This document shows, piece by piece, positions 1 through 54,330 of a DNA stretch of 54,330 nucleotides. The DNA lies in contig CALWOW010000026.1 of NCBI GenBank assembly GCA_944383295.1, positions 1-54,330 of the forward strand, in the 5' to 3' direction. The notes beneath the pieces are model-generated. The model saw only the letters and a list, made by a program, of their open reading frames with translations. It did not search any database and was not told where the DNA came from. A program made the position numbers and the translations under genes. Source of the stretch: an uncultured Clostridia bacterium. Lineage in GTDB: Bacteria; Bacillota; Clostridia; Christensenellales; UBA1242. How positions within the stretch are numbered: position 1 is the stretch's first letter; each line of letters starts with the position of its first letter.

Positions 1-1
1 T

Positions 2-92
2 TGGCGGAGAGGGAGGGATTTGAACCCTCGCTACGGTTTCCCGTACTGCGTCCTTAGCAGGGACGTCCCTTCGGCCTCTTGGGTACCTCTCC
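2..92 (-). tRNA. tRNA-Ser (anticodon GCT)
   Basis: On the minus strand a full cloverleaf can be read. The acceptor arms GGAGAGG/CCTCTCC pair, discriminator G is followed by an encoded CCA (plus positions 2-4), and the T arm is GAGGG-TTCAAAT-CCCTC. The anticodon stem CGTCC/GGACG encloses the loop CTGCTAA, giving anticodon GCT for AGC/AGT serine codons. A long variable arm, typical of class II tRNAs, supports serine identity. Confidence 0.96.
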
Positions 93-424
93 ATGCCGAA
101 TTATTTAAAATTTATTGAGAATAACAATTTCATTGTATCATAGCTTTTAATAAATGTCAACAAAACAAATGCAAGATTATGGTATTTTTTGTTTTTGTTG
201 TACGAAAAAATGTATTGTATGTGGTAAGTTATTGATTTTTTTGTTGGTTACAAAAGATTTAATTGTATAAAGGTTAGGATAGTTAATTATAATTATTTAA
301 GGAAAGTTAATAAGAGCTTTCATTTTTTATCTTATATTTTTTTTATTAATTGCTTGATAAATTGGTTAAAAAAGATTGCCAAATGCAATAAAATGCATTA
401 AAATTAAAAAAAAGGCTTAAATGT
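93..424. other. AT-rich intergenic region with no gene seen
   Basis: About 330 bases separate the tRNA from the first protein gene. I see no convincing reading frame with a ribosome binding site and no strong hairpin. The only recognisable element is the promoter at 376-404. Confidence 0.6.
376..404 (+). promoter_or_regulatory. Sigma-A-like promoter for the 425-1799 gene pair
   Basis: -35 TTGCCA (376-381), 17-nt spacer, -10 TAAAAT (399-404), about 20 nt upstream of the start codon at 425. Confidence 0.55.
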
Positions 425-1033
425 ATGAATAAATTATTTTTAACTAACCCAAGTGCGCTAACACGTGAAACTGCACTTGATATGCCGTTATTAACGGATA
501 AGATGTACACGTATTTAGCAAATAACTTTTTTCAACCCCTAAATTGCACAGAGATTAACGAGTTTAATTTGCATCATTTTTTCGATGCGGTTTTATCTTA
601 TCGTGCGTGTTTTTTCAGTTTGGGATTTTATGAATTAGTTGATGAAATGAATGAGCTTCTAGATGTTTTGGTAAACTACATTGATGAGGTCCCTGGATTT
701 TCAAAATATGATTATCGTAAAGAATATTACCGAACAGCGGATAAAGTTAGTTTGGAAAATGATAATGAGATAAAGACTTTAAATTTATCTAATAAAGCAT
801 TAGAAAATAAACGGAAAAATTTACTTAATTTTGATGATATTATAATTAATAGGCGAAACGATACAACTCAAAATATGGATACTAAAAAGCAAAAAAGTAA
901 TAGTATCCTGCAAAATTTGGATACTATACCTAACAAAAATGAAAAATCATTAGAAAAGGGAAAAGAAACAGCAAAACATTCTAATTTAGAATTTATCAAA
1001 CCAAATATTTTAAAAATGATACCAAAGAAATAA
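425..1033 (+). CDS. Hypothetical protein upstream of radC
   Basis: A 202-residue protein I do not recognise. The first ~110 residues look folded and are rich in aromatic and leucine residues. The rest is Asn/Lys/Glu-rich and low-complexity, probably disordered. There is no signal peptide or membrane segment. The start at 425 follows an AAAAGGC-like ribosome site and lies about 20 nt after a good -10; the ATG at 421 is in a frame that stops at once. It ends 16 nt before radC, so the two are probably co-transcribed, but the neighbour alone does not define a role. Confidence 0.75.
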   Translation: MNKLFLTNPSALTRETALDMPLLTDKMYTYLANNFFQPLNCTEINEFNLHHFFDAVLSYRACFFSLGFYELVDEMNELLDVLVNYIDEVPGFSKYDYRKEYYRTADKVSLENDNEIKTLNLSNKALENKRKNLLNFDDIIINRRNDTTQNMDTKKQKSNSILQNLDTIPNKNEKSLEKGKETAKHSNLEFIKPNILKMIPKK

Positions 1034-1049
1034 CTGCGAGGGTGATTGT

Positions 1050-1799
1050 ATGCATAAAAATCCAAGAATGCATGATGGCCATTTTCGAAGAATACGAGAG
1101 AAGGCGATGAGCGTTGAGCCGTATGATTTTGATGATACTTTACTTTCTGAAATTGTGTTACAATGTGTTTTTAAAAGAACTGATACAAACGAGATTGCAA
1201 AGGCGTTATTAGCAAAGTACGGTACATTTTTATGTATGGCTAAAAATGCGGTTCCAAAAGATTTAAAAGAGATACGTGGCATAGGTGAAAATTCGGCAGA
1301 AAAACTTTGTGCTTTGTTGCGGGCGATGTATTCATTTCGTATGGTGCCAGGGAGTGCCGTTATACCAACTCAACCTATATATTACAATGACTTGGTGCAA
1401 ATGTTATATAGACAGTTTGAAAATCTTGATTATGAAAGATTTATCATTTTTATTCTTAATAACAAAGATGAAATAATTTTTACAGGCACGCTAGGAGAGG
1501 GTGAACAAGACCGTTTAATAATTAATAAAAAACAAGTTGTTGATTTAGCGAAGCGCCATAATGGAGCGAGTGTGGTTATAGCGCATAATCACCCAACAGG
1601 TGGTTTTTGTCCCTCTATTGAAGATGTAAAGGTAACTGCAGAAATTTTTAAAATGTTAGATAACGAAAATATAATTTTAAAAGACCATTTAATCGTTTCA
1701 ACAGAAGGAATATTTAGTTTTTCCGCTTCTCATTTAATGAAAAGTATTGTTTATAGAATTAGAAATCCTCAAGTTAGTATAATTTGGGACAAAAATTAA
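1050..1799 (+). CDS. radC: RadC-family JAMM/MPN+ protein (UPF0758)
   Basis: 249 residues, close to the usual RadC length. A helix-hairpin-helix-like stretch (IRGIGENSAEKL, about residues 75-86) is followed by the JAMM metal-binding signature HNHPTG (about 179-184) with the downstream Ser and Asp of the motif (S189, D192). The family is widespread and historically linked to DNA repair, but its biochemical role is unsettled; the metal ligands here are intact. The start has a GAGGGTG ribosome site. The gene is followed directly by an intrinsic terminator. Confidence 0.93.
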   Translation: MHKNPRMHDGHFRRIREKAMSVEPYDFDDTLLSEIVLQCVFKRTDTNEIAKALLAKYGTFLCMAKNAVPKDLKEIRGIGENSAEKLCALLRAMYSFRMVPGSAVIPTQPIYYNDLVQMLYRQFENLDYERFIIFILNNKDEIIFTGTLGEGEQDRLIINKKQVVDLAKRHNGASVVIAHNHPTGGFCPSIEDVKVTAEIFKMLDNENIILKDHLIVSTEGIFSFSASHLMKSIVYRIRNPQVSIIWDKN

Positions 1800-1823
1800 A
1801 ACTAGCATAATGCTAGTTTTTTT
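1799..1823. terminator. Bidirectional intrinsic terminator
   Basis: Stem AAACTAGCA (1799-1807) and TGCTAGTTT (1811-1819) with a 3-nt loop, T-run on the plus side. It lies between the ends of radC and the convergent gene that stops at 1822. Confidence 0.85.
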
Positions 1824-2250
1824 ATTTTAAAAATGTTACTTCATTCTTATAATGTTGCTTTGCAATCTCAGTTTCTTTTTTAATCTCAATTGCTTTTTGC
1901 CCTCCTGCAAGTTTTGCAGCCTTGATTAACGTTTCATTTAATAAATCTGCATATTCTTGACATTCGGCAGGGGTATCAAAAATTTTTGAAACCTTTGTAC
2001 TATTGGTAACTTCTTTTGTGGTTGGCTTGTAAATAGGTACGTTGTTATCGGTGCTGTTATTTGGGTTCCATTCAAATACTACATCGTATTCAGTTTCCGA
2101 AGTCCCTTGCTCCGTATATCTTTTTGTTTCACCGCATAAATAACATTTCCCGACTACATAGGCACGCACATCAAGTTGAATATTGCAAAAGTAATTGTAC
2201 ACAGGGATAACCGCATACTTAATTTTATAATTATTTCTTTGGTAGCTCAT
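1822..2250 (-). CDS. Hypothetical protein with a CxxC motif
   Basis: A 142-residue protein I do not recognise. I place the start at 2250 (protein begins MSYQRNN). A promoter with its -10 at 2276-2281 would put the transcription start downstream of the longer in-frame start, and GAGGGC sits just before this ATG. Residues ~1-50 are aromatic and include a C-Y-L-C-G pair that could bind metal or form a disulfide. The C-terminal third is a charged, helical segment rich in Lys/Glu/Ala. There is no signal peptide. The gene is monocistronic and convergent with radC. Confidence 0.65.
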   Translation of the reverse strand: MSYQRNNYKIKYAVIPVYNYFCNIQLDVRAYVVGKCYLCGETKRYTEQGTSETEYDVVFEWNPNNSTDNNVPIYKPTTKEVTNSTKVSKIFDTPAECQEYADLLNETLIKAAKLAGGQKAIEIKKETEIAKQHYKNEVTFLK

Positions 2251-2275
2251 TTTAGCCCTCACTTTTGTTTGTTTT

Positions 2276-2304
2276 ATTATATCACCAAAAAGGGAAAAAG
2301 TCAA
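2276..2304 (-). promoter_or_regulatory. Promoter for the 1822-2250 gene
   Basis: On the minus strand: -35 TTGACT (2304-2299), 17-nt spacer, -10 TATAAT (2281-2276) with a TGA extended -10. Confidence 0.75.
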
Positions 2305-2486
2305 TATATGTTTTATTTTAAATATCAACTGAAATTTTTTATACAAAAAGGTATTTAGATAAATTTTAATAAAATGTCGATAAAAAACTATTTTTGGCGA
2401 TTTTATATTTCAATTATTTTTTGCTTTGTTTTTTTAATAAAAGTTGTTAAATTTGTTTGCAGAGAAAGGGAAAGGAGGAAACAAAA

Positions 2487-2609
2487 TTGCAGACAGAGGC
2501 GGTGTTTTATAGTCTTGAAGTTGAAAGTTACGGAAAAGATAAACTTGCTCAAATTTATTTTGAGTTTTTAAGTGCAAATCAAATTTTATTTGATGCTTTG
2601 TATGAGTAA
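2487..2609 (+). CDS. Possible 40-aa small protein with TTG start
   Basis: A near-perfect Shine-Dalgarno (AAAGGAGG, 2471-2478) precedes a TTG at 2487, opening a 40-codon frame that ends TAA at 2607. The peptide is acidic and aromatic, rich in Tyr, Phe and Leu. Its stop lies within ATGAGTAA, which overlaps an ATG (2602) in the +1 frame, so it could be coupled to the next frame or be the first half of a frameshifted small gene. No family is recognised. The strong ribosome site is the main support. Confidence 0.4.
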   Translation: MQTEAVFYSLEVESYGKDKLAQIYFEFLSANQILFDALYE

Positions 2610-2736
2610 AGTTGAGTTAGGTGTGAAAATGGATATTATTGATAGTATTTCAACAGAGCCAGACCCTGCTATTTTAAAAATAGTAACAAAAAGTAATCAA
2701 ATTTTATTAAAAAAACAAATAAAAGAGGTAAATAAT

Positions 2737-3141
2737 ATGTCAAAGGTATTAAATTTAAAAAATAATGGTGCATTAAAATCTGTTTTGGTAGTAACAATTA
2801 TTGTTGTAATGAGTTTATGTTTTTTTGCTGCTTGTGGTGGCACAAATGTGGTTGGAACTTGGAAATTAGATAGGGTAGTTAATGATGGAACTACAATAAA
2901 TTCAACCGATACGGATAAAGGGGAATATGCGGAAGATTTTAATAATGTTTTAGTATTAAATGAGGACAAAACGGGTTCTATAAAAATAAAGGCGGATAGT
3001 GCTTCGGAAGGCACTTGGACTCAAACTAACAATACAATAACGATAACAGTGGACGAAAACGATACAACCTTTACTTTAAGTGGGAATGAATTAATATATG
3101 ATAATGAAGGGGTGCGATATTTTTACAAAAAATCTGCATAA
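2737..3141 (+). CDS. Small lipoprotein, lipocalin-like fold likely
   Basis: 134 residues from the ATG at 2737. A short basic N-terminus and hydrophobic segment end in a lipobox-like FFAAC, so the mature protein should start at that Cys and be lipid-anchored outside the membrane. The mature part contains VVGTWKLD and a G-T-W repeat further on, typical of small lipocalin-like/beta-barrel lipoproteins. AGAGG at 2724-2728 supports this start. A second in-frame ATG at 2629 has its own AGGTG site and would add 36 residues ahead of the signal peptide. A terminator follows at 3204. Function unknown. Confidence 0.72.
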   Translation: MSKVLNLKNNGALKSVLVVTIIVVMSLCFFAACGGTNVVGTWKLDRVVNDGTTINSTDTDKGEYAEDFNNVLVLNEDKTGSIKIKADSASEGTWTQTNNTITITVDENDTTFTLSGNELIYDNEGVRYFYKKSA

Positions 3142-3203
3142 TACATAAAAAATAATAAAAAATAATTAAATTCTAACTTTTTTAAATTAGTTTAATTAAT
3201 CTT

Positions 3204-3239
3204 AAAAGGAATTATACTACTTTGTAAAATTCCTTTTTT
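3204..3239 (+). terminator. Intrinsic terminator after the lipoprotein gene
   Basis: Stem AAAAGGAATT (3204-3213) / AATTCCTTTT (3228-3237), 14-nt loop, T-run. Confidence 0.75.
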
Positions 3240-3372
3240 ATTAATATCAAATAATTAACATAGCTATTTTGTCGCTGTAAAGTGTTTTTTCAAATTTACA
3301 CGGTATTTATTGCTTTATGTGACATAATAAAAATTAAAAAAATAAGTGATGGATTTTTTGTTATTTTTGTGC

Positions 3373-3939
3373 TTACTTCATATTTAAAATATCAAAGACA
3401 TTAAAAATTTTTTTCTTTTTTTGTATAGCGTATTTGTATGCAAGTGCTGTACCTGATTTTGGTTGATAGTAACTAATACTTCGTTTTGAATACTTGCGCA
3501 TTTGTGGTTCATAATCTTTATTGTAATAAAAAACACAAATATCACTATCATTTATCATTGCTTGATTTCTTTCTACGTAACCGGCTTTACCCGTAATCCA
3601 CTTATCTTTAAATTCAACTTCTTTTTCAATTCCTAGCAACTGTACTTCTTTTTTATAAAAATTACTATAAACTTTTTCCCAATATGTTCATTCACTTTCT
3701 AAAGTACAAGTCTCACTTCTGCAAGTATAACATTTTCTTTGAATAAAAGAATATTTCGCTTTTAATTCCGTAACAATTTTATGGCAAATAAAGTCAAAAT
3801 TACTTCTACTGCCAAACAAAAATATTTTGACATTATTATTAACAATTAAATTTTCAAAAAATTCTGTTAATTTTTTTATTTTTATTTCATTAAACTCGGC
3901 ATTTCTATGACCTATTATACAACTCGTTTTGCTAGTCAT
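3373..3939 (-). pseudogene. SLOG-family (DUF1273/YoqJ-like) gene broken by an in-frame TGA
   Basis: Two minus-strand pieces in one frame make up a ~188-residue SLOG-family protein. The N-terminal half has CIIGHR and IFLFGSRSNFD. The C-terminal half has YVERNQAMINDSDICVFYY and YQPKSGTALAYKYA, both hallmarks of the DUF1273 group. They are separated only by one TGA (3690-3688) at codon 84, followed by codons that keep the family pattern. The start at 3939 follows GGAGG. TGA acts as a stop elsewhere in the window, so a nonsense mutation (or sequencing error) is the simplest reading. It is divergent from a small XRE regulator at 4103. Confidence 0.8.
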
Positions 3940-4040
3940 TATTCCTCCACAGTGTTTACACACATTATATTTATGAGCAAAATTTCATTAATATTAAGTA
4001 AATATTATCAAAAATAATTATTAAAAGTCAAACAAATACC

Positions 4041-4056
4041 GTGTGTGCGCACGCTA
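4041..4056. promoter_or_regulatory. GC-rich palindrome, candidate operator
   Basis: The sequence GTGCGCAC (4045-4052) is an 8-bp palindrome in an otherwise very AT-rich gap, 50 bp upstream of the XRE gene and in the divergent region with the SLOG pseudogene. It could be an operator. There is no second copy to support this. Confidence 0.25.
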
Positions 4057-4102
4057 ATTTTAAAAAATTCCTTTGATAAAATTAAACGAAAAGGAGTAAA
4101 AC

Positions 4103-4345
4103 ATGACAACACAAAGAGCGGTAGCGCTAAGAATTACAAATTTACTTGTAAAAAATAATTTGACACAATATTCTTTATGTCAAAAAATTGCAATGCCAGA
4201 AGAAACACTGCGTTCTATAATTAATGAAAGATATAAAACCGTAAAACTTGATACTATAATTCTAATTTGTGATGGTTTTAATATGACAATACAAGACTTT
4301 TTTAACGATGACATATTTAAGAGAGAAAATTTAGATGTTGATTAA
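4103..4345 (+). CDS. Small XRE-family DNA-binding protein
   Basis: 80 residues, essentially one Cro/CI-type helix-turn-helix domain. The segment NNLTQYSLCQKIAMPEETLR holds the two DNA-binding helices, followed by the conserved tail in which a residue set like ICDGFNMTIQDFF closes the domain. AAAAGGAG lies 8 nt before the ATG. Proteins of this size are usually stand-alone repressors or regulators of adjacent genes. Here the only neighbour upstream is the broken SLOG gene, read divergently. A bidirectional terminator follows. Confidence 0.88.
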   Translation: MTTQRAVALRITNLLVKNNLTQYSLCQKIAMPEETLRSIINERYKTVKLDTIILICDGFNMTIQDFFNDDIFKRENLDVD

Positions 4346-4415
4346 GTAAAAATTTATAAAACAATTTTTTAGTTTTTAATTAAGACATATTGAAGCATTT
4401 TTTAAAAAAAATAAA

Positions 4416-4449
4416 AGGCACTTTAAACTTTTTAGTTAAAGTGCTTTTT
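4416..4449. terminator. Bidirectional intrinsic terminator
   Basis: Stem GGCACTTTAA (4417-4426) / TTAAAGTGCT (4436-4445), flanked by an A-run and a T-run. It serves both the XRE gene (plus) and the DEAD-box helicase (minus). Confidence 0.88.
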
Positions 4450-4484
4450 TAGTTTCACGATTGTTAGTTTTAAATGTTTTTTAT

Positions 4485-5825
4485 TTAAAAGTGAATTTTT
4501 GATTGTTTTGTTGATTTGTGTGTTTGTCTAATGGTGCGTTGTTTTTTACCTAGTTTACTATTTCCTTGAATATTTACTCGGCCACCATTTCTACTTTGTT
4601 TCTGCTCATTTCTGCCACAAAGTATTGCTCGCTTTTCTCGTGATTTTATATTTAGTTTTTTGCCCTTTCGTGCCGGTTGTTTTGCTGGTGCTTTTTCTGC
4701 CAATCCATTTAGGGTTAATTGTGATAAAATAATCTTTGATTTTGTGCGCTTTTCTATTTCTTGTAAATCACGCACTTGTTCTGGCGTGTTTAATAATGTA
4801 TAAGCATTACCATCTTTACCTGCACGACCTGTACGACCAACTCTGTGAATATAATATTCAAGGTTTTGAGGTAAATCGAAATTAATAACGGAAATAATAT
4901 CTTTTACATCAATACCACGGGCAGCAATATCCGTTGTTACCATAATAGTATTAGGTTCAGTTTTGTATTCATTCATTACACGCTTTCTTACGCTTTGAGG
5001 CATATCACCGTGTAAAGCAAGTGCAATAAAGCCCATTTTTCTCAAATAGTTTTGTACGCCATCAACCATTTTTTTAGTGTTACAAAATACAATCGTGCGC
5101 CCACGAGGTAACTCTGTAAGCAATGCGTGTAGTGCTCGTTTTTTCTTATCTTTTGGACAAATAAAATATGTTTGTCGTACATTTGATATTGTTGTGTTTG
5201 GAGTGCCAATTTGAATTGTTTTAGGCGCATTCATAAAGTTTTTCGTAATTGATAATATGTCTTGTGACATTGTTGCGCTAAACATTATTGTTTGACGTTC
5301 TGTTGGTGTGTTGCGTAAAATATTTTCAATATCGGCTCTAAAACCCATATTTAACATTTCATCGGCTTCATCTAATACAACTGTATTTACTAGTCCTAAC
5401 TTAAGTGTTTTTCTTGAAATGTGGTCCAAAACTCTACCCGGTGTGCCGACAACTATATTTGCACCACGCTTGAGAGAATATATTTGTCTTTGCATATCGG
5501 CGCCACCATAAACGGCAACGGCTCTATAACGGCTGTCTTTTTTGATTATTTTTTTAAACTCTAACAAAATCTGTTCTGCAAGTTCACGGGTAGGGCATAG
5601 CACAAGCGCTTGTACATATCGTTCTTCATTTACTCGTTGTAAGATAGGTAATACAAATGCTATTGTTTTACCTGTTCCTGTTTGAGATAATCCAACAACA
5701 TCTTGACCTTGTAAAATTAAAGGGATAGCTCGAGATTGAATTTCAGTAGGAGCGCTAAACCCTTGTTCTGTAAGTGCAGAAATTAAAGAAGGTTCTACAC
5801 CTAAATTTTTAAAATCTTTTTCCAT
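4485..5825 (-). CDS. DEAD-box ATP-dependent RNA helicase (CshA-like)
   Basis: 446 residues from the ATG at 5825 (protein begins MEKDFKNLG), chosen because AAAGG precedes it. The longer in-frame start lacks a ribosome site. Motifs in order: Q motif GFSAPTEIQ (22-30), Walker A SQTGTGKT (47-54), DEAD (152-155), SAT (183-185), and the RecA2 motifs ARGIDV and HRVGRTGR (327-334). The last ~60 residues are a basic, low-complexity tail, as expected for RNA binding. The family unwinds RNA in ribosome assembly and mRNA decay and is often cold-inducible. The promoter lies ~240 nt upstream, leaving a long leader. Confidence 0.95.
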   Translation of the reverse strand: MEKDFKNLGVEPSLISALTEQGFSAPTEIQSRAIPLILQGQDVVGLSQTGTGKTIAFVLPILQRVNEERYVQALVLCPTRELAEQILLEFKKIIKKDSRYRAVAVYGGADMQRQIYSLKRGANIVVGTPGRVLDHISRKTLKLGLVNTVVLDEADEMLNMGFRADIENILRNTPTERQTIMFSATMSQDILSITKNFMNAPKTIQIGTPNTTISNVRQTYFICPKDKKKRALHALLTELPRGRTIVFCNTKKMVDGVQNYLRKMGFIALALHGDMPQSVRKRVMNEYKTEPNTIMVTTDIAARGIDVKDIISVINFDLPQNLEYYIHRVGRTGRAGKDGNAYTLLNTPEQVRDLQEIEKRTKSKIILSQLTLNGLAEKAPAKQPARKGKKLNIKSREKRAILCGRNEQKQSRNGGRVNIQGNSKLGKKQRTIRQTHKSTKQSKIHF

Positions 5826-6031
5826 AATATTTACCTTTTTTGTAGTATAGCATACAAGAAACAGCACATACCTTACTTTTTTGGTAGGTAAAACTGTATA
5901 TTTTGATTTATAAAACATTGTTAAATTAAGAAATTAGTTTAATAAAAAATAATTCCTAAGCGCCTTTTCATAAATCAAAAATAAGTTAAATATCAGCGCT
6001 TACACAAGATAAATCTAAAATTTTTTATGCT
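5826..6031 (-). promoter_or_regulatory. Long 5' leader of the DEAD-box helicase
   Basis: The promoter at 6038-6066 implies a leader of about 205 nt. Near its 5' end a perfect 7-bp inverted repeat (TAAGCGC at 5957-5963, GCGCTTA at 5996-6002) can close a large stem-loop. Long structured leaders are known for bacterial cold-shock RNA helicase mRNAs. That this one is regulatory is inference. Confidence 0.5.
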
Positions 6032-6037
6032 AAAAAA

Positions 6038-6066
6038 ATTATAACATATATAACTAGTATTGTCAA
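6038..6066 (-). promoter_or_regulatory. Consensus promoter for the DEAD-box helicase
   Basis: Minus strand: -35 TTGACA (6066-6061), 17-nt spacer, -10 TATAAT (6043-6038) with TGT extended -10. Both hexamers are perfect. Confidence 0.85.
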
Positions 6067-6100
6067 TATCAAAAGTTTTAATGAAAAATAAATAAAAAAT

Positions 6101-6122
6101 AAAAAGGTATTGCTACCTTTTT
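6101..6122 (-). terminator. Intrinsic terminator of the large helicase gene
   Basis: Stem AAAAAGGTA / TACCTTTTT with a 4-nt loop. It sits immediately after the TAA at 6124 on the minus strand. Confidence 0.75.
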
Positions 6123-6123
6123 A

Positions 6124-9100
6124 TTACGCTTTTTGCTTTATTTTAATTGTACGAGTGCGTGGCTTTTTTTGTTGTTCTTGTTCATGTTGGGCTAATAATT
6201 TTGCTTTATTCTTTTCTGCAATTTTAGTTATATTTGATATAACTTTATTTTTGTTTAGCCACCAATCACGACTCCAAACACGCAAAATATCCCAGCCACG
6301 AGTTTTCAAGAATGTAGGTCTATAAACATCTCGTTCAAGCAATGATTCCGAACTTTTGTAAGCAGTGTAGTCACATTCAACACCTACTAAATAACGATCA
6401 AGATTTTTGTCATATATTGCAAGTGAAATTTTGTAATCTGCATTGCCAAGATTCGTTTCAACTTTATAGCCTAATTTTTCAAGCTCAATTTTTATTTTTT
6501 CTTCCACTTTGTTAGGGACTATTGAGCGGGCAGGTTGTTCTGGAAGTGTTAATAATTGTTCAAGTATTATTTTTGCTTCTGTTTGGTTGCCATTTGAAAT
6601 AGCACGAACATAACGCAAATAATTTTTAAATAATTTTGGGCCAGCATTTTTTGCGCCTTCAACATTAAGTTCTTCGGGCTCAATACTTGTTACAACATAA
6701 ATCTTTTCTTTTGCACGAGTAATTGCTACATTTAAACGGTTTTCACCACCTTCAGTTGAAAGTGGCCCAAAGTGTGCAACAACTTTTCCATATTCATTTT
6801 GAGCATAACCTATACTGAAAATTATGATGTCACGCTCATCACCCTGTACATTTTCAAGATTTTTTACAAAAATACTAATATCTTCGCCATTTTCTTTTCG
6901 GTTTTGCTCTTTAATAAATTGGTCTCTAAATTTTGGATTTTTGTTGCATTCAGCATCAATAGCATCTTCGATAGCGCTTTCTTGTTCGGCGTTAAAAGTA
7001 ATTATACCGATAGACTGCTTATGCTTTCTTGTATTGAAAATCTTTTTCAAAGTATCAACAACGGCTTTCGCTTCCACAACATTTTTTCTGTCCAACCAGT
7101 AACCATCGACTTTAACCCTTTGAATAGGTTTTTTACCTAAGTTTTTGGTTGTGTTTGGTGCAATTTCAAGTTTCCCTTCATAAAAAGCGTTGTTTGAAAA
7201 GTTTATCAACTCTTCATTTTTGCTTCGGTAGTGGTATGTAAGATGTGCGCTTGTGTATCGAGTCATAGCAAGGTCAAGTAAACTTTCAACCTCCAATGCC
7301 GCTTGCACAGACAAATCAAGATTTTCATCATCGTCGTTACCTAGATAACGCTTCATAAATGTAGCGGTAGGGCGTAACTGTTTTGAGTCTCCTGCGACAA
7401 CAATGTTTTTACCACGATATATAACAGGTAATGTGTTTTCTATAAATACCTGTGATGCTTCATCAAATAATACAATATCAAATAAATTGCGCACAAGCGG
7501 TAAAATTGTGCTTGCACCTTCGGGGCTAAGTAACCAACAAGGGAACAAGTCAAACATATAATCGCCGTAAACTTCCATAAATTTTCTAATCGGCCATAAA
7601 TTTTGTTGTTTGCTAACTTGATATAAAAAGTTTTTGCCTTGTTCATCTTTTTTAAATTTATCGATGTATTCTTGCTTAAATTTTTCATCACATAAAACAC
7701 GAGATGTAGCATTTAATTCATTTTTAAGAGAGATAATGCGGTTTTTTGCGTTTTCATAGTCAATTATCTTTGAAAGTTCATTTTTGTATGTGTCTTCTAA
7801 AATAGTTACTTCGTGATAAATTCGAACGGTAAGCAAGTTTTCTAATGTTTCTAAATAATGCGCTTTTGTGTTTGTGCTTTTATATGCAAAATTTAATATA
7901 ATTTTTTCGATATCGTTAAGTTGAGATATATTGACACCTAAATCTCTAAATTCTACATAATTATCCAAAGCATTGAGTAATAAGCGTAAATAAAGCATAT
8001 TACCGTTTAAAACATTATCAATCATCATTGCATAACCTGTATCGGTCAAAACATCTTGAAGGAATTTAAAATCTTGAGTATATTCATCAATATCTTCAAT
8101 AGTTTTGTTAAATGATGCTATCGTTTCTTTTTCTTTTTTGTTCATTGCCATTTTGGCAAAAGGATACATAGGTAATAGGGCATAACTTGTTTTCAATGTT
8201 CTATAAGTATGCGGATTGTTTTCTTTTGTAACAAATTTAACTAATGGCGACAAATCATCTACATTTAATTTTTTATCTAAATAGTATGCAATTAATTGTC
8301 GGCAGTTTGGATATTTTGAAGTATCAAAAGGAGCAAGTCTTTGCGAAAGTAGTTGCTTTAATTTCGCTTTTGTTTGATTAAGTGTGTGAAATTCCAAATC
8401 AGGTTTAATCTTGTCAACGAATGGATTAGTCTTTTTATTTTCTAAAATTTTATAGTAAATTTCTGCCTTATTTTTTTCTTTTATCAAACGCAAGTTTTCA
8501 CTTAATTGTGCATAATTTAATTCCATTAGTTTAGTATTTTTAAGCATATTTTTGTAAATAGTGTAATCATAACTTGTTTTACCTATAATACTACTATTTG
8601 CATACATTTCTTGCAACGAAAGTCCAAATTCTTTTGGTTCAAACAACACTTGTGAAATTTGGCGTAGTTCTTCCTCTTCCGCCTCTATTTTCTTTTCAAT
8701 TTCATCATAGTTTGCTTGTGTAGTGGTCGGCACAAATTCCATAATTTGTTCGTGAGCGGTTTTAGTGCGCTCGTAAAATTGTGCTTTGCTCTTTTCTGGG
8801 TCAATTAAAAACATTACTTTATTGTTTAAAGTCCCCAAACGGTTGTAAACAACATCAAGAGCAGATTTTTTCTGTGAAACTACGAGCACTCTTTTGTGCT
8901 TGCAAATTGCATCTGTAATTGTGTTTACTATGGTTTGCGATTTACCTGTTCCAGGAGGTCCATAGATTACAATATTACCGTTTTTATTAAGATTTAAAAT
9001 TGCATTTTGTTGCGCATAGTCAAGATTACTAACAGTATAGATATTTGTATCTACTTTTTTAGCTTTTTTAGGTGTTTTTGTATATAACAATTCATCAATG

Positions 9101-9978
9101 GCTTCGTTAGTTAACCTTTTCTTCTCTAAAAGTGTATAGTCATTGTATATGGAATTAGCAAGAGGGAAACGCCCTAAAACGCAATAATGTTTTACTTCCA
9201 AAGGGTCGTTTTCGTGTGGCTCTTTAGATTTATCATAATCGAAAATACCTTTTCGAGCACTATAACTTATTCTAAAACCAAATTTGCGCAAATACTCCAC
9301 GATAGCAGAAATATCTTTAAATTTGCTATTTAAACTTCCCTTAAATTCCATTTCTAAATTTTCTGTATTAATTCGATGCTGTTTAGCATAGGCAAGCAAA
9401 AATACTTTGTTTAGTTGAACACTTTCATCTCGTTTAATTTCAATATTGACGGTATTTTCATCTACAACATCAATTACAACAGGGAAAAGCACAAGGGGTG
9501 CTTTTATAAGTAAATCTTTACCTATACAACCTTGTACAAAAGGATATCCTACATACAACTCATAGCGTCCTGTTTCTTTTGCAAATTCTTCAATTTCTCG
9601 CTTCAAATTTTTTAAAGCGGTGACTTGCGTACCTATAGCACGTTTCGTTTCATCACGCTTTTGTCTTTCGAGTTTTGCAATAGCACTATTGCGCTCTTTT
9701 CCTTCCAAGTCCTCAAAATCATTATTTTTTGCATATTTTTGGTCAATGCCGAGATTTTTAGATAATCTGTCTTTAATTTCTCTTGAAATTAATGGAAAAG
9801 AATAAGTTTTTTCACGCCATAAAAAATCTATAAAAGAATTGATAGCATCATAATCACCATCAAGAAGTCTTCCAACATCATAAGAATACTTTTTGCTTAT
9901 TTTTCTAGCATACAAACTGCGATTTTTACCGCTTATTTCAATTAATCTTTCCTTGTAATACGTGTAAATCGATTTCAT
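6124..9978 (-). CDS. Large SF1 helicase with C-terminal nuclease-like domain
   Basis: 1284 residues. An N-terminal ~310-residue region precedes a split SF1 (UPF1/DNA2-like, COG1112) helicase core. Walker A is GPPGTGKS (340-347); Walker B with the family's DEAS follows near residue 838 after a long helical insertion. RecA2 motifs follow (GDSKQLRP, the YRS region, VQGDERDIIIFS, NVAITRAKEK). The C-terminal ~100 residues (GYKVETNLGNADYKI, GVECD, TRGWDILRVWSRDWW) resemble the Vsr/PD-(D/E)xK-like endonuclease domain often fused to DUF4011-type helicases. Such fusions occur both in defence islands and as stand-alone genes; nothing nearby is a recognised defence gene. AAAGGCG precedes the ATG. Confidence 0.85.
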   Translation of the reverse strand: MKSIYTYYKERLIEISGKNRSLYARKISKKYSYDVGRLLDGDYDAINSFIDFLWREKTYSFPLISREIKDRLSKNLGIDQKYAKNNDFEDLEGKERNSAIAKLERQKRDETKRAIGTQVTALKNLKREIEEFAKETGRYELYVGYPFVQGCIGKDLLIKAPLVLFPVVIDVVDENTVNIEIKRDESVQLNKVFLLAYAKQHRINTENLEMEFKGSLNSKFKDISAIVEYLRKFGFRISYSARKGIFDYDKSKEPHENDPLEVKHYCVLGRFPLANSIYNDYTLLEKKRLTNEAIDELLYTKTPKKAKKVDTNIYTVSNLDYAQQNAILNLNKNGNIVIYGPPGTGKSQTIVNTITDAICKHKRVLVVSQKKSALDVVYNRLGTLNNKVMFLIDPEKSKAQFYERTKTAHEQIMEFVPTTTQANYDEIEKKIEAEEEELRQISQVLFEPKEFGLSLQEMYANSSIIGKTSYDYTIYKNMLKNTKLMELNYAQLSENLRLIKEKNKAEIYYKILENKKTNPFVDKIKPDLEFHTLNQTKAKLKQLLSQRLAPFDTSKYPNCRQLIAYYLDKKLNVDDLSPLVKFVTKENNPHTYRTLKTSYALLPMYPFAKMAMNKKEKETIASFNKTIEDIDEYTQDFKFLQDVLTDTGYAMMIDNVLNGNMLYLRLLLNALDNYVEFRDLGVNISQLNDIEKIILNFAYKSTNTKAHYLETLENLLTVRIYHEVTILEDTYKNELSKIIDYENAKNRIISLKNELNATSRVLCDEKFKQEYIDKFKKDEQGKNFLYQVSKQQNLWPIRKFMEVYGDYMFDLFPCWLLSPEGASTILPLVRNLFDIVLFDEASQVFIENTLPVIYRGKNIVVAGDSKQLRPTATFMKRYLGNDDDENLDLSVQAALEVESLLDLAMTRYTSAHLTYHYRSKNEELINFSNNAFYEGKLEIAPNTTKNLGKKPIQRVKVDGYWLDRKNVVEAKAVVDTLKKIFNTRKHKQSIGIITFNAEQESAIEDAIDAECNKNPKFRDQFIKEQNRKENGEDISIFVKNLENVQGDERDIIIFSIGYAQNEYGKVVAHFGPLSTEGGENRLNVAITRAKEKIYVVTSIEPEELNVEGAKNAGPKLFKNYLRYVRAISNGNQTEAKIILEQLLTLPEQPARSIVPNKVEEKIKIELEKLGYKVETNLGNADYKISLAIYDKNLDRYLVGVECDYTAYKSSESLLERDVYRPTFLKTRGWDILRVWSRDWWLNKNKVISNITKIAEKNKAKLLAQHEQEQQKKPRTRTIKIKQKA

Positions 9979-10008
9979 CGTGTTCGCCTTTTAGTAAAAT
10001 TTATTAAT

Positions 10009-10037
10009 ATTATATATTAAAATATAAATATTTTCAA
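10009..10037 (-). promoter_or_regulatory. Promoter for the large helicase gene
   Basis: Minus strand: -35 TTGAAA (10037-10032), 17-nt spacer, -10 TATAAT (10014-10009). Confidence 0.75.
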
Positions 10038-10104
10038 TTAATTAGGTGTAAATTACAAAATTTGTATTTGAATAAAATTAATATTAAGTTGAATATATTA
10101 TAAT

Positions 10105-10647
10105 ATGAAAAGTCTAAATTGTAAATATTTAAAATTATTTTTTAAGATATTTTTGTATCTTCTTATAAGTGGTATTATTTTTTTATTCGGCTACATATTG
10201 TTTTGTAAAATATTTTTAAAGCAAGAAATTCCTATGATTTTTGGATATGGAACAGCGGTGGTTACCACTAATAGTATGGAACCGACATTAAATATAAATG
10301 ATTTAATTTTTATACATACACAAAATGATTACAAGGTTGATGATATTATTGCTTTTGTAGATAATGATAAAAATCTAGTTGTGCACCGCATTGTAGAAAT
10401 AAAAGATAATCTATATTACACCAAAGGTGATAACATACAAAGTGAAGTAGACAAAGAGCCAAAAACTATACAACAAATCAAAGGCAAAGTTGTAGGGATT
10501 TATGCAAATGTTGGTGAAGTGGCTATGTTTTTACAAACTCCGCTAGGCGTTTTGGTTTTATTTGCAGGGATAGGATTGCTTTACTTGTTTATTTCTATGG
10601 TTATAAGTGGTTTTAGGCGAGAAAATAATTTGCAAGATGAAGAATAG
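10105..10647 (+). CDS. SipW-like signal peptidase I
   Basis: 180 residues. An N-terminal membrane anchor (about 11-37) precedes the catalytic motif TTNSMEPTL with nucleophile S57. The second box has VVHRIV (H94) where bacterial-type enzymes carry Lys, so this is the ER/SipW-type Ser-His enzyme. The KGD of the third box is present (D109), and a second membrane segment lies near 150-172. It should cleave signal peptides on the outer face. A TATAAT abuts the ATG and I see no ribosome site, so the exact start is uncertain. No TasA-like substrate gene is next to it. Confidence 0.88.
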   Translation: MKSLNCKYLKLFFKIFLYLLISGIIFLFGYILFCKIFLKQEIPMIFGYGTAVVTTNSMEPTLNINDLIFIHTQNDYKVDDIIAFVDNDKNLVVHRIVEIKDNLYYTKGDNIQSEVDKEPKTIQQIKGKVVGIYANVGEVAMFLQTPLGVLVLFAGIGLLYLFISMVISGFRRENNLQDEE

Positions 10648-10658
10648 AGAATTATTAG

Positions 10659-10687
10659 TTGCTAAAATGTAAAAACTATTGTATAGT
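10659..10687 (+). promoter_or_regulatory. Promoter for the aminopeptidase-cls pair
   Basis: -35 TTGCTA (10659-10664), 17-nt spacer, -10 TATAGT (10682-10687). Confidence 0.5.
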
Positions 10688-10714
10688 ATTTATATTAAAT
10701 TTAGGCGGTGAAGT

Positions 10715-12079
10715 ATGGAAAGTAATTTATGGAAAAAATACGAAAATAATCGCAAAGAGTTGGAAGACTTTTGTACAGGTTATAAAGACTTTATTAGTAC
10801 TTGCAAAACAGAACGAGAGTGTATTCGTTATGCTGTTAAAAAAGCAGAACAAGCGGGCTATCGTTCATTAAAGGACTTGATGCAAGAAAACGCAAAGTTA
10901 AAGACTGGCGACAAAGTTTATGCTATTAATATGGACAAGGCTTTAGTATTATTTTGTGTAGGTAAGCAACCTATCGAAAAAGGCATCAATATTGTGGGTT
11001 CGCACATTGATTCACCTAGATTAGATTTAAAAGCAAAACCTTTTTATGAAAGCACGGGCTTTTGTATGTTGGATACGCACTATTATGGCGGTATTAAAAA
11101 GTATCAATGGACAGCGCTTCCTCTTGCTTTACATGGTGTAGTAGTAAAGAAAGATGGCGAAAGGCTAAATATTTGTATCGGCGAAAATGAAGATGACCCT
11201 GTTGTAGGCATTAGCGACTTGTTACCACATTTGGAAAAAGAAAGTTCTAAAAAAGGTGACTTAAAAGGTGAAGACTTGAATGTTTTGGCTGGAACTATTC
11301 AAGATGAAAAATCTGAAAAAGATAAAATCAAAGCAAATATGTTTAATCTTTTAAAATCAAAGGGAATAGAAGAAGATGACTTTTTTAGTGCTGAAATTGA
11401 AGTCGTACCAGCAGGCAAAGCACGAGATTTTGGACTTGATAGAAGTATGATAATGGGATACGGACAAGATGACCGTGTTTGTGCTTATGCATCTTTGATG
11501 GCAACTCTTGAGACTGACTCTCCAGAATACAGCACTTTATGCTTATGGGTGGACAAGGAAGAAATAGGTAGTGTTGGCGCAACAGGTATGAGCAGTAAAT
11601 ATTTTGAAAATGTTGTTGCTGAAATTATGAACCTTGCAGGGCAATATAGCGAACTTGCGTTAAGACGTGCTTTTAATAATTCTTGTATGCTTTCTAGTGA
11701 TGTTACAGCAGCGGTTGACCCTAATTATTTGGCACCTTTCAATTTAAGTACCGATGCTCATTTTAACAAGGGTATTAGTTTTAATAAATATACAGGTGCT
11801 TATGGAAAAAGTGGAGCAAATGATGCTAACCCAGAATTTATAGCAAGATTGCGCAAGATTATGGACGATGAAGGTGTAACATATCAAGCAACTGAAATGG
11901 GTAAAGTAGATGAAGGTGGTGGCGGAACGATTGCCTACATTATGGCTAAATATGGTATGGATGTAATTGATGCAGGAGTACCTGTTTTAAATATGCACGC
12001 ACCTTGGGAAATTACAAGCAAGGCAGATGTTTACGAAACCTATCGAGCATATAAGGCATTTAACAAAAGTAAAAAGTAA
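10715..12079 (+). CDS. M18-family aminopeptidase
   Basis: 454 residues, normal for the family. Metal-site motifs appear in order: GSHIDSPRLD (H97, D99 region), GQDDRVCAY, the DKEEIGSVGATGM glutamates, SSDVTAAVDPN, and the C-terminal LNMHAPWE histidine. M18 enzymes are large cytosolic di-zinc assemblies that trim neutral or acidic N-terminal residues from peptides. A ribosome site (AGGCGGTG) precedes the ATG. The cardiolipin synthase gene starts 13 nt after the stop, so the two probably share a transcript without an obvious functional link. Confidence 0.95.
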   Translation: MESNLWKKYENNRKELEDFCTGYKDFISTCKTERECIRYAVKKAEQAGYRSLKDLMQENAKLKTGDKVYAINMDKALVLFCVGKQPIEKGINIVGSHIDSPRLDLKAKPFYESTGFCMLDTHYYGGIKKYQWTALPLALHGVVVKKDGERLNICIGENEDDPVVGISDLLPHLEKESSKKGDLKGEDLNVLAGTIQDEKSEKDKIKANMFNLLKSKGIEEDDFFSAEIEVVPAGKARDFGLDRSMIMGYGQDDRVCAYASLMATLETDSPEYSTLCLWVDKEEIGSVGATGMSSKYFENVVAEIMNLAGQYSELALRRAFNNSCMLSSDVTAAVDPNYLAPFNLSTDAHFNKGISFNKYTGAYGKSGANDANPEFIARLRKIMDDEGVTYQATEMGKVDEGGGGTIAYIMAKYGMDVIDAGVPVLNMHAPWEITSKADVYETYRAYKAFNKSKK

Positions 12080-12092
12080 TTTAGGATAAAAA

Positions 12093-13625
12093 ATGAATTT
12101 ATTTAAAGCATTATTTGGTAGAATGGGTTTTATAGGGCTCGCAATAATATTGCAAATAATTCTTATTGTACTATTCTTGTTTTTACTCAATGATTATTTT
12201 GTATATTTTCAAATCTTTTCGTTTATTATAGCAATTTTAATATTTTTAAAAATAATCAATGAGCCTACAAATCCAGATTTTAAAGTGCCGTGGCTAGTTA
12301 TTGTTATTTCGTTTCCTATTTTGGGCGGTGTGCTTTATTTAATGTTTTCACAAAATAAGTTAGGTCGCAAACAAAAAAGACGTTATAATTTGACAGAGCA
12401 AAAAGTAAATGCTTTTGCTCAACACAATGTAGAAAAGCAAAAACATTTGGAAGTTGAGTTAGGAGAATACTCAGGGCAAAGCGAGTATTTAATGCGAACG
12501 AGTGGATTGTATGCGCAAGAAAATACGGACACAAAATTCTTTTCATTAGGCGAAGAATTTTATGCTTCATTACTCACTGATTTGAGACAAGCAAAGCATT
12601 TCATTTTTATGGAATATTTTATTATCGAAGAAGGCAAAATGTGGAATTCCATACTATCGGTATTAAAAGAAAAAGTTGCGTCAGGGGTAGAAGTAAGACT
12701 TTGTTATGATGATTTAGGTTGTATCAATAAACTACCTTCAAATTATGCAAAGCAAATGAATAAGTTAGGTATAAAATGTGTAAAATTTAACAAATTTTTG
12801 CCTATTGCTACTGCTGTGCATAACAATCGAAACCACAGGAAAATAACAGTTATAGATGGAGTAATAGGATATACGGGCGGAATAAATTTAGCAGATGAAT
12901 ATATTAACGAAACGCACCCTTTTGGACATTGGAAAGACACAGCAATTCGATTTGAAGGTGAAGCGGTAAAAAATTTAACGTTGATGTTTTTACAAAGTTA
13001 TGATGCCCAAGCAAAAATTGAAAATGAAGATTATAAACGTTATATTCCAAACGATTTTCCAAAATTTGAAAATTCAGGTATTGTTCATATTTTTGGTGAT
13101 GGTCCAAAACCACTTTATCAAGATTACGTTGGCGAAAATATGTTTATAAATATGATATCAAACGCAAAACACTATATTTATATTTCAACCCCATATTTGA
13201 TAATTGATTATAATATTCTAAATGCTCTTACTGTCGCTTCAAAACGTGGGGTAGATGTGCGCATTATATTACCTCATATCCCTGATAAAAAAATAATCTT
13301 TTATATAACTCGCTCTAATTATAAAATTTTGTTAGAAGCTGGTGTCAAAATTTACGAATACACGCCAGGATTTATTCATTCAAAAGCGTGCGTATGTGAT
13401 GATATCGTTGGTTTTGTAGGTACTATTAATTTAGACTATCGAAGTTTGGTGCATCATTTTGAATGTGGCGCTTGGCTATATAAAACCACAACTATATCTC
13501 AAATTAAATTAGATTTTGACAAGACTTTGATTGATTGTGAACAGGAAACTTCCCAAAACTTTAAGCAAGGTTTATTCGCAAGACTATGTTGTCAAGTATT
13601 GCATATTTTTAATCCATTATTTTAA
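12093..13625 (+). CDS. cls: Cardiolipin synthase, PLD family
   Basis: 510 residues. Two to three N-terminal membrane segments (about 12-85) precede two phospholipase D HKD motifs: HRKITVID (H248, K250, D255) and HSKACVCD in the C-terminal half, each followed by G-x-N (GGINLADEY, GTINLDYRS). This is the bacterial Cls layout, condensing two phosphatidylglycerols at the membrane. The ribosome site is AGGATAAAA. It ends the short operon begun by the M18 peptidase and is followed by a strong terminator. Confidence 0.95.
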   Translation: MNLFKALFGRMGFIGLAIILQIILIVLFLFLLNDYFVYFQIFSFIIAILIFLKIINEPTNPDFKVPWLVIVISFPILGGVLYLMFSQNKLGRKQKRRYNLTEQKVNAFAQHNVEKQKHLEVELGEYSGQSEYLMRTSGLYAQENTDTKFFSLGEEFYASLLTDLRQAKHFIFMEYFIIEEGKMWNSILSVLKEKVASGVEVRLCYDDLGCINKLPSNYAKQMNKLGIKCVKFNKFLPIATAVHNNRNHRKITVIDGVIGYTGGINLADEYINETHPFGHWKDTAIRFEGEAVKNLTLMFLQSYDAQAKIENEDYKRYIPNDFPKFENSGIVHIFGDGPKPLYQDYVGENMFINMISNAKHYIYISTPYLIIDYNILNALTVASKRGVDVRIILPHIPDKKIIFYITRSNYKILLEAGVKIYEYTPGFIHSKACVCDDIVGFVGTINLDYRSLVHHFECGAWLYKTTTISQIKLDFDKTLIDCEQETSQNFKQGLFARLCCQVLHIFNPLF

Positions 13626-13662
13626 TAAAAACAAGGTATCTAGATATCATAAATAAATATAA

Positions 13663-13696
13663 AAAAGGAACTATTTTTTGATAGTTCCTTTTGTTT
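13663..13696. terminator. Bidirectional intrinsic terminator
   Basis: Stem AAAAGGAACTAT (13663-13674) / ATAGTTCCTTTT (13681-13692), 6-nt loop. It lies between cls and the convergent XRE gene. Confidence 0.9.
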
Positions 13697-13729
13697 TTTT
13701 TATATTTCCACTTTAATTTTTGTAATCTT

Positions 13730-14329
13730 TTAAGATTGCTTTAAACTTTTTTTCGTTCTGGGTTTGAGCCCTGACCATAAAATAATAGTGGTTTGAAACG
13801 GAATTCCTAGTATGAAAATTAGCCAAAAATTATATTGCAAAAATTCAAGATAAATTGCAGTAATTAAGGTCCAAAGCAAAAATGACAGTAGATAAAACAT
13901 GTATTTGCGTTTTCCCCATATAGCATTAAAAATGATAGAAAGTACAAATGAAATAGGGAAAGCCCAAATAAAGACTGTCCAAACATTAATGTTAAATAGT
14001 GCTTGACTATATACATATACGCCCGTTGCTAGTATCCAAACTACCGAAATTGCCAAAAGACTAATTATAAGTTTATTGTATCGTTTAGGGTCGTTTTTTA
14101 CAAACTCTTTGCTATTTTCGTTTGTATGAGTGAAATAGTCAAGGGTAACTCCATAAATTTGGGCAAGTTGAACAAGTATTTCAATACTAGGGAGCGACTC
14201 ACCCTTTTCCCATTTTGATATAGATTTATCTGAAAAATTTAATTTTTGAGCAAGTTCTAATTGTGTCATTTTGTGTTGCTTGCGCAAAGTCATTAAATTT
14301 TTTGCTATTACTTCATTTATATTATCCAT
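13730..14329 (-). CDS. XRE-family regulator with a membrane domain
   Basis: 199 residues from the ATG at 14329. An N-terminal helix-turn-helix (KHKMTQLELAQKLNFSDKSI, then WEKGESLPSI) is followed by a charged linker and four hydrophobic segments from about residue 85 to 190. DNA-binding domains tethered to the membrane this way are common in Bacillota and are thought to sense membrane state or a co-encoded transporter. It is read divergently from the GT2-PlsC-CrtO-like cluster, with an inverted repeat in the shared upstream region, so it is a natural candidate regulator of those lipid genes; that link is inference. No clear ribosome site is seen. Confidence 0.85.
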   Translation of the reverse strand: MDNINEVIAKNLMTLRKQHKMTQLELAQKLNFSDKSISKWEKGESLPSIEILVQLAQIYGVTLDYFTHTNENSKEFVKNDPKRYNKLIISLLAISVVWILATGVYVYSQALFNINVWTVFIWAFPISFVLSIIFNAIWGKRKYMFYLLSFLLWTLITAIYLEFLQYNFWLIFILGIPFQTTIILWSGLKPRTKKSLKQS

Positions 14330-14387
14330 ATTATATATATACCATATACAAACACAAAACATCAAGCATTTAAGCCAAAAATTTAAA

Positions 14388-14417
14388 AAATTCTACTCAC
14401 AGTAGAGTGTAGAATTT
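14388..14417. repeat. Nested inverted repeat in a divergent promoter region
   Basis: AAATTCTAC (14388-14396) pairs with GTAGAATTT (14409-14417). Inside it a smaller palindrome CTACT-CAC-AGTAG spans 14393-14405. A related AGTAGAG block recurs about 20 nt downstream (14419-14432). It lies between the membrane-XRE gene and the glycolipid cluster, a position fitting an operator. Confidence 0.5.
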
Positions 14418-14488
14418 AATTATATTACAAGTAGAGTTGTATCTATTATTTGGTAATTAGAGTATAGATAAAATATTTTAAAACCGAA

Positions 14489-14517
14489 TTGAGTATTTTT
14501 TCAGTTTTATGTATATT
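14489..14517 (+). promoter_or_regulatory. Promoter for the GT2-PlsC-CrtO-like cluster
   Basis: -35 TTGAGT (14489-14494), 17-nt spacer, -10 TATATT (14512-14517), 22 nt before the ATG. Confidence 0.6.
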
Positions 14518-14539
14518 TTAAACGTAGGAGGTAAAAGGT

Positions 14540-15832
14540 ATGAGTGTTTTAGCAGTGGTTATAAATGCAGTTGCAATTCTTTGCGGAGTGTTAGCACTTG
14601 CATTTATAGTATATTATATACCACGTATGGTTGGTTGGTTTAAGGTGAGGAAAAAACAAGCGAAATTGTTTAATCCAAAACTTAACAAAATAGCAGTTAT
14701 TATTCCAGCAAGGAATGAAAGTGCGGTAATAGGTGTGCTTTTGGATAGTTTGAAATTACAAACTTACCCAAAATGTCGTTTTGATACGCATATTATTGTA
14801 AAAGAAGCAAGGGACAAAACAATCGAAATTGCAAAAGATTATGGTGCGTTTGTACATATAGTTCCAGAACAAAATTGCAAGGGCTATGCCGTAGATAGAT
14901 GTTTAAAAAATTGTTTAGCCGAAAATCCAGATAAATATGATGCTTATGTAATCGTTGATGCCGATTGTATGCTTGACAATAAATTTTTGGAAGAAATGAA
15001 TAATGCTATGGCAAGTGATGCTCAAATTATTCAAGCAAAAAAATTAGTAAAGAATTATTTAATAGAAGATAAAAAGGCGAACAGTATTTGGTCAAATTGC
15101 AATGGTTTGATTTGGACTATGATTGATGAGTTAGGCAATAAGCACAAAACAAGTATTGGTGCTACTAATATGACAATCGGCACAGGAATTATGTTTCGTA
15201 GCGATGTTATTAAAACTTTGGGCGGATTTCCCTACCAAAAAACTCTTACAGAAGATATAGAATTAATGTATGACTGTGTTATCAAAAATTTTAGCACTTA
15301 TTATTATTCATACGCTAAAATCTATGTAGAGGAATCGCCTAGTCACGAAATGACTAAAAAACGAAGAATAAGATGGATGACAGGTGTAGTTGATAGTACC
15401 CGTTTGTACGCTGAACAACTCAAAAGTTTACCAAAAACAAAGGAAGTTAAACGCAATATATATTATACAACTTCTTTGAGTAAAGTGTATCGATATGTTG
15501 GTTTGCTCGTAGGGTTTACAGTTTTAAACGCAATGGGGTCTATTTTGCTAGGGCTTATGGGCTATGGTGAGTGGTTGCTTGCTTTAATGTATGCTGGTAT
15601 AGGGTTTGCTACATTATATTTATCATTCTTTTTCTTAACGCTTGCGTGTTTTATCGCTGATTGGAAAAATATAAAAATATCTTTTTGGCAAAAAATGTTG
15701 GTGTTATTTTACCACCCGATAAATTATATGGAATATATTCCTATTGTTTATAAGGCTTTACGAAACAAACAAAGTCAAGAGTGGGAAGTAATAGAAAGAG
15801 TAACTTTTACAAGTAAAAAAACAGGTGAATAA
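14540..15832 (+). CDS. Membrane glycosyltransferase family 2
   Basis: 430 residues. One N-terminal membrane helix (about 6-30) precedes a GT-A domain opening with IAVIIPARNES (about 51-61). The metal site is in IVDADC (about 140). TEDIEL supplies the catalytic acidic residue, and RRIRW matches the (Q/R)xxRW motif of processive or membrane GT2 enzymes. Two or three C-terminal helices lie in residues ~320-400. It should transfer a sugar from an activated donor to a lipid or growing glycan at the inner face. TAGGAGG precedes the ATG. Its stop overlaps the next start by one base, so it is translated with the PlsC-like acyltransferase. Confidence 0.9.
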   Translation: MSVLAVVINAVAILCGVLALAFIVYYIPRMVGWFKVRKKQAKLFNPKLNKIAVIIPARNESAVIGVLLDSLKLQTYPKCRFDTHIIVKEARDKTIEIAKDYGAFVHIVPEQNCKGYAVDRCLKNCLAENPDKYDAYVIVDADCMLDNKFLEEMNNAMASDAQIIQAKKLVKNYLIEDKKANSIWSNCNGLIWTMIDELGNKHKTSIGATNMTIGTGIMFRSDVIKTLGGFPYQKTLTEDIELMYDCVIKNFSTYYYSYAKIYVEESPSHEMTKKRRIRWMTGVVDSTRLYAEQLKSLPKTKEVKRNIYYTTSLSKVYRYVGLLVGFTVLNAMGSILLGLMGYGEWLLALMYAGIGFATLYLSFFFLTLACFIADWKNIKISFWQKMLVLFYHPINYMEYIPIVYKALRNKQSQEWEVIERVTFTSKKTGE

Positions 15833-16605
15833 TGAATTATATTGAATTACAAAAAAGGATAACAGAAAATGAAAAACAACAAAAATTCGACGAGCACATT
15901 ACTGAAATTAATTATGAAAATGCTATCAAAGTAGATGGAAATTTTGATTACTATGTAAAATCAAAGTCAAAACGCTTTAAACAATTTTTTCAACGAAATT
16001 TTATTGTTAAACCGTATAGATTTTATAAAAATACTTTTGTAAATAAAGTGCGAGTATTTGGCAAAGAAAATTTAAAAAATGTAGATAGCGCTATTGTAAC
16101 TTGCAATCATACAAATAAATTTGATTGCTTCGCTGTTCAAAAAGCATTGAAAAACAAAAAAGTAAAAATTGTAGCAGGTGATTTTAATAATCAAAAAGGA
16201 TTTTTCGGTGAAATGATGCGTGTCGGTGGTATGATGCCGTTGGGGAGCGATTTGGCGGGGATGCGTAACTTTAATGAAGCATTAAGTTATTTTTTAAAAC
16301 AAAATTATTTAATAGTATTTTATCCAGAACAAGCAATGTGGACAGGATATGAAAAGCCAAGGCCACTCAAAAACGGTGCTTTTCATTATGCTGTAAAAAA
16401 TAATGTATCTATTTTGCCGTTGTTTATAACTTATCGTCATACAAACAAAAGGACAAAGGAAAGCATGCCTATTAAATACATGGATATTCATATACTGCCT
16501 TTAATTAAAAGTGATTTGCAAGATAAACAAAAAAGAATGAATGAATTAATGGAGCAAAATAGCAAAGTTTGGGAAGAATGCTATAAAACATTTAAAAATA
16601 GTTAA
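15832..16605 (+). CDS. PlsC-like 1-acyl-glycerol-3-phosphate acyltransferase family
   Basis: 257 residues. The acyltransferase box is NHTNKFD (NHx4D, about residue 87-93), and a motif III-like FYPEQAMW follows with the motif IV region ILPLFITYR. The N-terminal ~80 residues are a charged extension. The family transfers acyl chains from acyl-ACP or CoA to a hydroxyl. In this gene pair (TAATG overlap with a GT2) the acceptor may be a glycolipid rather than lysophosphatidate. It is not certain that this is the housekeeping PlsC. Confidence 0.88.
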   Translation: MNYIELQKRITENEKQQKFDEHITEINYENAIKVDGNFDYYVKSKSKRFKQFFQRNFIVKPYRFYKNTFVNKVRVFGKENLKNVDSAIVTCNHTNKFDCFAVQKALKNKKVKIVAGDFNNQKGFFGEMMRVGGMMPLGSDLAGMRNFNEALSYFLKQNYLIVFYPEQAMWTGYEKPRPLKNGAFHYAVKNNVSILPLFITYRHTNKRTKESMPIKYMDIHILPLIKSDLQDKQKRMNELMEQNSKVWEECYKTFKNS

Positions 16606-16669
16606 AAAAATAGCAAAAAGTAACAAAAATTTATGTATTATGTATGCATAGTACTTAAAGAGTGATAAA

Positions 16670-17230
16670 ATGTTGAGATATTATTTATGGTTTTTGGGGT
16701 TTAGTTTAATATTTGTATTTTTATTAAATATTTTGTTAGGGGCGACTTTTTTGTACGCTTTTGCATCAGTTTTGTTTGGCGCTTTGTTTATATTTTTATT
16801 AGACGTCCTAATTGCTTGGGTAATACATTGTTTACCGTCGGAATGGTTTAATCATAAAAATAAAGTTTATACAGTAAGTAAAAAAGAGCGAAAGATTTAT
16901 GAAAAATTAGGTATAAAAAATTGGAAAGATAAAGTGCCAGAAATGGGGCAGTTGTGTAATTTTAAAAAAGATAAATTAGAAAATTTGAATGAAGATTATA
17001 TTAAAAAATTTTTAACTGAAACCTGTTATGCCGAAATTATACATTATGGCATGTTGTTAATAGGACTTTTTGTTTTGTTTATATTTCCATCAAATGTTTT
17101 CTTTAGTATTTCTTTACCTTTGTTTTTAATTAATGCAATTTTGCAAATTCCACCTATTTTTATACAACGATACAATAGACCTAAATTAGAAATGGCACTA
17201 ATGCGTGCAGAAAGATTAAAAAATAAATAA
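16670..17230 (+). CDS. CrtO-like membrane acyltransferase family protein
   Basis: 186 residues with four hydrophobic helices. The sequence pattern (YEKLGIKNWKDKVPEMG after helix 2, TCYAEIIHYG before helix 3, IQRYNRPKL near the end) matches the glycosyl-4,4'-diaponeurosporenoate acyltransferase family as I remember it. In Staphylococcus that enzyme acylates the sugar of a carotenoid glycoside. No carotenoid synthesis genes are present here, so another glycolipid acceptor is more likely. It lies 64 nt after the PlsC-like gene in the same direction and is closed by a terminator. The ribosome site is weak. Confidence 0.7.
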   Translation: MLRYYLWFLGFSLIFVFLLNILLGATFLYAFASVLFGALFIFLLDVLIAWVIHCLPSEWFNHKNKVYTVSKKERKIYEKLGIKNWKDKVPEMGQLCNFKKDKLENLNEDYIKKFLTETCYAEIIHYGMLLIGLFVLFIFPSNVFFSISLPLFLINAILQIPPIFIQRYNRPKLEMALMRAERLKNK

Positions 17231-17247
17231 TTAAATACTAAATAAAA

Positions 17248-17280
17248 AAACAAGTACTTTTTGAGTACTTGTTTATTTTT
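17248..17280. terminator. Bidirectional intrinsic terminator
   Basis: Stem AAACAAGTACT (17248-17258) / AGTACTTGTTT (17264-17274), 5-nt loop. It is shared by the CrtO-like gene and the convergent gene ending at 17273. Confidence 0.88.
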
Positions 17281-17824
17281 TATTTTCTTTATCTTTTAGG
17301 TGTTGTTGGAGCGTTTCTTCGTTTTTCCTATCCTCTAAATCAAAATCATCATCAGTTTGAGCGTTTAATTTTTTAAAAAATACTATCCAGGCTTGAGAAG
17401 CAATAATGGTGATTAAAGCGAAGACAAATCCAACAGGATACCATTTTAGCCAAAAGAAAAATACAAGTGTAAGTATCAAGCAAATGCCAACTGTTACAAG
17501 ACACGCTATTACGCTAGAAAGATAAGTGCGTTTGCTTTTGTCAGGTATTGTTTTCATTTTTTCGAGCATTTCTTTTTCTTGAATTGCACGTTGTTTTGCT
17601 TGCTCTATTTCTTGTTCAATGTTTTTTTCAGGTATATCATTTAAAGGTAGGGTAGCATCGAAAAAATTGTCACTATCCCTATTGTTTTTTGCTACTTTGT
17701 GTGTGTTTTTTGTTGCTAGGGGTGGGTTCGAAATGGAAACTTCAACTATCTTTTTAGTACTTTGTTTTGCTTTTGTTGAGGAACTTGTGTTATTGTTTTC
17801 TTCTGTTTTAGATTTGTTAGCCAT
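17273..17824 (-). CDS. Hypothetical two-helix membrane protein
   Basis: 183 residues, not recognised. Residues 1-60 are Ser/Thr/Asn/Lys-rich and look disordered. Residues ~65-100 are a charged coiled-coil-like helix (EQEIEQAKQRAIQEKEML). Two hydrophobic helices at about 105-128 and 131-150 are followed by an acidic, then Lys-rich tail. AGGAAGAG precedes the ATG. It lies alone between terminators, downstream of the CPBP protease genes on the same strand. Confidence 0.72.
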   Translation of the reverse strand: MANKSKTEENNNTSSSTKAKQSTKKIVEVSISNPPLATKNTHKVAKNNRDSDNFFDATLPLNDIPEKNIEQEIEQAKQRAIQEKEMLEKMKTIPDKSKRTYLSSVIACLVTVGICLILTLVFFFWLKWYPVGFVFALITIIASQAWIVFFKKLNAQTDDDFDLEDRKNEETLQQHLKDKENKK

Positions 17825-18138
17825 ATTCTCTTCCTAATTTTATTTTTGATATATTTTAACAAATTATATATAAAAATGCAAATAAAAATATATCAATAAT
17901 TTATCATATATTTTTAAATACCATTATTTTAGTTATCAAATTTTATTTGTTTTATTATCTAAAAACGTTGTTATTAACCTTTTTATTTTTAAACTAAAAA
18001 AAGAGCTTTACTTTTTTTGTAAAGTTCTTTTTATTCCTTTTAATGCCTAGATAAAAAATTCTTTCAAAATATTTTTAAAATTTTAAAAAGTTGTATGTTT
18101 AATATTTGGGGTGTTTTAAATAAGCATTTTATTTGTTG
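17825..18138. other. Intergenic region with one terminator
   Basis: About 310 bases with no reading frame I would support. It contains the terminator of the CPBP protease operon at 17998-18032. The rest is AT-rich and without visible structure. Confidence 0.6.
17998..18032 (-). terminator. Intrinsic terminator of the CPBP protease genes
   Basis: Stem with core CTTTAC (18006-18011) / GTAAAG (18019-18024), extended by GAG/TTC pairing, with runs of A and T on both sides. Confidence 0.75.
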
Positions 18139-19320
18139 TTAGAAAGCTCCCCAAATGAAAGTTGCGATGGTGGCAACAGTCATCATAAATATGGACATAT
18201 AGTAGAATATATAATCTAATTTATAGACTTTTTTATATTCTTCAATTTCGTTGTATATCATAGTATTTAATGGACTTCGTCCTAATTCTCTTTCAAGATG
18301 TGTAAGTGGTACTTTACCGCTATCAATTTTTTCTTTCAAATCATTTGCAGATGCTTTGTTAAATAATGTAAGCATTTCCAAATCGTCTTTAAAGTTTACC
18401 ATTTGTTCCATTTCGGTACCTTTTACCGAATTGTATAAGTTCGTGCGAAATTCGGCAAATTTACTTCGTTTGTTTTCCACATATAAACGTACTATCAACA
18501 TTCCAGCCAACACTACCACGACAGCCAATATCAAAAACGACAAGATTAAACTTATGCCTATACTAGTGTTTAAAAAGAAATTTGTGATGTTATCCATCAA
18601 GTTTCCGCCAAACCAACCATAAGCACTTGAATAGTCAAGGTAAATTGAACAGAAGTTTACTGTTGCGTGAATAATCATAGCAGGGAATATACTGCGACTT
18701 ACAAAAGTACAAGTAGCCAGCACAAGTCCAACAACAAAAGCGTGCCCAAATTGTACAATGTTTAAATGAGCAAGGCCAAACATCAAAGCACTTATTAAAA
18801 TAGCACGTTTAAGTCCGTTATGGCGCATATTTCCTAACAGCATTCCACGGTGCGCTGTTTCTTCACAAAATCCAGGCATCAAAGATGTAGAAATTATTGT
18901 AATCATAAAAGCGAGCCATACAGGTAAATTTGTTGTAGCGGAAGCGGTGCTAGGAGAGTATCCAAAAAGATTAATCAAAGTATTCCAAAATGTAGATGCG
19001 TATAAAACAATTATATACATCAATACACCCAGAGCAAGAGAAGCAAGTACCGACTTGAATGAAATTTTCTTAAAGAAAAATCTGTTTGCGGTTTCTTTAA
19101 AAGTTTGTTTTGCCAATGCCTTCCATAACAAAAACGGCAAGCCTGCAAGTATTAATATTTGCACTATGCTTGAAAAAAGTAAATCACTAATAATAGGGTC
19201 AATATTTGCAAAAATACCCGTTCCCCAAAGTATCCTTACGCCAATATACAGGACTATACATATAAAATAGACTAGTCCAGCGTAAAATATTTTTTTATCT
19301 TGTATAACTAGATTTTTCAT
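18139..19320 (-). CDS. CPBP intramembrane glutamic protease, long form
   Basis: 393 residues with seven to nine membrane helices. The CPBP/Abi core is recognisable: EETAHRG (EExxxR) with the two glutamates, FGLAHLN (first His), and HATVNF (His/Asn of motif 4). This family includes CAAX-type proteases and bacteriocin self-immunity proteins. After the core comes a ~120-residue cytosolic stretch and one more C-terminal helix, longer than typical members. Its ATG overlaps the TGA of the upstream CPBP gene (ATGA), so the two are translationally coupled and may act as a pair. Confidence 0.88.
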   Translation of the reverse strand: MKNLVIQDKKIFYAGLVYFICIVLYIGVRILWGTGIFANIDPIISDLLFSSIVQILILAGLPFLLWKALAKQTFKETANRFFFKKISFKSVLASLALGVLMYIIVLYASTFWNTLINLFGYSPSTASATTNLPVWLAFMITIISTSLMPGFCEETAHRGMLLGNMRHNGLKRAILISALMFGLAHLNIVQFGHAFVVGLVLATCTFVSRSIFPAMIIHATVNFCSIYLDYSSAYGWFGGNLMDNITNFFLNTSIGISLILSFLILAVVVVLAGMLIVRLYVENKRSKFAEFRTNLYNSVKGTEMEQMVNFKDDLEMLTLFNKASANDLKEKIDSGKVPLTHLERELGRSPLNTMIYNEIEEYKKVYKLDYIFYYMSIFMMTVATIATFIWGAF

Positions 19321-20255
19321 ATAACTCCAAAATTAACTAAACTAAATATTATTAAAAATAATAATCCAACCACAATAGGTGTAATTATTAATTTATTTCG
19401 TGTTGATTTATCTACAACTGCTGTGTCTTCAATCTCTTGTGTTTGTGGTTGCTTGCTCAATACCTTTTTAATAGCGTATATTACAAGCCAAAGCAATGCC
19501 ACAGCGCCTAAAACACAAACAATAGCAATTAATATATCATACCATACAAACGGATTGTCAATAGGTTTTGTAAAAAACATTATAAATATTGCAGTTGCGT
19601 TGTTGAAAAAGTGCAATAGTATTGAAAGCCAAATATTTTTTGTGTAGTAAACAATTAAACCGAGTACGATACCTAAAATAATAGTGTAGGGAAGTTGTTG
19701 TAAATTCATATGCATTAAACTAAACAGCAACGCACTAACACCGATTGAGATTACTGCACCATAGTTTCGCAATCCGTTAAGTATCAAGCCACGGAAAAGA
19801 AATTCCTCACAAATTGCAGGTACTACCCCAACAACAAGAAGTGCAAGAAATAGGTAACCTATATTGTCTAAAGGAAAAGAAAGTTCGGTATTTAGTTTGT
19901 AACCTAATATTTCGAGAAGTTGTTCCCAAAGACTAATGATAGGATTGAATAAGAATACGCATACTATACCTAAAAGTATCGCAATTATATAAAAATACCA
20001 AGGAGATTTAGTTTTAATTCCGCTTGCTTGCACCCAATCTACTTGTCTTCGCTTGCTAATTGTATAAAAAACAGCAAAAAATGAAAGCTCTGTCAATAGC
20101 CCTATTATTACATTGAAAACTATATTGTCCCCTAAGCCACTGTTTTCGCCTGCACTTATAATTGCTATTGAAGCGATAATGCTGACAATCAAGGGAGCAC
20201 CAAAGCCCCAAAGACCACCTAATGCAGAATGTTGAATATTATATTTGTTGACCAT
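19317..20255 (-). CDS. CPBP intramembrane glutamic protease
   Basis: 312 residues, around eight hydrophobic helices. Core motifs: CEEFLFRG (EExxxR), FSLMHMN, and the final HFFNNATA with His and Asn of the fourth motif. AAGGATT precedes the ATG and a promoter with a TATAAT -10 lies upstream. The ATGA overlap with the downstream CPBP gene indicates one operon. Tandem CPBP pairs are seen near membrane stress or bacteriocin genes; no bacteriocin precursor is visible here, so the substrate is unknown. Confidence 0.92.
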   Translation of the reverse strand: MVNKYNIQHSALGGLWGFGAPLIVSIIASIAIISAGENSGLGDNIVFNVIIGLLTELSFFAVFYTISKRRQVDWVQASGIKTKSPWYFYIIAILLGIVCVFLFNPIISLWEQLLEILGYKLNTELSFPLDNIGYLFLALLVVGVVPAICEEFLFRGLILNGLRNYGAVISIGVSALLFSLMHMNLQQLPYTIILGIVLGLIVYYTKNIWLSILLHFFNNATAIFIMFFTKPIDNPFVWYDILIAIVCVLGAVALLWLVIYAIKKVLSKQPQTQEIEDTAVVDKSTRNKLIITPIVVGLLFLIIFSLVNFGVI

Positions 20256-20284
20256 TTTTAATCCTTTGTATAATGTATAATATT

Positions 20285-20313
20285 ATTATACCATAGTTTA
20301 TACCTTTAAACAA
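20285..20313 (-). promoter_or_regulatory. Promoter for the CPBP pair
   Basis: Minus strand: -35 TTGTTT (20313-20308), 17-nt spacer, -10 TATAAT (20290-20285) with TGG extended -10. Confidence 0.65.
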
Positions 20314-20361
20314 TTATTTTTTGCTTTTTCTTATTTAATTTATATATTTCTACAAAAAGTA

Positions 20362-21129
20362 TTAATTTTGTATTTCCGCTAAACTCAACTCTTTCTTTTT
20401 GTCTTTTTTAATTTGTATTTTCATTAGCAAATGCTTTGTAAAATTATAAATAATTGTCAAAATTACGATAATAAAAAATACGCAAAGGACTAAATCTACA
20501 AATTCGCTTAAAATGGAACAGAACACGCCTATTACAATACTGCAAATTATATTTGCCGAAGTCAGTGCTAAAACGCTAGACCAAAAATCTAATTTTAGTA
20601 TTGAACATAAAGCGCCCGATGACCAAACGCCAGAAAAAGGGATAGGGAGTGCGCAAAAAGTGAATACTAACCAAAATTTACCTAATCTTGCATTGTCGTG
20701 AGTTTGTTTAAATTTTTTACTCTTTACAGTACTATGATTGTTTGATACTTCAAATGTAATTGTTTTTGAGGGGGCGGTAGTCGTTTTTGTTTCGTTTAGA
20801 TTTTCCTTGATATGTTTTTTAGTTCTTTTTATATCAAAAGTTTTTTTAGTTAGCCATTTATTCAATTCTTTATCACAATAATTAAAGGCTGTTTTAAAAA
20901 ACTTGATTTTTTCCAACATTCTTCGTAATGGCAAAAAAACTAAAACAGCAACAAAACTTGCTAAAATTCCACCGATGATTGCGGAAGCCCAAGCCATTGT
21001 GGGATTGAGTGCGTATTCACCCCAAATTGAAGCACTCATGACAATAGGTATTGCACCTTTTAATTCAATAATAGGAATCATTGCAAGTAAAATACCTACA
21101 AAAAATACAAAAACACTTGAAATAACCAT
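20362..21129 (-). CDS. COG2426 (Sm_multidrug_ex) membrane protein
   Basis: 255 residues. Family landmarks are IIELKGAIP near the N-terminus (about 21-29) and ALPIPFSGVWSSGAL (about 160-174), the duplicated half-helix hairpins of the small multidrug export family; the transported substrate is unproven. Between the helix pairs lies a ~65-residue hydrophilic, Lys/Thr-rich cytoplasmic loop (about 80-150) that is long for the family. Four to five membrane helices in all. It sits 68 nt downstream of uppP on the same strand; the AGGA site is close to the ATG. Confidence 0.85.
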   Translation of the reverse strand: MVISSVFVFFVGILLAMIPIIELKGAIPIVMSASIWGEYALNPTMAWASAIIGGILASFVAVLVFLPLRRMLEKIKFFKTAFNYCDKELNKWLTKKTFDIKRTKKHIKENLNETKTTTAPSKTITFEVSNNHSTVKSKKFKQTHDNARLGKFWLVFTFCALPIPFSGVWSSGALCSILKLDFWSSVLALTSANIICSIVIGVFCSILSEFVDLVLCVFFIIVILTIIYNFTKHLLMKIQIKKDKKKELSLAEIQN

Positions 21130-21197
21130 ATTCCTAATATATTTTTAAACTTTAATTAAAATACCTAATTAATTTAGTAAATTAATATTTATTAAAT

Positions 21198-21965
21198 TTA
21201 AGCAAAAATTATTGTTAAAATACCGATTATCACAAGGTATGGTACAAAGTAAAGTAAATTTGTATTTTTTACTACTTTTTTCATTAAAACCAAACCAAAC
21301 AAGGCAGTTATAAAAGCCGTAATAAAAGCAATTATTACACCGCCGATATTAATATCTACAAACGCTGTTGAAAAATCGGCGAAAATTAGTTGGTATACTA
21401 AACTTGCAAGTATAATAGGAATAGACATTAAAAAACTAAAATCTAATGCAGTTTGCCTTTCTGTGCCTGCCATCAAACCGAATGCAAGGGTAGTACCGCT
21501 ACGGCTTAATCCGGGGAAAATGGCGAACGCTTGACTAATGCCCATAATAGTTACATTTTTATAATTTAAAGGTTCAGGAATTCTAGTCTTTTTTGACATA
21601 TACACGGCGACAGATAAAAAAACTGCAGTAACTATAAAGCCGATACCAACCATTACAATACTTGCTAAAACGGTGTTTACAAAATTGTTAAACAACAGCA
21701 CAAAAATTACCGCTGGAATGGTAGCAATTACAAGGTATTTGTTCATATCACAAAAAGGATTTTTTATTAAATATAATATAGTTTTGCGATAATAAATAAT
21801 TACAGCCAAAAGTGTCGCAACGTGTAGCAAAACATTTAAGAAAAGGAAATCTCCTTCAAGTCCAAAAAAATATTCACAAATCACCAAATGTCCGCTACTG
21901 CTTATAGGTAAAAATTCAGTTATTCCTTGAATTATTCCTAATAATACAGGTATCCAAAAATTCAT
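21198..21965 (-). CDS. uppP: Undecaprenyl-diphosphate phosphatase (BacA type)
   Basis: 255 residues, seven to eight helices. Both catalytic repeats are visible: GITEFLPISSSGHLVI near the N-terminus and PGLSRSGTTLAFGLMAG near residue 155. The enzyme dephosphorylates undecaprenyl diphosphate outside the membrane, recycling the lipid carrier for peptidoglycan and other glycans; overexpression gives bacitracin resistance in other bacteria. AAAGGA precedes the ATG. It is divergent from era and may be co-transcribed with the COG2426 gene. Confidence 0.96.
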   Translation of the reverse strand: MNFWIPVLLGIIQGITEFLPISSSGHLVICEYFFGLEGDFLFLNVLLHVATLLAVIIYYRKTILYLIKNPFCDMNKYLVIATIPAVIFVLLFNNFVNTVLASIVMVGIGFIVTAVFLSVAVYMSKKTRIPEPLNYKNVTIMGISQAFAIFPGLSRSGTTLAFGLMAGTERQTALDFSFLMSIPIILASLVYQLIFADFSTAFVDINIGGVIIAFITAFITALFGLVLMKKVVKNTNLLYFVPYLVIIGILTIIFA

Positions 21966-22094
21966 AATTTAAAATCCTTTTTAAAAATACAAAGTATAAC
22001 CTATAAATATGATAAAAATTTGATACTTATAAACTTTTGCTTAATTTTTATTATATACAATTTTTATTTTTAAATTACTAATTTAATGTTTTAC

Positions 22095-22123
22095 TTGAAA
22101 ATTTTGCTATGATTATGTATAAT
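22095..22123 (+). promoter_or_regulatory. Promoter for era
   Basis: -35 TTGAAA (22095-22100), 17-nt spacer, -10 TATAAT (22118-22123), 19 nt before the ATG. Confidence 0.75.
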
Positions 22124-22142
22124 ATTGTTAAGGAGAATTTTT

Positions 22143-22997
22143 ATGGCATTTAAATCAGGATTTGTAGCGGTGATAGGTAAGGCGAATGTTGGCAAATCTA
22201 CTTTAGTAAACGCTTTGATAGGGAAAAAAGTAAGTATTGTTAGCCCTAAACCGCAGACTACTCGAGACCAAATTTTAGGTATTTTAAACGGTAAAGATTA
22301 TCAAGCAATTTTTATAGATACCCCAGGTATTCATAAAAGCAAAAATAATTTAGACAAGCAAATGCAGGAAACCATAACGCAGGCGACACAAGATGTTGAT
22401 TTGTTGTTGTATGTTTTGGACGGTAGCAAGGATTTTGCTGATGAAGATATCAATAGATTGAAATTTTATTGCAAACAAAATTATCCTGTTTTTGCAGTGG
22501 TAAATAAGGTTGATTTAGGAAGTTTTGAAACTGTTTATCCACGCATTGCCCGATTAAATGAAATTGAAGGCTTGAGTGAAGTCTATGTCGTATCTGCAAA
22601 AACAGGTAAAAATTTGGACGAATTGAAACAAGCAATTATTTCAAAATTAAATGATACAATCGAATATTTTCCACGAGATGTTTTTGGAGCACAAACTTTG
22701 GAATTTAATCTTGCCGAGTTAATTCGTGAAAAAATGTTATGGCTTCTTAATGAAGAAATCCCTCACGGTGTAGGGGTGGATATTGAAAAAATAGAAGAAA
22801 AAAGCACTTCTTTTTATATTAGTGCTTTGATTTATTGTGAAAAAGAAAGTCATAAAAATATCATTATAGGTGCGCACGGTGCTCAATTAAAAAAGATAGG
22901 TATGGAGTGCCGAAAAGCAATGGAAAAAATGTTGAATAAAAAAGTATATTTAGAGTTGTTTGTTCGAGTAAAAGAAAATTGGCGCAACAAAATATAA
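22143..22997 (+). CDS. era: GTPase Era
   Basis: 284 residues from the ATG at 22143, which has AAGGAG 8 nt upstream; a start 18 bases earlier would lack one. G1 is GKANVGKS, the switch region TTRDQ, G3 DTPGI, G4 NKVD, G5 SAK. The C-terminal KH domain has IIIGAHGAQLKKIG, the GxxG loop that binds the 3' end of 16S rRNA. Era acts in 30S subunit maturation. It is monocistronic here, without the usual recO or ybeY neighbours. Confidence 0.97.
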   Translation: MAFKSGFVAVIGKANVGKSTLVNALIGKKVSIVSPKPQTTRDQILGILNGKDYQAIFIDTPGIHKSKNNLDKQMQETITQATQDVDLLLYVLDGSKDFADEDINRLKFYCKQNYPVFAVVNKVDLGSFETVYPRIARLNEIEGLSEVYVVSAKTGKNLDELKQAIISKLNDTIEYFPRDVFGAQTLEFNLAELIREKMLWLLNEEIPHGVGVDIEKIEEKSTSFYISALIYCEKESHKNIIIGAHGAQLKKIGMECRKAMEKMLNKKVYLELFVRVKENWRNKI

Positions 22998-23021
22998 TGT
23001 TTATTTTTAATATTTAAAAAC

Positions 23022-23050
23022 TTGATAAAAACCTGCTAGGGTGTTATACT
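23022..23050 (+). promoter_or_regulatory. Promoter for glnS
   Basis: -35 TTGATA (23022-23027), 17-nt spacer, -10 TATACT (23045-23050) with TGT extended -10. Confidence 0.75.
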
Positions 23051-23081
23051 TTAATTAAAAATAACAATTTAAGGGGAAATA

Positions 23082-24761
23082 ATGATTAATTTAGATGAAA
23101 TTACTGCTTCAAATTTTATTGAAGAAGAAATCATAAAAGACTTGAAAAGTGGTGCGCAAACACAAGTAATCACTCGTTGCCCACCTGAGCCAAGCGGATA
23201 TTGGCACATAGGACACTGTAAAGCATGGATTACAAATTTTGAAACCGCTAAAAAGTTTGGCGGTTATACTTATTTGCGTATGGACGATACCAATCCAACA
23301 AAAGAAGATGGTGATTTTGCACAAAGTTATATGGCAGATTTAGAGTGGTTGGGCTATACTCCTAAAAAAGTAATTTACGCAAGTGAAAGTTACTTTGATA
23401 AAATGTACGAAATAGCAGAACAAATGATTATGGAAGGTAAAGCGTATGTGTGTGAACTGTCTGCTGATGAAATTACTCAAACTCGTGGTACTTTGACTAC
23501 TGCTGGTGTCAATAGTCCTTATCGTGACCGCCCTGCTAGTGAAAGTTTGCAAATGTTTCGTGATATGAAAGCAGGCAAATACAAAGATGGCGAAGTTACC
23601 TTGCGTGCAAAAATTGATATGGCAAGTCCTAATATCAATATGCGTGACCCTGTAATTTATAGAGTGTTACATGCAACACATTATAAAACAGGCGATAAGT
23701 GGTGCATTTATCCTATGTATGATTTCGCTCACCCTTTGGAAGATGCTCTCGAAGGCGTTACTTTTAGTCTTTGCGATATAAGTTTTGAAGACCACCGCCC
23801 TTTGTATGATTGGGTTATTCATAATGTTTGGAAAGGTGAAAACAAACCTAGACAGATTGAATTTGCTCAACTTAATCTTGAAAATGTTTTGTTAGGTAAA
23901 CGCTACCTTAAACGCTTAGTAAACGAAAATAAAGTTATGGGGTGGGACGACCCTAGATTTTATACAATAGTAGGTATGAAAAGGCGAGGAATACCTGCGC
24001 AAGCAATCAAAAATTTTATATGTGCAAACGGTTTAACAAAGGCAAAGAGTATCATTCCTTTATCTGCGTTTGAATATCATATTCGTGAAGAACTAAACCG
24101 AACCGCAACACGAGCAATGGTAGTTTTGGACCCGTTGAAAGTAGTAATCACAAATTATAATGGTGCACCTGAAACAATAGAAATTGAAAACAATCAAAAT
24201 GCCGAAACTCATACTACACATACAGCAACTTTTGGGCGTGAAATTTTTATCGAACAAGAAGATTTTAGTTTAAATCCACCACCAAAATACAACCGTTTAA
24301 CTTTGGGCGGTACGGTGAGATTGAAAAATGCTTATATAATAAAATGTAATAATGTAGTTTATAAAGAAAACGGCGAAATTGATTATTTGGAATGCGAATA
24401 TTTACCAAACACAAAAAGCGGACAGGACGAAAGCGGAATAAAAGTCAAAGGCACAATTCACTTTGTTGAAAAAAGTAATGGCTTTGAAGTAACTATTAGA
24501 GAATTTAAAAACTTGACAAAATTAGATTATTTAGAACCTAGCAAGGCACTAGCAAGCGGGGTAAGTATTGAAGATTTATTAGAAGAAAATTCTTTAATTG
24601 AAAGTAAAGCCATAGCAGAAAAATATTTACAAAATGCAAAAATTGGTGATACGTTTCAATTTATGAGAAAAGGTTACTATTGTTTAGATAAAGATAGCAC
24701 GGAAAATAATTACATTTTTAATAAAACTATTTCACTAAAGGATACTTTCAACAAGAAATAA
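23082..24761 (+). CDS. glnS: Glutaminyl-tRNA synthetase
   Basis: 559 residues. The class I HIGH box is HIGHCKAW (42-49) after PPEPSGY; DDTNP (rather than the EDTD of GluRS) and the GWDDPR block place it with GlnRS. The second class I signature, usually VMSKR or similar, reads LLGKR here, with Gly where Ser is expected. The C-terminal ~200 residues are the beta-barrel anticodon domain. It charges tRNA-Gln directly, so this organism need not rely only on the GatCAB route. AAGGGG precedes the ATG. The next gene begins 9 nt after its stop. Confidence 0.92.
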   Translation: MINLDEITASNFIEEEIIKDLKSGAQTQVITRCPPEPSGYWHIGHCKAWITNFETAKKFGGYTYLRMDDTNPTKEDGDFAQSYMADLEWLGYTPKKVIYASESYFDKMYEIAEQMIMEGKAYVCELSADEITQTRGTLTTAGVNSPYRDRPASESLQMFRDMKAGKYKDGEVTLRAKIDMASPNINMRDPVIYRVLHATHYKTGDKWCIYPMYDFAHPLEDALEGVTFSLCDISFEDHRPLYDWVIHNVWKGENKPRQIEFAQLNLENVLLGKRYLKRLVNENKVMGWDDPRFYTIVGMKRRGIPAQAIKNFICANGLTKAKSIIPLSAFEYHIREELNRTATRAMVVLDPLKVVITNYNGAPETIEIENNQNAETHTTHTATFGREIFIEQEDFSLNPPPKYNRLTLGGTVRLKNAYIIKCNNVVYKENGEIDYLECEYLPNTKSGQDESGIKVKGTIHFVEKSNGFEVTIREFKNLTKLDYLEPSKALASGVSIEDLLEENSLIESKAIAEKYLQNAKIGDTFQFMRKGYYCLDKDSTENNYIFNKTISLKDTFNKK

Positions 24762-24770
24762 GGTGGAATT

Positions 24771-26114
24771 ATGGAAAATTCTTTAATAAGTGACAAAATG
24801 AGTTATGCGCAAAAATTAATGGAAAATAAAAAAGTTTACAAAAATTGGGGAATAATGTACCCTTATTGTAAACTTTTTTTAGAAACTAGTATTAAAATGT
24901 ACCCAGAGTTGCCTTACGATGCAATAGAAAGAGTATGTAATACAAAAGTTAAGTTACTAACAACTCAATCTTTGGAAGATAAAAAGGGTAAGCCTATTAA
25001 TTGGCATGGCGCACAAACTTTTGGAGGTTATTATACCAGATTAAAAAATAATTTTAAATGTAAGGTAAATATAAGAATTGACAAAGATAAAAGTACAAAA
25101 AATATCGAAAAAAGTATAGAATTTTTCTTTAATGAAGATGATTACAAAGATATTGAAAATATCTTTGCGAATTATTCAAATCAAGTTGAAAAAATAGAGA
25201 TTATCAATACTTTATTTCACGAATTAAGCCATTCTTTATCTAATTTTCAACAAAAAATATATGACCAAGATGGAAGGTTAATTAAAGATATAGCAATATT
25301 AAAAAATACGCAAAATTATAAAATAGAATATTTTGTAAGTGGTGTAAAAGAGAAAAAGGAATTTCATATAGGTGATAATAAACTCTATAATTTATTTAAT
25401 CCGCATCAATACTACGAAGGCGCAAATGAATACAGTTCGTATAAAACTTTGTGTAATGCATTTAATTTGAATAATGTTCCAAGGCAAATAGGACTTACTT
25501 ACTCACCATTTTCATTTTTAACAGGTTGCTTTGATTTCCTATTTCCTGATTTTTTAAATACTATGCGATATGCTGAATATGAAAAGTCGCAACAAATGTT
25601 TAAAAACAATAAATTTTTAAATCAATATTTAGAAATAATGGATGTTTTGCTAGATTTTAGAAAGGAAATATTATATTGTGATAAGGTACTAGATAAAGTT
25701 ACGCAAAAAAAGGAAAATCTTGAAAATCAAGAAGATTTAGAAAAGTTAAATTTTATTGAAGAAAAAATAAAATCAAAGTTTGAAGATCAACTTTCGCAAT
25801 TATCAAATTATGAAGTTGAGTTTAATTATTCATTGCGTCAAGCAATAAAAAATGCTATTTCTTCTAATGAAATAGACATTTCAAACAAAAGTGAATTTGA
25901 AAAAAATGTATTTTTAGATTGTTTAACAGCGTTAACGGAAACAAATAAATGGGCTCTTTTGGGCGCTTTAAAAAATAATGAGTTGTTTGAAAAAGTAAAA
26001 GAAAAGCAACTAGAAACTAGTGATTTAATTGACAAAAAGTTAAAAGATGAAACTTTAACAAACAAAGATTTAAAGAAATTTTTTGATAATAGAGAGCAAA
26101 TTCAACAAAGGTAA
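24771..26114 (+). CDS. Unknown protein with HExxH metallopeptidase-like motif
   Basis: 447 residues, not assigned to a family. HELSH at 150-154 sits in a hydrophobic helix (IINTLFHELSHSL) and EGANE at 216-220 could supply the third zinc ligand, as in gluzincins. The 62-residue gap is long but occurs in some families. Residues ~300-345 look like a coiled coil (Glu/Lys/Gln-rich), and the C-terminal ~100 are charged and helical. There is no signal peptide or membrane helix, so it is probably cytosolic. It begins 9 nt after glnS with AAGGTGG before the ATG and shares its transcript. Protease activity is inference from the motif alone. Confidence 0.72.
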   Translation: MENSLISDKMSYAQKLMENKKVYKNWGIMYPYCKLFLETSIKMYPELPYDAIERVCNTKVKLLTTQSLEDKKGKPINWHGAQTFGGYYTRLKNNFKCKVNIRIDKDKSTKNIEKSIEFFFNEDDYKDIENIFANYSNQVEKIEIINTLFHELSHSLSNFQQKIYDQDGRLIKDIAILKNTQNYKIEYFVSGVKEKKEFHIGDNKLYNLFNPHQYYEGANEYSSYKTLCNAFNLNNVPRQIGLTYSPFSFLTGCFDFLFPDFLNTMRYAEYEKSQQMFKNNKFLNQYLEIMDVLLDFRKEILYCDKVLDKVTQKKENLENQEDLEKLNFIEEKIKSKFEDQLSQLSNYEVEFNYSLRQAIKNAISSNEIDISNKSEFEKNVFLDCLTALTETNKWALLGALKNNELFEKVKEKQLETSDLIDKKLKDETLTNKDLKKFFDNREQIQQR

Positions 26115-26169
26115 TAGTAGCAAAAATTTAAAAATATAAAAAGAAAAGTAAAATTTTTAAATAAAAAAG

Positions 26170-26202
26170 AAAAGATAATGATTATATGCATTATCTTTTT
26201 TG
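26170..26202 (+). terminator. Terminator of the glnS transcript
   Basis: Stem AAAAGATAATG (26170-26180) / CATTATCTTTT (26189-26199), 8-nt loop, T-run. Confidence 0.85.
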
Positions 26203-26244
26203 TTGTTTTAAGTATTTAAACAAAAAATGTTTTGTATGGTATTT

Positions 26245-27063
26245 TTAATTTTTTGTTATAATAATTGTATTCTTATTTTTAAAAAACTTTACTGTCCAAA
26301 GAATATAAAACGGCAATAATGCAATAGTAAATACACCTAAGGTATAATATATATACATCATAACAGGGACTAAATTATCTCCAAAAATCGAACCGATTTG
26401 ATACAGTAATTCTGTTTGAATTCGGTAAGGCATCATACTCATCAAGTTAGTGTGGCAGATTAAATTTATAGCAAGCGCTATAATAAAGAATATTGTTACA
26501 AATAAAATGCCAGCAAAAAAACTTTTTAAATTAGGAGTAAATTGCTTGCTTATCAAAACTGCATATCCAAAATAAATCATAATTGTATGGAATGTTATAG
26601 TATAGAAAGTGTAGAAATTAAACAAAGGGTAACCATTGCCTGCAAAAATATCGTTAGCAAAAACTCCACAAATTCCTGCTACTACTAACATAAAAATTGC
26701 GGAAATACCCATTTGGCGAATAAATCCTTTTCCGTATCCAGCAAAATAAAGCGCATAAATAAATAGGGAGCAATAAAAAAGAGGTAACCAAGATTCTAAT
26801 GAAACATTTTGTCTATTGATTGTAAAAAACAAAATTTTGCAAATTTCTGTAACAGTAAGTATGATTGCAAAAATTTTCATTTGTTTGTAAATATTCCATT
26901 TTCTCTTGTAAAGCAAAAATAAAAGAGTAATTACAGTAATTATTGAAATTGATATAAGCAAAAAATATTCCCAACTAAAATATGACATTCCATATTGTAC
27001 AAAGAAATCACCTGTCCCTTTATCGCCAGGTCTAAAAAAGAAACCTTTAAAAAATTCAAGCAT
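26245..27063 (-). CDS. YwaF/TIGR02206-like integral membrane protein
   Basis: 272 residues with seven hydrophobic helices. LPLFYCSLF in helix 3-4 and the FHTIMIYFGYAV helix recall the YwaF/TIGR02206 family (LPLHLCS and HxxxH-like positions), whose function is unknown. AAAGGTAAAG precedes the ATG. It lies 24 nt downstream of the HD-domain gene on the same strand, so the two are probably co-transcribed. Confidence 0.68.
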   Translation of the reverse strand: MLEFFKGFFFRPGDKGTGDFFVQYGMSYFSWEYFLLISISIITVITLLFLLYKRKWNIYKQMKIFAIILTVTEICKILFFTINRQNVSLESWLPLFYCSLFIYALYFAGYGKGFIRQMGISAIFMLVVAGICGVFANDIFAGNGYPLFNFYTFYTITFHTIMIYFGYAVLISKQFTPNLKSFFAGILFVTIFFIIALAINLICHTNLMSMMPYRIQTELLYQIGSIFGDNLVPVMMYIYYTLGVFTIALLPFYILWTVKFFKNKNTIIITKN

Positions 27064-27087
27064 ACTTTACCTTTAAAATGTTTTAAT

Positions 27088-27720
27088 TTATTTGTTTATA
27101 TTTTTATCCATTATATAATTTGAAATCTTTAAAAAATTTTCATCATATTTGTATAAATGTTGACCAAATTTCAACCACGCTTTTGACCAAGAATCGTTGT
27201 CATAAATTAATTTTTGAACATTTTCATTTTTTAAATACTTATTATCTTTTTGCGATTTTAAATCAACGCAACCTTGCTCATCATACAACTTGCATTGCAA
27301 ATCACATTCTAATTTGTCGCATTGATAAGCAAAAATTGCCTCGGGAGTCTTGCGTTCGTCAAATTCGATAATAATATTTTGCAAAAATTCCTTATTTGCT
27401 AAATTACTTAAAACTTTTGCCACAGCCTCGTGTCCCATACGCTTTTTTGTTTCATTATCTACATCAAATATAGTCAAATCTCCAATTAAGATTTCTTCTG
27501 TTTCATGCATAGCCAACATAAACAAAACTTTTTTTAAATCTATATCGTACTTATATTCTGACCACATCGCTATTGCTAACATTTGCACCCCAAATATATG
27601 TTCAGCTATGCTTTCAAGACGGTCTGCTTTAACATTCCACGCTTTCCAGCCAGAACGAATAATATGCTTTAATTTATTACATAAAACATAAAATTCAACT
27701 ACATTTTGTTCTTTGCCCAT
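27088..27720 (-). CDS. HD-domain phosphohydrolase (YfbR/HD_3-like)
   Basis: 210 residues from the ATG at 27720, chosen because AGGAG precedes it. Metal-site residues: H41 in SIAEHIFGV, H72-E73 in MHETEEILIGD (Glu where the classic HD doublet has Asp), D81, and D135 in QCDKLE. The family contains 5'-deoxynucleotidases and related nucleotide phosphatases. The substrate here cannot be told from sequence. It heads a two-gene unit with the YwaF-like membrane protein. Confidence 0.82.
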   Translation of the reverse strand: MGKEQNVVEFYVLCNKLKHIIRSGWKAWNVKADRLESIAEHIFGVQMLAIAMWSEYKYDIDLKKVLFMLAMHETEEILIGDLTIFDVDNETKKRMGHEAVAKVLSNLANKEFLQNIIIEFDERKTPEAIFAYQCDKLECDLQCKLYDEQGCVDLKSQKDNKYLKNENVQKLIYDNDSWSKAWLKFGQHLYKYDENFLKISNYIMDKNINK

Positions 27721-27778
27721 ACTAACTCCTAAAAGGTAAATACAATTAATTTTTAACATAATTTTATCTTTGTGTCAA

Positions 27779-27827
27779 TTAACTTAAATACTATAAAACA
27801 AGTTAAATCATACTTCCAATGACGAAA
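27779..27827 (+). repeat. Imperfect direct repeat, copy 1
   Basis: 49 nt that align to 28852-28901 with one gap and about six mismatches, roughly 85% identity. The other copy runs into the 3' end of tRNA-Ser(CGA). This copy covers the 3' end of the GNAT-like remnant. Confidence 0.65.
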
Positions 27828-27996
27828 TATTTGCAGATTTTAAAATTTTTAACACGTAGTTTAGCCATTCGGTGTAATTTTCAAATTTTGATAAATTCCC
27901 CGAATCACACAAATTATCAATTTTACCTGCTTTAATAAATTTTTGCCTATATTCCATTTCAATTTTTTCATCATCAACAGTAAAATAATTATAAAA
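27808..27996 (-). pseudogene. Fragment of a GNAT-type acetyltransferase
   Basis: On the minus strand an open frame of ~62 codons between TAA (27999-27997) and TGA (27810-27808) encodes a segment like EMEYRQKFIK...SLSKFENYTEWL. Many GNAT acetyltransferases carry such a pattern near the N-terminus (a YRQEF...G-LR-FE-EEWL type region). The acetyl-CoA-binding part is absent and no ribosome site is seen, so this looks like a truncated remnant. The family call rests on one short stretch. The rest of the gap from 27721 to 28107 shows only the promoter at 28054. Confidence 0.45.
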
Positions 27997-28053
27997 TTAA
28001 ATCAATTATACAATCATTATCAACGTAAGTAAAAATTGCTTTTTATGTTCCTA

Positions 28054-28082
28054 TTGCAAATTTATGATAATGATGTTAAAAT
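28054..28082 (+). promoter_or_regulatory. Promoter for the 28108 gene
   Basis: -35 TTGCAA (28054-28059), 17-nt spacer, -10 TAAAAT (28077-28082) with TGT extended -10. Confidence 0.65.
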
Positions 28083-28107
28083 ATTTAAAACAAATAAGGA
28101 TAAAATT

Positions 28108-28779
28108 ATGAAAAAAATTGAAAAAATGAAAGCAATTAGTGAAATTGTGGATCAAATAAATGTGTATCAAATGTTTAAATCGGGTAAAACTGAATTTTCT
28201 AATGAAAAATTGTTTTTAGCGGTGCAAAACAAAATTTTAAAAAATTATCTTAAATCACTAAAACCCTACGGTTTTAAAAACAAATCTAAAATACAATCAG
28301 TTGAAGAATTGTTAAATTCAACCGAATTCGCCGAATGGTTTAAGCCATACAAACGCCCAATTTTTGTTAAAGATGTTTATACCATTTTTTGTGATGCTTT
28401 CACCCCTGTGGAAGAAATTGTAAAAAACCCCGAAAAATATCTTGAAGCCCCAGTAAAAGATGGCGTTCTCGCTTTAATTGATAAAGGCTATAACACCGTC
28501 CTTTCTTCTGCTAATTACAAAAATGTAAGTGAAGAAGAAAAAGGGAAAATAAAGCCAGATAAATACACTGCTTATATTGCTATAAAACAAGATTTACCAA
28601 AATCGGTTGCAGAAAATAAAGTGTTTGAAAAGGGTGCAAAACCAGATGAATTCTTTTTATTTGTGGATATAGCTCCTGATAGCCTTGTTACAGATGTTTC
28701 CCAAAAGTTTATAGAACTGATATATAAATTACCTGATTTAAACAAAATAAAAAATGATGAACAAGAAATGTTGAAATAA
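28108..28779 (+). CDS. Hypothetical protein in the tRNA-linked patch
   Basis: 223 residues from the ATG at 28108, which follows AAGGAT and a good promoter. I do not recognise it. It is soluble by appearance, Lys/Glu-rich, with an aromatic mid-region (WFKPYKRPIFVKDVYTIF) and a C-terminal half with alternating hydrophobics (AYIAIKQDLP, EFFLFVDIAP) suggesting a beta-sheet core. No metal or nucleotide motif is seen. It lies between the two copies of the 49-50 bp repeat beside tRNA-Ser(CGA), so it could be an acquired gene. Confidence 0.7.
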   Translation: MKKIEKMKAISEIVDQINVYQMFKSGKTEFSNEKLFLAVQNKILKNYLKSLKPYGFKNKSKIQSVEELLNSTEFAEWFKPYKRPIFVKDVYTIFCDAFTPVEEIVKNPEKYLEAPVKDGVLALIDKGYNTVLSSANYKNVSEEEKGKIKPDKYTAYIAIKQDLPKSVAENKVFEKGAKPDEFFLFVDIAPDSLVTDVSQKFIELIYKLPDLNKIKNDEQEMLK

Positions 28780-28851
28780 TTTTACTTATTCATTATATTT
28801 TCACTTTTCTGTTGAATTTAAAATTTTATATTATGAAACAAAGTTATCCTT

Positions 28852-28901
28852 TTAACTTAAATAATATAAAACAAGCTACAATCGCACTTCCAATGGCGGA
28901 A
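28852..28901 (+). repeat. Imperfect direct repeat, copy 2, at the tRNA-Ser 3' end
   Basis: 50 nt matching 27779-27827. Its last 8 bases are the encoded CCA, discriminator and first acceptor-stem bases of tRNA-Ser(CGA). Confidence 0.65.
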
Positions 28902-28981
28902 GAGGGCGGATTTGAACCGCCGGTACCTTGCGGTACACTTGTTTTCGAGACAAGCACATTCGACCACTCTGACACTCTTCC
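28894..28981 (-). tRNA. tRNA-Ser (anticodon CGA)
   Basis: Minus strand: acceptor GGAAGAG/CTCTTCC, discriminator G plus encoded CCA (28896-28894), anticodon stem CTTGT/ACAAG around loop CTCGAAA giving CGA (UCG codons). A long variable arm with stem GTACC/GGTAC follows, and the T arm is GCGG-TTCAAAT-CCGC. All class II serine features are present. Confidence 0.96.
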
Positions 28982-29089
28982 GTATTCATCTAGAATATCA
29001 AAAATTTTTGGCTATGTCAACTTTTTCAATTTAGAAGGTTTATAAGTTTTATATTTCACAATTAATTTTTATTTTACATATATTTTTTT

Positions 29090-29935
29090 ATGAATTTTTT
29101 ACAAGAATTAGAAATAAATAATGCAAAATTAATAAATTTAGGTGCGGAAAAAATCGAGATAGGTAGGACAACTTTAAATAGACCGATTTATGCTTTTGAA
29201 ATTGGTTGCGGTTATCCTAAAATTATTGCGCAATATGCTATTCATGCTCGTGAATATATTACTTATTATTTGGCTAATTTGCATGCTATACATTTATTAA
29301 AAACTTTGAGGCAGGGGTATGGTACTATTTACATCATACCAGTGGTAAACATTGATGGAGTGGCGTTGTGCATAGATGGGGTTGATACAGCAAAAAATTT
29401 TGCGGATAGCTTGTTGGAAATGAATAATGGAAGCGATTTTTCTTTGTGGAAAGCAAATATAAAAGGAGTTGACTTGAATGTAAATTTTCCTGCTAAGTGG
29501 GGGACAGGTGCTAAAAACACGAAAAAAGCAGGGGCACAAAATTTTATCGGTGTTAGCCCCGCAAGTGAAAGTGAAACAGAAGCGCTTATGAATTTTACAA
29601 ATTTAATAAAACCAAATTTAACTTTAAGTTATCACAGTAAGGGGGAAGTGCTTTATTATGATTTTTATCAGTCTATATTAAATAAGATAAGAGATAAGAA
29701 AATAGCAAAAATAGTATCTAAAAGCACTGGGTACAAAATTATGCCATCAGGGGAAAGTGCTGGCGGTTACAAAGATTGGTGCATAATGCAAGGTATTCCC
29801 GCTATAACTATTGAAGTAGGGAGAGATGAGTGGACGCACCCTATAAAATTTGATAAATTACCGCAAATTTATGAAAAAAATAAAAACGTTTATAACGATT
29901 TGTTAAAATATTTCAATAAAAATTTTTATCCATAA
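29090..29935 (+). CDS. M14-family zinc carboxypeptidase-like protein
   Basis: 281 residues. The zinc site reads HARE (HxxE) in AIHAREYITYYL, with the third ligand His in LSYHSKGEVLYY. VNIDGVALC matches the conserved N-P-D-G-like loop, and TIEVGRDEW carries the catalytic Glu. Many bacterial members cleave D-glutamyl-diaminopimelate bonds of peptidoglycan peptides. No signal peptide is seen, so an intracellular muropeptide-recycling role is possible. No clear ribosome site precedes the ATG at 29090, so the start is less certain. A terminator follows directly. Confidence 0.87.
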   Translation: MNFLQELEINNAKLINLGAEKIEIGRTTLNRPIYAFEIGCGYPKIIAQYAIHAREYITYYLANLHAIHLLKTLRQGYGTIYIIPVVNIDGVALCIDGVDTAKNFADSLLEMNNGSDFSLWKANIKGVDLNVNFPAKWGTGAKNTKKAGAQNFIGVSPASESETEALMNFTNLIKPNLTLSYHSKGEVLYYDFYQSILNKIRDKKIAKIVSKSTGYKIMPSGESAGGYKDWCIMQGIPAITIEVGRDEWTHPIKFDKLPQIYEKNKNVYNDLLKYFNKNFYP

Positions 29936-29943
29936 GAAAACAA

Positions 29944-29972
29944 TGCTACCTTTTTGGTAGTTTTTCTTTTTT
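29944..29972 (+). terminator. Short intrinsic terminator
   Basis: Stem CTACC (29946-29950) / GGTAG (29956-29960), loop TTTTT, followed by T-rich sequence. Confidence 0.7.
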
Positions 29973-29984
29973 GGGTTAAAATAA

Positions 29985-30013
29985 TTGCGATTTTTATAAA
30001 ATTTGGTTATAAT
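29985..30013 (+). promoter_or_regulatory. Promoter for the tadA-glmU-like-pth-mfd unit
   Basis: -35 TTGCGA (29985-29990), 17-nt spacer, -10 TATAAT (30008-30013). Confidence 0.65.
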
Positions 30014-30038
30014 TATTTATATTTTTATAGGGGTTGAA

Positions 30039-30503
30039 ATGAACGAGCAAGAAAAATTTATGCGTGAGGCATTAAAAGAGGCAGAAAAAGCACGTAAAAT
30101 TGAAGAAGTACCTATCGGCGCAGTAATTGTGCAAAATGGCAAAATAATTGCCCGTGCACATAACACAAAAAACAAGAAAAGCAATGCGCTTTTCCACGCA
30201 GAAATTTTAGCGTTGAACAAATGCGCAAAAAAAATAGGTAGTTGGCGTTTGCTTGATTGTGATTTATACGTTACGCTCGAACCTTGCCCAATGTGTGCTG
30301 GTGCGTGTATCAATGCGAGAGTGCGTTCGATAATTTTTGGCGCTTATGATGCAAAAGCTGGATGTTGTGGTACTTTGTACAATCTACCTAATGACCAACG
30401 TTTCAATCATCGTCCACAGGTGATAGGTGGGGTGCTAGAAAAAGAATGTGCGGAAATTTTATCTTCTTTTTTTCAAGAATTACGCAAGCGTGACAAACAA
30501 TAA
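30039..30503 (+). CDS. tadA: tRNA-specific adenosine deaminase TadA
   Basis: 154 residues from the ATG at 30039, with AGGGG upstream. The zinc-deaminase signature is complete: HAE (H53, E55) and PCPMC (C83, C86). DAKAGCCGTLYN and the FNHRPQV block are typical of TadA rather than of cytidine or guanine deaminases. The enzyme makes inosine at wobble position 34 of tRNA-Arg(ACG). It is the first gene of the unit leading into the GlmU-like, Pth and Mfd genes, with an 11-nt gap to the next. Confidence 0.95.
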   Translation: MNEQEKFMREALKEAEKARKIEEVPIGAVIVQNGKIIARAHNTKNKKSNALFHAEILALNKCAKKIGSWRLLDCDLYVTLEPCPMCAGACINARVRSIIFGAYDAKAGCCGTLYNLPNDQRFNHRPQVIGGVLEKECAEILSSFFQELRKRDKQ

Positions 30504-30514
30504 AGGGGTGTATT

Positions 30515-31360
30515 ATGGGTATATTAAGTATGGATTTTGAAACAGAAACAGAAACAATTGATATTGAAAGTATTGACACTTTGTGGGCACGTAGTGCGCA
30601 AAAAGAACAAATAGACGATGATGTGGCTGTGATAGTGTTAAAAATACATCATCCTGCGTTTTCGGGTAGTACTCGTAGTTATGATATGTCTATTTGCGGT
30701 AAAACAATGACTGAATGGGTGGAACTCGCTTTTGATAAATGTCCAGTGTTAGAAATAGAGACAACACAGCAAGCCGATATTTTGGAAACAATAAGACCTT
30801 ATCTTTCGGATAAAAAATACACGGCCGTATTTTATGCGGACACTCCACTTTTACAAAGAAGGACTTTTTTAAGTTGTTTAGATTTTGCACAAACAAAGCG
30901 AATGAATGTATGCAAGTTTGAGCGTGGTTATATTTTTGTTACCGATTATATTCGCACTGCAGAAAGACTTTATTCAAGTACTTTACCAAATTTTGCTGGG
31001 CAACAAGATTTTATGCTTGTTTGCGATATGGACACTTTAGCGCAAGCGGAAGCAATTTTGAAAAAAAGAATTATAGATTTCCATTTGCAACATGGAGTGC
31101 AAATCTTAGATACAACCTGGGTTAGTATTGATGCCGATGTTGTGATAGGTAAAAATACGGTAATTTATCCAAATAATGTATTGCAAGGCAAAACAAAAAT
31201 AGGTGATAATGTTGTGTTGCAAGTTGGAAATACCATTATTAATAGTCAAATTGATGATAATTGTAGATTAATGCATAGTGTTATAGTTTCAAGCAAAATT
31301 ACACAAAATAGTGATATCGCTCCTTTTACATATATTGAAAAAGGTATTATGAAAAAATAA
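30515..31360 (+). CDS. Shortened, degenerate GlmU-like protein
   Basis: 281 residues, against ~450 for GlmU. The N-terminal half keeps traces of the uridyltransferase domain (ICGKTMTEWV like CGKPMIEHV; FYADTPLL like GDTPLL), but the nucleotide-binding GxGTRM loop is not recognisable. Residues ~190-275 align well with the linker and first left-handed beta-helix coils of GlmU (AILKKRI, IDADVVIGKNTVIYPNNVL). The acetyltransferase half is missing. Its place directly upstream of pth and mfd is the conserved glmU position in Bacillota, which supports descent from glmU. Enzyme activity is doubtful; a scaffold or regulatory role is possible. AAAGGGGTG precedes the ATG. Confidence 0.75.
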   Translation: MGILSMDFETETETIDIESIDTLWARSAQKEQIDDDVAVIVLKIHHPAFSGSTRSYDMSICGKTMTEWVELAFDKCPVLEIETTQQADILETIRPYLSDKKYTAVFYADTPLLQRRTFLSCLDFAQTKRMNVCKFERGYIFVTDYIRTAERLYSSTLPNFAGQQDFMLVCDMDTLAQAEAILKKRIIDFHLQHGVQILDTTWVSIDADVVIGKNTVIYPNNVLQGKTKIGDNVVLQVGNTIINSQIDDNCRLMHSVIVSSKITQNSDIAPFTYIEKGIMKK

Positions 31361-31377
31361 GTAGTAGGTGATAAAAT

Positions 31378-31926
31378 ATGAAATTGATAGTTGGTTTAGG
31401 AAATCCAGGGGCTGAATTTGATGATACTCCTCACAATGTAGGATTTGCTACTTTGGATAAAATAGCGGGTTTTTTAAAGGTTGAAATAAAGAAAAAGCGC
31501 AAAAATGGTTTGATGTGTGAAACAAAAGTGGGCGACCAAGATGTTATTTTATTAAAACCTTTAACTTTTATGAATAACAGTGGCGATTGTGTGTTCGCTA
31601 TTGCTAAAAAGTACAACATAAACGAAAAAGATATTTGTGTTGTACTCGATGATGTTGATTTAATGGCTGGGTTGTGTAGAGCAAGACCAAGTGGTTCGGC
31701 AGGGACACACAATGGATTGCGCTCTGTTACAAATAGATTAGGCACAACAGAATTTTCACGAATTCGTATAGGTGTAGATTCTGCTAGCCGAGGTTCCGAC
31801 CTTGCGGAATATGTTTTGAGAAAAATGGATCCTAAAACACGTTCAAACGTTGAAATTGGTATTGACAAAGCTGTTCAATATGTTAAAATGTTTATCGAAT
31901 CAGGAGCAATCTCTGATACCAAATAG
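31378..31926 (+). CDS. pth: Peptidyl-tRNA hydrolase
   Basis: 182 residues. The N-terminal LIVGLGNPG is followed by TPHNVGFATLD with the catalytic His at residue 20. LKPLTFMNNSG, DDVDLMAG and SAGTHNGLRS are the other family blocks. It releases peptides from peptidyl-tRNA dropped by ribosomes. The ribosome site is TAGGTG. It lies 17 nt after the GlmU-like gene and 11 nt before mfd, the usual Bacillota order. Confidence 0.97.
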   Translation: MKLIVGLGNPGAEFDDTPHNVGFATLDKIAGFLKVEIKKKRKNGLMCETKVGDQDVILLKPLTFMNNSGDCVFAIAKKYNINEKDICVVLDDVDLMAGLCRARPSGSAGTHNGLRSVTNRLGTTEFSRIRIGVDSASRGSDLAEYVLRKMDPKTRSNVEIGIDKAVQYVKMFIESGAISDTK

Positions 31927-31937
31927 GTGAAATTTTT

Positions 31938-34900
31938 ATGCTAAATTGTTTTGATAAAGATAGTAAAATCAATCAAATATTAAAAGATTTACACTCACAA
32001 GAAAAAGTGAGTGTTTTTGGCTTTAATATGGGGGAACGTACAGTCGTTTCTTCTCTTGTTGATAAACCTATTTGCTATGTAACAGCGGATAATACTGAAG
32101 TTGAAAATTTAAAAAGACAGTTTGCAAGTTTAGATAAAAAAGTAGATATACTTGACTATTCGACTGATGATTTTTGTTTGCATACTTTGGAATTTGGTAG
32201 CGCTGGACTTAATGCGCAAGTTGCATTATTTAATGCTTTAAACAAAAAAATTGATGTGTTGATTGTGACAGCTGAAACGTTAACTTCTGTATTTGCACCA
32301 AAAACAGTTTGGCAAAAAAACACATTAAAATTAAAAGCAAATCAAGATATTGAAATAGATTTATTAGGTAAGCAGTTGACTGCAATAGGTTATAATCGAG
32401 TTGATGCTATTGACAGTGCAGGTCAATGGGCAAAGCGAGGAGATGTTTTAGATGTTTTTCCTCTTAATAGCGAATTACCTTACCGTATTCATTTTTTTGA
32501 TACACAAATAGAAAAAATTACGACTTTCAATATTTTGACACAATTTAAGATTGATGAAGTAAATGAAATTGTCGTTTGTCCAAATGGTTTTTTGTTAGCT
32601 GAAACTGCTATAAAAGAAGCCCTAGAGTATATAGATAGCCAAAATAACAAAATGCGCAAAAATGCAGGTAAACGTGCAGATTTTAGCGACTATATTGCAA
32701 ATTTAGATGCACTTACTCACGCAAAAACACTTTTTGAGAATGGAATACCTCGCTCTGCTTGGCAATTTTGTGCAGGTTTTACCGATAGTCAAAGATTAAC
32801 TGAATTATTAAATGATTGGACATTTGTATTAGACCAGCCAAAGCAAATTTGGTCAAATATTTTAGAGCATTTAGACATAGTAAAGCAAAATATAGACGCA
32901 GGCATAAAGAGTGGACAATTAGTAGAAGCACATAAAAATTTAATCGCTGATTTTGATGAAATTTCTTCAAGTTTTGAAAATTTGAATGCAATATCATTTC
33001 AATCTTTGATGACTCAAAATAAATTTTTCACACCTACAAAAGTTTATAATATTGAAACTTTACCTGTGCCAAAATTAGGGCGTGATTATCAAAGTTACGC
33101 TACCGCTCTGCAAGATTTTTTGGATAGAAATTATAAAATCATCTTGTGTGTTGGTGACGCAAATCAAGCAATAGATATTGCAACAAAATTACAGCGTTAT
33201 ATAAAAGTTGAGCAAATTGCTAGTTTGCAAGATAGCAAATTAAATAGAATAAATATCTTTGTACATTCATTGTATATCGGCGCTTGCTTTGTTGAAGATA
33301 AGTTGCTATTTTTGGGTAGTAAAGAAAATAGATTTGAGACTATAAAACCCAAATGGGACAAAAATATTGTCAAGGTAACTGATACATTTACTTTACCAGA
33401 GCAGGGCGATTATGTGGTGCACGCAATTCACGGAATAGGTGTTTGTGAAGGTGTAACTCAGTTGTCTATTGGGGGTGCAAAACGTGATTATGTCGTTGTA
33501 AGTTATAAAAATAATGACAAGTTATATGTGCCGACAGAACAATTAGATATGCTAGGAAGATATATCGGCGGTGATAAAAAACCTGCGCTTTCAAGTATAG
33601 GTGGAAATGCTTTTGAAAAAGAAAAACAACGAGTTCGTGAAAGCGTAAAACAACTTGCTTTTGACCTTTTAAAACTTTATCGTGAAAGAGAAAAGAGCAA
33701 GGGTATTGTGATGAAAGTTGCCCCAGATTTGATGCAAGAATTTGAGCAAAGTTTTGGTTATACCCCAACACCTGACCAAGAAAAAGCCTTTAACGACGTC
33801 TATAGCGATTTAGCAAGTGGCAAAATTATGGATAGATTGATAGTAGGTGACGTGGGGTATGGTAAAACAGAAGTCGCTATACGTGCTGCTTTTGTTGCGG
33901 TTATGAGTGGTTATCAAGTTGCTGTTATTGTACCTACTACAATTTTAAGCGAACAACACTTCAACAACTTTAATGCAAGGTTAAAAAATTACGGAATAGA
34001 AGTTCGTTGCTTAAATAGATTTAGAACACCCAAAATGCAAAAACAAATCATTGAAGATGTAGAAAACGGGAAAGTCAACATATTAATCGGTACACATCGT
34101 GCTTTGAGTAAGGACGTAAAATTTTTCAATTTGGGCTTGTTAATTCTTGATGAAGAACAGCGTTTCGGTGTCGGTGATAAAGAAAAGTTGAAAAATATAA
34201 AGAAAAATGTGCATGTTTTGACTTTAACCGCTACTCCAATTCCTCGCACATTACATATGTCTTTGGTTGGTATTAGAGATATAACTACAATAGAGACTCC
34301 ACCTTTGGACCGATTACCTGTTCAAACTGTTGTTTCTCAATTTAGTTATAATTTGGCAGGCACAGCGCTTCGACGTGAAAAAGCACGAGGGGGGCAAAGT
34401 CTTGTGGTTTATCCACGTGTTGAAAATATTGAGGCTTTTGCTCAAAGTTTACGTGCAGAACTTGGAAACGAATTTAATGTAGCGGTTGCACATGGGCAAA
34501 TGGATAAAAACAAAATAGAAGAAGTTATGCTCGAATTATACAAGGGTAACATTGATGTGTTGGTGGCTACTACTCTTATTGAAAATGGTATTGACGTACC
34601 AAATGCCAACACGCTATTTGTTGTTTCTGCAGAAAAATTAGGGCTTTCGCAGTTGTATCAGTTGCGTGGTAGAGTAGGGCGGAGTGATAGACTTGCTTGG
34701 GCGTATTTTACATATATGGATGAAGGGAAACTTACAGGACAAGCGTACGATAGATTGTCTGTTTTGATGCAATATACTGCTCTTGGTAGTGGCTTTAAAA
34801 TAGCAATGCGTGATTTGGAAATTAGAGGCGCAGGGAATATTTTAGGCCCTGAACAACACGGACAGATGGAAAAAGTTGGTTACGATATGTATTGCAAAAT

Positions 34901-35399
34901 ACTTGACAGCAGTATTGCTAGTCTAAAAGGTGAAGAAGTACACGAAACTATACCTGTAAAAATTGAAGTTGATATTGATGCCTACATACCAAAAGACTTT
35001 ATTACCGATAACATTCAAAGAATGGAAGTTTATAGTATGATTGCAAACATCAAAGATGAGCAAGATTTTGTGCAAGTGCAAAACAAAATTCTCGACAAGT
35101 GGGGGAGTTTGCCTTCTTCTGTATTGGGCCTTTGTAAAGTTGCTTTGCTAAAAGCAAAATGTCAAAATTTACAAGCAGTCCGTGCTAGTGTTACAGCAAA
35201 GCATAGTAATATTTACTTTAATGATAATGCGAGCGTATTAGGTGTATTAAATGGGCTAAATTTGGGTAAATTTAGTGTATATAAAAAAGATGGTTTGACA
35301 ATAATTAAAGCAGACAATCAAGGTCTAAAACCTGAGATTTTTTGGCAAAATACCTTTGATTTACTTGATAATTTAATTGCAAAAACTTGTGCTAAATAA
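31938..35399 (+). CDS. mfd: Transcription-repair coupling factor Mfd
   Basis: 1153 residues, full length. The UvrB-like N-terminal modules are followed by the CarD-like RNA polymerase interaction domain (GDYVVHAIHGIGVCEG, about 490-550). The RecG-like translocase has Walker A GDVGYGKTEVA, LDEEQRFGV (DEEQ box), TATPIPRTL, and the R-G-R-V-G-R motif VI region (RGRVGRSD). The C-terminal TRCF domain follows. It removes stalled RNA polymerase and recruits UvrA to transcribed-strand lesions. AGGTG precedes the ATG. Confidence 0.97.
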   Translation: MLNCFDKDSKINQILKDLHSQEKVSVFGFNMGERTVVSSLVDKPICYVTADNTEVENLKRQFASLDKKVDILDYSTDDFCLHTLEFGSAGLNAQVALFNALNKKIDVLIVTAETLTSVFAPKTVWQKNTLKLKANQDIEIDLLGKQLTAIGYNRVDAIDSAGQWAKRGDVLDVFPLNSELPYRIHFFDTQIEKITTFNILTQFKIDEVNEIVVCPNGFLLAETAIKEALEYIDSQNNKMRKNAGKRADFSDYIANLDALTHAKTLFENGIPRSAWQFCAGFTDSQRLTELLNDWTFVLDQPKQIWSNILEHLDIVKQNIDAGIKSGQLVEAHKNLIADFDEISSSFENLNAISFQSLMTQNKFFTPTKVYNIETLPVPKLGRDYQSYATALQDFLDRNYKIILCVGDANQAIDIATKLQRYIKVEQIASLQDSKLNRINIFVHSLYIGACFVEDKLLFLGSKENRFETIKPKWDKNIVKVTDTFTLPEQGDYVVHAIHGIGVCEGVTQLSIGGAKRDYVVVSYKNNDKLYVPTEQLDMLGRYIGGDKKPALSSIGGNAFEKEKQRVRESVKQLAFDLLKLYREREKSKGIVMKVAPDLMQEFEQSFGYTPTPDQEKAFNDVYSDLASGKIMDRLIVGDVGYGKTEVAIRAAFVAVMSGYQVAVIVPTTILSEQHFNNFNARLKNYGIEVRCLNRFRTPKMQKQIIEDVENGKVNILIGTHRALSKDVKFFNLGLLILDEEQRFGVGDKEKLKNIKKNVHVLTLTATPIPRTLHMSLVGIRDITTIETPPLDRLPVQTVVSQFSYNLAGTALRREKARGGQSLVVYPRVENIEAFAQSLRAELGNEFNVAVAHGQMDKNKIEEVMLELYKGNIDVLVATTLIENGIDVPNANTLFVVSAEKLGLSQLYQLRGRVGRSDRLAWAYFTYMDEGKLTGQAYDRLSVLMQYTALGSGFKIAMRDLEIRGAGNILGPEQHGQMEKVGYDMYCKILDSSIASLKGEEVHETIPVKIEVDIDAYIPKDFITDNIQRMEVYSMIANIKDEQDFVQVQNKILDKWGSLPSSVLGLCKVALLKAKCQNLQAVRASVTAKHSNIYFNDNASVLGVLNGLNLGKFSVYKKDGLTIIKADNQGLKPEIFWQNTFDLLDNLIAKTCAK

Positions 35400-35428
35400 T
35401 TGCAAAATACGTATTTATGTGATAGAAT
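35400..35428 (+). promoter_or_regulatory. Promoter for the PrsA-like lipoprotein gene
   Basis: -35 TTGCAA (35400-35405), 17-nt spacer, -10 TAGAAT (35423-35428) with TGA extended -10. Confidence 0.55.
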
Positions 35429-35460
35429 AAATTACTACTAAAATTTTTTGGAGATGAAAC

Positions 35461-37179
35461 GTGGCTAAAATGAAATTTTTAAAAATGTGTGTTTTGATGC
35501 TTTGCGTATGTATGATACCTTCGCTCGCAGGTTGTTCTTTGGTAACCACTAATGTAGATAAGCAACTTAACGAAGTAGTTGCTAGTTTTGACAACGGTAG
35601 AGTTGAAGTAACACGTGAAGATTTAATATTGACTTACAATAGTATAGGTAATAGCAATTATGATAATTCTTCAACCCCAACACAAAGTGGAGTTGAACAA
35701 ACTCTCAACCTTGCTTTAAATCGAGCAATTTTAGTTGACTTTTTGACAGCTGATGATAAACAAGCAGAACGTGAAAAACTTGGACTTGATAAAATTGTTT
35801 TGACTACTTATGAGGCTAATAACGTTTGGAGAAATGTTTATTCTTACTTAAATAGTGCTTTAAAGAACAATGAAGACCAGTTAAGAGAAGAGGCTGGTGC
35901 TACTCTCGAGGAAAAAACAACTGAAGAGGAAAAATCCACCGCTTACACTCCTTATGATAAAACATATACTTACTACTATGACAGTCAAAGTGGACAATTT
36001 GTGTTGGAAAGAGTAACTGAAGATACTTCATACGAAAACGAGTCTATAGCATTGTTTGATACATCTGCTGATTTGACTTTTGCAGAAAAAGCAAAGCAAG
36101 CAATGGAAAATTTCCGTTCTAAATATTGGGAATACACTGACAGTACAGAAATGGACCCTACTTATGAAAGCGAAAATAGTTTTAGTGATAAAGCGTGGAA
36201 TAAATATATAAACGCACTTACTCGTGCCGAAGCAGACAGAAATTTAAGCAAAGAACCTGCTGAAATATTCTTGCGTGAAGTGCAAAGAATTTATCAAATT
36301 TATTACGACAATCAAATTTTAACAAGATTTCAAGAAGATTTTGAAAAAAGCAATGATGTAACCATTGATATGGTAGCAACAAAATTTAAAGAATTGTACA
36401 ATGCTCAATACGAACAATTTACTGCAAATCCTAGTGCGTTTGATAGTTTAATCCCTACTAGCGCAGAAAAAGTTTACTATATGCAAAATCCAGAAGGATA
36501 TTTCAAAGTTAATCATATTTTAATTAAGTTTAGCGATGAACAAAATGACGCTATGGAAGCAGAAAAAACAAAATTATCTAATGGACAAATCACAAAGACT
36601 CAATACGAAGCAAATATTGAAAAGATTAAGTCAGAAACCAAAGCATACAATCGTGATACACAAGAATACGAAAGTATGGATACATTCTATTCAAAATTAC
36701 AAAGCGCATTGAGTACAGCAACTAGTGATAGTACAAGAATGGTTGTGTTCCGTGAATTTATGCACCGTTATTCTCAAGATGATGCAACTTTAAATGCTAG
36801 TGCGTGCTACTACATTCCAACAGATAGCACAAAAGACACTATGGAAGAAAATTTTGCAAATGTTAGCCGTGAATTGTATGATAATGGAAACGGTCAAGTA
36901 AGCGCTATTTCAAATTTTGCAGAAACAAGTTATGGTTATCATATAATTATGTACACAGGAAAGGCAACAAATATTTCTGCAAGTGGCAACAATCAAACAA
37001 TTGTTGAAAGATTAAATGGTTATTACTTAAACCCACTATACAACAAGACTATGTTGGACCAGATTATTGAAAACATTACATTGACTTCTTATAGTACTTA
37101 TGAAAACAATATTTTAAATCAAATAAAAGCGGATAAAAATATTGTAATATATCCATCTAGTTATAATGATTTATATTAG
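35461..37179 (+). CDS. PrsA/SurA-like peptidyl-prolyl isomerase lipoprotein
   Basis: 572 residues with a GTG start at 35461, chosen because GGAG lies 8 nt before it while the ATG at 35470 is too far. The signal peptide ends in lipobox LAGC (C25), so it is lipid-anchored outside the membrane. Parvulin-like pieces are VNHILIKFSDEQ (about 350) and TSYGYHIIMYTG (about 495), separated by a long charged insertion. The large helical remainder fits a chaperone bowl. PrsA-type foldases help exported proteins fold. A prsA-like gene after pth-mfd is usual in Bacillota. The catalytic His/Asp set is not easily confirmed by eye. Confidence 0.85.
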   Translation: MAKMKFLKMCVLMLCVCMIPSLAGCSLVTTNVDKQLNEVVASFDNGRVEVTREDLILTYNSIGNSNYDNSSTPTQSGVEQTLNLALNRAILVDFLTADDKQAEREKLGLDKIVLTTYEANNVWRNVYSYLNSALKNNEDQLREEAGATLEEKTTEEEKSTAYTPYDKTYTYYYDSQSGQFVLERVTEDTSYENESIALFDTSADLTFAEKAKQAMENFRSKYWEYTDSTEMDPTYESENSFSDKAWNKYINALTRAEADRNLSKEPAEIFLREVQRIYQIYYDNQILTRFQEDFEKSNDVTIDMVATKFKELYNAQYEQFTANPSAFDSLIPTSAEKVYYMQNPEGYFKVNHILIKFSDEQNDAMEAEKTKLSNGQITKTQYEANIEKIKSETKAYNRDTQEYESMDTFYSKLQSALSTATSDSTRMVVFREFMHRYSQDDATLNASACYYIPTDSTKDTMEENFANVSRELYDNGNGQVSAISNFAETSYGYHIIMYTGKATNISASGNNQTIVERLNGYYLNPLYNKTMLDQIIENITLTSYSTYENNILNQIKADKNIVIYPSSYNDLY

Positions 37180-37180
37180 T

Positions 37181-37208
37181 AAAAAGGATAAAGGTATTAT
37201 CCTTTTTT
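37181..37208 (+). terminator. Intrinsic terminator after the PrsA-like gene
   Basis: Stem AAAAGGATA (37182-37190) / TATCCTTTT (37198-37206), 7-nt loop, T-run. Confidence 0.85.
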
Positions 37209-37209
37209 C

Positions 37210-37238
37210 TTTACAAAAAAGTCCTATTATGCTAAAAT
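37210..37238 (+). promoter_or_regulatory. Promoter for tmk-holB-ricT-rsmI
   Basis: -35 TTTACA (37210-37215), 17-nt spacer, -10 TAAAAT (37233-37238) with TGC extended -10. Confidence 0.6.
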
Positions 37239-37256
37239 AAACAAGAGGTGAAAATT

Positions 37257-37907
37257 ATGAAATACAAGGGAATGCTAATTACTTTTGAAGGTGGAGATGG
37301 TAGCGGAAAATCTACTCAAGCCGAACTGTTTAAAAATTATTTATCAAATAAGGGAATTGAATTTTTCTCTACTCGTGAGCCAGGGGGAACGGACTTTTCA
37401 GAAGCTGTCCGTGCTTTGACCAAAGATATGAGATATAAAGATAAAAGTTTGATTAGCGAATTGTTGTTATTTGAAGCTGCACGTGCTGATATTGTAGAAA
37501 AAAGAGTTATTCCAGCACTTGAGCAAGGAAAAGTTGTGATTATGGATAGATTTTACGATTCAACTACTGCTTACCAAAGTTTTGGTCGTGGAATGGATAG
37601 GGAAATGGTACAAAAGTTAAACTTATTCGCTTCTCACAATTTAGTGCCTGATATAACCTTTTATATGGCGATAAACCCACAAGAAGCTTTTGTGCGCAAG
37701 GGGGGAGTAGAGCAAAACGATTTAATGGAAAAAGCGGGTATGGAATTTCATAATCGTGTAAAATTAGGTTTTGATACATTAGCAAAAGAAAACCCAGATA
37801 GATTTGTGGTAATTGACAGTACTTTACCTATTAGCAAGGTGTATGAAACGATAGTTAATACTTATGAAAATAAAGTTGCAACAAAGCAAAATGTTTTGCA
37901 AAAATAG
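37257..37907 (+). CDS. tmk: Thymidylate kinase
   Basis: 216 residues from the ATG at 37257, preceded by AGAGGTG; an in-frame GTG nine bases earlier is part of that site. P-loop FEGGDGSGKST, then TREPGGTDFSEAVR and the DRFYDSTTAYQSFGRG block that binds dTMP. It makes dTDP for DNA synthesis. It heads the tmk-holB-ricT-rsmI order known from Bacillus, here without the yaaQ, yaaR and yabA genes found between them in B. subtilis. Confidence 0.96.
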   Translation: MKYKGMLITFEGGDGSGKSTQAELFKNYLSNKGIEFFSTREPGGTDFSEAVRALTKDMRYKDKSLISELLLFEAARADIVEKRVIPALEQGKVVIMDRFYDSTTAYQSFGRGMDREMVQKLNLFASHNLVPDITFYMAINPQEAFVRKGGVEQNDLMEKAGMEFHNRVKLGFDTLAKENPDRFVVIDSTLPISKVYETIVNTYENKVATKQNVLQK

Positions 37908-37926
37908 AAAATAAAACGGAGAAAAA

Positions 37927-38886
37927 ATGAATTCTAGTTTACAAAATTTTAAAGAAAGTCCCGTAAATAAAGATATAAAACAAAACAAATTAAGTCACAG
38001 TTTGTTGTTGATTAGTCCTGACAATTATGCTTTGGAAAATTATGCAAAGTATCTTGTTATGTCTTTGATGTGTTTAGGAATTGATAAACCTTGCGGAGAG
38101 TGTAGCGAATGTAAAAAAATTTTACACGGAAACAATGTTGATGTTTTGTATTATCCGCAAAAAGATGCAAAGTCCTTAAATTCGGCGGAAATTAGTGATT
38201 TAATTGATAATGCTTTTAGTGCTCCGTACGAGGCTGATAAAAAAATTTTTGTTATACGCAACGCAAACGGAATAGATGCTAGTATGCAAAATAAATTGTT
38301 AAAGACTTTGGAAGAACCACCACACAACACCTATTTTATTTTGCTAGCCACAATGGACAATAATATTTTACCAACTATAAAATCTCGTTGCCGTATTGTG
38401 AGAGTTCCAGCAATAAGTCTTGATGAAATTAAGCAAGAGTTAATACATAAAGGTGTAGATGAAGGTACCGCAAAGTTAGCGCTTAAATACTGCGATAATA
38501 ATTGTGATTTGGCTTTAAAATATGCAACAAATCCAAATTTTGCTCAAAATGTTGCAATGGTGGAAGATTTATTAAAAAATTTCCGCAAATCGTGGCAAAT
38601 GCTTGATTATTCTGCTAAATTATATAAACTTAATGAAAATTTTGAAGATATAATTGAGATATTTTTGTCCGTTTGTTCTCGTGCTGTTGCTTTGCTATGC
38701 GGTAAAAAAATTGATGATAATGTTGCTCGTAATGTAGCAGAAAATTTTAGTGTTGACGCTTTGGTAAATCTTGTGAAAGGGTGCAATACTTTAATTGAAA
38801 AAAGAAAAAGAAATTGTAACTACAACAGTATCGTCGATAGTTTCTTGTTTATGATTTTGGAGGTTAGACATAAATGGCCGATTTAG
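37927..38886 (+). CDS. holB: DNA polymerase III delta-prime subunit
   Basis: 319 residues. The N-terminal AAA+ fold has lost the P-loop lysine (LLLISPDNYALENYAK in place of GxxGxGK), as expected for delta-prime. The zinc module CGECSECKK, the LLKTLEEPP helix and the SRC arginine finger (PTIKSRC) are intact. It is a fixed part of the clamp loader. CGGAG precedes the ATG. Its last 13 bases overlap the ricT start. Confidence 0.92.
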   Translation: MNSSLQNFKESPVNKDIKQNKLSHSLLLISPDNYALENYAKYLVMSLMCLGIDKPCGECSECKKILHGNNVDVLYYPQKDAKSLNSAEISDLIDNAFSAPYEADKKIFVIRNANGIDASMQNKLLKTLEEPPHNTYFILLATMDNNILPTIKSRCRIVRVPAISLDEIKQELIHKGVDEGTAKLALKYCDNNCDLALKYATNPNFAQNVAMVEDLLKNFRKSWQMLDYSAKLYKLNENFEDIIEIFLSVCSRAVALLCGKKIDDNVARNVAENFSVDALVNLVKGCNTLIEKRKRNCNYNSIVDSFLFMILEVRHKWPI

Positions 38887-39692
38887 TAAATATAAGGTTA
38901 AATGATGCTAGATTGTTACCTTTTGAATGCAGTTTTAAATTAACAAAAAATCAACCTGTTGTCGTTGAGTTTGCTGATGGTATTTGCGAATTTGGTATCT
39001 TTGTTTGTCCCGAGCATAATCAAATAGAAGCCTTAGGTAAAGTTTTGCATATTGCTAGTGAAAAGGATATTGCTGAAAATAAAAGATTGTTGTCATTTGA
39101 AAAAGAAGATAAGGAAAAAGTATTGCAACGAGTAAAGGCGTTGAACATAAAGTTGAAATTAGTGTCTGTATTGCGTTCTTTTGACGGCAAAAAAATATTA
39201 ATTATGTACACTGCTGATGATAGGGTGGACTTTAGACAACTTGTGCGTGATTTGGCGGGTATTTTCCGTATGCGTGTTGAAATGCGCCAGATTAATGAAA
39301 GGGAAGAAGCAAAATTTATCGGCGGTTGTGGGCAATGCGGTCAACCACTTTGTTGTCGAAGATTTTTAGGTTGTCAAAAGCAAACTTCCATTAAAATGGC
39401 AAAAACTCAAGGAATTTCATTGACACCTAGCAAGGTAAACGGTTTATGCGGTAAACTTATGTGCTGTTTACAATATGAGTATCCTTGTTACAAGGAAGCA
39501 AAAGAAAAATTACCACCTATAGGTAGCATTGTTGAAACAGACAAGGGACAAGGTGAAGTTGTAGATTTAGATTTGCTAAATGAATTGATAGTTGTTAAGT
39601 TGAAAAATGAAGCACAATTAGTAGAAAAATTTACAAAAGAACAAATAAAAGTGTTGAGCAAAGCGACAAGCACGGAGGAAAATGATGAGTAA
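38874..39692 (+). CDS. ricT: PSP1-domain protein RicT (YaaT)
   Basis: 272 residues. The Cys-rich core of the PSP1/RicT family is clear: GCGQCGQPLCCRRFLG (about 143-158) and GLCGKLMCCLQYEYPCY (about 184-200), residues that hold Fe-S clusters in the B. subtilis RicAFT complex. In that organism it supports RNase Y mRNA processing and development. The partner genes ricA and ricF are not in this window. The gene overlaps holB by 13 nt with GGAGG upstream of its ATG. Confidence 0.92.
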   Translation: MADLVNIRLNDARLLPFECSFKLTKNQPVVVEFADGICEFGIFVCPEHNQIEALGKVLHIASEKDIAENKRLLSFEKEDKEKVLQRVKALNIKLKLVSVLRSFDGKKILIMYTADDRVDFRQLVRDLAGIFRMRVEMRQINEREEAKFIGGCGQCGQPLCCRRFLGCQKQTSIKMAKTQGISLTPSKVNGLCGKLMCCLQYEYPCYKEAKEKLPPIGSIVETDKGQGEVVDLDLLNELIVVKLKNEAQLVEKFTKEQIKVLSKATSTEENDE

Positions 39693-40494
39693 AGGGAAAG
39701 TTTATTTCGTGGCTACTCCTATTGGAAATTTGGGCGATATAACAGTTCGTGCTTTGGATATTTTAAAGCAAGTAGATAAAATTGCTTGCGAAGACACTAG
39801 ACATTCGAGTATTTTGCTAAACCATTATGAAATAAAAAAACCAACTTTTTCTTATCATAAATTTAATGAAAATAAAACTGCTTTACACATTGTTGAATTA
39901 GTGTCAAAAGGTGAAAATATCGCTGTAATAAGTGATGCGGGTATGCCCATAATATCAGACCCGGGTGCAATTTTAGTGCAAGAATTATTGAAAAATGATA
40001 TTGATTTTGAGATAATTCCCGGAGCAAGTGCCTGTGTTACTGCACTTGCTTTATCTGGTTTGGATAGCACTTCGTTTGTCTATGGGGGGTTTTTACCTGA
40101 TAAAAATCAAGATAGAGTTAAATATATTACACAATTAGCAAATGCGGAATCAACTTTGATATTTTATTCTGCGTGTCATGATATAAATAAAGATTTGGAA
40201 TGCTTGTATCAAGTTTTAGGTGCAAGGAAAGTCGTAGTTTGCAATGATTTGACAAAAAAGTTTGAGACAACGTTTAGGGGCGTATTAGGTGATTTAGCAA
40301 TTCCTGATGCAAAAGGTGAATTTGTAGTTTGTATCGAAGGACAAAAGTTAAATAACACATTAAATAATTTAACAATAGATGAACACATAAAACATTATCT
40401 TAATACGGGTGTAACTCGTATGGAAGCACTAAAATTAGTAGCAAAAGACCGTAATTTAAGTAAAAGTGAAGTATATAAAGCATCTTTAAAGTAA
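39685..40494 (+). CDS. rsmI: 16S rRNA (cytidine1402-2'-O)-methyltransferase
   Basis: 269 residues from the second of two adjacent ATG codons, which gives better spacing to GGAGG; the first is at 39682. YFVATPIGNLGDIT at the N-terminus, CEDTRHS, and SDAGMPIISDPG are signatures of RsmI within the tetrapyrrole-methylase fold; YGGFLP and the final SKSEVYKASL complete it. It methylates the ribose of C1402 in the decoding centre. It overlaps ricT and ends the operon. Confidence 0.95.
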   Translation: MSKGKVYFVATPIGNLGDITVRALDILKQVDKIACEDTRHSSILLNHYEIKKPTFSYHKFNENKTALHIVELVSKGENIAVISDAGMPIISDPGAILVQELLKNDIDFEIIPGASACVTALALSGLDSTSFVYGGFLPDKNQDRVKYITQLANAESTLIFYSACHDINKDLECLYQVLGARKVVVCNDLTKKFETTFRGVLGDLAIPDAKGEFVVCIEGQKLNNTLNNLTIDEHIKHYLNTGVTRMEALKLVAKDRNLSKSEVYKASLK

Positions 40495-40548
40495 ACATAA
40501 ATAATTTTATTAAAGATAGTATTAACATTGAGTGTTAAAGTATTCATA

Positions 40549-40577
40549 TTGACAAAAACATTAAAATATGTTATAAT
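40549..40577 (+). promoter_or_regulatory. Perfect-consensus promoter for the 40600 gene
   Basis: -35 TTGACA (40549-40554), 17-nt spacer, -10 TATAAT (40572-40577) with TGT extended -10. Confidence 0.85.
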
Positions 40578-40599
40578 TAAAACAGAGGTTAAGGATTGT

Positions 40600-40932
40600 A
40601 TGGAAAAGTATAAGGATGAAAACTTTTACAAAAATATTTATGTTGGAAAGTTTGGGAATAAAGATGAAATTTTAAAAAATGTATGGTATATTTATGAACT
40701 TTGTGATTTGCAAAGTTCTTTGGTTGTAACAATGAATAAAAAACGTTGGATGCAAATCGAAAAGCAACTCCTAGTTTTGCAAGGAGATGTTCCAAAAGAT
40801 ATAGATAAGAAAACGCTCGATGAAATGGCTGAAATAAAATATACACTTTTTAGTTTGAAAAAGTATGTTACTTTTAAAAAGACAAAACTAAATAATCAAA
40901 ATCGACTTGAAGAAATTACAAAACAATTTTAA
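40600..40932 (+). CDS. Hypothetical 110-aa protein
   Basis: 110 residues from the ATG at 40600, downstream of AAGGAT and a perfect promoter; the longer in-frame start overlaps that promoter and is unlikely. Not recognised. The composition is Lys/Glu/Leu-rich with aromatic residues, probably all-helical, without a signal peptide or Cys/His cluster. It is monocistronic with its own terminator. The strong promoter suggests substantial expression, at odds with an unknown function. Confidence 0.72.
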   Translation: MEKYKDENFYKNIYVGKFGNKDEILKNVWYIYELCDLQSSLVVTMNKKRWMQIEKQLLVLQGDVPKDIDKKTLDEMAEIKYTLFSLKKYVTFKKTKLNNQNRLEEITKQF

Positions 40933-40940
40933 AATAAACA

Positions 40941-40978
40941 AAAAACACATTAAGCAAAGTTTACTTGATGTGTTTTTT
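40941..40978 (+). terminator. Strong intrinsic terminator
   Basis: Stem AAAAACACATTAAG (40941-40954) / CTTGATGTGTTTTT (40964-40977) with one G-T wobble. Confidence 0.88.
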
Positions 40979-41037
40979 ATTAGGTAATGTTTTTGGGTTT
41001 TTACAAATTAAATTTATTTTTAATTTATATGAGAATA

Positions 41038-41065
41038 AAAAACTTTTTATTTAGAAAGTTTTTAT
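41038..41065 (-). terminator. Terminator of the tetR-yhaO-yhaN operon
   Basis: Stem AAAAACTTT (41038-41046) / AAAGTTTTT (41055-41063). Read on the minus strand it is followed by a T-run and overlaps the stop codon of yhaN. Confidence 0.75.
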
Positions 41066-43359
41066 TTTTTTATCGCTCTGCTAGAATGACAAACTAGGTA
41101 AATAACTTGAAATTCCTTGCTAATCTCTTCGAGCATGGCAAGTCCTTTTTGTGTTTTTTCATCATCGAGATTATTAAATGGGTCATCCATAATTAATGGG
41201 GGAGTTTCATTTTCAAACAAAGTACGAGCAAGAGCAAGTCGCATACACAATTCTATTACATCTCTTCCGCCACTGCTATAAAATTTGCTTGTTTTCTTTT
41301 CTCCGTGTTGCTCTATTAAAACATTAAGTGAAGTATCAATACTAACCTTATCAAATTTTTCACCGACAATTTTTCTTGAATATTCTTTAAATGCATTTGA
41401 AAGCGGAGTAAGGTACTTTGCTGTTAAATTATTTTTAGCGCTATTTAAAAAATCACGAGTGTATTTTACAGTAATTAGGTTTTCTTTAAGTTTACTAATT
41501 TCCTCTTTCAAACTTTCTACAGTTGCTTGCAAACCACTTAAATTCCCTGTTAAATTTGATAAATTAATTAATCGAGAATTGATTGCGCTGTTTGTTTTTG
41601 TTAAATTATCTTTTTGTGCTTCTAGTGTATCAATTTGTTGTTCAATCGGTGTTAAATCTAAATTTTGAAAAACATTTTTATCTTCTTCATTTAACTTATT
41701 TTCTTCAATAAAGTTTTGCAAATCTTTTCTTTTTTGTTCAACAGTTTGTGTTATGTATTTTAATCGTTCAAATTTAGAACGGCATTCAGTTAAACAGGAA
41801 TTGAAGTGGTCGTAATTTACAAAAAATTGACTGTAATATTGTGATAATTTTGACTTAATTTCTTGTATTTTTTTCTCGTATTCTTGTTTTCTGTTTGCTA
41901 AATTATCTTGATTGTCTTTGTATTCTTTAAATTGTTTTAAGTTAAAACTTATATTTAAGATTGCTTGTTGTAAATCTTGTGTGTTTTCGTTGTATTTGTT
42001 AATAAAATTTAATACTTGTAGTTTGTAATTTTCTTGTTCTTTTGTTAAATTTTCTATATTGTTTTTTGATATAATATTTGCGGGTAAGTTATCATTTTTT
42101 GTAGGTTTAACTGCGAAAATTATTGAGATAATGCCCAAAATCGCACCTAAACCGATAAATGTAATTAATAAAGCAATATTATTTAAAAACCCTGCAAAAC
42201 CTATAATTATTAAAATAAGTGCAAGTGCTCCAAAGCCCAGTGAAAATATTTTATTTTTGTTATTTTTTGATGTATTGCTTTGATTAAAAACATTTTGAGA
42301 AATTTGAATTTTTGTATCAATATTTGATATTTTTTGTGTTAATTGTTTTGCTTCGTTTATTTCATTTTCTGTAGGTACGCCGTTTATAAAATATGTTTTT
42401 AATTTTTCGTAATTTATTGCTTCACGATTTTCATTTAATTCTTCCAAAGTAGATTTATATTTTTCTAATCTATTTTGATATTCTGCTAGATTTTCTATTA
42501 GTTCTATTGTAGGTGGGTCTTGCTTGAAAAAGTCTAGTAAACTTTTTCGTTCGGCATCAATTCGTTCAAATTCTCTTTGTTTTTCCGCTAATTGTTTTCT
42601 TATTACTTCTTTAGTGCGCTCATCGTTTACTGCTTGTAATTTTTTGCGTAAAAAATCAATTTGTTGTTGGATATTTTGTAACTTCAAAGTATTATCTTTG
42701 AATTCGGCGTTGAGTTGGGTTTCTTCTATTTTTGCAGATTTGCAGTTTTCTAATTTTTCAATAGTTTCTTCAAGTTCTAACTGTTTTTGATAAATTTGAC
42801 CGCCTTTACCTCGTAACAATTCCAAACTTGTTTGATAGGTTAGTAATTTTTTATCTACTTCGGCTAGACTTTCCAAATCTTGATTTTCAATTAATTTGCC
42901 TAACTTTTCTTTGATGCTTTCATCATCAGTGGGGGAAATAAAGTTATGTTGTATAAAAGTACTTCGCATAAAAGTATTCGCATTTATGCCTAATTGCTTT
43001 TGAACAAATTCAGGTTCATTGATTTGAATATTAGTTTTTAAATCGTACAAAGCAAATTTATCTTTCGATTGTTTTTCACCGAAAAAACGCTCAATGCGAT
43101 ATTGTTTGTCTTTTAATTCAAATTCCAACCAACCGCCAAAATTTCCACCTTGCCAAGGTGTGTATTTTTTGCGTTCGTTTTCATCTAAATCTTGTTTTGT
43201 AGTTTGTGGCAAGCCAAATAACATTGCTTTAATAAAACTGGCAAAGGTGGATTTTCCCCAGCCATTTTCTTGTAAGATAATATTCAAATTATCAGTAAAA
43301 TCATAGTCAAATTGTTGTAATTTCCCATAATTTTCTATATGACAACGAATAAGTTTCAT
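41062..43359 (-). CDS. yhaN: YhaN-like SMC/Rad50-type ATPase
   Basis: 765 residues. Walker A ENGWGKST (about 32-39) lies in an N-terminal AAA_23-like lobe (IENYGKLQQFDYDF). Long coiled coils run from ~180 to ~345 and ~420 to ~620. Between them are two hydrophobic helices (about 365-415), as seen in YhaN relatives, suggesting a membrane tether at the hinge. The C-terminal lobe has the signature FYSSGGRDVIELCMRLALAR and Walker B/D-loop LIMDDPFNNLDDEK. It is the ATPase partner of the YhaO nuclease, analogous to SbcC/Rad50. Its ATG overlaps the yhaO TGA (ATGA) with GGAGGTG upstream. Confidence 0.88.
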   Translation of the reverse strand: MKLIRCHIENYGKLQQFDYDFTDNLNIILQENGWGKSTFASFIKAMLFGLPQTTKQDLDENERKKYTPWQGGNFGGWLEFELKDKQYRIERFFGEKQSKDKFALYDLKTNIQINEPEFVQKQLGINANTFMRSTFIQHNFISPTDDESIKEKLGKLIENQDLESLAEVDKKLLTYQTSLELLRGKGGQIYQKQLELEETIEKLENCKSAKIEETQLNAEFKDNTLKLQNIQQQIDFLRKKLQAVNDERTKEVIRKQLAEKQREFERIDAERKSLLDFFKQDPPTIELIENLAEYQNRLEKYKSTLEELNENREAINYEKLKTYFINGVPTENEINEAKQLTQKISNIDTKIQISQNVFNQSNTSKNNKNKIFSLGFGALALILIIIGFAGFLNNIALLITFIGLGAILGIISIIFAVKPTKNDNLPANIISKNNIENLTKEQENYKLQVLNFINKYNENTQDLQQAILNISFNLKQFKEYKDNQDNLANRKQEYEKKIQEIKSKLSQYYSQFFVNYDHFNSCLTECRSKFERLKYITQTVEQKRKDLQNFIEENKLNEEDKNVFQNLDLTPIEQQIDTLEAQKDNLTKTNSAINSRLINLSNLTGNLSGLQATVESLKEEISKLKENLITVKYTRDFLNSAKNNLTAKYLTPLSNAFKEYSRKIVGEKFDKVSIDTSLNVLIEQHGEKKTSKFYSSGGRDVIELCMRLALARTLFENETPPLIMDDPFNNLDDEKTQKGLAMLEEISKEFQVIYLVCHSSRAIKK

Positions 43360-44435
43360 AAATCCACCTCCTCGCCATTTAAGACACGCAAGCCTAGCAT
43401 AATAATTCGTTCTTTTAATGCCTCATCTAATTCGCTATTTTGTACAGAACGTACAAATTCACCGGCAATCGAAACATCATCAATAAAGCGTTGCAAATCT
43501 AATTTTATATGTGTCTTATCTTTTATTTGCACGTAAAAGTACTTATTTTCAAGATTAGCAAGAATAAGGGAAAGATGTTTTTCTGTATTTAAACTATAAC
43601 TCCCTGTAAGTACTATACGAATTAAAGATTCATGAGAAATATTTGCAAGTTGTTGCTCAATTTTATTGATAATTTCTCGGGTTGTTGCTAATTCACTTAT
43701 ATCAACTGTAATTTCATAAAGTGACCTGCGTGCAAAAGGTACAAAAGTTGTTGATAAATTATTATTTATAATTTCAAGCAACACAAAACCCTTTTCGCCA
43801 CATTCATCAAAGCCTCTGCCTTCAAGACAACCGCTGTAACAATATTCTGCACGAGTATCAAGACGTCCAGTTTTAAAGGTGTGTATATGACCTAATGCTA
43901 AATAGTCAATGTTTTTATTTTTTAATAAATCTAAGTTTACCGTGTCAGGAACATTACAGGTAGTACCACGGACTTCGCCACCGTGTAATACTACTATATT
44001 GAAGTTTTGCGGAGAAAGCGATAGGGAAGAGTAAAGTTTTTCATTGTTAGTCCCCAAAGTAGCACCTGTGATTGTTATGTTTCCAATTTGAAAACTTGTC
44101 CAATTATTTCCAAACACAAATAAATTGCTAGGTAATGCGTCACCATGCAACAACAAATTATTTTCGTCATGATTTCCGCAAAGGTAATAAAAATTAATTT
44201 CATTTGCATTTTCAATAGTGTGAATTAAAAAATTGCGTGTTTTTAAATCGCATTCATCAGTATCTAGCAAATCACCGGCAATTAAAATACCTGAAATGTC
44301 GTTATTTTTTGCATAATCAACCATACGTGAAAAAGTGGCAAGTAATTCTTCTTGCCGTTTTTTTGCTTGTTCTAAGGTTAAATGAGTGCGCATACTTGCA
44401 CCCAAGTGAATATCACTACAATGAATTAATTTCAT
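43356..44435 (-). CDS. yhaO: YhaO-like metallophosphoesterase (SbcD/Mre11 type)
   Basis: 359 residues. The calcineurin-like metal-site motifs are in order: CSDIHLG (D8, H10), AGDLLDT, CGNHDEN, LHGG and GHIHTF. After the phosphoesterase domain a C-terminal capping domain runs from ~240. With YhaN it should form a DNA end-processing nuclease complex. The start codon has GGAG 7 nt upstream and lies 13 nt after the tetR stop. Confidence 0.9.
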   Translation of the reverse strand: MKLIHCSDIHLGASMRTHLTLEQAKKRQEELLATFSRMVDYAKNNDISGILIAGDLLDTDECDLKTRNFLIHTIENANEINFYYLCGNHDENNLLLHGDALPSNLFVFGNNWTSFQIGNITITGATLGTNNEKLYSSLSLSPQNFNIVVLHGGEVRGTTCNVPDTVNLDLLKNKNIDYLALGHIHTFKTGRLDTRAEYCYSGCLEGRGFDECGEKGFVLLEIINNNLSTTFVPFARRSLYEITVDISELATTREIINKIEQQLANISHESLIRIVLTGSYSLNTEKHLSLILANLENKYFYVQIKDKTHIKLDLQRFIDDVSIAGEFVRSVQNSELDEALKERIIMLGLRVLNGEEVDL

Positions 44436-44448
44436 TTACAAACTCCAT

Positions 44449-45081
44449 TTAATCTTTTTTGATAAAATCAGGTAGTTTAATACTTGTTCCGTTTAGTACT
44501 ATTTCTACTTTTTGAGTTAAAGATTTTCGTGCATCGCTAAGCGAAGTTTTGCCGACACTCATCTCGATTATAGAAGTTAAAAGTAAACTAAAAAGAATTT
44601 CTCTACGCAAATTTAATTGTTCTCGTATTTCATCGGTTATTTGGACACCTTTGGATTTTAAAGCTTCTTCTAAATGAGTATTTATTGTTTCACCAAATTT
44701 ATCAAAAGCATTGAGTATCAAATCTTGCACTTCCGCAGAAAGATTGTTACTTATTTTCTCAAAAAGTCCGTGTTCAAATGAACTTAAGTGCGTAAAGTAA
44801 TCAAAAACTTGTAGCACAATATCTAAAACATCTGTTGCTTTTACGTAAATATTTAATAAATCTTGTTCCAAACGATTTTTATAAGCATTTATAACAGTTA
44901 AGTAACAATCTTCTTTGTCTGTAAAATAAAGGTAAAAACTACCACGAGAAATATCTGCTTGATTTGCTATATCTCGTACCGATACATCCGCATAATCTTT
45001 AGTCGCAAATTCACGAGTTCCAGCTTTTATGATTGCATTTTTTCTGTCTGTTTTCAATTTTTCAAAATGTTTTGTAGGCAT
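44449..45081 (-). CDS. TetR-family transcriptional regulator
   Basis: 210 residues. The N-terminal helix-turn-helix is typical: AIIKAGTREFATKDYADVSV, RDIANQADISRGSFYLYF and TDKEDCYLTVI. The C-terminal ligand domain is all-helical and not assignable. AAGGAGAAAAA precedes the ATG. It is the first gene of the operon with yhaO and yhaN. A palindrome overlaps the -35 of the operon promoter, which would fit autoregulation and control of the nuclease genes. Confidence 0.93.
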   Translation of the reverse strand: MPTKHFEKLKTDRKNAIIKAGTREFATKDYADVSVRDIANQADISRGSFYLYFTDKEDCYLTVINAYKNRLEQDLLNIYVKATDVLDIVLQVFDYFTHLSSFEHGLFEKISNNLSAEVQDLILNAFDKFGETINTHLEEALKSKGVQITDEIREQLNLRREILFSLLLTSIIEMSVGKTSLSDARKSLTQKVEIVLNGTSIKLPDFIKKD

Positions 45082-45118
45082 TTTTTCTCCTTTTTAGACA
45101 CTTTCTTAATTTTAGTTA

Positions 45119-45149
45119 ATTATATATTAAAATTAAACACTTGTCTAGT
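45119..45149 (-). promoter_or_regulatory. Promoter and candidate operator of the tetR operon
   Basis: Minus strand: -35 TAGACA (45147-45142), 17-nt spacer, -10 TATAAT (45124-45119). The -35 is one arm of a near-palindrome TAGACA-AG-TGTTTA, and its half site recurs as AAGTGTCTAA about 40 bases further down, just before the ribosome site. Confidence 0.6.
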
Positions 45150-45188
45150 AATTTTGAAATGGTAAGAAATTTTTAGAAAAAGTCCATA

Positions 45189-45217
45189 TTGACAAAAGGG
45201 AATGTAAATGTTATAAT
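45189..45217 (+). promoter_or_regulatory. Perfect-consensus promoter for the 45240 gene
   Basis: -35 TTGACA (45189-45194), 17-nt spacer, -10 TATAAT (45212-45217) with TGT extended -10. Confidence 0.85.
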
Positions 45218-45239
45218 GCAAAAAGAGGTGCAAATAAAA

Positions 45240-46271
45240 ATGATGAATAATGATGCTTTGTATGATAAAATAGTGAATGGCGAAGATGTAGATTTTAGAG
45301 AATTTTTAAATGATGCAATTCAACTACGCCAAATAGTTATGAAATACGGTTCTCCAATGACTAATTTAAATATGATAAAAGCGCTTGAATTAGTAATTGA
45401 TGATTTTTCTTTTAAACAAAAATTAAAAATGCCACACTATCAAAAAATTTTAGAAAGTAAGGATAAAGAAGCAAATTTAAAGTGTTATATCATGGATAAG
45501 AATAGATGTGGCGCAAGTTTGGAAGTATTAAATGATAAACAAGATAAAAAGTATTATAAAAGATATTTACAAGAAAAAGTTAAACTTGTAAAAAATGAAA
45601 ATGATGCTTATGAATTAAATAAAAGCGTTTTAGAATTTGGTGATGTTGGGGTTTCAAGAGAGTTTTTAAGTAAAGTAAATAAATTAAAATGTGAACCAAA
45701 ATTTATTAAAAATCTTTGGTATGAAAATTTGAGTTTATTCACGAATTTATATAAAGAAAAAGGCATCAGTTATGATGCAAATGATGCTATTTGGATTTTG
45801 ACAAATATTCCTGAGGATATAGAAATCACTAGTGATGATTTTGATTTATTAGAAGATGCTGTTTTAAATTCAAAAGACGGTAGTTACAATTTGTTTTTTA
45901 TGATGCGTTATCCAAATGTTAATTTTAGGAAACATGAAAAAGCTTTATTAGATTCTAAATGTGGAATGACAATTAGCGCGTATGCAAGAGATTTTAGCAA
46001 ACCAAATACGGTTTCACAAAAATCTAAATATAAAAATAAAGAATTTGCAGATATTAATGCTTGTGCGAAGGCAATTGTTCAATCAAATTCTGAAAGTGCT
46101 ATGTATGTATTTGCAAATGAATTTGGATATGTATGTAATATTGAAAATATGATTAGTATTTATAAACAATTAGCGTCTTCCAATTCCGAAGTCTTTAAGT
46201 CTTATGGGACAATAATGTTAGATTCTAACATTGATGGTGTAGAATTTACTGCGCAAAAGTTAGTAAAATAA
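45240..46271 (+). CDS. Hypothetical helical protein
   Basis: 343 residues, not recognised. The start is one of two adjacent ATGs (45240/45243) behind AGAGGTG. The longer in-frame start overlaps the promoter. Predicted largely helical, with spaced short segments (DVDFREFLNDA, EITSDDFDLLEDAVLN, PNVNFRKHEKALLDSK) that look like degenerate helical repeats. No transmembrane or catalytic motif is visible. It is monocistronic, read away from the tetR-yhaO-yhaN operon, and ends in a strong terminator. Confidence 0.78.
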   Translation: MMNNDALYDKIVNGEDVDFREFLNDAIQLRQIVMKYGSPMTNLNMIKALELVIDDFSFKQKLKMPHYQKILESKDKEANLKCYIMDKNRCGASLEVLNDKQDKKYYKRYLQEKVKLVKNENDAYELNKSVLEFGDVGVSREFLSKVNKLKCEPKFIKNLWYENLSLFTNLYKEKGISYDANDAIWILTNIPEDIEITSDDFDLLEDAVLNSKDGSYNLFFMMRYPNVNFRKHEKALLDSKCGMTISAYARDFSKPNTVSQKSKYKNKEFADINACAKAIVQSNSESAMYVFANEFGYVCNIENMISIYKQLASSNSEVFKSYGTIMLDSNIDGVEFTAQKLVK

Positions 46272-46290
46272 ATTTTTTAAATAATTAAAC

Positions 46291-46320
46291 AAAACTACTA
46301 GCAAATTCTAGTAGTTTTTT
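46291..46320 (+). terminator. Intrinsic terminator
   Basis: Stem AAAACTACTAG (46291-46301) / CTAGTAGTTTT (46308-46318), 6-nt loop, T-run. Confidence 0.9.
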
Positions 46321-46328
46321 AATAAAAA

Positions 46329-46368
46329 AGCACAGGATTTAAGTAAAAACTTATCAATATCCTATGCT
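46329..46368 (-). other. Compound hairpin, terminator-like on the minus strand
   Basis: Outer 10-bp stem AGCACAGGAT (46329-46338) / ATCCTATGCT (46359-46368) encloses an inner 5-bp stem TAAGT (46340-46344) / ACTTA (46349-46353). On the minus strand the one imperfect pair is a G-U wobble and a T-run follows, as in an intrinsic terminator. No minus-strand gene is known to end here. Confidence 0.45.
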
Positions 46369-46448
46369 ACTTTTATTTTTCCCACAAATTTTTAAAATAT
46401 ACATTAAATTTAAAAAATTTATAAAAAATAAAAAGAATAGTATTTTGT

Positions 46449-46478
46449 TTGACTTTTTTGGGAAAAATATTGTATCAT
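46449..46478 (+). promoter_or_regulatory. Promoter for spoVG
   Basis: -35 TTGACT (46449-46454), 18-nt spacer, -10 TATCAT (46473-46478). The leader to the start codon is about 60 nt. Confidence 0.55.
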
Positions 46479-46543
46479 ATAAGTAGCTAAATGTGGCTCT
46501 ACTACTTTTGGCTAAATTAAAATAAGGATGGTACACCGACTTG

Positions 46544-46819
46544 ATGAAAATTACTGACATTCGCATTCGCATCGTAAAAAAAGATGACAACAAGCTTAAA
46601 GCAGTTGCTTCTCTTACAATCGATGAGTGTTTTGCGGTTCACGACATTAAGGTAATTGAAGGTAACCAAGGTTTGTTTATCGCAATGCCTAGTCGTAAAA
46701 CTCCAGAGGGAAACTTTAAGGATATTGTTCACCCTCTTAACACTGAAACAAGAGAGATGATTCGTGATCTCATTCTTGCCGAATACGAAAAGGCTTTGGC
46801 TGAAGCTACAGCAGAGTAG
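46544..46819 (+). CDS. spoVG: RNA/DNA-binding regulator SpoVG
   Basis: 91 residues from the ATG at 46544, matching the usual SpoVG start (MKITDIRIR). Conserved blocks are [40 protein letters not shown] and DIVHPLN. SpoVG proteins bind nucleic acid and affect septation, sporulation onset and virulence genes. In B. subtilis spoVG lies upstream of glmU-prs-pth-mfd; here it is separated from the glmU-like/pth/mfd run by about 11 kb. A ribosome site AAGGATGG is ~14 nt upstream, rather far. A terminator follows. Confidence 0.95.
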
Positions 46820-46832
46820 TACGGTCCCAGAA

Positions 46833-46861
46833 AAAGAAAACCATATTTGGTTTTCTTTTTT
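46833..46861 (+). terminator. spoVG terminator
   Basis: Stem AAAGAAAACC (46833-46842) / GGTTTTCTTT (46849-46858), 6-nt loop, T-run. Confidence 0.9.
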
Positions 46862-47110
46862 GTTGATTATTAATTTAAAAACAAGTATCAAATAATATAG
46901 GTTTGTTCTATTAGTTATACGTTAAAAAATAATAAAATTCAATTTTATAAAATATCAAATAATTGATTGTTTTTTATATTTAACTTAATAAAATATTGTC
47001 GGTAATTTTGTTGGTAGATTTAAAAAATTATAAAAATATACTAAAACTTTTATTTTTTCAATTTGTAAAGCTTATATAAATTCCATTTAATTTTTTTGTA
47101 TAACTTTTAT
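46862..47110. other. AT-rich intergenic region, nothing recognised
   Basis: About 250 bases of very AT-rich sequence between the spoVG terminator and the next promoter. No open frame with a ribosome site and no convincing hairpin were seen. Confidence 0.6.
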
Positions 47111-47139
47111 TTGACAATTTGGTTATTAAATGTTATAAA
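47111..47139 (+). promoter_or_regulatory. Promoter for the 47158 gene
   Basis: -35 TTGACA (47111-47116), 17-nt spacer, -10 TATAAA (47134-47139) with TGT extended -10. Confidence 0.75.
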
Positions 47140-47157
47140 TAATTAGAGGTAAATGAT

Positions 47158-47709
47158 ATGAAAATTGAACGCAAATTATTATTTTCTGGTCTTGTCGTTT
47201 CAATAATTACGTTTTTAAGTATTGCCGTAATCGGCGGATTGCTGGGTTACGCTATGATTGCTATTGGTGGATTAGTAAAAGCTTTTGGTGGAAGTTCTAT
47301 AGTTTTTATTTCCTACATAGTTTTATTTAGCCTTGTAGTTGTAATTGCGTTGGTTGGTGCTATTTTATCTATGGTAGCATTAAAAACCTGCAATTTAACG
47401 GCCGATGAATTTAAAAAGAAAAGAAAGATTATTTACACTATTATAGGAATTGTGGTTGCTAATATTATATTTATTTGTGCTTTGATTTTAATGAGTGCAA
47501 CCAGTGTGGATAGCAATCAAAGTTCAAGTACTGCAATTCAAATAATCACAGAGATTCTAGAGTTAATAGCATTGGTAATCTCATTTGCACTTATTTATAG
47601 TGCGGTGCGCAAAAATAATTTAAAACTATCGGAGCAAAAAATTAGCGAGAATTCGTTCGAGAAAGAAAATAAAACAAGTGATGATAGTGAAGTAAATAAA
47701 ACGGAGTAA
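47158..47709 (+). CDS. Hypothetical four-helix membrane protein
   Basis: 183 residues, not recognised. Four hydrophobic helices at about 8-35, 45-72, 95-115 and 125-148; the first two are Gly-rich (GGLLGYAMIAIGG). A hydrophilic, acidic Ser/Glu/Asn-rich tail of ~30 residues should lie in the cytosol. AGAGG precedes the ATG 7 nt downstream of it. It is monocistronic, with its own promoter and terminator. Confidence 0.8.
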   Translation: MKIERKLLFSGLVVSIITFLSIAVIGGLLGYAMIAIGGLVKAFGGSSIVFISYIVLFSLVVVIALVGAILSMVALKTCNLTADEFKKKRKIIYTIIGIVVANIIFICALILMSATSVDSNQSSSTAIQIITEILELIALVISFALIYSAVRKNNLKLSEQKISENSFEKENKTSDDSEVNKTE

Positions 47710-47731
47710 TATAATTTTATTTTCCAATTTT

Positions 47732-47762
47732 AAAAAGAAAGATAGCGTATCTTTCTTTTTTA
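47732..47762 (+). terminator. Intrinsic terminator
   Basis: Stem AAAAAGAAAGATA (47732-47744) / TATCTTTCTTTTT (47748-47760), 3-nt loop. Confidence 0.9.
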
Positions 47763-47832
47763 CGTATTTGATTTATTTTACTTTATTTTATTTATATGTT
47801 ATAATAAAGTTATATTTTTAGGAGTACTTAAA

Positions 47833-49002
47833 ATGGATAAAAAACCAAGAGTTGTATTTACATTTGTGGAAGCGGGTATGGGACATATCGTTCCAGCAAC
47901 AGGTATTAGTGATGCTTTTGAGAAAAAATATGGTGATGTTTGCGAAGTTGTAAGAAGTTATATTTTTAAAGAAGATAATCAAAAAGAATTGTTAGAATAT
48001 CAAGATGTCTTGATAAATGATACAAAAAAATTGGCAAAATCAAAGATATATGCGTATTTTGAGCATAATTTGGGCGAAATGATTGGCTCGAAATTAACTT
48101 TGAAATTTTTAGATAATCATTTTAAAAAAGTAATTCCTTTTATAGAGCAAAAGTTGATTGATTTAAAACCTGATGTATTATTTGCTTCGTATTATTCACC
48201 TGCGCATTATGCTCTTAATTTGAAACAAAAAGGGAAGCTTGATTGCAGTGTTGTGACTTATATTCCTGACCCTATTTTGTATTCTGCTTGGGATAGACGT
48301 GCAGATATATTTATAACAAACAATTCGCAAGCCTATAATATTGCAAAAAAAGAATGCAAACATAACGTGTTTGAAGTTCCTTTTGTATTAAGAAAAGAAG
48401 CAAATGAGATAAAATTAAGTAAACAAGAAATGAGAGAAAAATTAGGTTTACCACTTGATAAATTTACCATTTTGTTGAGTGATGGTGCTTACGGACAAAA
48501 GAAATTAAAAGAATACACTGAATATTTGATAAATTTGGATAAAAATATTACCGTAATTTCTATTTGTGGAAAAAACACAGAACTGTTGGAGTATTTCAAA
48601 ACTTTAAAACCTAATAAAAATGTGACATTCTTGCCATTAGGATTTGTCACTAATATGTTAGAATATAATAGGGCATCAGATTTATTTGTTGGTAAAGGTG
48701 GAGCAAATGCACTTGTTGAATCTTTCTACTTTGGTACGCCAGCACTTGTTTCTGCCTATGCAAATAGGTTGGAGTACTATATTTCAAATTTTTATATTAC
48801 AAAATGTCGATGTGGTGAACTTGCTTTAAATTTAAAAACATTTAAGAAAAAAATAAATGCAATTTTAGAAAATCCTAAAATTTTAGATGAATATGTACAC
48901 AACTTACAACCTTTACAGGATAATAGTGGCGCAGAAAAATCTGCAGATATTATTTTTGAAGAGTTAACCAAAAAATTTCCACAATTAAAACAAAATAATT
49001 AA
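47833..49002 (+). CDS. GT28/MGDG-synthase-like glycosyltransferase
   Basis: 389 residues. The N-terminal GMGHIVPATGISDAF matches the G-x-G-H acceptor loop of MurG/UgtP-like GT-B enzymes. The C-terminal half has LLSDGAYGQKKL and the donor-binding VGKGGANALVESFYFGTPALV. It is likely a lipid glycosyltransferase acting at the inner face of the membrane, for example making glycosyl-diacylglycerol; the sugar and acceptor are not decidable. MurG itself is less likely given the divergent N-terminus. AGGAG precedes the ATG. It converges on a GT4 gene with which it shares a terminator. Confidence 0.83.
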   Translation: MDKKPRVVFTFVEAGMGHIVPATGISDAFEKKYGDVCEVVRSYIFKEDNQKELLEYQDVLINDTKKLAKSKIYAYFEHNLGEMIGSKLTLKFLDNHFKKVIPFIEQKLIDLKPDVLFASYYSPAHYALNLKQKGKLDCSVVTYIPDPILYSAWDRRADIFITNNSQAYNIAKKECKHNVFEVPFVLRKEANEIKLSKQEMREKLGLPLDKFTILLSDGAYGQKKLKEYTEYLINLDKNITVISICGKNTELLEYFKTLKPNKNVTFLPLGFVTNMLEYNRASDLFVGKGGANALVESFYFGTPALVSAYANRLEYYISNFYITKCRCGELALNLKTFKKKINAILENPKILDEYVHNLQPLQDNSGAEKSADIIFEELTKKFPQLKQNN

Positions 49003-49011
49003 TTTAACAAA

Positions 49012-49038
49012 AAAACACACTATTATTTAGTGTGTTTT
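49012..49038. terminator. Bidirectional intrinsic terminator
   Basis: Stem AAAACACACTA (49012-49022) / TAGTGTGTTTT (49028-49038), 5-nt loop, between the GT28-like and GT4 genes. Confidence 0.9.
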
Positions 49039-50201
49039 AATTTATAGTCTTCAATGATTTCTCGGTATCTTTTGCTTACTTCTTCTGCTACTTGGTCCCA
49101 CGATTTGTAAACTTGTGCGTATGTAGCTTCTTTTACTGTTTTTAATTTTTCTTTGTCATTGATTATTTCGCAAATCTTTTCTGCCCAACTTTCTGGGGTT
49201 TCATCTGCCAAAAAGCCATTTACGTTTTCAGTAATTATTTCAGCAGTAGAACAACCACGAGTCATTATAGAAGGAAGTTCTAATGCGGCAGCTTCAATAG
49301 GCGCCAAACTTGCGGTGTCAAAAGTAGAAGGGAATATAAACAAATCACTTCTTAAATAATGTGCAGACAAAAAGTCACGGTCCATAATTTTACCAGTAAA
49401 AATTACTTCATTTTCTAAATTTAATTTTTTAACTTTTTCTTTCAAATCTTTTAAGTAGGGACCGTCACCAACTATCAAATACTTAAAGTTATGACCTTTG
49501 TCCTTTACAATTTTCATTGCATCTAATGTTAAATCTAATTTTTTATTTTCTACAATGCGTCCTACGGATAAAAATACATTTTCTTCATTTTCTAAATTAT
49601 ATGTTTGATTTACTAATTTGATTTTTTCTTCTTGGTTTTCTGGTAGAGTTAAGTCAGTACCATTTCGAATAACTTCAATGTTTTTCGTACAACCATACTC
49701 ACGCAATACTTCGGCAGCACCGTTACTAACGGTCCATACATAATCGGCTTTGTTTATTGTTTTCATAATGTAGTTCATCATAAAATTTACAAGAGATTTA
49801 GTTTTTAACATCCGTTGAAAATCTTCTTTAAATTTTGTATGAAATGAAAAAATTGTAGGAATATTATGCTTTTTACCATATTTAACAAAATATTTCCCCA
49901 TAGTGAAAGGTGAATGAAAGTGAATCAAATCAATTTTTTTATTTTTTAAAAATTTTGCAAGTTTTGCATCCATACTAGGCAAACCAGCATAATAACCTTC
50001 AGGACCTTTTGATGATGTAGTTCTAAATATCTCAAATGGTTGGTTATCCACATATTTAGGAAATTTGGGCACGATTACAGTAGGATTAATTCCGTTACCT
50101 TGCTTTATAAAACTTTTACAATAACTAGTTATAACAAGCGTTGGTCCGTCAAATTTAGGGTAATAGCAATCTAAAATTTCAAGAACATTTATTTCTTCCA
50201 T
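49023..50201 (-). CDS. GT4-family glycosyltransferase (diglucosyl-lipid type)
   Basis: 392 residues from the ATG at 50201, with AAGGAG upstream; the longer frame has no ribosome site. GT-B fold: the N-terminal domain includes DLIHFHSPFTMG and IFSFHTKF. The C-terminal domain has SVGRIVENKKLDL, IVGDGPYL and the donor site with PIEAAALELPSIMT (E-x7-E type). The overall pattern resembles 1,2-diacylglycerol 3-glucosyltransferases of Bacillota. Its neighbour is a GT28-like enzyme, so the pair may add successive sugars to a membrane lipid; that is inference. Confidence 0.88.
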   Translation of the reverse strand: MEEINVLEILDCYYPKFDGPTLVITSYCKSFIKQGNGINPTVIVPKFPKYVDNQPFEIFRTTSSKGPEGYYAGLPSMDAKLAKFLKNKKIDLIHFHSPFTMGKYFVKYGKKHNIPTIFSFHTKFKEDFQRMLKTKSLVNFMMNYIMKTINKADYVWTVSNGAAEVLREYGCTKNIEVIRNGTDLTLPENQEEKIKLVNQTYNLENEENVFLSVGRIVENKKLDLTLDAMKIVKDKGHNFKYLIVGDGPYLKDLKEKVKKLNLENEVIFTGKIMDRDFLSAHYLRSDLFIFPSTFDTASLAPIEAAALELPSIMTRGCSTAEIITENVNGFLADETPESWAEKICEIINDKEKLKTVKEATYAQVYKSWDQVAEEVSKRYREIIEDYKLKHTK

Positions 50202-50406
50202 AATTTCTCCTTTGCAACAGGTTGAACAAATGTGATAAATAATATTAATTATACATAATATAGCATAAATTGTTTTGGCTAAAAAAGTCAAGTAAATATA
50301 AATTTAATTTATAATTAAATGCATAAAATGAAATTATTAATTACTTTTTGTTTGTTTTTATTGCAAAAATATGGTATATTTATTAAAAATTATAAGGAGT
50401 AAATAA

Positions 50407-51426
50407 ATGGGGATTTTAAAAAATATCGAGTGGACCGATACGAATAGTGATTTGATTTTATGGAAATATCCTATAAAAAAAGACCACGTAAACAAGGGGT
50501 CGGCTTTAACTGTTAGAGAAAGTCAGGTTGCAATTTTTGTTGATAAAGGGCGACTTGCAGATGTATTTTTGCCGGGGTATTACAAATTAGATACTCAAAA
50601 TATGCCTATATTGACTACTTTGATGTCTTGGAAATATGGGTTTGAGACACCATTCAAGTCCGATATTTATTTTGTAAATACAAAACAATTTACAAATCAA
50701 AAATGGGGAACAGCAAATCCTATTTTAGTCCGTGATAAAGATTACGGCGCGGTAAGAATAAGGGGTTTTGGTACTTATTCATTTAAAGTTGATGATGCGT
50801 ATGTATTTATGCAAAATTTAAGTGGCACAAATACAAGTTTCGATACAAAGCAAATTACTGATTATTTGCGAAGTATGGTTATCTCTGGGATTTCGGATGC
50901 AATAGGTGAGTGTAAAATACCTGTTCTTGATATGGCAGGCAATTTGCAAGAATTGTCTCAAATAGTTGAGAAAAAAATGGAAGTAGATTTCAAAGAAATC
51001 GGTTTAAAATTGAGCAACTTCGTTTTTGAAAGTTTTTCATTGCCAGAAGAATTGGAAAAGGCTTTGGATAAAAACACAAGTTTGGGTATGATGCGTAACA
51101 ATATGGATATTTATACTCAAATGGAAACTTTGGAAGCAATGAAAGAAGCGGCAAAAAATCCAGGTTCGGCAGGTGGTGCTATGGGCGCAGGTATGGGGCT
51201 TGGAATGGGGATGGGTATTGGTAACATATTCTCAAACAATATGCAACAAATGCAACAAAATCAACAGAATGCAAAATTTTGTCCTAGTTGCGGCGCTCAA
51301 TTAAATGGAACACCAAAGTTTTGTCCTGAATGCGGACAAAATTTAAAACCAACTTGTCCAAATTGCGGTGCAGAAGTAAAATCTTCGGCAAAGTTTTGTC
51401 CAGAGTGTGGGAGTAAATTGAAATGA
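50407..51426 (+). CDS. SPFH-domain protein with C-terminal zinc ribbons (YdjI-like)
   Basis: 339 residues. Residues ~25-225 form a band-7/SPFH domain of the YdjI type (VRESQVAIFVDKGRLADVFLPG, RIRGFGTYSFKVDDAYVF). A Gly/Met-rich linker (about 258-283) leads to paired zinc-ribbon cysteines in the last 50 residues: CPSCG, CPECG, CPNCG and CPECG. In B. subtilis YdjI is a flotillin-like protein working with YdjG, YdjH and PspA at the membrane. AAGGAG precedes the ATG. Its TGA overlaps the next ATG. Confidence 0.88.
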   Translation: MGILKNIEWTDTNSDLILWKYPIKKDHVNKGSALTVRESQVAIFVDKGRLADVFLPGYYKLDTQNMPILTTLMSWKYGFETPFKSDIYFVNTKQFTNQKWGTANPILVRDKDYGAVRIRGFGTYSFKVDDAYVFMQNLSGTNTSFDTKQITDYLRSMVISGISDAIGECKIPVLDMAGNLQELSQIVEKKMEVDFKEIGLKLSNFVFESFSLPEELEKALDKNTSLGMMRNNMDIYTQMETLEAMKEAAKNPGSAGGAMGAGMGLGMGMGIGNIFSNNMQQMQQNQQNAKFCPSCGAQLNGTPKFCPECGQNLKPTCPNCGAEVKSSAKFCPECGSKLK

Positions 51427-52514
51427 GTGAAAATGCTCAAAATAAACTATACACAGATGAAAAGTTAGATACAAGTGTTTATAAATGTCCAAATTGTGGC
51501 GGTGAGGCTGTTTTTGATGCCGAATTGCAAAAAATGCGTTGCTTGTATTGTGATAGTACTTTTGAAGTTAAAAATGAAGAAAAAGTAACTGAAAAATCTA
51601 TTGATGATTTGTTGAATAATGCAAAAGTTTGGGACGAAGCAGAAGTTTATCAATGTAAAACTTGTGGTGCAAAAGAAATTTTAAACAAGCAAGAAGTGGC
51701 AATGACTTGTCCTTTTTGCGGTACTAATAATATTGTGAAAACGGAAGAATTGCCGGGATTAAAGCCACAAGGTGTTGTACCTTTTAAAATAAGTAAAGAG
51801 CGTGCAGGTCGTATTGCTACTAATTGGGCAAGGAGAAAATTTTGGGCACCCAATGCATTTAAAAAAAGTGCAAGCCCAGAAAAACTAGCAGGTTTATACA
51901 ATCCTGTATTCACCTTTGATGCGGAAACAAGTTCGACATACGATGGGCAATTAGGTAAAAATTATACTACTGTGCGATATATAAATGGTAAGCCTATTAC
52001 AGAAGTGCATACAAGATATTTTTACATCAAGGGAAGCAAAAATGTAACTTTTGATGACTATATAATTCAAGCATCTTCAAATTTAAACACTAATACAATA
52101 AAAGAAATTTCACCTTTCCCAACGAATGATGCACCTGTGTATAAGACTGAATATTTGAGAGGGTATAGCGCAAACACTTATAACAAAGATGGTAAGCAGT
52201 GTTGGAATGAATGCCAAAATCTTATGAAATATGACATTGAAAAAGCAATTTTAAGCAAATATGATTATGATATTAAGTCATATTTGAATATCAAAACTGC
52301 ATATTTAAAACAAAAATATAAGTTCGTACTTGTTCCGTTATATGTTGGGCATTGTAAATATAAAAATAAATTATATAATTTTTTTATAAACGGCTCTACG
52401 GGTAAAATAACAGGCAAAACCCCAGTTTCGGGGTGGAAAGTTTTTCTTGCTGTATTGTTTGGAATTTTGTTAGTTGGTGGAATTGCCTTAATCGTTAATT
52501 TCTTTGGAAATTAA
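51423..52514 (+). CDS. Double zinc-ribbon protein with C-terminal membrane helix (YdjG-like)
   Basis: 363 residues. Two zinc ribbons at the N-terminus (CPNCGG...CLYCD about 22-42; CKTCGA...CPFCG about 77-98) are followed by a ~220-residue region with ARRKFWAPNAFKK, LAGLYNPVFTFDA and FVLVPLYVGHCKYK. A single C-terminal membrane helix lies at about 338-360. This is the layout of the TFIIB-type zinc-ribbon proteins found beside SPFH genes in Bacillota. It starts within the SPFH gene's stop (ATGA), so the two are translated together and probably form one complex. Confidence 0.85.
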   Translation: MSENAQNKLYTDEKLDTSVYKCPNCGGEAVFDAELQKMRCLYCDSTFEVKNEEKVTEKSIDDLLNNAKVWDEAEVYQCKTCGAKEILNKQEVAMTCPFCGTNNIVKTEELPGLKPQGVVPFKISKERAGRIATNWARRKFWAPNAFKKSASPEKLAGLYNPVFTFDAETSSTYDGQLGKNYTTVRYINGKPITEVHTRYFYIKGSKNVTFDDYIIQASSNLNTNTIKEISPFPTNDAPVYKTEYLRGYSANTYNKDGKQCWNECQNLMKYDIEKAILSKYDYDIKSYLNIKTAYLKQKYKFVLVPLYVGHCKYKNKLYNFFINGSTGKITGKTPVSGWKVFLAVLFGILLVGGIALIVNFFGN

Positions 52515-52614
52515 ATAAATATAAGTAAATGTAGCAAAAGATTGCGCAAAATGAAGTATTATGCAAAATTTTGTAGGTACTATGCAATAAAATTATAAAG
52601 GAGAAAAGGGTTTT

Positions 52615-53034
52615 ATGGTTTGGAGCGAAATAGCGCTTATTTGTGTTTCTATTGTTCTCTTGCTTGTTGTTATTGCTTGGGTCTGTGTTGCACTTAAACA
52701 AAAAGACAATGCAAAAAATAATAGGGTAGATGATATTTATATCAAAGATGGCATTCGCTATACCAAAAGCGGAGAAGTTTTGGATAAAGATGGTAAAGTA
52801 AAAGTCAGTTTGAACAAAGGCGATATATTGCTTGAACGAGGTAAGGAGTACAAAGTAGGTGAAAAAGGCGATTTACTCGCAGGGAAATATACCGTTTTAT
52901 CTGCGGACGAAAATTTGGATAGTGTAAATATTCGTGTAGGTGGTCTTGTGCGAGAGTATAAACATTTTTCATCTATTGTTTTAACAGAAGGCGATACAAT
53001 AAGTGCTGTATCCGCTAATGTGATTTTAAGATAG
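52615..53034 (+). CDS. Membrane-anchored small beta-domain protein
   Basis: 139 residues. One N-terminal membrane helix (about 5-28), then a hydrophilic domain with a repeating hydrophobic pattern (LLERGKEYKVG, DLLAGKYTVLSAD, VNIRVGGLVREYKH, TISAVSANVILR) suggesting a small beta-barrel. I have a memory of similar sequences beside SPFH/zinc-ribbon genes but cannot name a family. AAAGGAG precedes the ATG. Third gene of the operon, 100 nt after the second and 13 nt before the fourth. Confidence 0.78.
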   Translation: MVWSEIALICVSIVLLLVVIAWVCVALKQKDNAKNNRVDDIYIKDGIRYTKSGEVLDKDGKVKVSLNKGDILLERGKEYKVGEKGDLLAGKYTVLSADENLDSVNIRVGGLVREYKHFSSIVLTEGDTISAVSANVILR

Positions 53035-53047
53035 GGAGGTTAGTTTT

Positions 53048-53494
53048 ATGAGTATGAGTAGAAATATGCTTTATAAACTTTTAGGAGCATTGATAGTATT
53101 AGTTGCTGCTGTGTTATGGCTTTTGTCTGTGGTTGTCCCTGAAAGTTTTGGATTTTTTAATCTTGCTTGGGCTGGTGTGATTATTTGTGGTGGTTTGGGC
53201 TTAATAATGTTGTTACAAGGTTCTTTTCAACAAAATGTTAGTACAATAAAAAAATTAAAGATTTGGTTTGGTGTGGCTTTGTTGATTTGTGCTATTGCTT
53301 GTTTGGTATCTGCTATTGCTATTCCTTCAAGTATCGTATTGCCAATCATTGCAATAGTTGTTGCTTTTGGTTTGGTGATTACAATTTTTGCAACTGGTGG
53401 TGCAAAATGGGACGAGGGTGATAATCATAAAGTAGGATACAAAAATTATCACGAACGTAAAGCGGAAGAAGAAAAACAAAATAAACAAGATTAA
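53048..53494 (+). CDS. Hypothetical four-helix membrane protein
   Basis: 148 residues, not recognised. Hydrophobic helices at about 9-30, 36-56, 68-90 and 93-115, then a ~30-residue charged cytosolic tail rich in Lys and Glu. AGGGAGG precedes the ATG. The position between two other small membrane proteins of the SPFH operon suggests a subunit of the same membrane assembly. Confidence 0.8.
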   Translation: MSMSRNMLYKLLGALIVLVAAVLWLLSVVVPESFGFFNLAWAGVIICGGLGLIMLLQGSFQQNVSTIKKLKIWFGVALLICAIACLVSAIAIPSSIVLPIIAIVVAFGLVITIFATGGAKWDEGDNHKVGYKNYHERKAEEEKQNKQD

Positions 53495-53516
53495 TTAAAA
53501 ATATTTTGGAGTAAAA

Positions 53517-54020
53517 ATGGAAAATAAAACAAATAAAATAAGTGCCGATTTGAAATCAAAATTAATTTGGTCAGTCGTGATTACTTGTGCGTTAATTGTT
53601 GGTATTCCTTTGCTAATTTTGGGTGCGGTTAAGGGAATTTGGTTTTTGCTTGCTTTTGGAATAGCTTGTGCGGTAGTTGGCTTTTATGGAACACCATTGA
53701 TGTGGGTATCGTATGCGGAATTACGAGCGTTGAAACGAGTGGTAGATGCGGTGATGGAAGAGCATTTGAACACGGTAAGCGAAATTTCTTCACATTTAGT
53801 TTTGAGTGAAAGGGTAGCGAAACAGTCAGTTACAAAGGCAATAAACAAAAAGTATATAACAGGATACATTTTTGATGGCGAAAAATTAGTTCCAAACGAA
53901 AAACAAGCACCAAAGAAAAAATTGGTACAAACAAAATGCGCAAATTGTGGTGGCTCTTTAAAGGAAGAGCAGAATACCTATGTTTGTGAATATTGTGGTT
54001 CTATTTTTAATAAAGAGTAG
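53517..54020 (+). CDS. Membrane protein with winged-helix-like region and zinc ribbon
   Basis: 167 residues. Two membrane helices (about 17-38 and 42-62). A ~55-residue helical region (VDAVMEEHLNTVSEISSHLV to YITGYIFDGEKLV) patterned like a winged helix comes next. The C-terminal zinc ribbon is CANCGG...CEYCGS (about 141-160). It shares zinc-ribbon type with the first two genes of the operon, tying the cluster together. GGAG lies 7 nt before the ATG. The operon terminator follows at 54080. Confidence 0.8.
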   Translation: MENKTNKISADLKSKLIWSVVITCALIVGIPLLILGAVKGIWFLLAFGIACAVVGFYGTPLMWVSYAELRALKRVVDAVMEEHLNTVSEISSHLVLSERVAKQSVTKAINKKYITGYIFDGEKLVPNEKQAPKKKLVQTKCANCGGSLKEEQNTYVCEYCGSIFNKE

Positions 54021-54079
54021 TTGAATTTTATTTTGTTTGTTTTTGGGTATTAGTAGATAAATTTTTATAAAAAATTAAG

Positions 54080-54108
54080 AGTAAATGTTTTGTGCATTTA
54101 CTTTTTTT
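54080..54108 (+). terminator. Terminator of the SPFH/zinc-ribbon operon
   Basis: Stem AGTAAATG (54080-54087) / CATTTACT (54095-54102), 7-nt loop, T-run. Confidence 0.85.
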
Positions 54109-54240
54109 GTTATCAAATTATAAAAATTAAAATTTTAAGAAAATTTTTATTAAAACAGTTGAAAATTAATTTAATTTTGTGTATAATAAATCTATACGCT
54201 TCTAGTATAAAGATAGCGATTAATTAATATTTAAGAAAAT

Positions 54241-54328
54241 GGAAGGCTGGCTGAGCGGTCGAAAGCGGCGGTCTTGAAAACCGTTGTGCCGAGAGGCACC
54301 TGGGGTTCGAATCCCTAGCCTTCCGCCA
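54241..54328 (+). tRNA. tRNA-Ser (anticodon TGA)
   Basis: Acceptor GGAAGGC/GCCTTCC, discriminator G, encoded CCA (54326-54328). The anticodon stem GCGGT/ACCGT encloses loop CTTGAAA, giving TGA (UCA codons). A long variable arm GTGCC/GGCAC and the T loop TTCGAAT complete a class II serine tRNA. Confidence 0.97.
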
Positions 54329-54330
54329 TT

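Follow-up and report, generated by a model that had tools for sequence, protein, structure and literature searches.

The window, meaning the whole stretch of 54,330 nucleotides analyzed here, is an entire contig of a very small (1.05-Mb) draft genome that is 97% complete and belongs to a gut bacterium. An ORF check of the window confirmed the coordinates of five open reading frames on the + strand, called g1 to g5 herein, that span positions 50407-54020 and are followed by a terminator-like hairpin:

50407..51426, + strand: g1, 339 aa, a YdjI-type SPFH/Band_7_1 protein with a Gly/Met/Gln-rich linker and two C-terminal C4 ribbons
51423..52514, + strand: g2, 363 aa, a YdjG-type protein whose conserved middle domain is preceded by two N-terminal C4 ribbons and followed by a C-terminal membrane helix
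52615..53034, + strand: g3, 139 aa, with an N-terminal membrane helix (aa 3-35), a flexible linker, and a C-terminal beta domain (aa 64-139)
53048..53494, + strand: g4, 148 aa, with about four hydrophobic stretches predicted by hydropathy to be membrane helices, and a charged tail
53517..54020, + strand: g5, 167 aa, with two long helices predicted to form a membrane hairpin, a winged-helix-like region, and a C-terminal C4 ribbon
54077..54105, + strand: terminator-like hairpin 3′ of g5, with a 12 bp stem and a 5-nt loop followed by a T run, which closes the unit

The gaps between g1/g2, g2/g3, g3/g4, and g4/g5 are -4, 100, 13, and 22 bp, respectively, the g1 stop and g2 start sharing a 4-bp ATGA overlap. 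Shine-Dalgarno-like GGAG sequences are located upstream of g1, g3, and g5. All five are considered to be genes rather than chance ORFs because homologues of each are conserved across many genomes. The hairpin has a fold energy of -11.1 kcal/mol over positions 54060-54115; its stem is A+T-rich, and a scan for the terminator consensus does not list it. Matches to consensus promoters occur at a frequency no higher than in shuffled sequences. The g5 gene is the last protein gene of the contig, which ends with a tRNA-Ser gene. A PADLOC scan gave no defense assignment, returning a single weak ribbon-only match.

The kinship of g1 and g2 with YdjI and YdjG of Bacillus subtilis, proposed in the preliminary description, is supported by Pfam and profile searches. 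The g1 protein matches PF13421 (Band_7_1) at aa 19-227 (E 8e-81, 271 bits) as well as the zinc-ribbon models PF12773/PF13240, with DZR at aa 292-335, and its ribbons are encoded at about 51250-51423. Hydropathy analysis finds no hydrophobic membrane helix in g1, and so the protein has the traits that define the YdjI type, namely Band_7_1 along its length, C-terminal ribbons, and no membrane helix of its own. The g2 protein likewise has the YdjG-type arrangement, in which two N-terminal C4 ribbons and a C-terminal membrane helix accompany an extra domain. Its eight ribbon cysteines (22, 25, 40, 43, 78, 81, 96, and 99; positions 51486-51719) are all invariant across 29 homologues (alignment A2), and its one C-terminal hydrophobic helix lies at aa 340-358 (52440-52496) by hydropathy. 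Furthermore, a g2 profile (A2) detects the g2 genes of pspA-g2-TPM-SPFH operons (L280-L284) at E values of 1e-67 to 1e-75, and the neighbors of g2 in these operons are identified as PspA and TPM by both Pfam and profile.

In B. subtilis, YdjI and YdjG have been studied as recruiters of PspA. The pspA-ydjGHI operon of this species encodes PspA, YdjG (two ribbons and a membrane helix), YdjH (TPM), and YdjI (SPFH and a ribbon) (PMC8581546, PMC11237479). YdjI and PspA reach the membrane there only with both YdjG and YdjH (PMC8581546; PMC11237479). YdjI is soluble, its foci persist without PspA (PMC8581546), and its loss leads to a more rigid membrane (PMC8581546; PMC11237479).

The lack of PspA at this locus was noted at the outset, and the absence extends to the whole window genome, where pspA was looked for and no PspA/IM30 protein was found. 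The window genome also has no YdjH-type TPM protein. We examined a linkage sample of 118 genomes of the window's family from 42 genera by using Pfam models, on which both absences rest; B. subtilis served as the positive control for both proteins. PspA is over the cut-off in 0 of the 118 genomes and a TPM protein is present in 1 of 118, the sole example being located beside a second g2 in genome G098. Weak PF04012 matches in seven family genomes are below the cut-off and fall mostly in long ORFs. Thus, YdjI and YdjG were retained in this family, whereas PspA and YdjH were not.

A lack of adjacent pspA is not by itself unusual, and we rejected this idea after surveying g2 loci elsewhere in the phylum with the g2 profile. 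Among 33 such loci, an SPFH gene is near 25, a TPM gene is near 22 (a 23rd TPM match is a short tail match), and pspA, which was scored at the locus only, is near 7; the other 26 lack it just as the window does. TPM is the usual occupant of the slot beside g2 at these loci, and YdjH, the customary third partner of YdjG and YdjI, goes unmentioned in the preliminary description. The unusual feature is the combination of TPM loss with a genome-wide lack of PspA. Among the papers searched, no bacterial SPFH/zinc-ribbon module described without PspA was found.

The view that the remaining three genes are undescribed is also supported, as g3, g4, and g5 match nothing above the curated cut-offs of Pfam and NCBIfam. 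The beta domain of g3 ends in ILR (alignment A1), and AlphaFold2 predicts an N-terminal helix plus this domain (pLDDT 78 overall and about 90 in the beta part). Sequence and fold searches of the PDB gave no clear fold match for g3, and the generic beta-sandwich or cupin-like shapes that they returned (E 0.005 for the best Foldseek match and Z 5.9 for VIA) were set aside as evidence for function. No NfeD match to g3 was found in Pfam-A at E values up to 1, a search that a diverged fold could escape. In a class-level search, g3 was not found outside the window's family save for marginal partial matches. The charged tail of g4 carries a conserved GGxKWDxGDNxxxGYKNY motif (alignment A4).

Among the 118 family genomes, g1 is present in 78 (a count that takes in some partial matches), g2 in 70, g3 in 41, g4 in 13, and g5 in 35, where the single-sequence queries used for g3 through g5 may overlook diverged copies. 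Adjacency was counted in draft genomes, and the species are not independent. The g1 and g2 genes lie within 3 kb of each other in 45 of the 70 genomes that have both, which is a lower bound because the contigs are draft. In 12 of 13 genomes, g4 is within 3 kb of g1 or g2, and in the 13th it is on a separate short contig. The g3 gene is linked to the cluster in 18 of 41 genomes, either 3′ of g2 (g1-g2-g3-g4) or 5′ of g1 (g3-g1-g2), and is unlinked in the other 23. These counts bear out the proposed co-occurrence of g3 and g4 with g1-g2, and the tight unit consists of g1-g2 together with g3, g4, or both. Those related contigs that carry names are from metagenome-assembled genomes of uncultured Clostridia or Christensenella, many of them from herbivore guts.

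The content of the cluster varies among relatives. In other genera of the window's family, the slot after g2 encodes a different protein that has two helices and either one or two ribbons, and additional ribbon-plus-two-helix proteins are encoded downstream of g4 in some family clusters. Four loci (L155, L161, L162, and L173) keep g1-g2 without an adjoining gene for a small membrane protein, and therefore the g1-g2 locus does not in every case encode an extra membrane partner. In two genomes (G043 and G106), a gene for a putative HExxH protein (about 222 aa) is inserted between g2 and g3.

This last arrangement is relevant to the idea that the assembly serves in membrane quality control. SPFH proteins can scaffold proteases, and perhaps the SPFH assembly regulates the turnover of membrane proteins as HflK/C does with FtsH, with the zinc-ribbon subunits acting as substrate adaptors. 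However, neither the window nor most of the clusters encode the HExxH protein, the neighborhood has no consistently present protease gene, and YdjI is otherwise tied to membrane stress (PMC8581546). We consider this explanation very unlikely.

The linkage of g5 is less regular, and the original view of a five-gene operon holds for this gene with a caveat. It is unlinked in 34 of 35 family genomes; among the 33 genomes that have both g1 and g5, the two are adjacent only in the window genome, and g5 stands apart from g1 even in relatives of the window's own genus. Such a distribution, together with the 23 of 41 genomes in which g3 is unlinked, could mean that the unit comprises g1-g4 only, rearrangement having brought in g5, and perhaps also g3, as small membrane proteins unrelated to it. 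An early indication from 1.5-kb flanks that g5 does not belong to the cluster was revised after wider searches. Genome G383, from another genus (locus L304), has the full g1-g2-g3-g4-g5 order at 43-73% identity, and at L210 a divergently oriented g5 is found beside g1-g3-g4. The G383 contig is syntenic with others of its own genus, whereas the four relatives compared do not share the cluster region, and therefore the block acts like a unit subject to gain or loss. None of five searched relatives of the G383 genus has g3 or a full g5.

SPFH genes also accompany g5-like genes outside the family. A g5 profile finds many ribbon-only matches and, beyond these, longer g5 relatives in other families, of which we considered only proteins with the two-helix, winged-helix, and ribbon layout. 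At four such loci, each in a genome of another family (L347, L348, L349, and L351), an SPFH-zinc-ribbon gene adjoins the g5-like gene or is one gene off, and this neighbor is confirmed by Pfam in L347 and L351. At L350, L354, and L355, there is no SPFH gene within the stretch examined. In L347, L349, and L351, a membrane protein with four helices and a C-terminal GGF or GGI is encoded between the SPFH gene and the g5-like gene, and a related four-helix membrane protein is encoded upstream of the g5-like gene in L350. Its relation to g4 is doubtful (hhalign probability 85%). In a tree, the g5-like proteins from other families form a clade separate from the g5 of the window's family, which is tentative because the branches are long. 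Given the recurrence of g5 at the cluster in G383 and L210 and the SPFH-linked genes of other families, we regard a unit of g1-g4 alone as unlikely. The g5 gene belongs to the operon occasionally, and its distant relatives adjoin SPFH-zinc-ribbon genes as well.

AlphaFold2 models g5 (pLDDT 88) as a two-helix membrane hairpin, a winged-helix-like unit at about aa 70-127, and a ribbon. The winged-helix-like part exhibits weak profile similarity to the DNA-binding domains of LrpA, GerE, and MntR (E 0.006-0.9), which raises the prospect of membrane-to-DNA signaling in which g5 would be a membrane-tethered transcription factor that the SPFH/g2 scaffold holds or releases according to membrane state, thereby changing transcription. 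The g5-like genes that adjoin SPFH genes outside the family are in keeping with this idea, as is an association of g5 with g2 at the genus level, where g2 is present in 18 of 19 genera with g5 versus 12 of 23 otherwise (Fisher p 0.005, uncorrected for phylogeny). However, DDRGK1, whose winged helix binds protein, scores about equally against g5, and a Foldseek search of PDB folds with g5 gave nothing under E 0.28. Moreover, g5 is unlinked in most of the family genomes that have it, and any operator or target for it would be hypothetical. The winged helix of g5 is more likely to serve in protein contact than in DNA binding, which is possible but not favored, and such signaling by g5 is in our estimation improbable. 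A broader version, by which SPFH/zinc-ribbon membrane signaling is a general system in Clostridia, g5-type proteins link the scaffold to gene expression, and the system has fully replaced PspA-based maintenance in this reduced-genome family, is quite unlikely.

The explanation that we find probable is that the cluster encodes a PspA-independent, TPM-less membrane-scaffold complex of YdjG-YdjH-YdjI descent with lineage-specific membrane subunits. The soluble SPFH protein g1 would form an oligomer, and its recruitment to the membrane would occur via g2 together with three small membrane proteins, g3, g4, and g5, that might substitute for YdjH as membrane anchors. In the operon, g3 and g4 occupy the position held by YdjH in relatives. 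Replacement of YdjH by g3/g4 is suggested by this position alone, as no homology of either protein to YdjH was detected. Because g3 is unlinked in many genomes and g5 in nearly all, both may also act apart from g1-g2.

Together, g1, g2, and g5 have five cytosolic zinc ribbons, which may be structural contact modules that join the subunits. All four ribbon cysteines of g5 (141, 144, 157, and 160; positions 53937-53996) are invariant in 21 homologues (alignment A3), and in the alignments the cysteines of both g2 and g5 form ordinary C4 sites that do not vary, in line with structural zinc. The earlier suggestion of a metal- or redox-sensing assembly is unsupported. Perhaps the complex alone supports membrane integrity or fluidity, doing so without the ESCRT-III-like polymer formed by PspA.

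A family with genomes of about 1 Mb that keeps proteins of the YdjI and YdjG recruiter types without PspA and, with one exception, without TPM implies an independent function for the SPFH/zinc-ribbon pair. The analysis also names three families of membrane proteins (g3, g4, and g5). Furthermore, small membrane hairpins that bear cytosolic zinc ribbons recur next to SPFH proteins, a design that is directly testable.

Several known systems resemble the cluster in part. Flotillin/NfeD microdomain operons also pair an SPFH protein with a membrane-anchored beta-domain protein, but g1 is a Band_7_1 protein with ribbons and without a membrane anchor, and g3 has no NfeD Pfam match. The clusters at L347, L349, and L351 share the series of an SPFH-zinc-ribbon protein, a four-helix membrane protein, and a two-helix/winged-helix/ribbon protein, although they lack g2 and g3. 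The core of the cluster is also found in B. subtilis pspA-ydjGHI, which includes in one operon a ribbon-bearing SPFH protein, YdjI, and YdjG, the latter combining an extra domain with two ribbons and a membrane helix as in g2 (PMC8581546, PMC11237479, PMC9239133). In contrast, the window genome lacks PspA and the TPM protein YdjH, and its cluster has the SPFH gene first plus the extra genes g3, g4, and g5. The cluster looks like a rebuilt Bacillus YdjG-YdjI membrane-stress complex with previously undescribed small membrane proteins in place of PspA/TPM. Finally, other Bacillota carry SPFH-g2-TPM clusters (e.g., L287, L290, L295, and L299) that have the same SPFH-g2 order and no adjacent pspA, but TPM follows g2 in those clusters, whereas g3-g4(-g5) follow it in the window.

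Besides the g1-g5 cluster, the window contig carries the following genes.

Window 2-92, 28894-28981, 54241-54328: three tRNA-Ser genes with differing anticodons
Window 47833-49002, 49023-50201: two glycosyltransferases, one MGDG-synthase-like and one GT4

Two of the three tRNA-Ser genes lie exactly at the contig ends. The glycosyltransferase pair lies upstream of the cluster and is possibly involved in glycolipid synthesis.

Other genomes show further arrangements. The YdjH-type TPM protein is present in 1 of the 118 family genomes (G098), where its gene immediately follows a second g2 copy. In some genera g3 stands alone, and the gene directly upstream of it encodes a metallo-beta-lactamase fold or a membrane protein resembling TMEM164. 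Other Clostridia possess a distinct cluster of three or four genes, encoding an SPFH-zinc-ribbon protein and a four-helix protein with a GGF/GGI terminus, together with either one g5-like protein or two.

L310:4817-6690: second g2 copy, then TPM gene
L216:7192-7956, L213:4010-4576, L223:7245-7805: stand-alone g3 genes
L351:5419-8669, L349:7058-9470, L347:170-2455: distinct SPFH cluster

Further proteins are encoded beside cluster genes in other genomes.

L135:7848-8513, L137:7177-7845: ~222-aa HExxH protein, between g2 and g3 (G043, G106)
L154:5978-6502, L159:8322-8750, L168:9556-10020, L172:5900-6328: membrane protein of two helices bearing zinc ribbons at its C-terminus, immediately 3′ of g2
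L303:769-4253: three successive small proteins (195-242 aa), flanked by g2 and by an SPFH-like gene that carries a ribbon (G255)
L138:5137-5955, L140:5311-5727: small protein with two membrane helices preceded by a zinc ribbon at the N-terminus, behind g4

The HExxH motif reads HEFVH in both genomes, which belong to one genus, and from this motif the protein is possibly a metalloprotease; Pfam gives no match for the G043 copy. In the other genera of the family represented by L154, L159, L168 and L172, the slot directly behind g2 holds neither g3 nor g4. Each of the three G255 proteins has a zinc ribbon close to the C-terminus, and their endings resemble one another, with the pattern W-x-(I/F)-T-(D/E)-I. 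The genes behind g4 number two in tandem in G085 and one in G067, and the N-terminal ribbon of their products reverses the layout of g5.
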